The position numbers and the translations under genes are program-made. 22,925 nucleotides of DNA from a virus, in the IMG/VR virus record IMGVR_UViG_3300005056_000128, positions 1 to 22,925 of that record; one strand, 5' to 3'. Positions 1-22,925 of the stretch are shown here, piece after piece. Under the pieces are notes generated by a model. The model did not search any database, was not told where the DNA came from, and saw only the letters and a program-made list of their open reading frames with translations. How positions within the stretch are numbered: position 1 is the stretch's first letter; every line of letters begins with the position of its first letter.

Positions 1-1865
1 CTTACGCGGGTGACATTGTAATTCCTGCCAGGGTGGGCGAGTCATTTAATAACTTTATTAAGATAACCCACACCCCAGGTAACGCGGCTGATGCTTTTGG
101 TGGCGGTTCGGGTGCGCATATCCTCGGTAATTCCGGCGGTCACGCTAACACGATTAACGGGGGTTTTGTCTGGTACCAAGGGGTTGCTGTAACGCTCGAC
201 TCAATAAGCGGGGCATCTGACGAGGCTTTCCGCGTTAATAACAACCGGCTTTTAATACAGGCCTGTTTTATTGAGGCAACCAACAACCACATACAGCAAG
301 ACGGCGTATATTTCGGCAGCGGCAATTCAAAAACGGTAACCTTAGTTAACACGGTGATCCGAAAGTTTGGACGGGCTGCGATTCATATCCAGAAAACTGT
401 ACAGACAGTGGCAGGGGATTATACGATAGAAAGTTACCATAATACGATAGTTGATTGTGGTATTAACCTTGACATAGGGGTCGCATCCAGGGCAGTCGGC
501 AGTGTTATATTTGACACAAGTATTAGTAATGCGGGCTCGTTAATCCCTAGTGATCTAAACGCAACATTTACCGGGTACAATAATGTTGTCGCCAATGTCC
601 TCGGGTTTCATAATGGGATACAAGCTGACGCCGTCGACACCACGGCGATGGAGCTAAGGAATTTCTCAAGAAGCACCGCCATCGTTTCCCCAGGTACTAT
701 TAGCTGGGCAGGGCGGGGCAACTCGTCGCAACAAGACGCCTCTGTCGAGAGTAAACTTGGCGCACTTAATAATTACGGGCTTGCTTCTTTAGTTGATGTT
801 GTGCCAGTCAGTGGGGAGAACATACTAGTTAGCGATTATGCTAACGGTGATTTTTCGGTTGCCGGAGAAAACGCATTCACTGTCACTCAGTTCGGCGTTC
901 AGATTCCTGCCCCTAGTGACCCACGCGTCGATTTAACTGTTGATATCACGGGGTTATCAAGACCACCAATCGGTACTATTGGAGCATTCCAAGCTGATAT
1001 CGCCCCGGCTGACGGTGACGCACCTATCATCACAAATAAAGGCACCGCGCCGACTACTGCAACAATCGGTGTTGCCTACACGCATACTGTTACCGCGTCC
1101 GATGCTGATAGCAATTTTGCAGATTTAATCTACTCGATAGTTGCGGCGCCGCCGGGCGCTGCGATTGATGCCGCGACGGGCGAGTTTACTTATACGCCTA
1201 CAGCGCCCGGAGGCTTTGACTACACGATTGCGGTGAGTGATGAGCTTGGGCTGAGCGACCAAGAAACGATTATTATTACTGTAGCTGACAGCATACTACC
1301 AAGTAATATAACTGATCTTGTTGCGGTTGGTGTATCGCCGACTGATATCCGTTTGACCTTTACAGCGCCGGGCGACGATGGCAACGTTGGTGCTGCTGCT
1401 AGTTACCAAATGCGCTACTCGTCAACCCCTATTTTTACATTAGACGCGTGGGACAATGCGACGGTACTAGTTAACAGCTTTGTGCCGCAGCTACCAGGCA
1501 CCGCTGAATCGCTAATTGTTAACGAGCTGAGCGGCGGTGGTCAGCTACATTTTAATGTTAGAGCGGTCGATGACGCTGACAACTTGGCCGCATTGTCTAA
1601 TGCTAGCCCCGATGCCGCGTTTTTATTACCGCTAACACCGGGTAACTTACAAAGCGTTGTCAACGGGCCAGACACGATCATACACGCCTGGAACCCAGTT
1701 CCGGGCGCTAGCGCGTATCGTTTGCGGGGCAGCGCAAGCTCACCCGTCACGGCAGGCGACCCCATTATCGCTGACAATATACAAGACACGACGTATACAG
1801 AGACGGGGCTTGATGCTAACGTGACTGTATACCGCGCCGTGTCGGCAATAACTAACAATAATTAG
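1..1865 (+). CDS. Phage tail fibre/adhesin-like protein (5' end outside window)
   Basis: The reading frame is open from the first bases and no ribosome binding site precedes the internal GTG at 33, so the gene starts upstream of the window and only about 620 C-terminal residues are seen. The first ~300 residues look like a right-handed beta-helix, with many short Asn/Gly/Val-rich strands. Next comes a putative Ig/cadherin-like domain ending in a TVTASDADSN... TGEFTYTPTAPG pattern, as in He_PIG domains. Two fibronectin-III-like modules follow (SNITDLVAVGVSPTDIRLTF; TPGNLQSVV...). This is typical of host-recognition or appendage proteins at the distal end of a tail module. The next gene starts two bases after the stop, so they are co-transcribed. 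Domain calls are from pattern only; exact role (fibre, tip decoration or adhesin) is inferred. Confidence 0.7.
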   Translation, partial: YAGDIVIPARVGESFNNFIKITHTPGNAADAFGGGSGAHILGNSGGHANTINGGFVWYQGVAVTLDSISGASDEAFRVNNNRLLIQACFIEATNNHIQQDGVYFGSGNSKTVTLVNTVIRKFGRAAIHIQKTVQTVAGDYTIESYHNTIVDCGINLDIGVASRAVGSVIFDTSISNAGSLIPSDLNATFTGYNNVVANVLGFHNGIQADAVDTTAMELRNFSRSTAIVSPGTISWAGRGNSSQQDASVESKLGALNNYGLASLVDVVPVSGENILVSDYANGDFSVAGENAFTVTQFGVQIPAPSDPRVDLTVDITGLSRPPIGTIGAFQADIAPADGDAPIITNKGTAPTTATIGVAYTHTVTASDADSNFADLIYSIVAAPPGAAIDAATGEFTYTPTAPGGFDYTIAVSDELGLSDQETIIITVADSILPSNITDLVAVGVSPTDIRLTFTAPGDDGNVGAAASYQMRYSSTPIFTLDAWDNATVLVNSFVPQLPGTAESLIVNELSGGGQLHFNVRAVDDADNLAALSNASPDAAFLLPLTPGNLQSVVNGPDTIIHAWNPVPGASAYRLRGSASSPVTAGDPIIADNIQDTTYTETGLDANVTVYRAVSAITNNN

Positions 1866-1866
1866 T

Positions 1867-3789
1867 ATGATAAGTGAATCGCTACTTAGTAACACAACTA
1901 GTGCTACGCCGACGCTTATCGCTTTAGAGTCGGGATTAAGTAACCAGCAGACCACGGTCGTTGATTACAACCCGCGTACGTTTATAGAGCAAGCATCAGA
2001 GATTGGCAACAAACCAATCAGCGTGGTTGAAATTGATGTTGAGGAGTGCACCAACGTATACGGCGACGCAGCAACAGGCGGGCAATGTCGTGCCGTTTTA
2101 AACGCCCCCAACCACAATGATATTGTCTTTACAAAAAAATGCTTTGAGTGCTTTAAAACGTGTCAGGATACAGAGCGCTTCGGCGCGCAGACTAAGACAA
2201 TACGTTTGGTTACACCTATCCACGGTTTGCCAACACATTTTAATTATGATCCGGTAGGCTTGCCATGTCTCACCGGCATTGATCAAACTCCGCAGAGCAT
2301 TACACAGGGCCAGGGGCTAGGCCGCGCAGCATCGCTTAACGTGCGATGTGTTGATTTTCCGTATCACGACGTGGGTCTTGATCCTTACGTTGACGAGCGC
2401 GATTATGATCCGCTAAATCGCGGTACTTTTTTCGGCAAATTGCAATCACGATATCACTTAGAGCATCGCGCAATACGACACAGGGTCGGATACATTGATA
2501 AAGAAAATGATTTAACCACATTTAGGACATCAACTTATCAGATTGACGGCTTCCGCGGCCCTGACAGCCGTGGTAATGTAACCATTATCTGTACGGACAG
2601 GCTTAAGCTGGCTGGCGCGGGTATTGAGCTCAACCAACCAAGCTTAATACCGCTGCCCATGGAGTTGGCGCTGACAACGGATATTGAAACCACATCAACA
2701 AGTTTTGGTGTGAGCAATGGCGCAGAGCTAACGCAAGCCTTAGCCGCTGACGGATCAGATGTTGTGCAAATCAACGATGAGCAAATCCGCATTATCATGC
2801 CAATTGTTAACGACACCGCGCAAATTACTCAGCGCGGTTGGGGCGGCAGCGTGATAGATGATCACTCTATCGATGATAACGTGCAAAACTGCATCATATT
2901 CAACGGCAACGTCACAGACATTTTAGAGGCAATCATATTACGCACGCCGCTCACACAAGAAAATATACCGCGTACGCGATGGGACATACACAAAGAAGGG
3001 TTCTTATCGTTTTATAATTTTCAACGCACATTGGGCCTGCCGACGGCGGCCGAAGCATTGATACAAGAGCTGTCTATCGATGCGCTATTTGATGTGTGGT
3101 TGGAGCCAGAGACTAATACGGTAGAGATACGCCCTATCTCGCCAGGCATGGCAGGGCAAGAATACAAACGCGTTAGCCATCAGTCCAGCATCGTCGCGGG
3201 GTCGCTGACATTTGAGACGCGATACAAAGAGCAAGTGACACGGCTGTCGTGGCTATACGGCCCTGAGAGCCAAGCGCAGAACGACAATGACAATTTAAAG
3301 CGAGCGTTGTCCGAGGTTGACTTAGTTGCAGAGCGACCAGCCGCGCGCGGCGTTGTTAGTTTGCGCCGGGAAAGCAGCCAATGGATTGGCAAAACACAAC
3401 GTAGCGCCGTCGCACAAACTGCCGGTCGCGTCTTTGCAGCGTTTCAACAGCCGCCGAAGCAGGGGCGGTTTGATCTCGCAGCAAAAGACTCTGATTTAAA
3501 AATAGGTGACTTATTTGAGTTAGAGGTGCCGTCATCTCAAGACGATACGGGCGCCACTGAAATTATATTAGCGCAAGTCATCAGCCGCGACGAAGTTGAA
3601 ATTGGCGAGTTATACCGGTATGAGTACAAGTCCGCGTTTTTTAGGTTTGGTTTACGCAACGCGTTTATTGCGCCGGATGATGCGCCGCATTATGACTTAG
3701 CTACAGATTTAGAGCGCCAACTGTATTCGTTCATTTCGCCTGATACCGGTCAGTTTGATGACGGTACGGCGGCGTATTTAATTATTTAA
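1867..3789 (+). CDS. Cysteine-rich phage tail tip/hub-like protein
   Basis: A 640-aa protein starting at ATG one base after the preceding stop. The first ~170 residues hold a cysteine cluster (EECTNVYG, GGQCRAV, KKCFECFKTCQD, GLPC, NVRCVDFP) followed by TPQSITQGQGLGRAASLNVR. I recognise this arrangement from tail proteins encoded just before the fibre genes of many siphophages. The cluster recalls the cysteine-rich tail tip proteins of the lambda gpL type, but metal or Fe-S binding is only inferred. The central and C-terminal parts are beta-rich and have no motif I can name. Flanking fibre-like genes on the same strand, separated by 1 and 8 bp, support a structural role at the tail tip or baseplate. 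Specific function is uncertain. Confidence 0.65.
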   Translation: MISESLLSNTTSATPTLIALESGLSNQQTTVVDYNPRTFIEQASEIGNKPISVVEIDVEECTNVYGDAATGGQCRAVLNAPNHNDIVFTKKCFECFKTCQDTERFGAQTKTIRLVTPIHGLPTHFNYDPVGLPCLTGIDQTPQSITQGQGLGRAASLNVRCVDFPYHDVGLDPYVDERDYDPLNRGTFFGKLQSRYHLEHRAIRHRVGYIDKENDLTTFRTSTYQIDGFRGPDSRGNVTIICTDRLKLAGAGIELNQPSLIPLPMELALTTDIETTSTSFGVSNGAELTQALAADGSDVVQINDEQIRIIMPIVNDTAQITQRGWGGSVIDDHSIDDNVQNCIIFNGNVTDILEAIILRTPLTQENIPRTRWDIHKEGFLSFYNFQRTLGLPTAAEALIQELSIDALFDVWLEPETNTVEIRPISPGMAGQEYKRVSHQSSIVAGSLTFETRYKEQVTRLSWLYGPESQAQNDNDNLKRALSEVDLVAERPAARGVVSLRRESSQWIGKTQRSAVAQTAGRVFAAFQQPPKQGRFDLAAKDSDLKIGDLFELEVPSSQDDTGATEIILAQVISRDEVEIGELYRYEYKSAFFRFGLRNAFIAPDDAPHYDLATDLERQLYSFISPDTGQFDDGTAAYLII

Positions 3790-3797
3790 GGTGACAT

Positions 3798-4916
3798 ATG
3801 ATAGAGCATAATAATTTAACACTTGCGCAAACATCGGCGGGTGCACCGGTGACACAGTTTATGGTGCGCACATTGTTTGATAACCTGTTTGCGTTTGCCG
3901 AAAAGCATGCGCTATCACCAAAGCTTGCAGCCGGGTACATTGAGCAGTCGATGCTTGATGCTAATGTTGACTCTCGTCTGTTAGATGGCGGTCGGATACA
4001 GCAAGCGCATTTTAGTCCTAATGTTGTTAGTCAGTCGGCGCTAAAGACGGCTTCTTTTTCGATTAATGGTGTTGCGCAATCATCAACCTTTGCTAGTAAT
4101 ACAGTCGTGCTCTCTCATCCGGCAGGATCAAGCGGCGCAGCGTATGATTTGTCTCTTGGCCCGCAGATAAATAGCCAGGGAGGAGGCGCATCTTTAACGT
4201 TCGCGCCTGTCGGATACGTGCTCAGTGCTGTGGCGGTACCCAATCTTAACCCGTCACCGGGGCAGAGTACCATCGTATCGGGTCATTTAAATGTTACGTG
4301 GTCGGGTCAATACATTACAGCGTCAAAACCCTATTCGCTCGACGGCGAAAACGAAATCGAGTGGTTCGTCTTTGTGAAAATAAAAGATGGAATTATTGTT
4401 GCTATATCAGTCGCCGAGGATCCGCCGTGGGCGCACAACGGGCCTACAATTACTACTCCCGACGGATACTTTGGCGTAGAGCCTAACCAAAATTATGACC
4501 CCAATGACCCAGGCAGCGAACCAATGCTGCCGCCAGAAGGGCCGACTGGAAAACCGTACAAATTAGTGAGTAGCTTGGCAGGCCAAGATATCATCGGTGC
4601 GTTGTCAGACCCCGCGTCCCGACAAGCTGCCGCGCAAGCAATACAAAACCGCACTTTTACAAAGGTTGCGATTGATTACGACTACAAAAACAAGGACATG
4701 GCTGAGTATCCGCATCCATTTTTTGCCGACGACGATTTGGCAGATAGCGAAATTTTTATGGCAGATTACTTGTCGCCGATTATGCTAACACTTGGCCCGG
4801 CTGCAACAGCGTCAGATATTCAAAATCTGATTAACCAAGGCGTGCTGGGCTTCACGGATACAGTCAACCGACCAGGCCCGCCGGGCGTTACTCTTAAAAC
4901 CATAGATTTTATTTAA
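3798..4916 (+). CDS. Tail fibre-like structural protein
   Basis: A 372-aa protein whose ATG follows a good ribosome binding site (AAGGTGAC) just after the preceding stop. The N-terminal ~70 residues look helical. A Ser/Thr/Gly-rich beta region follows, then a Pro/Gly linker (PEGPTGKPYK), a short helical part and a final collagen-like GPPGV turn. There is no signal peptide. I do not recognise a family. Position between the tail-tip gene and the lysis cassette, and the composition, suggest a fibre, fibre-associated or tail-completion protein. Confidence 0.5.
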   Translation: MIEHNNLTLAQTSAGAPVTQFMVRTLFDNLFAFAEKHALSPKLAAGYIEQSMLDANVDSRLLDGGRIQQAHFSPNVVSQSALKTASFSINGVAQSSTFASNTVVLSHPAGSSGAAYDLSLGPQINSQGGGASLTFAPVGYVLSAVAVPNLNPSPGQSTIVSGHLNVTWSGQYITASKPYSLDGENEIEWFVFVKIKDGIIVAISVAEDPPWAHNGPTITTPDGYFGVEPNQNYDPNDPGSEPMLPPEGPTGKPYKLVSSLAGQDIIGALSDPASRQAAAQAIQNRTFTKVAIDYDYKNKDMAEYPHPFFADDDLADSEIFMADYLSPIMLTLGPAATASDIQNLINQGVLGFTDTVNRPGPPGVTLKTIDFI

Positions 4917-4919
4917 GAT

Positions 4920-5423
4920 ATGGACACACAACAAATCGCGGTACAGCAGTACCGTGAGCACATCGTGACGCCTGTATTAAAGTGGTTAGGCATGTATAGC
5001 GAGTCAGCAGTGCGATTGGTGATGGGCACTGCGGCAACAGAATCGCATTTTGATTTTATAAAGCAAATAGGCGGTGGCCCCGCGCTAGGCAGATATCAGA
5101 TGGAGCCAGCAACGCACGATGATATTTGGGATAACTATCTAAGATATAAACCGGCGCTACGTGATAAAATTTTGTACGGTGTCGGTGCGCTGTTTGATCA
5201 AGATGTGCCGCGTCATAGGTTGTTAACCGGTAGCGATTATTATGCAACTGCGATGTGCCGATTGCATTATCGCAGAGTTAAAGCAGCGCTGCCCGATCAT
5301 GACAATATCGAGCAGCTCGCAAATTATTGGAAGCAGCACTACAACACTTACAAAGGCAAAGGCAGTGTCAACAAGTTCGTTGATGATTATTTTAGATACG
5401 TAGGAGAAAACCATGCTTTATAG
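4920..5423 (+). CDS. Lysozyme-fold / lytic transglycosylase-like endolysin
   Basis: A 167-aa protein beginning 3 bp after the previous stop. It has the SLT/lysozyme-fold signature: a catalytic-type Glu in TAATES (E41), then GRYQMEP and further downstream a YATAMCRLHY helix with an NYWKQHYN segment. Such enzymes cleave the glycan strands of peptidoglycan. No signal peptide or membrane segment is present, so as an endolysin it would need a holin; the membrane protein at 6914-7219 is the only candidate nearby. Alternatively it is a virion-associated muralytic protein, since it directly follows tail genes. Its end overlaps the next gene by 11 bp. Confidence 0.6.
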   Translation: MDTQQIAVQQYREHIVTPVLKWLGMYSESAVRLVMGTAATESHFDFIKQIGGGPALGRYQMEPATHDDIWDNYLRYKPALRDKILYGVGALFDQDVPRHRLLTGSDYYATAMCRLHYRRVKAALPDHDNIEQLANYWKQHYNTYKGKGSVNKFVDDYFRYVGENHAL

Positions 5424-5850
5424 ATTGCTTATCTTAATGATTTTTGTGTTTACGTCCGCGTGCAGCAGCACCGGCGGCACGCTTAACACTGACGGCTCGT
5501 TTGTATCAAACTTAGCGATTAATTATGCAACATTAAAGGTCATTGAAAACAGTGGTGCGCCGGTATCTAAAGCCAGGCGCATTGTCGCTATTGCTAAAGA
5601 CACAAAAACGTTAGTCGATGCGGGCACGCTGGCGTTGGTTCCGCAGCTCGAACAAGTAGTGCGCGACAAAATTAACTGGAGCAGTCTTGACGCATCCGAC
5701 ACCTTGCTTGTAAGCGCGCTATTGCTCGCTGTACGGGCCGAGCTTGATCAGCGTATTGACGGCGGCACGCTGGATGCTAATACAGTGCTCACCGTCGCGC
5801 ATGTGCTCGATATTGTCATTAGAGCGGCGCAGCCCATTGCTGATAGTTAG
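5413..5850 (+). CDS. Phage-encoded lipoprotein
   Basis: A 145-aa protein preceded by a strong ribosome binding site (TAGGAGAAAACC) inside the end of the lysozyme-fold gene. The N-terminus is a classic lipoprotein signal: charged start, hydrophobic stretch, then a TSAC lipobox with the lipidated cysteine at residue 17. The mature part is almost all helix (Ala/Leu/Val-rich, with KARRIVAIAKDTKTLVDAG and two similar later helices). In a lysis cassette this could be an outer-membrane spanin-like or envelope-modifying lipoprotein, but it is larger than typical o-spanins and no partner i-spanin is obvious. Function unknown. Confidence 0.65.
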   Translation: MLYRLLILMIFVFTSACSSTGGTLNTDGSFVSNLAINYATLKVIENSGAPVSKARRIVAIAKDTKTLVDAGTLALVPQLEQVVRDKINWSSLDASDTLLVSALLLAVRAELDQRIDGGTLDANTVLTVAHVLDIVIRAAQPIADS

Positions 5851-5852
5851 TG

Positions 5853-6479
5853 ATGACCGTCTATTTGCTGCACGGTTATAACGTAAGTCGCCCAGAAAAC
5901 ACGGTAGGACAGTGTATTGCTCCACTGCTAGAAATGGGTTATCAACCCGAGCTGATTGAATACGGGCACGTCGGTTTGCTTAACCTGCGGCCGCGAAACG
6001 AAACGGCTGCTATGATGCTGCGCTCTATCGTTAAGCCAGGCGATGCGCTGATCACTCACAGCAACGGCGCAGCGATTGCGTATGAGGCGGCGCTTAAGTA
6101 TGGGCTACACGGTTTGTCTGCATTAATGATGTTTAACCCAGCACTCGATCAAAAAATTATATTCCCGCGCGATACAGCATCGCGCATTGTCGTTGCACAC
6201 AATGCGACCGACGCGCCAGTGTTAGTGTCGCGCCTGTGGCGACGCATTACTCAGTACTCGCCGCTCTCGTTGGCTTATGGCGAGCATTTGTGGGGCGCAG
6301 CGGGGCGGTTTGGATTTGAAAAGCGAAACCGCTATCATGCGCACATTGATATGAGCAAAGGGTCGCACGGGGTGAAGGGCCACAGTGGACAGTTTAGACC
6401 GCCGGAAATTACCGCGTATTGGACGCGACGCATCATGCAAGCCGCAAAATTAGAAAGCTTGACCAGGGTACAAAAATGA
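5853..6479 (+). CDS. Alpha/beta-hydrolase-fold protein
   Basis: About 208 aa. An in-frame GTG lies at 5850, but the ATG at 5853 is the likelier start. The protein opens with strand + HGYNV (oxyanion region, residues ~7-11). A nucleophile elbow follows in ALITHSNGAAIAYEA, where the Ser is in H-S-N-G context instead of the usual G-x-S-x-G. Late histidines (SHGVKGHSG) could supply the catalytic His. It could be an esterase, lipase or acyl-transfer enzyme acting in or near the envelope at lysis or after lysogenisation; the substrate is unknown. There is no signal peptide. It lies 2 bp after the lipoprotein stop and its TGA overlaps the next ATG (ATGA), indicating translational coupling. Confidence 0.6.
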   Translation: MTVYLLHGYNVSRPENTVGQCIAPLLEMGYQPELIEYGHVGLLNLRPRNETAAMMLRSIVKPGDALITHSNGAAIAYEAALKYGLHGLSALMMFNPALDQKIIFPRDTASRIVVAHNATDAPVLVSRLWRRITQYSPLSLAYGEHLWGAAGRFGFEKRNRYHAHIDMSKGSHGVKGHSGQFRPPEITAYWTRRIMQAAKLESLTRVQK

Positions 6480-6868
6480 AATACATAACATTAATTATCG
6501 CCCTATGCTTGCTAGCATTGCCATCTCACGCTAAACGGCAACATACAGAGCGATGGTATCAAGAGCGACACTGCAAAGGCGCGATAGAATACCGTTTGCC
6601 TGATGCCATGCGTGTTGATTGCTTAGTTGGTGGTTACGCAATTGAGTACGATTTTGCTAACAAATGGGCTGAGGCGATAGGGCAGTCGATGTATTACGCG
6701 GCGGTGACGGGTAAAATCGCGGGCGTTGTGCTGATACTCGAAAAGCAAACGGACTGTCGGCATATCCCAAAAATAAAAAAAACGATTAAAGATTATTGGA
6801 TACCGTTAGACATAGAGCTGATTGGCCCCGACGGCGAGAGCGGAATTAAAGTTGTAAAGTGTGAGTAA
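6476..6868 (+). CDS. Exported PD-(D/E)XK-nuclease-like protein
   Basis: A 130-aa protein. The start is the ATG of the ATGA overlap with the hydrolase gene; an upstream in-frame ATG at 6419 lies inside that gene and would destroy the signal peptide. The first ~20 residues are a signal peptide (hydrophobic IIALCLLALPSHAKR). The body reads RVDCLVGGYAIEYDFANKWA then EAIGQSMYYA and VVLILE. That order of Asp, strand with E-x-D, and a Q..YY helix matches a compact PD-(D/E)XK-like fold seen in small secreted proteobacterial proteins of unknown role. Four cysteines fit a periplasmic location. The usual Lys of the motif is replaced by Asp (EYD), so nuclease activity is doubtful. Confidence 0.6.
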   Translation: MKYITLIIALCLLALPSHAKRQHTERWYQERHCKGAIEYRLPDAMRVDCLVGGYAIEYDFANKWAEAIGQSMYYAAVTGKIAGVVLILEKQTDCRHIPKIKKTIKDYWIPLDIELIGPDGESGIKVVKCE

Positions 6869-6913
6869 CAGACAAGCGTAATAAATAACTTAAATTAGGA
6901 TAAAAGGCATCGC

Positions 6914-7219
6914 ATGGCGCAAGATAATAAAGACCCCATTAAATTTTCTGAAAAGCTTGTTTACGGCCTGGTATCGTTAGTGCTAGGGTCATTGATATTG
7001 TGGGTTGGATCACGTATAGATCAACAATCTGAGGATTGGCGCAAACAATCTATTGAGATCGCGCTGATCAACCAATCAATCACAAACTTAAAAGCTCAGC
7101 TATCACAATTTACAAAAAAACCGCGATTCAGTCGCCAAGATTTTTACATCGAAATGCGGCCGTATGACAAACGCCTGCATCAGCTTGAGGCTACCGCTCA
7201 AAACCCGATACGCCCCTAA
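6914..7219 (+). CDS. Small membrane protein, possible holin or spanin-like
   Basis: A 101-aa protein with a short cytoplasmic-type N-terminus and one strong membrane helix (LVYGLVSLVLGSLILWVG, residues ~16-33). A long polar, probably coiled-coil region follows (IEIALINQSITNLKAQLSQF). AAAAGG upstream serves as ribosome binding site. The architecture (one TM plus coiled coil) and location at the end of the lysis cassette fit a holin, an i-spanin or an accessory membrane protein. Sequence alone does not decide. Last + strand gene before the convergent accessory locus. Confidence 0.5.
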   Translation: MAQDNKDPIKFSEKLVYGLVSLVLGSLILWVGSRIDQQSEDWRKQSIEIALINQSITNLKAQLSQFTKKPRFSRQDFYIEMRPYDKRLHQLEATAQNPIRP

Positions 7220-7222
7220 TCG

Positions 7223-7248
7223 ACTAAGATCAGCACATTGATCTTAGT
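7223..7248. terminator. Perfect inverted repeat between convergent genes, likely bidirectional terminator
   Basis: ACTAAGATCA (7223-7232) is mirrored by TGATCTTAGT (7239-7248) around a 6-base loop: a perfect 10-bp stem. It lies between the converging ends of the lysis cassette (+) and the AcrVA2-like gene (-). No long U-tract follows on either strand, so it is not a textbook intrinsic terminator, but position and symmetry argue for transcript ending or 3'-end protection. Confidence 0.55.
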
Positions 7249-7259
7249 ATGTCACTTAC

Positions 7260-8240
7260 TCAGTTACTTACTTTATCATCGGCCGCAATCACCATCGGCG
7301 GCAGCCATTTGACAGCAAACTTACGCTCATCACTGTCGCGCGGGCCTGACCAAAACCCATGCCAGTGTGCGCGACGGATGTGCGGCGATATTTTTCCGTG
7401 CTGGGTATAGTTTGCACTCCTGATCGCCTCGCCTGTCGCACAGCCTAGCTGCCAGATATGAGGCTTTGCCGCCGGGAATAATCGCCAGCCTCGTTTTGTC
7501 CGTTTTGGCGTAGGCTTTGAGGGTCTGCTGTCAGTATGATCATAGTCAACACCGTCGCTGCAAACGTATAAAATTAATGAGACGAGCGGATAGATGTCGC
7601 TGCTAATGCTCTCGACGAGCTGAGCGCTGTCTAATTTAAAATCGATATTTGCTAACTCAGCTTGTTTTTTTGCCTCATTGACAAACCGATCAACCGCCTC
7701 AGTTATTGTCCAGTCGCCGACATGCAGGCAGGTAGGTATCAGCCCGTCCTCTGTGTCGAGTAACAATCGTAGCTCAACACGCTGTGTATTGATGTCAAAT
7801 TCAAGGTGCGTCCAAAATCCGACAATTGGCTTGCTCTGCCATGTCAGCTTTGCCGTCTCGATATAAAATGACCATTCAGGCATATGCAACAATACCGACG
7901 TTGGCAATGCACCCTTGGGCACTGTGTCCGTCACAGCGTCAAACAGATCACTATCTAACTTATAGATACCCTGCGTGTATCGCCAAGCACCCATCGCCGC
8001 CAGGCCGCTCACGTCGGGCATCTGATGCAAGTCTAATTTATCAACGCCAGCATCCGCACTAACGATGCCATACCATGCAGCCATCGGCAAAAAGCACCAC
8101 TCTGGCCAGTCCGGTAAATCCTTGCCGCGCGATTGGCGATACACATCAACCTGTCCCCAGGCCTGCGGGTAGCGCTTGCTAATAGCGTTTAAATGGTTAA
8201 GAGGGCGCGGTATGCGCCCCCTGTTTGGGTGGTTAGTCAT
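7260..8240 (-). CDS. AcrVA2-family anti-CRISPR homologue (anti-Cas12a)
   Basis: 326 aa, starting at ATG 8240 with AGG overlapping the upstream stop. It shares the layout of Moraxella AcrVA2: an N-terminal half with AMGAWRYTQGIYKLD (~residues 82-96; AcrVA2 has YGAWRNTLGIYQLD), then LPTSVLLHMPEWSFYIE (AcrVA2: TPTSIFLNLPDWCVYVD). The C-terminal block is SPHIRRAHWHGFWSGPR ... KWLPP (AcrVA2: PHIRRGHWHGYWQG ... RWQPAVFVN). Length is also near AcrVA2 (322 aa). The founding protein is known to lower Cas12a levels by recognising Cas12a during its translation. Homologues are widespread in mobile elements, including in hosts where Cas12a has not been noted, so the exact target here is inferred. The comparison is from memory of the AcrVA2 sequence. 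Second gene of the promoter-copy-1 operon. Confidence 0.8.
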   Translation of the reverse strand: MTNHPNRGRIPRPLNHLNAISKRYPQAWGQVDVYRQSRGKDLPDWPEWCFLPMAAWYGIVSADAGVDKLDLHQMPDVSGLAAMGAWRYTQGIYKLDSDLFDAVTDTVPKGALPTSVLLHMPEWSFYIETAKLTWQSKPIVGFWTHLEFDINTQRVELRLLLDTEDGLIPTCLHVGDWTITEAVDRFVNEAKKQAELANIDFKLDSAQLVESISSDIYPLVSLILYVCSDGVDYDHTDSRPSKPTPKRTKRGWRLFPAAKPHIWQLGCATGEAIRSANYTQHGKISPHIRRAHWHGFWSGPRDSDERKFAVKWLPPMVIAADDKVSN

Positions 8241-8247
8241 TGCCTAT

Positions 8248-8532
8248 CTAATAATCGTCTCTAGCAACAAGCACATCATTAGGGCAAATATCATAACTTT
8301 TGCCCTCGCAATCAATAATCGCATGACTGTATTCATCGATCGCACTGCTACGCTTAATTGCTGCATACTCACTTCTATGCGTCGTATATCCCTTGCCTCC
8401 ATAATATGACGCTAATACAACCGCGTAAATCGACCCCTCAGGGAAATCTATATCACGGTCATAACAGTCACTAGCGATATCGTAGATGCTGCCGTCATTG
8501 CTCATTTTTTGAGGGATTGTGTATGTATCCAT
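8248..8532 (-). CDS. Unknown acidic small protein, first gene of the AcrVA2-like operon
   Basis: 94 aa from ATG 8532. An in-frame GTG at 8544 is part of the ribosome binding site (AAAAGGTGATAAAAATCATG), so the ATG is preferred. The protein is acidic and tyrosine-rich (SIYDIASDCYDRDIDFPEGSI, YGGKGYTTHRSEYAAIKRS) with no signal peptide or membrane segment. I recognise no family. It sits 7 bp upstream of the AcrVA2-like gene behind its own promoter. Small, acidic and next to an acr: by guilt by association it is a candidate anti-defence protein, which is inference only. Confidence 0.6.
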   Translation of the reverse strand: MDTYTIPQKMSNDGSIYDIASDCYDRDIDFPEGSIYAVVLASYYGGKGYTTHRSEYAAIKRSSAIDEYSHAIIDCEGKSYDICPNDVLVARDDY

Positions 8533-8662
8533 GATTTTTATCACCTTTTGCGATTTTAGCCCCCGTGTTCCGAGGCGCGAAACAGATTAGTTATTTAATC
8601 TATGGTTGTATAATACTATAATTATTTTAGTATTTCAAGGGTTAATTTAAACTATTTTAGGT
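8533..8662 (-). promoter_or_regulatory. Promoter and 5' UTR, copy 1 of a duplicated control region
   Basis: On the minus strand: -35 TTGAAA (plus positions 8633-8638), 17-bp spacer, -10 TATTAT (8610-8615). Operator-like ATTATTTTAGT lies in the spacer (8621-8631) and ACTATTTTAGG exactly 30 bp upstream (8651-8661). The transcript would begin near a hairpin AGATTA-6-TAATCT, followed by a GC-rich hairpin (GCCTC/GGGGC) and AAAAGGTG. The 71 bp 8534-8604 match 10028-10098 with one difference, so the UTR is better conserved than the promoter. Confidence 0.75.
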
Positions 8663-8833
8663 TTGTTGGCCTCTTAGAGCTACTGCGCCCGCAACAACAA
8701 CAGCAAAAAGCTTGGGCTTGTTTTTGTGCCAATTTATTAATGTCTGCTCGCTTGTAGCAGTTGCGTTAACAAGTTCGGCCAGGCTTTTAAGCCCTGCTTT
8801 TTTGCATTGTTTAGATGGTGTTATTTTACTCAT
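8657..8833 (-). CDS. Small helix-turn-helix protein, Aca-like candidate regulator
   Basis: 58 aa. The start is the ATG at 8833, which overlaps the TGA of the upstream gene (ATGA); an in-frame ATG at 8857 lies inside that gene. The protein reads as a compact HTH domain: KQCKKAGLKSLAELVNATA, then SEQTLINWHKNKPKLFAVVV with the recognition-helix part TLINWHKN. Small phage proteins of this type (…TLNNWHKNKPELF…) are common but poorly characterised. Its stop lies directly before the promoter that drives the AcrVA2-like operon, and both copies of that promoter carry paired palindromes. That is the arrangement of Aca autorepressors in anti-CRISPR loci. The regulatory role is inferred. Confidence 0.7.
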   Translation of the reverse strand: MSKITPSKQCKKAGLKSLAELVNATATSEQTLINWHKNKPKLFAVVVAGAVALRGQQT

Positions 8834-9387
8834 TTTTTTACCAGTGAAGCATCGCATAACTCATAAATGTATTGGTAGCAATCGGTGCTCTCAAAGTCGT
8901 CGTAAAACCGGTGAGGGAATAACCCATGGCTGCCAGACTCTCTGACACCATCATCGCTTATCGAGGTGTCAGCCAGGCGCATATCAAAATCACAAAATGC
9001 GGCATGCCATGAGGGTTTAAAAAACCATTCCACCTGATCTGGCCATTGATAGCGACATAGGTCTTTGGCGCCACTTTTGTAAGCCAGATCAATAACCAGC
9101 ATATCAACAGCGCGGTCGCTTTTATCTATGCTCAAGTCAAGGGTTGAGTCGGGCGGTGCGCTGGCGCAAGATAAATTTATCCCTTTTAATTGCGTACCGT
9201 CGCTCATGACTGGGTCGTTGCCGTAGTCATCAAAATCGAGCATAGCAAAACGCATGACCGCTTTTATCGCTGGGTTGTTAAATGTCTTGTATATTCTAAC
9301 CCCGCCCTGGCGCAGAGTTACGCCAAGGAAGCCGCTTTGTCGCTGATTGTATAAGCGATAAATTAAATCAATATTAATTGTGTCCAT
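8830..9387 (-). CDS. Unknown protein in accessory locus
   Basis: 185 aa from ATG 9387, with a good ribosome binding site (AGAGGAAAAT). The N-terminal part (MDTINIDLIYRLYNQRQSG, then FLGVTLRQGGVRIYKTF) looks beta-rich. The middle is Asp-rich (LDFDDYGNDP; LDLSIDKSDRAVDMLVIDLA), and the C-terminal third is aromatic (WPDQVEWFFKPSWHAAFCDF). It is acidic with no membrane segment or signal. I recognise no family. It lies 27 bp after the 203-aa gene and is translationally coupled to the HTH gene. Position in an accessory locus with an anti-CRISPR homologue makes anti-defence function possible but unproven. Confidence 0.6.
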   Translation of the reverse strand: MDTINIDLIYRLYNQRQSGFLGVTLRQGGVRIYKTFNNPAIKAVMRFAMLDFDDYGNDPVMSDGTQLKGINLSCASAPPDSTLDLSIDKSDRAVDMLVIDLAYKSGAKDLCRYQWPDQVEWFFKPSWHAAFCDFDMRLADTSISDDGVRESGSHGLFPHRFYDDFESTDCYQYIYELCDASLVKK

Positions 9388-9414
9388 ATTTTCCTCTATT
9401 TTTCTCGGCGAATG

Positions 9415-10026
9415 CTAGTCCCAGACAGCCGAGGCTGGTAGCCAGTTGTCTAATACAGCTTCAGCGACCGCTAAATCACAGCCCTCAACAAGCATTTTCT
9501 TGGCTTTGTCACCGGCCGCTGACTTAAGATGATGCCCCGCATCGGTGTAAGCATCTGCTTTGATGTATAACGCTGCCACTGGGTATTGACGTGATAAAGC
9601 GTCAACATCTGAGCTAGGGTATGCTGGCATATCAACGCCATCGTTATGCTCGTCCTCCATTGCCTTATTAAACAGGTACTGGTAGTTAACCAGGTCACTA
9701 ATGGCTTTTTGTAAAATACGTAGACCAGGGACGGCGGCATCTAGCGCGGCATTTTCAGCGATTATCTCGCGCACCCGGTAATCCTTTGCAGCAGCATTAA
9801 ATATATCGGCTTGATCTCTCGCCAACGCTATTATATTGGCTCCCAGGCTGATGTAGTATGTCCCGCTGCTGGGCCATTCCGGATGTTCCGCGTGCAATTT
9901 GTGCGCGATGAAGGCACGTTCCGCGCTAAACTTTTCTGTGACGCCGCTGGGCAGTTTGACCATTTTTGTGGAAAAGTTAAACGTAAGCTCTGCGCCGAGG
10001 GCTGTTGTGATTTTTACTGTGGACAT
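9415..10026 (-). CDS. Unknown phage protein, first gene of promoter-copy-2 operon
   Basis: 203 aa from ATG 10026; the in-frame GTG at 10038 belongs to the ribosome binding site AAAAGGTG, as in copy 1. The N-terminal ~75 residues look like a small alpha/beta module (KITTALGAELTFNFSTKMVKLPSG). The C-terminus (YIKADAYTDAGHHLKSAAGDKAKKML ... GCDLAVAEAVLDNW) resembles a short helical motif (AY.KA..Y..A...K..AG.KA....G) that I associate with phage and plasmid small proteins of unknown function. Cytoplasmic, acidic. Function unknown; candidate anti-defence or takeover protein by context. Confidence 0.6.
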   Translation of the reverse strand: MSTVKITTALGAELTFNFSTKMVKLPSGVTEKFSAERAFIAHKLHAEHPEWPSSGTYYISLGANIIALARDQADIFNAAAKDYRVREIIAENAALDAAVPGLRILQKAISDLVNYQYLFNKAMEDEHNDGVDMPAYPSSDVDALSRQYPVAALYIKADAYTDAGHHLKSAAGDKAKKMLVEGCDLAVAEAVLDNWLPASAVWD

Positions 10027-10155
10027 TATTTTTATCACCTTTTGCGATTTTAGCCCCCGTATTCCGAGGCGCGAAACAGATTAGTTATTTAATCTATGCG
10101 CCTATACTACTATAACTATTTTAGTATGTCAAGGATTAATTGAAACTATTTTAGT
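10027..10155 (-). promoter_or_regulatory. Promoter and 5' UTR, copy 2 of the duplicated control region
   Basis: Minus strand: consensus -35 TTGACA (plus 10127-10132), 17-bp spacer, -10 TAGTAT (10104-10109). The palindrome ACTAAAATAGT occurs in the spacer (10115-10125) and again 30 bp upstream (10145-10155). The hairpin-bearing leader and ribosome binding site are nearly identical to copy 1. This promoter is closer to consensus than copy 1. Weaker similarity to the DNA upstream of copy 1 continues to about 10178. Confidence 0.75.
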
Positions 10156-10480
10156 ATTATGTCTCTCTTAGCGCTACTTGTATCTCACCCCACCACCTCG
10201 TCAATATCTATACTTACTACATCTAGCTTAGATAAAATGCTTGCTGTTTTATAGGTGATATTTTTCCCTTTATCAGGATATAAGCTATTGATTGTATTAT
10301 GTTGGTAACTTGCTTTTCCTGATATGTTTCCACGCGTAAAATTAAGGCTAAGTCTATGAAAAATAAAGAAAAAATATGTGTTTTATTTGTTTGCATGGGA
10401 AGCATTTAACGAAAGTTACAAGTCTTTGATATATAAAAGATTAAAAATCTTTTCCTCTATTTTCCTTCTGTTTTCCTTTA
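10156..10480. other. AT-rich intergenic region beside int, candidate attP
   Basis: About 325 bases without a convincing gene, directly 3' of int, where lambda-type phages often keep attP. It holds a perfect inverted repeat AAAAGATT-aaa-AATCTTTT at 10435-10453. Next to it are three TTTTCCT repeats at 10450, 10460 and 10471, spaced about one helical turn, which could be Int arm-type sites. No core identity segment can be named without the host attB. A 60-codon frame (10223-10405) shows no recognisable features and overlaps the start-less frame listed separately. Confidence 0.4.
10185..10382 (-). pseudogene. Start-less reading frame resembling a helix-turn-helix fragment
   Basis: A 65-codon frame open from a stop at 10383 to TGA at 10185 with no ATG, GTG or TTG. 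The product includes GKASYQHNTINSLYPDKG then NITYKTASILSKLD, which looks like real protein of DNA-binding (HTH) flavour, not a random frame. Options: a decayed regulator, or a 3' gene end carried at attP to restore a host gene on integration. Low confidence; no homologue recognised. Confidence 0.3.
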
Positions 10481-11665
10481 TTAATCTGATATTTTTAGCC
10501 ATTCTGCCGCCCGCGCATCGTGATAAATAGCTGTTGTTTTATTGTGTTTGTGGCCAAGTAAATTAGTTGTATTAACGCCTTGTGCTTTATATAGTCTTTC
10601 GCTCAGCGAGCGGAGCTCGTGATAAGTCGGCGGCGTTTTTCCCGGCCATATTATCCCCGATGCGTCTCTAGCATGTTTAAATGATTTGCTGATAGTGTTT
10701 GCGTGTACCGGGTCGCCCCTACGCGCGCCCTGCATGTTTTTATCGTGATGTATGAGGTAGCGACTCACAGTTCGGTTTCGGCACATATTGATAACATCCC
10801 TAACCGACATGTTTATTGCTTCCATTTTTAAGGAGAGAGGTATCTCAACTAATGAGCCACTTTTTTGCTGCACTACTCGCAGCACGTCGCCATCGACGTG
10901 AGCGTAGGGATGGGTAGGCCACTTGTCACTTTTTTGCCACGCCAGCCATGCGTCATCCCAGTCTTTGCCTTTTTTGAATTGCATAATAGCGATATCGTCT
11001 AGGCGTTGGCCGGTCACTAAGCCCAACATCCATGCGTTATATCCGTATTCGTTTTTCTTGTGTTTTTTTATCTCGGCAAAATCATCAAGTATTAAGCGCG
11101 CACGCTTCACTTTAACTTTGGGTGCGCGGGTTGCGCTTGCTGGGTCGGCATAGCCGGCTGGCAATATGCCTTGATGTGTCGCCTCCTTGTATAGGTCTAT
11201 CAAAGCCGACCGCATTGATTGCGCCATCCGATTTTTATTTTGACTTGTATATTTTGCAAAAATAGCGACCACATCTAAAACCGTAAGCTGATCTAGTTTT
11301 TTGGTTGGCCCGACATGACTCGTAACAGCTAATATCGCGCTCTTTCGTGTCCGTAGTGTGTTCGGTTTTAAGCCGCGATCCGCACACGCTTGTAAGTATA
11401 TTTCCGCAAATTCGGGTAGCGTTACTTTGCATATACTGCGTCCGTCGGCAATGTTTTTAACGATATCGTCAGCTTGTTTAGTTAGGATAGTGTTTAGCTG
11501 CTTAGCTCTTTTGATTGCCGTCTTTAAGTCATTTTTTGCTTTTAGTGATTTTTCACTGCCGTCCCTGGGGTCTATCCAACTGTAGTATGTGGCGTCACTT
11601 TTGGTATGTGCTCGCAATCCATCGGGCCAGCCTGAGCGATTAGCTGAGCGGCGTCTTGGCGACAT
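10481..11665 (-). CDS. int: Lambda-type tyrosine integrase
   Basis: 394 aa. N-terminal arm-binding-type domain (MSPRRRSANRSGWPDGLR ... TYYSWIDPRDGSEKSL), core-binding domain (~80-180) and catalytic domain. The full catalytic set is visible: R221 (TGQRLDD), K268 (QQKSGSLVEIPL), H349 and R352 (YHELRSLSERLY), H372 (LLGHKHNKTTAIYHD) and nucleophile Y381. HELRSLSxRLY and LLGHK are close to lambda Int. It integrates and excises the phage at att sites with IHF and Xis. It is the last gene of the leftward operon and its ATG overlaps the xis stop by one base (TAATG), so the two are coupled. Confidence 0.95.
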   Translation of the reverse strand: MSPRRRSANRSGWPDGLRAHTKSDATYYSWIDPRDGSEKSLKAKNDLKTAIKRAKQLNTILTKQADDIVKNIADGRSICKVTLPEFAEIYLQACADRGLKPNTLRTRKSAILAVTSHVGPTKKLDQLTVLDVVAIFAKYTSQNKNRMAQSMRSALIDLYKEATHQGILPAGYADPASATRAPKVKVKRARLILDDFAEIKKHKKNEYGYNAWMLGLVTGQRLDDIAIMQFKKGKDWDDAWLAWQKSDKWPTHPYAHVDGDVLRVVQQKSGSLVEIPLSLKMEAINMSVRDVINMCRNRTVSRYLIHHDKNMQGARRGDPVHANTISKSFKHARDASGIIWPGKTPPTYHELRSLSERLYKAQGVNTTNLLGHKHNKTTAIYHDARAAEWLKISD

Positions 11666-11886
11666 TAGTTTAGTATCCCTGCCACTACTGGGTCTATATT
11701 GTCTGCAAGTTTTGTTTTATCTGGTGCAACGTATTCCGCGTTTTCTTTTACCATCCAGCATCCACCAACTTTTCTGGGTTTAGGTTTTATTACCTCTCCT
11801 CTGGCCCATCCGTACAGCGTATTTTTGGCAAACTGTTTTGACCATTTAGACCTTGCCCACGCCTCAATCGGTATTTCTTTAATCAT
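11665..11886 (-). CDS. xis: Excisionase-like winged-helix protein
   Basis: 73 aa beginning MIKEIPIEAWARSKWSK, with FAKNTLYGWARGEVIKPKPRKVGGCWMV, the wing-helix pattern (…LyrWaR.G.I.P.P.KvG..w.V…) of the small excisionase-like family. It is basic and immediately upstream of, and overlapping, int by one base. Role: bends attachment-site DNA and steers Int towards excision. It is only 2 bp downstream of the DUF3310 gene. Family assignment from pattern and position. Confidence 0.8.
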   Translation of the reverse strand: MIKEIPIEAWARSKWSKQFAKNTLYGWARGEVIKPKPRKVGGCWMVKENAEYVAPDKTKLADNIDPVVAGILN

Positions 11887-11888
11887 GG

Positions 11889-12119
11889 TTATTTCCTTTT
11901 GTTAGTAACATCCGCAGCGCTCCCGCGTTTCACCAGCTCTCTTTCGATGTACCATTTCGCTTTTTTTAGGTCTTCTTCTGCGTGATTTTTCAAGTCTGCG
12001 CGCCAGATGTATTTCATCGCGTTGCCGAGGTTAAACCCCATGTGCTCGGTGATATCAATACACTCAACGCCGCTCGGGTGGCTGGTGTAGTGAGGTGGGT
12101 GGTCGACTGGGTTAGTCAT
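11889..12119 (-). CDS. DUF3310 family phage protein
   Basis: 76 aa: MTNPVDHPPHYTSHPSGVECIDI, then ITEHMGFNLGNAMKYIWR and a Lys-rich helix (HAEEDLKKAKWYIERELVKR). This is the standard DUF3310 signature (HY..H..G.ECIDi.E...F..GNA.KYi.R), widespread in phages and sometimes described as a nucleotide-kinase-like protein, though no P-loop is present here. Function not established. The first 50 bp are exactly repeated at 12769-12818. Its ATG at 12119 lies 64 bp from the end of the ASCH pseudogene and has only a weak ribosome binding site. Confidence 0.85.
   Translation of the reverse strand: MTNPVDHPPHYTSHPSGVECIDITEHMGFNLGNAMKYIWRADLKNHAEEDLKKAKWYIERELVKRGSAADVTNKRK
12059..12108. repeat. 50-bp direct repeat, copy 1 (5' end of the DUF3310 gene)
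   Basis: Identical to 12769-12818 over 50 bp. This copy encodes VDHPPHYTSHPSGVECI of the intact gene. The identity stops abruptly at both sides, which suggests a recent duplication or recombination event. Confidence 0.9.
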
Positions 12120-12183
12120 TATTTAGGGTCTCGCGCAGCGCTCGACGTCGTTGCCATTACACGGTTACCGTTTGCGTCTTTAC

Positions 12184-12499
12184 TCATAAATACTCAAATT
12201 CAATTCGGTTGACCATTGTGTTGCGGTCGATCTTTGGGCCGTAGTGCTGCATTAGCATGTTGATAAATTCTTCTGGCGCAGTCATCTTGCGTAATAGCGT
12301 TTAGCGGTTCGCGGCGTACTGAGACGACACGTATGTTTGCTAGTAGCAATGGTTTCTCCCCTTTGCGCAGCCCCATGCATTTGTTCACCGCGTTGAGTTT
12401 TGTGCCGGGTTTTAAACCATCCCACGCAAATCGCCGTGTCACGGTTTTTGTTTTGTTACGCACCTGATCAGTAGTCAACGTGAAGCTCATGTTCCTCAT
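12184..12499 (-). pseudogene. ASCH-domain-like phage gene, frameshifted
   Basis: The N-terminal part MSFTLTTDQVRNKTKTVTRR ... WDGLKPG ... KCMGLRKGEK ... VVSVRREPLNAITQDDCA matches small ASCH-like phage proteins. After DDCA the frame runs out of register. The expected continuation (PEEFINMLMQHYG ... NRIEFEYL, stop TGA at 12184) is intact in another frame. As it stands translation ends at 12200 with an unrelated tail. At the junction (12272-12286) the sequence GATGACTGCGCCAGA reads sensibly in both frames (DDCAR and MTAPE). This fits a deletion between two short homologous segments of a normal gene. ASCH proteins are thought to bind RNA. Start could be ATG 12499 or, better matched to the family, ATG 12490. 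Confidence 0.7.
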
Positions 12500-12505
12500 A
12501 CGCGC

Positions 12506-12670
12506 TTATTTATCTCCGCAATGAGGATAATGCCAATTCTTACAATGTTGGCATACCCCGTTAATGAAGCATAGCCTGTTTGTCAGTTCCCAATTAATAT
12601 CTTTAAGGCGCTGCATCTCTTTGTCGTTTTCGTGTCTTTGTTTTAAAATCTTTTCTGTATTCATTTCCAT
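12506..12670 (-). CDS. Small Cys/His-rich protein
   Basis: 54 aa if started at ATG 12670 (GTG 12697 and ATG 12664 are alternatives). A charged helical N-terminus (EKILKQRHENDKEMQRLKD) is followed by VCQHCKNWHYPHCGDK, which has C-x2-C ... H-x2-H/C spacing like a small zinc knuckle. It lies 6 bp upstream of the ASCH pseudogene and its end carries that gene's GGAG. No family recognised; function unknown. Coding status is supported by position and residue pattern only. Confidence 0.5.
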   Translation of the reverse strand: MEMNTEKILKQRHENDKEMQRLKDINWELTNRLCFINGVCQHCKNWHYPHCGDK

Positions 12671-12697
12671 AGCTGTCTCAAATTTAAGCTGTTTCAC

Positions 12698-12866
12698 ATA
12701 ACAATCGCATCAACTTGGACGGCGCAAACTGCGCGCCTCCGGTTATGCTTGTCGTTATAACTGCTCATTACACTCAACGCCGCTCGGGTGGCTGGTGTAG
12801 TGAGGTGGGTGGTCGACTTGACAGCCGGGCGGCGAATGTAGCGCGTGACCACGATCTGTGATTTTG
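12698..12866. other. Intergenic segment with hairpin and repeat copy 2
   Basis: Gap of 169 bases in an otherwise tight operon. It has a GC hairpin (GGCGC ... GCGCC, about 12722-12740, no U-tract) and the second 50-bp DUF3310 repeat. No start-competent gene was found on either strand. Confidence 0.5.
12769..12818. repeat. 50-bp direct repeat, copy 2 (orphan DUF3310 5' fragment)
   Basis: Exact copy of 12059-12108, outside any gene. On the minus strand it still reads VDHPPHYTSHPSGVEC, then NEQL and a stop. The ATG is missing and the frame is blocked upstream by a TAG, so it is a relic, not a gene. Confidence 0.9.
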
Positions 12867-13691
12867 TTATTTTGCTACATGCAAAAACAACCGTGGCTTT
12901 GTTCCGTTTTTCATTGTCTCTAATATGTCGTTAAAGGCGAGCTCATGCACTTTATGTGGTCGCACAAGGTCGTACCACATCAAAATCTTTCCGTCTGCAA
13001 TACGGTAACGGAATTTTGCTGTGATCGAATCGGCAACGTCACTGCCTTCAAACACTTTTATGCCAAGGGTTAATTCTTCTGGTATTTCTAGCGTGCCATT
13101 GGCGCCCGCAGTGTCGTTTAAATTTTCGTTATAGGCGAACTGGGTTTGTCCGTTTGCTATCCGCCGCCCAGATTTGAATGTGATGTCTTTATTGGATTGC
13201 AGGGTCAGGACAGTTTCGAGCATTTGCGCTGCAGATGGTTCGCGTATTTCTTCTAGATTTTTTTCTGTGAAAAGGGCGAACTCCATTTGATCCATTCTTT
13301 CGCCATCTTTGCTGATCCATTCGTCCCATTCGCGCGTTGTCTCGCATTTGTAAGCCAGGCAATGCTCTTTCCATGAGGGCGTATTAGAGTCTACGTGAAA
13401 ATCAATGATAGCTAGAAATGATGCATCGGCGATACAGTAGTTTATTACGCTGTACTCGGTCTTGAAGGCATCAAAATATTCGATGAAGCTTTGTGCGTCT
13501 GCAAAGTTGCTACAGCCGTTTATGTGTTTCGGGCGCTCACGTAAAAAATCGAGCTCTTTAACGTTAACGCCGCGCGGTACAAATGCAAAGGCAGTGCCTT
13601 TTTCATTCCGCACTTCTATTTTACATAGCTGCTTTCCGGCTTCGATGGCGGTCGCAGTTTCGCCGGGTGTATTTTCAAATTGTGATGTCAT
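12867..13691 (-). CDS. DUF2303 (YfdQ-like) phage protein
   Basis: 274 aa from ATG 13691 with a clear AGGAG nine bases upstream. Features match the DUF2303 family, which includes YfdQ of an E. coli cryptic prophage. These are an N-terminal FAFVPRGVNVKELDFLRERP, then DAQSFIEYFDAF, an ASFLAIIDFHVDS ... PSWKEHCLAYKCETTREW core, and a C-terminal KFRYRIADGKILMWYDLVRP. Members are found in early operons of temperate phages; the molecular function is not established. The partner gene 26 bp upstream is the kind that usually accompanies it. Confidence 0.85.
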   Translation of the reverse strand: MTSQFENTPGETATAIEAGKQLCKIEVRNEKGTAFAFVPRGVNVKELDFLRERPKHINGCSNFADAQSFIEYFDAFKTEYSVINYCIADASFLAIIDFHVDSNTPSWKEHCLAYKCETTREWDEWISKDGERMDQMEFALFTEKNLEEIREPSAAQMLETVLTLQSNKDITFKSGRRIANGQTQFAYNENLNDTAGANGTLEIPEELTLGIKVFEGSDVADSITAKFRYRIADGKILMWYDLVRPHKVHELAFNDILETMKNGTKPRLFLHVAK

Positions 13692-13717
13692 TGTGCTGTT
13701 CTCCTGTTTTCGTTTGG

Positions 13718-14086
13718 TTAGCTGCCGGCCCTCATGGCTGGTGAAGCGCTAGCCTCAACGCCTCGCAAGGGCAGCTCGCTTTGGTTGGGATCATTGCGCT
13801 GCAGATTGCCATCGGGCGTGCCAAACATAATAGTGCAGCCTTTATCTTCTTCTGGCAGTTTGTCGATAATCTTTGGCGTAATTTGATATGCGCCATTGCG
13901 TAGCGGTTTAATGATTAACGTCAATCCGACCTCTGCTTTTTTGTTCGTCTTGCGCATTGCTTCGACGGCCTCGGCAAGTAGATCGCTCATTTCGAGCTGT
14001 ATGCTGCCGCCAGAAAGGCTCGCGACTGTGCGGTTCCATAAATCGGGTTTTGCATTTGGGCTGAATATTTGCTCTTCCTGGCTCAT
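13718..14086 (-). CDS. Conserved-type early phage protein, partner of DUF2303
   Basis: 122 aa from ATG 14086, four bases after the stop of the DnaQ-like gene, with GGGAG upstream. It has a helical centre (EMSDLLAEAVEAMRKTNKKAEV), a beta stretch (GLTLIIKPLRNGAYQITPKI) and a Pro/acidic stretch containing GTPDGNLQRNDPNQSELPL. I recognise this type of small protein next to DUF2303 genes in phage early regions, but no function is known to me. Likely cytoplasmic. Confidence 0.6.
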   Translation of the reverse strand: MSQEEQIFSPNAKPDLWNRTVASLSGGSIQLEMSDLLAEAVEAMRKTNKKAEVGLTLIIKPLRNGAYQITPKIIDKLPEEDKGCTIMFGTPDGNLQRNDPNQSELPLRGVEASASPAMRAGS

Positions 14087-14090
14087 AGCT

Positions 14091-14600
14091 TTAGCTCCCT
14101 GTTAATACTTGGTAGATGTGCGTGGTTAGGTTGGCGCGTGCCATGGCGCTTTTGCCGCTGTATATGTTGTCTGGTATGCCGTAATGTTTGCGCATGTCGT
14201 TTAGTCCGCGGCGGTGGTCGGGGTGTTGCGTGCGTTGCATTCCTATAAGACATTTTGGGTAACAGTGATTTGACAATGGTTCGTAGCCCATTAATTTTAA
14301 TTCTTGGTCGACAAACGATTCGACGAACGGCATGTTGTGCGCAATGACTTCGGCTTGCTCGCAAAATCCGAGCACTTGGTCAGCGATATTTAAAAATAAT
14401 GGTTGGCCTACGAGTTTTTCGTTAGTGAGTCCGTTTTCTTCTGCCGCGCCGGGCTCTAGTTTTTGTAACGGGTCTAGCGTTTGGGCTATGGTGTTGCCGG
14501 TGCGCATATGGTTTACCAGTTCTATCATCGCAATGGCACATACTCGGTTTATTAATGGGTCTAAGCCGGTGGTGTGTATTTGTAAGACGACCTGTCTCAT
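14091..14600 (-). CDS. DnaQ/DEDDh exonuclease-fold protein with replaced active site
   Basis: 169 aa. The ATG at 14600 overlaps the upstream TGA (ATGA); a longer frame to 14717 is only the shadow of that gene. Fold landmarks of the Pol III epsilon/DnaQ family are all present in order: MRQVVLQIHTTGLDP, GAAEENGLTNEKLVGQP, AEVIAHNMPFVESFVDQEL, RRGLNDMRKHYGI, SAMARANLTTHIY. The five DEDDh catalytic residues are not. Asp and Glu of the LDTETTG motif are Q7 and H9, Asp of HNxxFD is V93, and His and Asp of the HxALxDA motif are K150 and R155. Metal-dependent 3'-5' exonuclease activity is therefore not expected. It may act as a nucleic-acid- or protein-binding decoy. The frame is intact and the gene lies in a tightly coupled operon. 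Confidence 0.8.
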   Translation of the reverse strand: MRQVVLQIHTTGLDPLINRVCAIAMIELVNHMRTGNTIAQTLDPLQKLEPGAAEENGLTNEKLVGQPLFLNIADQVLGFCEQAEVIAHNMPFVESFVDQELKLMGYEPLSNHCYPKCLIGMQRTQHPDHRRGLNDMRKHYGIPDNIYSGKSAMARANLTTHIYQVLTGS

Positions 14601-14881
14601 GCTTGGGTGCCTTCGGTGGTGTGCTGGTTTATTTTTTTGTCGAGCCATTTGACGCCTTTTTCGGTGATGAATGTTTTTGCGTATAAATGCGACATGCCTG
14701 CGACTGGGTTTTGCCAATTTTTTAATGTAGTGCGAAAGTACTCGGCGTCGATATAGCGCTGTTGCGGTAGATTTTTGCTGTCGAATATGCCGTCGTTGCG
14801 TAGCATGGCGAATAAGCGCTTTGAGCCGACTCCCAATAGCTTGGCTGCTTCGCGTACGGTGTAGGTTTGTGACATGGTCAT
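14597..14881 (-). CDS. KilAC / antirepressor C-terminal-domain-like protein
   Basis: 94 aa; ATG 14881 overlaps the DUF2786 stop (ATGA), and its own stop overlaps the next gene the same way. It opens with a winged-helix-like YTVREAAKLLGVGSKRLFAMLRNDGI, then PQQRYIDAEYFRTT and a C-terminal AKTFITEKGVKWLDKKI. This is the pattern of the KilAC domain usually found at the C-terminus of phage antirepressors, here free-standing without an N-terminal Ant/BRO part. Because the repressor in this phage lacks a self-cleavage domain, a role in derepression is conceivable. DNA-binding role inferred. Confidence 0.7.
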   Translation of the reverse strand: MTMSQTYTVREAAKLLGVGSKRLFAMLRNDGIFDSKNLPQQRYIDAEYFRTTLKNWQNPVAGMSHLYAKTFITEKGVKWLDKKINQHTTEGTQA

Positions 14882-15582
14882 GGGGCTAGGAGGCGGCCTG
14901 CTGTTTGCTGGCTTTCAACGCCTGGGCGAATGCTTATGCCTTTGCCGTCTTGATATCCCATTCGCACGGCCGAAAGATCTATGTTGTCGCGTGCCTTTGC
15001 AGTTACATAGTCTGGCTGACCAAATATTTCGCCTCTTAATTTTAGTTTTTTATTTACTAAAATCATTGCTTTGTCGTTAGCGTTTGTTTCCTCTTTATCT
15101 ACCTTCTTGAGCGCCCTTAAGTTTTCGCCAACAGCACCTACAGCGGCTATGTAATAGCTGTTTTTTGATCGCAATCTGCTTAGCTTTCTTTCTGTGCAAA
15201 GTCGCTTAATTGTATTAACAAAATAAAAGAATAAGTAGCCCGCCATTTTTACGTCAGATATCTCGCCTAAAAAAGCATTGTAGCGCTGGTTATTTTTATA
15301 GCTAAATCGAGTTATCGTGTCCGTGTATCGAGCAATATCAACAGTGAGAAATTCCACCCACTTTGTTGAGCGCCTAAATGGCGCGCCAACTGTCTCGCTC
15401 GTAAAGGAGTCACGGTCCAGCCCTTTTGTCAAAAGCTCAGCGTTGTCAATTTCGTACCGCTGCATTAAATGCTTTGCTTGCCGCGCGGCTATTGCTGCTT
15501 CGTGCGGGCTCGATACGTCATCAGCCATGGCTAATAATTTTTGCACTTTGTCTAGTACCTTTTTGCGTTCTGCGCTTAACAT
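14878..15582 (-). CDS. DUF2786 domain phage protein
   Basis: 234 aa from ATG 15582. The N-terminal ~45 residues (KKVLDKVQKLLAMADDVSS, then HEAAIAARQAKHLMQRYEI) are the DUF2786 signature. A longer C-terminal helical region follows, with FYFVNTIKRLCTERKLSRLR and a basic segment, of the kind usually attached to DUF2786 in phage proteins. Function unknown; it often occurs in early regions. Eight bases separate it from the membrane protein upstream, and it is translationally coupled to the KilAC-like gene. Confidence 0.8.
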   Translation of the reverse strand: MLSAERKKVLDKVQKLLAMADDVSSPHEAAIAARQAKHLMQRYEIDNAELLTKGLDRDSFTSETVGAPFRRSTKWVEFLTVDIARYTDTITRFSYKNNQRYNAFLGEISDVKMAGYLFFYFVNTIKRLCTERKLSRLRSKNSYYIAAVGAVGENLRALKKVDKEETNANDKAMILVNKKLKLRGEIFGQPDYVTAKARDNIDLSAVRMGYQDGKGISIRPGVESQQTAGRLLAP

Positions 15583-15590
15583 GACTTAAC

Positions 15591-15755
15591 TTAGATGCCC
15601 AAGCCGTCGAATGCATAAAACAGGCAAGAACTTGCAGCGACGATGAGCAAAACAAATAGCAGCCAGTCACGGATGGTTTTACATTTGTTTTTGAGGGTGA
15701 GCTTGTAATACATGCTGCTATATGTCGCGCCACCAAGTGATATTCTTTTGCTCAT
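15591..15755 (-). CDS. 54-aa single-span membrane protein, first gene of leftward operon
   Basis: Starts at ATG 15755 with GAGG upstream and ends TAA at 15591. The sequence has a basic N-terminal part (MSKRISLGG ... YYKLTLKNKCKTIR) then one membrane helix (DWLLFVLLIVAASSCLFYAF). The positive-inside rule puts the N-terminus in the cytoplasm. As the first product of the early left operon it may be a superinfection or host-takeover membrane peptide. No family recognised. Confidence 0.55.
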   Translation of the reverse strand: MSKRISLGGATYSSMYYKLTLKNKCKTIRDWLLFVLLIVAASSCLFYAFDGLGI

Positions 15756-15891
15756 GTTAAGTGCCTCTGTTGTTTAGGGTTGCCCCGGCACACGTCAGTA
15801 GGGTTGCTGGGTGTGCGTGGCGCCTGACAATGGCGGCTAGTCGGCTTGGGGCGGTGTCGTCATCGTGTCTAGGACGGTGACTTGGGCCTAT

Positions 15892-15929
15892 GAAAGCATG
15901 CTTTAATAAAAAAAACAAGCATTCTTTCA
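15892..15929. promoter_or_regulatory. Left operator pair (OL-like) of the phage repressor
   Basis: Two operators: a palindrome AAAGCATGCTTT within GAAAGCATGCTTTAA (15892-15906), and AAGCATTCTTTCA (15917-15929) on the other strand, centres about 23 bp apart. The same motif occurs three times between cI and cro. The minus-strand order (site, T-rich spacer, AAAGCATGCTTTCATAGG) matches the right operator, so this is the control region of the leftward operon; no good -10/-35 pair is evident. The ~135-base leader to 15755 holds no gene. Confidence 0.8.
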
Positions 15930-15983
15930 TTGTTTTTGTTCATCATGTAACGTTGAAAGCAACAACAATCGGAGGGATTTTGT

Positions 15984-16517
15984 ATGCGTAAATTTGCTTT
16001 TTTGGTGTTTTTTACCTTGTGTTCTACCGCTGCTACGGGTGGTTTTTTAGGTATTTACTTGCCGAATGAGGTAAGAGTTACGCAATCTGATTTTGATAAT
16101 GCTACGTATGTGAGCGCAGTCGCGGGTTTTGTTTTTAATAAAAAGGGGGTTTTTGCTGGGTCGCCGTTTAGCGTTGGTTATTACTGGAACAGCAATGATA
16201 GTGCTAATGTCGTGCTTGAGATTGGTGTCTTGGGTATTGTCTCAATCGACAAATTCAGGGTGAGAATTGGTTCTGATATTAGTGAATATTCACCGATCTC
16301 TATAACTGAATTCGATCTGCATGAGGTAACTGATAAGTCTACGCAAACGTTTCGAATGCCGTTATCAGTACTAGCACAAATGGTAGAAGGACCTGATACG
16401 CGTTTGCAGCTCAGCGTTGGTCGCGGTGATCTTTTGGAAGGGCGATTTAATATTGACAAAAAGTCGGCGACCATTCGTGGGGCGCGAAAATTTTTAGCAA
16501 AGGTAGCTGAGAAGTAA
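15984..16517 (+). CDS. Secreted/periplasmic protein between OL and cI, candidate exclusion protein
   Basis: 177 aa with strong ribosome binding site GGAGG nine bases before the ATG. The N-terminus is a signal peptide or anchor (MRKFAFLVFFTLCSTAATGG). The mature part is beta-rich (YVSAVAGFVFNKKGVF ... SVGYYWNSNDSANVVLEIGV ... FRVRIGSDISEYSPISI) with a basic C-terminus. I recognise no family. It is the only + gene in the block, lying between OL and the convergent cI gene, i.e. where lambda keeps rexAB. Expression in the lysogen and a role in superinfection exclusion or surface change are inferred from that. It occupies the space where a longer repressor gene would extend. Confidence 0.65.
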   Translation: MRKFAFLVFFTLCSTAATGGFLGIYLPNEVRVTQSDFDNATYVSAVAGFVFNKKGVFAGSPFSVGYYWNSNDSANVVLEIGVLGIVSIDKFRVRIGSDISEYSPISITEFDLHEVTDKSTQTFRMPLSVLAQMVEGPDTRLQLSVGRGDLLEGRFNIDKKSATIRGARKFLAKVAEK

Positions 16518-16557
16518 AATAATAGTTATGGCGCTAGTTCGGCTCGTAGCAAGATGG

Positions 16558-17004
16558 CTATTGATCGGTAGTGTCGCTGATTGACGCGACGCGTTCGTAC
16601 TTTAATTGTGGTAGTGGTATGCCGAGCAACAACCTCAAACCCAACAATTTGCTGGGCTCATTTTGGCCGAGCTTTGTTACGGCTTCCAATATGTCTTGAT
16701 TGCTTTCATAGGTTGACGGCTGTTCGGCAACCTTGGCGGTGACATGTTTTATTTGGTCATTTGGGTAGGCGTTGTTACTCGGTTGTTCGCCGAACAATAG
16801 CCACCGGATCGAGACGCCAAAGCCGTCTGCTACCAATAAAGCGTTGACGGCGCCAAGGTTTTTGGTGTCGCCGCTTATCCATTGGCCAACTGCCTGGCCG
16901 CTTACTCCCGCGAAATCACCAACTTGTTTTAGCGTTAAGTTCCTTTCTTTGCGCGCCTTGTCTATGCGTGCGCCAATAGCTATTCCGCTTATATTTTTGC
17001 TCAT
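16558..17004 (-). CDS. CI-type phage repressor without peptidase domain
   Basis: 148 aa from ATG 17004. An HTH_XRE domain fills the N-terminus (GARIDKARKERNLTLKQVGD, FAGVSGQAVGQWISGD), followed by a FGVSIRWLLFGEQPSNN segment typical of Gram-negative phage repressors. The remaining ~65 residues show no S24/LexA Ser-Lys peptidase: no dyad region and too short. It should keep both early promoters off via the five GAAAG[C/A]ATGCTT operators and maintain lysogeny. Without the peptidase, RecA-stimulated self-cleavage is not expected, so induction must work differently. Divergent from cro across the right operator. Confidence 0.85.
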   Translation of the reverse strand: MSKNISGIAIGARIDKARKERNLTLKQVGDFAGVSGQAVGQWISGDTKNLGAVNALLVADGFGVSIRWLLFGEQPSNNAYPNDQIKHVTAKVAEQPSTYESNQDILEAVTKLGQNEPSKLLGLRLLLGIPLPQLKYERVASISDTTDQ

Positions 17005-17006
17005 GT

Positions 17007-17067
17007 AAGTATTCTTTCAGTTTACAACGAAAGAATGCTTGAATTTATAGTTAAAGCATGCTTTCAT
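17007..17067. promoter_or_regulatory. Right operator (OR-like), three sites, with rightward promoter
   Basis: Sites at 17007-17020 (AAGTATTCTTTCAG), 17028-17041 (CGAAAGAATGCTTG) and 17053-17064 (perfect AAAGCATGCTTT), centres about 21 and 24 bp apart as in lambda OR. The promoter for cro is -35 TTTACA (17021-17026), 17-bp spacer, -10 TTTATA (17044-17049), overlapping the middle site. The first site abuts the repressor start codon, so it can control cI. Confidence 0.85.
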
Positions 17068-17073
17068 AGGTCT

Positions 17074-17253
17074 ATGACAGACGCGGAAATCATTAAAAAA
17101 CTGGGTGGACCAACAAAAGTGGCCGATTTGTTCGTTAACTGCACGCCGCAGGCTGTTTCTCAGTGGTTGATAAATGGTATTCCGCCACCGCGTCGACAAT
17201 TATTGATGCTGCTGCGCCCTGATGTGTTTCCACAGCAAACTCAAACAGCATGA
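17074..17253 (+). CDS. cro: Cro-like repressor
   Basis: 59 aa starting at ATG 17074 (MTDAEIIKKLGGPTKVADLF). The upstream ATG at 17035 lies inside the middle operator and before the expected transcription start, so it is rejected. The HTH is GGPTKVADLFVNCTPQAVSQW followed in frame by LINGIPPPRRQLL. This resembles Cro-type phage proteins that read …QAVSqW…G.iP..R. It would bind the same operators as the repressor and favour lytic growth. Only a short leader (about 18 bases) with a weak TAGG precedes the ATG. Confidence 0.8.
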   Translation: MTDAEIIKKLGGPTKVADLFVNCTPQAVSQWLINGIPPPRRQLLMLLRPDVFPQQTQTA

Positions 17254-17341
17254 TGCGGAGTAGGCGACGGTTTTGTTCGATGTGCTTGAGCGTCGGGTAG
17301 CTTATACGCCGCGTGATTGTTGAATTAACAAGGTAATAGAT

Positions 17342-17551
17342 ATGTACTCTGACCCTACAAAAATTCGAACTCATATAGTTAGGCTCCGGTTTTCTGACGA
17401 AGAACATCGCCTGATTCAAGCGCTCACTGATTACACCGGTGAGCAAAAAGCCACGTTGTTGCGTCAGCTTATTCTTGAGCAAGCGACGGATATATTAATG
17501 CCTATGCGTGGGGCTAACGAGGGCGCTGTAGTGACCTCGTTGCGTGCCTGA
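17342..17551 (+). CDS. Ribbon-helix-helix-like early protein
   Basis: 69 aa with AAGG upstream of ATG 17342. HIVRLRFSDEEHRLIQALTD then YTGEQKATLLRQLILEQAT fits an RHH fold: one strand and two helices. Similar short proteins (…YSGEQKAALVRE…) follow cro in many phages of Pseudomonas and relatives. Likely a DNA-binding regulator of the early right operon; target unknown. Confidence 0.7.
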   Translation: MYSDPTKIRTHIVRLRFSDEEHRLIQALTDYTGEQKATLLRQLILEQATDILMPMRGANEGAVVTSLRA

Positions 17552-17600
17552 GCGGTTGCGTTACAGCCACTATTGAGGGGCCTATTAGGTTTTTTGCTTT

Positions 17601-17786
17601 ATGTCACAACACGAAAATGTATCGCTGTCGGATAAGGAGCGCGAATGGGTTGAGGCGGTTGCCCAAGAGCGTGACATAACGTTCGAAGAGGCTGCCGCGC
17701 AGCTTGCGTCTGAAGGTTTGGCGCGCCGTGTGAACAGAAAAACGCGCCGCACGCCGTCGTCAAATGTTAAGAAGTTTAAGCGATGA
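17601..17786 (+). CDS. Small basic early protein
   Basis: 61 aa (MSQHENVSLSDKEREWVEAV ... FEEAAAQLASEGLARRV) ending in a very basic tail (NRKTRRTPSSNVKKFKR). The helical core plus Arg/Lys tail resembles small proteins found after the RHH gene in related phages. No function known; nucleic-acid binding is plausible from charge. Ends 50 bp before a strong terminator. Confidence 0.6.
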   Translation: MSQHENVSLSDKEREWVEAVAQERDITFEEAAAQLASEGLARRVNRKTRRTPSSNVKKFKR

Positions 17787-17836
17787 TTTCCGCTTATCAT
17801 TTTCCATGGTGTCGCGAAAGCGGCTCTGTTCTCTTT

Positions 17837-17866
17837 GGCGCTTTTTTGTAGATGGCGCCTTTTTTT
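17837..17866 (+). terminator. Intrinsic terminator after cro operon
   Basis: GGCGC (17837-17841) pairs with GCGCC (17855-17859), followed by seven T (17860-17866). It lies between the + early genes and the end of the convergent hicB. To reach the replication genes, transcription must read through it or start again. Confidence 0.65.
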
Positions 17867-17868
17867 AT

Positions 17869-18303
17869 TTATGTGAGGTGGTTATTGGCGAACGTAAAGT
17901 GCAGCTCTCCGCCAAGCGCTTTGAGCGCAGCTTCCATGCGCCGCACTTTGGTTTCGTGATGCGGGTCGAGAATACGGCGTGCTTCTTTTTCGTCCACATC
18001 CAGGCGTCTGGCCAGCTCAGATTTGCTGACATGCTGTTGGTTTGCCAACTGGTAGATAGCCGCTTTGAACGCTGTTTGAGCAGGCAGGCTGATACACCGC
18101 TCGCCTTTTTTAGGTTTGCTGTGAGTTGGGATGGGCAGACCATCGTCAATATAAGCAGCAATGGCTTCTTCAAGGGCGTCTGCGGCGTTGATCAGGGCTT
18201 GATCAAGGTTGTCGCCCTGGGTGATGGCTTGCGGCACGTCACGGAAGGTGACGGTATAACCATCGTTCTCTTTGGCAAATTTTGCCGGGTAGATGTAGTT
18301 CAT
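17869..18303 (-). CDS. hicB: HicB-family antitoxin
   Basis: 144 aa. Partial RNase-H-like HicB domain at the N-terminus (YPAKFAKENDGYTVTFRDVP, QAITQGDNLDQALINAADAL, then EEAIAAYIDDGLPIP). A C-terminal HTH follows (QLANQQHVSKSELARRLDVD) of the longer HicB type. It neutralises HicA by direct binding and represses the operon. It starts 24 bp downstream of hicA. The TA pair is inserted antisense within the + strand early region; a 274-aa + frame over it is only its shadow. Confidence 0.9.
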   Translation of the reverse strand: MNYIYPAKFAKENDGYTVTFRDVPQAITQGDNLDQALINAADALEEAIAAYIDDGLPIPTHSKPKKGERCISLPAQTAFKAAIYQLANQQHVSKSELARRLDVDEKEARRILDPHHETKVRRMEAALKALGGELHFTFANNHLT

Positions 18304-18327
18304 GTGTTCACTCCAGTTTCGGTTCGG

Positions 18328-18522
18328 TTAATCGATGTTCAGTTGTTTTCTGATCGCTGCAAGGGTTCCTCTTTTCAGTTCGCCATTAGGCACGGTGGCA
18401 AATTTATCGCCGTAATAAATTGTTATGTGGCTGCCTTTTCCACGTTTTTTGTCAATCCGAAAATCAACGCCATTCGTCTTGGCTGTTTTGCGTGCTTCCT
18501 TGATGAACTGTTCGCGATTCAT
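18328..18522 (-). CDS. hicA: HicA-family mRNA interferase toxin
   Basis: 64 aa with the dsRBD-like HicA layout: NREQFIKEARKTAKTNGVDF, then KRGKGSHITIYYGDKFATVP with the catalytic-type His in G-S-H, and ELKRGTLAAIRKQLNI. HicA cleaves mRNA on or near the ribosome when HicB is lost. In a prophage the pair may stabilise the element or act in abortive infection. Confidence 0.9.
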   Translation of the reverse strand: MNREQFIKEARKTAKTNGVDFRIDKKRGKGSHITIYYGDKFATVPNGELKRGTLAAIRKQLNID

Positions 18523-18529
18523 GGTTGTT

Positions 18530-18558
18530 ATAATCGGTCATTAATGTCCGAAAGTCAA
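18530..18558 (-). promoter_or_regulatory. Promoter for hicAB
   Basis: Minus strand: -35 TTGACT (plus 18553-18558), 17-bp spacer, -10 GATTAT (18530-18535). The -10 lies only seven bases from the hicA ATG, so the mRNA would be nearly leaderless. Divergent from the replication gene starting at 18585. Confidence 0.5.
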
Positions 18559-18584
18559 GCATTAATATTGGGCGGAGGTGGTGA

Positions 18585-18911
18585 TTGAGTGATGGTGCGT
18601 CACCTCAAGTGGAAGATGGTTTCACTTCGATTGCGAATGAACTTTTGGAGGCGATTATTCGCTTTGATTTTTCTAAGCGACAACAGAAAATTGTCTTCGC
18701 AATCATACGAAAAACGTATGGATTTGGCAAAAAAAGTGACGATATCAGCCTGTCTCAAATGCATGAAATGACTGGAATTGCTAAAGGACACTGCTCATTA
18801 ACGGTCACTGAATTGGTAACCTTAAGAGTTTTGCTAAAAAGTCAAGGTAAGTATGGCTATCTCATTGAATTAAATAAAAATTATCTCGACTGGGGGTTAC
18901 TAAAACAGTAA
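18585..18911 (+). CDS. O-like replication initiator, DNA-binding domain only
   Basis: 108 aa. A TTG start is chosen because GGAGG lies seven bases before it; the ATG at 18589 is out of frame. EDGFTSIANELLEAIIRFDF then SKRQQKIVFAIIRKTYGFGK and SLSQMHEMTGIAKGHCSLTV are the winged-helix domain of phage replication protein O. Lambda O is ~300 aa with a C-terminal half that recruits P; here the protein stops after the DNA-binding half, and the stop codon is within the first iteron. It should bind the iterons just downstream to open the origin. The frame TVTTKETTKRKPKERKKE after the last iteron looks like a remnant of an O linker. Confidence 0.8.
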   Translation: MSDGASPQVEDGFTSIANELLEAIIRFDFSKRQQKIVFAIIRKTYGFGKKSDDISLSQMHEMTGIAKGHCSLTVTELVTLRVLLKSQGKYGYLIELNKNYLDWGLLKQ

Positions 18912-19080
18912 CCAGAAAAGAAAAAACAACGCGCTAGAGAGGATGTTGTGGATAACCTGTTTATAAGCTGTGGATAACTCAGATAGAGGGGTTACTAAAA
19001 CAGTAACGAAGGGTTACTAAAACAGTAACGAAGGGTTACTAAAACAGTAACGAAGGGTTACTAAAACAGTAACCACAAAA
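18895..19080. other. Phage replication origin: iterons and two DnaA boxes
   Basis: Five iterons GTTACTAAAACAGTAAC, each an inverted repeat (GTTACT/AGTAAC). One lies over the O stop codon (18896-18912); four are in tandem at an exact 22-bp period (18991, 19013, 19035, 19057). Two perfect DnaA boxes (TGTGGATAA, 18947-18955 and 18969-18977), also 22 bp apart, sit between. A purine/A-rich stretch to ~19120 is a likely unwinding element. Confidence 0.9.
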
Positions 19081-19151
19081 GAAACTACCAAAAGAAAACC
19101 AAAAGAAAGAAAGAAAGAGTAGTGACAATATCACTAGCGGAGAAATCGAAC

Positions 19152-19901
19152 ATGCAACAGAAAACCTCAGTCACCCACCACGCGACGATGACAAGTCTTG
19201 CATCCACACACTCTACCGTGAGCATTGCTCAGAATCAGAACGTGACACAGGGGAGCAAAAATCTTCGCGGTGATTACACGTACAAACGGCTGGAAAGAAT
19301 TTTTAAAACCCGTTTTGCAAAACATTACGCAACGACCCGTGACGTAGATGCATTTATTCATATCTGGGGGCGTGCGCTCGCTGATCTGAGCCGTGAGCAA
19401 ATGAAACTAGGGTTTTTGAAATGTGAGCGTGATTGCATGTATCCACCCTCGACACCTGCTGAGTTTCGTAAGCTGTGTCTCGTGCAGTCAAGCGATATGG
19501 GTTTGCCTGACTGGCGCAAGGCGTACCGGGTTGCTTCTTCGGCCCGTGCTACCGAGATCATGTCGCATGAGTCAACGCAACAGACGTGGCAGCACGCGGT
19601 GATTTGGCACACAGCACATGACGTGCGTTTGGACTGGTGGTACTTGAGCCGTCAATGCACGACCGACCCGGCGCTAAAGGCGCACTTTGAACCTGTCTAC
19701 CTCGATCACATTCAACTTTTCGCTCACGGAAAAAACCTGTCGATCCCAGCTAAGTGCGTGATGCCCGCCTTGCCTGCCGCGCAGAAACCACAGCCTAGTG
19801 CCGATGAATTGGCAAGCGAAGAGGCGGCACACCAAGCGTGGCGTGATAGCTTGATTAGCATGGGGCTGCGCTTGCCGAACCGTGATGAGGCAGCGCGATG
19901 A
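19152..19901 (+). CDS. P-like replication protein (helicase loader type)
   Basis: 249 aa from ATG 19152, preceded by GGAG at nine bases; a GTG at 19122 is an alternative with a weaker site. The core FIHIWGRALADLSREQMKLG then CERDCMYPPSTPAEFRKLC is the pattern of phage replication protein P (…W…G….wPPs.peFr.lC). It would bring the host replicative helicase to the O-bound origin. The C-terminal part has SLISMGLRLP. It directly follows the iterons and overlaps the next gene (ATGA). Confidence 0.75.
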   Translation: MQQKTSVTHHATMTSLASTHSTVSIAQNQNVTQGSKNLRGDYTYKRLERIFKTRFAKHYATTRDVDAFIHIWGRALADLSREQMKLGFLKCERDCMYPPSTPAEFRKLCLVQSSDMGLPDWRKAYRVASSARATEIMSHESTQQTWQHAVIWHTAHDVRLDWWYLSRQCTTDPALKAHFEPVYLDHIQLFAHGKNLSIPAKCVMPALPAAQKPQPSADELASEEAAHQAWRDSLISMGLRLPNRDEAAR

Positions 19902-20299
19902 AGTACGATGCCGAGGATGTGTTGCAGCAATGGGCCTGTCATCAACGCAGCATTAAGCTACCGAACATGGGCTACCCGTCTGCTGTGTCTTGCTTTGCCG
20001 CGATTAAGGCTACGTCACCCGATTACTCAGATATGCCCGATGAGTTCCTAGCGTTATGGGACCCTGACAACTACCCTGAGCAATTCATGATGCAGGTTGA
20101 GATATGGATTTGTGAGCTGGATGAAAAAAAGGTTCGTGCTGCGCAAATGTTGTTTGTCTGTTGCAACACTGAGCGTGCTGCCGCGAGTAAGCTAGACGTA
20201 GGAAAGTCGACCATTCAGCGTTGGCGTGCAGTCCTTGTTGGGCATGTCCAATTCAGGTTAGACAATGAGGCGTGGAGAAGGGATTTGCATGCCGGCTAA
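19898..20299 (+). CDS. Q-like late antitermination regulator
   Basis: 133 aa, ATG overlapping the P-like stop. MGYPSAVSCFAAIKA, then QVEIWICELDEKKVRAAQML and a C-terminal HTH (ERAAASKLDVGKSTIQRWRA) with VQFRLDNEAWRRDL. This is the design of small Q-type or Nin-type regulators at the end of the early right operon. The terminator at 20371 just downstream is where a Q protein would be needed to let polymerase through into late genes. No zinc motif is evident. Family call is moderate. Confidence 0.6.
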   Translation: MKYDAEDVLQQWACHQRSIKLPNMGYPSAVSCFAAIKATSPDYSDMPDEFLALWDPDNYPEQFMMQVEIWICELDEKKVRAAQMLFVCCNTERAAASKLDVGKSTIQRWRAVLVGHVQFRLDNEAWRRDLHAG

Positions 20300-20370
20300 A
20301 AATAAATGTTGCAAGCGCGGGCCAGAAAGTGCTACTTTTGCCCCACGCTACAGATTTCTGCGTTACATCC

Positions 20371-20390
20371 AAGCCGCCTTCGCGGCTTTT
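20371..20390 (+). terminator. Intrinsic terminator before the late genes
   Basis: Seven-base stem AAGCCGC (20371-20377) and GCGGCTT (20382-20388) with a CTTC loop, followed by TTTT. It separates the Q-like gene from the late genes, as expected of a Q-controlled late leader terminator. No clear late promoter could be picked in 20300-20370. Confidence 0.75.
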
Positions 20391-20411
20391 CTGCTTTCTG
20401 GGGTACACGAA

Positions 20412-20558
20412 ATGACCGACAAGTCACTACGATTTGTTGACGCTCTACGTGTGTCCTGCATATGTGTGCTTGTCGCATTGCTGATGTTTTCGAGCGCGCC
20501 ATGCTGCTACGCTATGTCGTTAGCTGATGGCAATGTAGGCTCTGATGGTTGCAATTAA
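20412..20558 (+). CDS. Small exported or membrane peptide (48 aa)
   Basis: MTDKSLRFVDALRVSC then ICVLVALLMFSSAPCCYA, ending in a short polar tail. It looks like a signal peptide or single membrane helix with a possible cleavage after CYA. Starts in the longer frame from 20265 lie before the terminator and are disfavoured. It overlaps the GpZ-like gene start by 14 bp, so the two are probably coupled. No family recognised; first late gene. Confidence 0.5.
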   Translation: MTDKSLRFVDALRVSCICVLVALLMFSSAPCCYAMSLADGNVGSDGCN

Positions 20559-21111
20559 CGTAAGCCTCGATGTCCGCAAAGCTGAGCGGAGGCTTAAGGG
20601 GTTAGGCGTATCAATCCCAAAGATCACCGTAAGGGCGCTGAATAAGACTGGCGTTGATGTAACCCGGCAAGCGATCAAGCCATTGGCAAAACAGATAGGC
20701 ATTAAACAATCAGCGCTGAATAAAGTGCTGAGGCTATCAAGAGCAAGAGTAACTAACCTTGTGGCTGTGATCACCCCCGTTGGAGTGCGCGCAGTCAATC
20801 TCATTGAGTACGGTGCACGCAAAGCAAAAGACGGTGTGCGCTCGAAGGCGTGGGGTGCGAGCCGTGTCTACAAAGGCGCGTTCATTATCCGTGCTCAAAA
20901 TAGCGGTAAGCGAATAGTTATTGCACGCATGACAAAGGCAGAGCGAGCGCGAGCTCCTCGGGGCGGCAAAACAAAAGCAATCTATGGCCCGAGCATTCCG
21001 GTTGAGTTTCTTAAGCCAGCCTTCAACAAGTCACTAAAGGCCATTAGTCGGGCGCGGTTTCGAAAACACTTCGAACGGGAGATACGTAATGAGCTGCGAA
21101 AAAATTCATAG
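20545..21111 (+). CDS. Prophage minor tail protein Z (GpZ)-like
   Basis: 188 aa, very basic. ERRLKGLGVSIPKITVRALN KTG, then QIGIKQSALNKVLRLSRA, a beta core, and FLKPAFNKSLKAISRARFRK match the GpZ family (…A...alN.tg...r......i......v........). GpZ helps tail completion or joining in lambda-like phages. Its position before the terminase genes, away from other tail genes, is unusual compared with lambda. Confidence 0.7.
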   Translation: MVAINVSLDVRKAERRLKGLGVSIPKITVRALNKTGVDVTRQAIKPLAKQIGIKQSALNKVLRLSRARVTNLVAVITPVGVRAVNLIEYGARKAKDGVRSKAWGASRVYKGAFIIRAQNSGKRIVIARMTKAERARAPRGGKTKAIYGPSIPVEFLKPAFNKSLKAISRARFRKHFEREIRNELRKNS

Positions 21112-21134
21112 GTTCTTCCCTGGGAAATTGGCTT

Positions 21135-21163
21135 ACCGCGAAGGCGTAGCGCCCGGTTTTTTT
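21135..21163 (+). terminator. Intrinsic terminator between GpZ-like gene and terminase
   Basis: ACCG (21135-21138) pairs with CGGT (21154-21157) and GGCG (21143-21146) with CGCC (21150-21153), with a four-base bulge, followed by seven T (21157-21163). The remaining ~45 bp to the small terminase gene would be the place for cos or a pac site; no sequence signature confirms it. Confidence 0.6.
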
Positions 21164-21209
21164 GTAAATATTGAGGCGCTATAGTCTCGACATCAAGCAG
21201 TTATGAGAG

Positions 21210-21707
21210 ATGGAAACAGAGAAAGAATCACTACAAGTTACTGATTTTGAAAGTAAATTTCTGTTCTCTTTGTCACAGCTCAGTAACGAATTTGGGCCAG
21301 CCCGCGAGACTATAACGAAGCGTTTGCGTGCTGCTGGAGTCCGTCATCATTCGATGCGTGCAGGGCATCCGGTTTATCGAGTTGGTGATGCTGCCCGCGC
21401 TATACTTGCGGAAGAGTTGGCGTTTCAAAGTATTTGTGACCCGGACGAGCTGCCGCCAAAAGATCGCCTGGACTACTACAGGGGCAGCACTGAAAAACGC
21501 AAACAAGAAGTTGATGAAGGCAGGTTAATACCTGCTGATGAGCATAGCCAAGGCATGGCTGAGGTCGTAAAGATTTTGGTGCGTACGCTCGACACCATAC
21601 CGGATGTGTTAGAAATGAAATGCAAACTATCGCCCTCTGCATTAATAGAAATCGAAGGGCATTGTGATGCCGCCCGCGTACAGTTAGCGACTGAACTAGA
21701 AGGCTAG
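21210..21707 (+). CDS. terS: Terminase small subunit (Nu1/DUF1441-like)
   Basis: 165 aa. An N-terminal winged-helix region (LFSLSQLSNEFGPARETITK, RLRAAGVRHHSM ... GHPVYRVGDAARAI) is followed by DPDELPPKDRLDYYRGSTEK, a hallmark of DUF1441/Nu1-type small subunits. The helical C-terminus (VVKILVRTLDTIPDVLEMKC) is the oligomerisation part. It recognises the packaging site and recruits TerL. Two bases separate it from the large subunit. Confidence 0.85.
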   Translation: METEKESLQVTDFESKFLFSLSQLSNEFGPARETITKRLRAAGVRHHSMRAGHPVYRVGDAARAILAEELAFQSICDPDELPPKDRLDYYRGSTEKRKQEVDEGRLIPADEHSQGMAEVVKILVRTLDTIPDVLEMKCKLSPSALIEIEGHCDAARVQLATELEG

Positions 21708-21709
21708 CA

Positions 21710-22925
21710 TGTACGCAACAAGTGCAGCTATCCGGCGAGAAATAGCGACGCTGGTCCGACCGCCAGCACGCATGAAAGTCAGCGAGGCGTCTGCCAAGCA
21801 TGTTTATGTGCAGACCAGCGGCGGCGGCACCAAACTCTGGGATCCAACGCTCACGCCGTACATGGTTGAGCCCATGGATCTCATAACGAGCCGCGAGTAT
21901 CAGGCCATTGTTTTTGTTGGTCCGGCGCGAACGGGAAAATCGCAAGCGCTGGTTGATAATGGATTGGCGTACGGGGTGGCATGCGATCCGTGCGATCAAA
22001 TGCTGATGCACATCAGCCAGGTAAAGGCGGCAGACTTTTCTAAGCTGCGGATTGATCGCACATATCGTAGCAGTCCAACGCTGGCAAAACTGCAAAGCAG
22101 GCGTAGTCAAGACGATAACGTCTACGAGAAATTTTACAAAGCCGGCAACGTAATAAAGCTGGTGTGGCCAAGCAAAAACCAAGTTGCCTCGTCAGAGTAC
22201 AAGCGTGTGTATATTACCGATTATGATCGGATTGCGCTCAACATTGACGGCGAAGGCTCGGCATACATTATGGGCAGTAAGCGCACGGAAACGTACATGA
22301 GCAGCGGTATGACGATTGTTGAGTCATCGCCAGGTCGCGAAATAAGCGACCCAAAATGGCAAAAAAAAACACCGCACGAAGCGCCGCCAGCGCCCGGCAT
22401 AATGGCGCTGTATAACCAGGGCGACCGCAGGCGGAGATATTGGCAATGCCCTCATTGCCGTGAATACTTTTTCTCACCTTGCGGCTTAGACGCATACAAT
22501 TTTAACAACGTTATTGATCTTGCTGGTAATACCGACCCATCAATCATGGGCACGGTACGGCTCGTCTGCACTGAAAATGGTTGTTTGATTGACGCCGACC
22601 ACAAGTTTGCAATGAATTTAGGCGGATTGTGGGTGCCGGAAGGTTGTCGAATTGAACGCGAAGGAAAAAACTACGGCTTGGCAGGTGAGTCGCGCGTTAC
22701 CGGTATTGCATCATTTTGGTTAACCGGAGCATATGCTGCTTATCAAAGTTGGCAAAGTATTGTAGGAAAAAACCTGTCAGCTCAACGCGAATACGAAATA
22801 ACAGGCGACGAAGAATCACTCAAAGCCACCGTCAACGTTGATGACGGCGCACCGTATTTACCAAGACGCTTAGAGTCTGAAATAAGCGCCAGCGACATAC
22901 AAAATCGCAGCGAAGATGGTTTGCT
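21710..22925 (+). CDS. terL: Terminase large subunit, GpA family (3' end outside window)
   Basis: 405 codons visible from ATG 21710, running off the window. Walker A-type GPARTGKS (residues 71-78); a Walker B-type YITDYDRIALNIDGEGSAY region; then SGMTIVESSPGREISDPKWQ, all standard in GpA-type large terminases. A CPHC zinc pair (YWQCPHCREYF) and the paired cysteines further on (LVCTENGC) follow, as in lambda gpA. It cuts and pumps DNA into proheads. The C-terminal nuclease domain lies beyond the window. Confidence 0.95.

Follow-up and report, generated by a model that had tools for sequence, protein, structure and literature searches.

The temperate phage analysed here encodes, on its minus strand, a 169-residue protein with the exonuclease domain of the DNA polymerase III epsilon subunit (DnaQ) in which all five DEDDh catalytic residues are replaced. 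Judged from its sequence, this protein (pseudo-DnaQ) is almost certainly catalytically dead, that is, devoid of Mg-dependent exonuclease activity. The best explanation we can offer, at about even chances, is that it is a pseudo-exonuclease of the early operon, retained in a non-catalytic role and possibly binding nucleic-acid 3′ ends. The window, meaning the whole stretch of DNA analysed, comes from IMG/VR and is 22,925 bases long; its features are collected in Table 1. The reading frame opens with an ATG at 14600, has its final codon at 14094-14096 and its stop at 14091-14093 (coding 14600..14094, minus strand); the plus strand of 14091-14600 holds no gene and many stops. An earlier note on this DNA had placed the gene correctly, and its strand is here corrected to minus.

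Table 1. Genes and sites in the window, with the five codons of pseudo-DnaQ that occupy catalytic positions.
Feature	Position	Strand	Remark
Approximate attachment site	10373..10393	.	IMGVR_UViG_3300005043_000077 changes from phage to host DNA (kdsB, lpxK)
Tyrosine integrase	10481-11665	-	end of leftward operon (10481..12119 block)
Excisionase	11665-11886	-	near end of leftward operon
DUF3310 gene	11889-12119	-	near end of leftward operon
DUF2303 protein (YfdQ domain family)	12867..13691	-	47% identical counterpart in IMGVR_UViG_3300021045_000179
phrog_204 protein	13718..14086	-	immediately downstream of pseudo-DnaQ
pseudo-DnaQ (epsilon exonuclease domain, 169 aa)	14091..14600 (incl. stop)	-	five DEDDh residues all replaced
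Codon 155, CGC Arg	14136..14138	-	catalytic D167, motif III
Codon 150, AAA Lys	14151..14153	-	general-base H162, motif III
Codon 93, GTC Val	14322..14324	-	catalytic D103, motif II; preceding H88, N89, F92 retained
Codon 9, CAC His	14574..14576	-	catalytic E14, motif I
Codon 7, CAA Gln	14580..14582	-	catalytic D12, motif I
KilAC/ANT-type phage DNA-binding protein, 94 aa	14597..14881	-	upstream of pseudo-DnaQ
DUF2786/DUF7168 protein (phrog_421)	14878..15582	-	heads the gene run; overlaps KilAC gene

Family searches place pseudo-DnaQ among DnaQ-type exonucleases along nearly its whole length. It matches Pfam RNase_T (PF00929) over most of the domain (E=2.2e-12, 48.2 bits vs. a gathering score of 24) and PHROG_192, “DNA polymerase exonuclease subunit” (3e-12), and a phmmer search of the PDB aligned its residues 2-168 with E. 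coli epsilon (2.4e-15). A profile built without it scored it at 129 bits, within the range of distant active phage DnaQs (122-136), and it falls below the curated epsilon cut-offs of NCBIfam NF004316 and TIGR01406 (103 bits vs. 196 and 99.7 vs. 222.7, respectively). Structure prediction with AlphaFold2 bore out the DnaQ fold proposed earlier, giving a pLDDT of 93.7 with a 33-sequence alignment and a TM score of 0.95 to E. coli epsilon (2gui) and to 2ido; this confidence leaned on the alignment of active relatives, and single-sequence folding (pLDDT 40) was uninformative. The closest known system is the exonuclease domain of proteobacterial Pol III epsilon, with end-to-end homology, TTGL and HN..F in common and a best identity of 38%, from which pseudo-DnaQ differs in its five replaced residues and in having neither the alpha-binding tail nor the clamp motif. 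A zinc site formed by C113, C117 and histidines was considered and found no further support, only C117 being invariant across the short phage group.

Alignment with E. coli epsilon pairs the catalytic set with its replacements as D12>Q7, E14>H9, D103>V93, H162>K150, and D167>R155, in stretches that are free of gaps around every motif. The same columns were recovered in alignments to 32 gammaproteobacterial DnaQ proteins and in profile alignments to viral homologues, and the substitutions named in the earlier note were confirmed, together with the TTGLDP, AHNMPF, GIPD, and ANLTTHIY segments, every one of which is present. The codon replacements amount to at least nine base changes within 15 bases. 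On the flanks of the lost metal ligands, T10-T11-G12-L13 and H88-N89..F92 are retained. The gain of basic residues also holds: by residue count, the charge of the active site shifts from about -4 to +2, in a protein that is as a whole not basic (pI 6.2; relatives, 4.6-6.1).

In DEDDh enzymes, a pair of metal ions, held in place by the acids, engages the scissile phosphate. In pseudo-DnaQ, the four metal-binding acids are all lost, as is the general base, and with Lys and Arg at two of these positions, the site would repel metal. That the protein is still a nuclease, its metal ligands or chemistry having moved elsewhere within the fold, is extremely unlikely on these grounds; H88 and several other His and Cys residues do remain, and nothing direct points to such a rearrangement.

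The replaced codons are not a product of sequencing. The DNA of the gene is without a single mismatch in the window, IMGVR_UViG_3300005043_000077, and IMGVR_UViG_3300029803_000009, so that one haplotype is known, and the matched DNA among the three contigs (9-12 kb) is wholly identical; since three contigs agree, a sequencing error or assembly artefact is ruled out.

Two of these contigs also define the phage. IMGVR_UViG_3300029803_000009 ends in 21 bases of Illumina adapter, and without them it self-closes by 11 bp into a circle of 34,700 bp that contains the window exactly. IMGVR_UViG_3300005043_000077 departs from the phage at about window position 10383, adjoining the integrase, and continues into host DNA with kdsB and lpxK (named from their translations, kdsB also by its relatives). 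Its KdsB is 78% identical to that in a gammaproteobacterial MAG. From the integrated contig and these host genes, it follows that the window phage is temperate and that its host is an uncultured gammaproteobacterium; a DNA search with the phage region in five genomes of the host’s order gave no match. Among the phage genes are a GpA-type terminase and O and P replication genes of the lambda type; a polymerase gene was not seen. Between O and P lie two exact, almost tandem 41-bp copies (window 18989-19073), possibly origin repeats. At 17869-18522, two adjoining small minus-strand ORFs resemble, from their translations, a HicA-HicB toxin-antitoxin pair.

The loss is concentrated on the catalytic residues where the family is deeply conserved. 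A set of 55 diverse, non-redundant active relatives, which indicates what fold and site require, has 20 columns with a conservation of at least 90%. At these columns, pseudo-DnaQ keeps 13 of the 15 non-catalytic residues and has lost every one of the five catalytic residues (hypergeometric p=0.0014), with the same contrast at looser thresholds (p=0.009 and 0.011). Active relatives that keep fewer of the non-catalytic columns still have 5/5 catalytic residues. Against 33 gammaproteobacterial DnaQ proteins, all of which keep the catalytic residues that they cover, the contrast is only suggestive (24/53 other invariant positions kept vs. 0/5 catalytic, Fisher p=0.07). The claim in the earlier note that the family pattern is otherwise well preserved therefore stands at the most conserved columns and fails at the gammaproteobacterial-invariant ones, and its statement that the loss is confined to chemistry was too strong, with 29/53 such positions changed and a very long branch.

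These changes bear on whether the gene is simply decaying, its exonuclease no longer needed and its open frame that of a recent relic still unbroken. The long branch, the many otherwise invariant positions changed, the single haplotype, and the orphan status of a protein whose close relatives were not found all speak for such a relic. Against it, the 507-bp frame, the start, and the ATGA overlap with the preceding gene are intact despite at least nine base changes in the catalytic codons, and 13 of the 15 deeply conserved non-catalytic residues survive. If neutral, nine or more changes would correspond to some 0.3-0.6 substitutions per site, or more, accumulated after activity was lost. In simulations of neutral decay to that level, with indels not counted, the 169-codon frame remained open in about 0.3-1% of runs, and at 0.4-0.6 substitutions per site, it was stop-free in 0.3-0.55%. 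Codon usage is consistent with an intact gene and adds little to this case: of the simulations of decay at 0.3 substitutions per site, 18% score as high, so that such decay is barely excluded. The frame being open despite the catalytic changes, two accounts are left: constraint on the remainder of the gene once activity was gone, or selection for the changes themselves. Both imply function, a case that is an argument and not a measurement. The expectation that random decay would also hit the frame thus held up. The reverse is seen in Wolbachia phage WO, which carries a real DnaQ relic: the frameshifted remnant at 601-1093 of WOVitA1 has a broken frame and keeps its surviving catalytic residues, which makes it useful as a decay control. 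Overall, we consider decay unlikely and are fairly confident that pseudo-DnaQ has been retained under some constraint, not drifting freely. The proposal of a repurposed pseudo-exonuclease is partly sustained, by the kept fold, the complete loss of the catalytic set, and the improbability of free decay, and is weakened by a loss that extends beyond chemistry.

Searches for relatives returned active phage copies and no second fully dead one. Searches with the single protein in the viral and genome collections gave identical copies or no match. Across IMG/VR, the genome and phage collections, plasmids, and 369 genomes from the class of the host, no homologue turned up with an identity above 38% and below 100%; the IMG/VR and genome-collection scans used short peptide patterns, which moderate-identity relatives could escape. 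Viral scans with neighbouring genes, whole alignments, and non-catalytic fragments yielded the related active phage copies and no second copy that is fully dead; some of the scan patterns included catalytic positions and were biased accordingly, and two other scans avoided such motifs. The viral homologues examined keep the catalytic residues within the part they cover, with a single exception. This protein, in IMGVR_UViG_3300003690_001261 (3-920), has Asn for the first Asp, Tyr for the motif III His, and a C-terminal DUF6378; on this sequence it may be another impaired phage DnaQ.

The alignment with nearest phage homologues proposed in the earlier note was carried out, and the acids are present there and absent from pseudo-DnaQ; of the two observations that, according to the earlier note, would jointly refute its reading, one, homologues with intact acids, is made here, and for the other, relaxed selection, the three known copies are identical and offer no variation. 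One such homologue is the short epsilon of IMGVR_UViG_3300021045_000179, 38% identical to pseudo-DnaQ and with all five catalytic residues, in a distantly related phage that also has phrog_204, DUF2303, KilAC-type, excisionase, and integrase genes (those other than DUF2303 and DnaQ identified from translations). Gene order differs between the two phages, and a ParB-like gene intervenes; the two DnaQ proteins have C113-x3-C117 and GQP/RR-LN segments in common. Among the best 80 DUF2303 loci, an epsilon-like DnaQ occurs in one besides that of the window phage, and three more have weak DnaQ-family matches.

Four short phage epsilons (IMGVR_UViG_3300021045_000179; IMGVR 2515075002_000001, 3300037424_003033, and 3300026534_000118) are free-standing and have no long tail, like pseudo-DnaQ, and unlike it, they keep D, E, D, H, and D. 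Phages nickie, ANB28, nACB2, and elmo have short epsilons of this kind too, with no long C-terminal tail. Pseudo-DnaQ itself terminates in ..VLTGS, whereas the host epsilon runs about 65 residues further, into the tail that serves clamp and alpha binding. The idea that this truncation signals decay was considered and rejected because active phage homologues likewise stop near the domain boundary; the active short epsilon in a related phage makes the missing tail a trait of the phage form. In Pseudomonas phage elmo (Pbunavirus), a short epsilon of the active type is encoded in overlap with the phage’s own Pol III alpha gene, which makes this locus well suited to studying the role of short phage epsilons.

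In trees, pseudo-DnaQ has a very long branch of about 4.5-9 changes per site, a length that relaxed selection would also produce. The smaller best tree places it beside the four short phage epsilons with a support of 39/80, a placement that the long branch makes unsure, and the alternative grouping with DnaQ of the host lineage is not rejected (p-AU 0.19). Capture from the present host’s dnaQ was hinted at by a two-residue loop deletion in common and was set aside, with an identity of only 33% and an indecisive tree.

The operon context hints at replication or recombination. The genes are tightly packed, and the stop of the KilAC gene overlaps the start of pseudo-DnaQ (ATGA), which suggests translational coupling. 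The phrog_204 and DUF2303 genes (window 12867-14086) are paired, as in other phages. The window also has two further repeats: a 54-nt repeat, 98% identical, has one copy inside the DUF3310 gene (12055-12108) and one upstream in a gap between listed genes (12765-12818), and a 170-nt direct repeat, 85% identical (8515-8684 and 10009-10178), spans the starts of two minus-strand genes together with the sequence upstream of them and is perhaps a duplicated promoter or operator.

This context bears on the main functional rival, in which the dead epsilon serves as a protein-protein adaptor, docking on a partner in replication or recombination (the host clamp, Pol III, a theta-like subunit, SSB, or a phage operon partner) and modulating host replication. 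The C-terminal segment of epsilon binds Pol III alpha, and a clamp motif follows the exonuclease domain; pseudo-DnaQ lacks both, which weighs against an adaptor. Its fold does match the epsilon-HOT complex structure, and the DUF2303 protein of the same operon belongs to the YfdQ family of E. coli prophage CPS-53, whose yfdQRT or yfdQRS genes inhibit the initiation of replication when in multicopy and whose YfdR protein binds DnaA (PMC4776307). The connection to YfdQ, however, is one of domain family only, and YfdR was not seen here. We rate the adaptor reading as improbable, though worth keeping in view as the chief competitor.

A counter-defence decoy, occupying or titrating host nucleases or a defence sensor, had also been suggested. 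Nothing direct speaks for it beyond the early-operon position near the lysogeny module; PADLOC gave only generic DEDDh and PDC-S48 models, as expected from shared exonuclease homology, no partner is known, and no precedent for a DnaQ decoy was found in the literature searched. The suggestion thus gained nothing from the analysis, and we hold a decoy to be highly improbable.

The reading we prefer is that of a retained, non-catalytic pseudo-exonuclease. A free-standing epsilon domain would have been captured long ago by temperate phages; in the window phage, the ligands of both metal ions and the general base have been lost, while the fold is kept and, with it, part of the frame of the substrate site (TTGL, HN..F). 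Lys and Arg at a DEDDh site cannot hold metal, and direct holding of phosphate is possible, so that the simplest mechanism would be non-cleaving binding of a 3′ end or backbone. The pocket, in which about four acids have given way to Lys and Arg, could hold the 3′ end or backbone of single-stranded DNA or RNA without metal or cleavage, and pseudo-DnaQ may act as an end-binding or end-shielding accessory in an early recombination, replication, or lysogeny-control operon. By analogy with known dead exonucleases, a nucleic-acid binder is a tentative assignment, somewhat short of an even chance. The more specific version, in which the swap of acids for Lys and Arg would make a metal-free 3′-end binder, a counterpart of Maelstrom that shields ends or steers host replication, is doubtful, if conceivable.

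Dead exonuclease domains have turned into RNA binders elsewhere, as in Exuperantia. The MAEL domain of metazoan Maelstrom has a DnaQ-type fold, derives from an active nuclease, has lost the DEDD residues, is inactive, and binds ssRNA strongly (PMC4408791). The loss of these residues with the fold kept is what it has in common with pseudo-DnaQ; Maelstrom is, by contrast, eukaryotic, has a structural Zn site (ECHC) and no specific sequence relationship to pseudo-DnaQ, and the RNA binding is a finding on Maelstrom. Exuperantia and other pseudonucleases, among them Ssd1 of the RNase II family, are likewise dead exonuclease domains reused as RNA binders (PMC5597691, PMC8097288); they are also eukaryotic and in other contexts, Ssd1 with a different fold. 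DnaQ-like domains that have naturally lost DEDD occur in PolA1, PolA2, and PolB2 polymerases, including bacterial Pol I (PMC12926913), where they sit inside the polymerase, whereas pseudo-DnaQ is free-standing. Dead DnaQ-like domains are already known, and in a literature search of partial coverage, no free-standing phage epsilon with all five residues replaced was found, which does not prove that none has been described.

Pseudo-DnaQ is one orphan in one phage, and its weight is limited accordingly. To our knowledge, pseudoenzymes are well documented in eukaryotes and rarely in phages. Phage-encoded DnaQ is common, with 514 records in one phage collection matching the copy of IMGVR_UViG_3300021045_000179, and such proteins are readily annotated as exonuclease or epsilon; pseudo-DnaQ warns against calling function from fold alone. 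Together with its active counterpart in a related phage, it forms a ready pair for testing the non-catalytic roles of such proteins.
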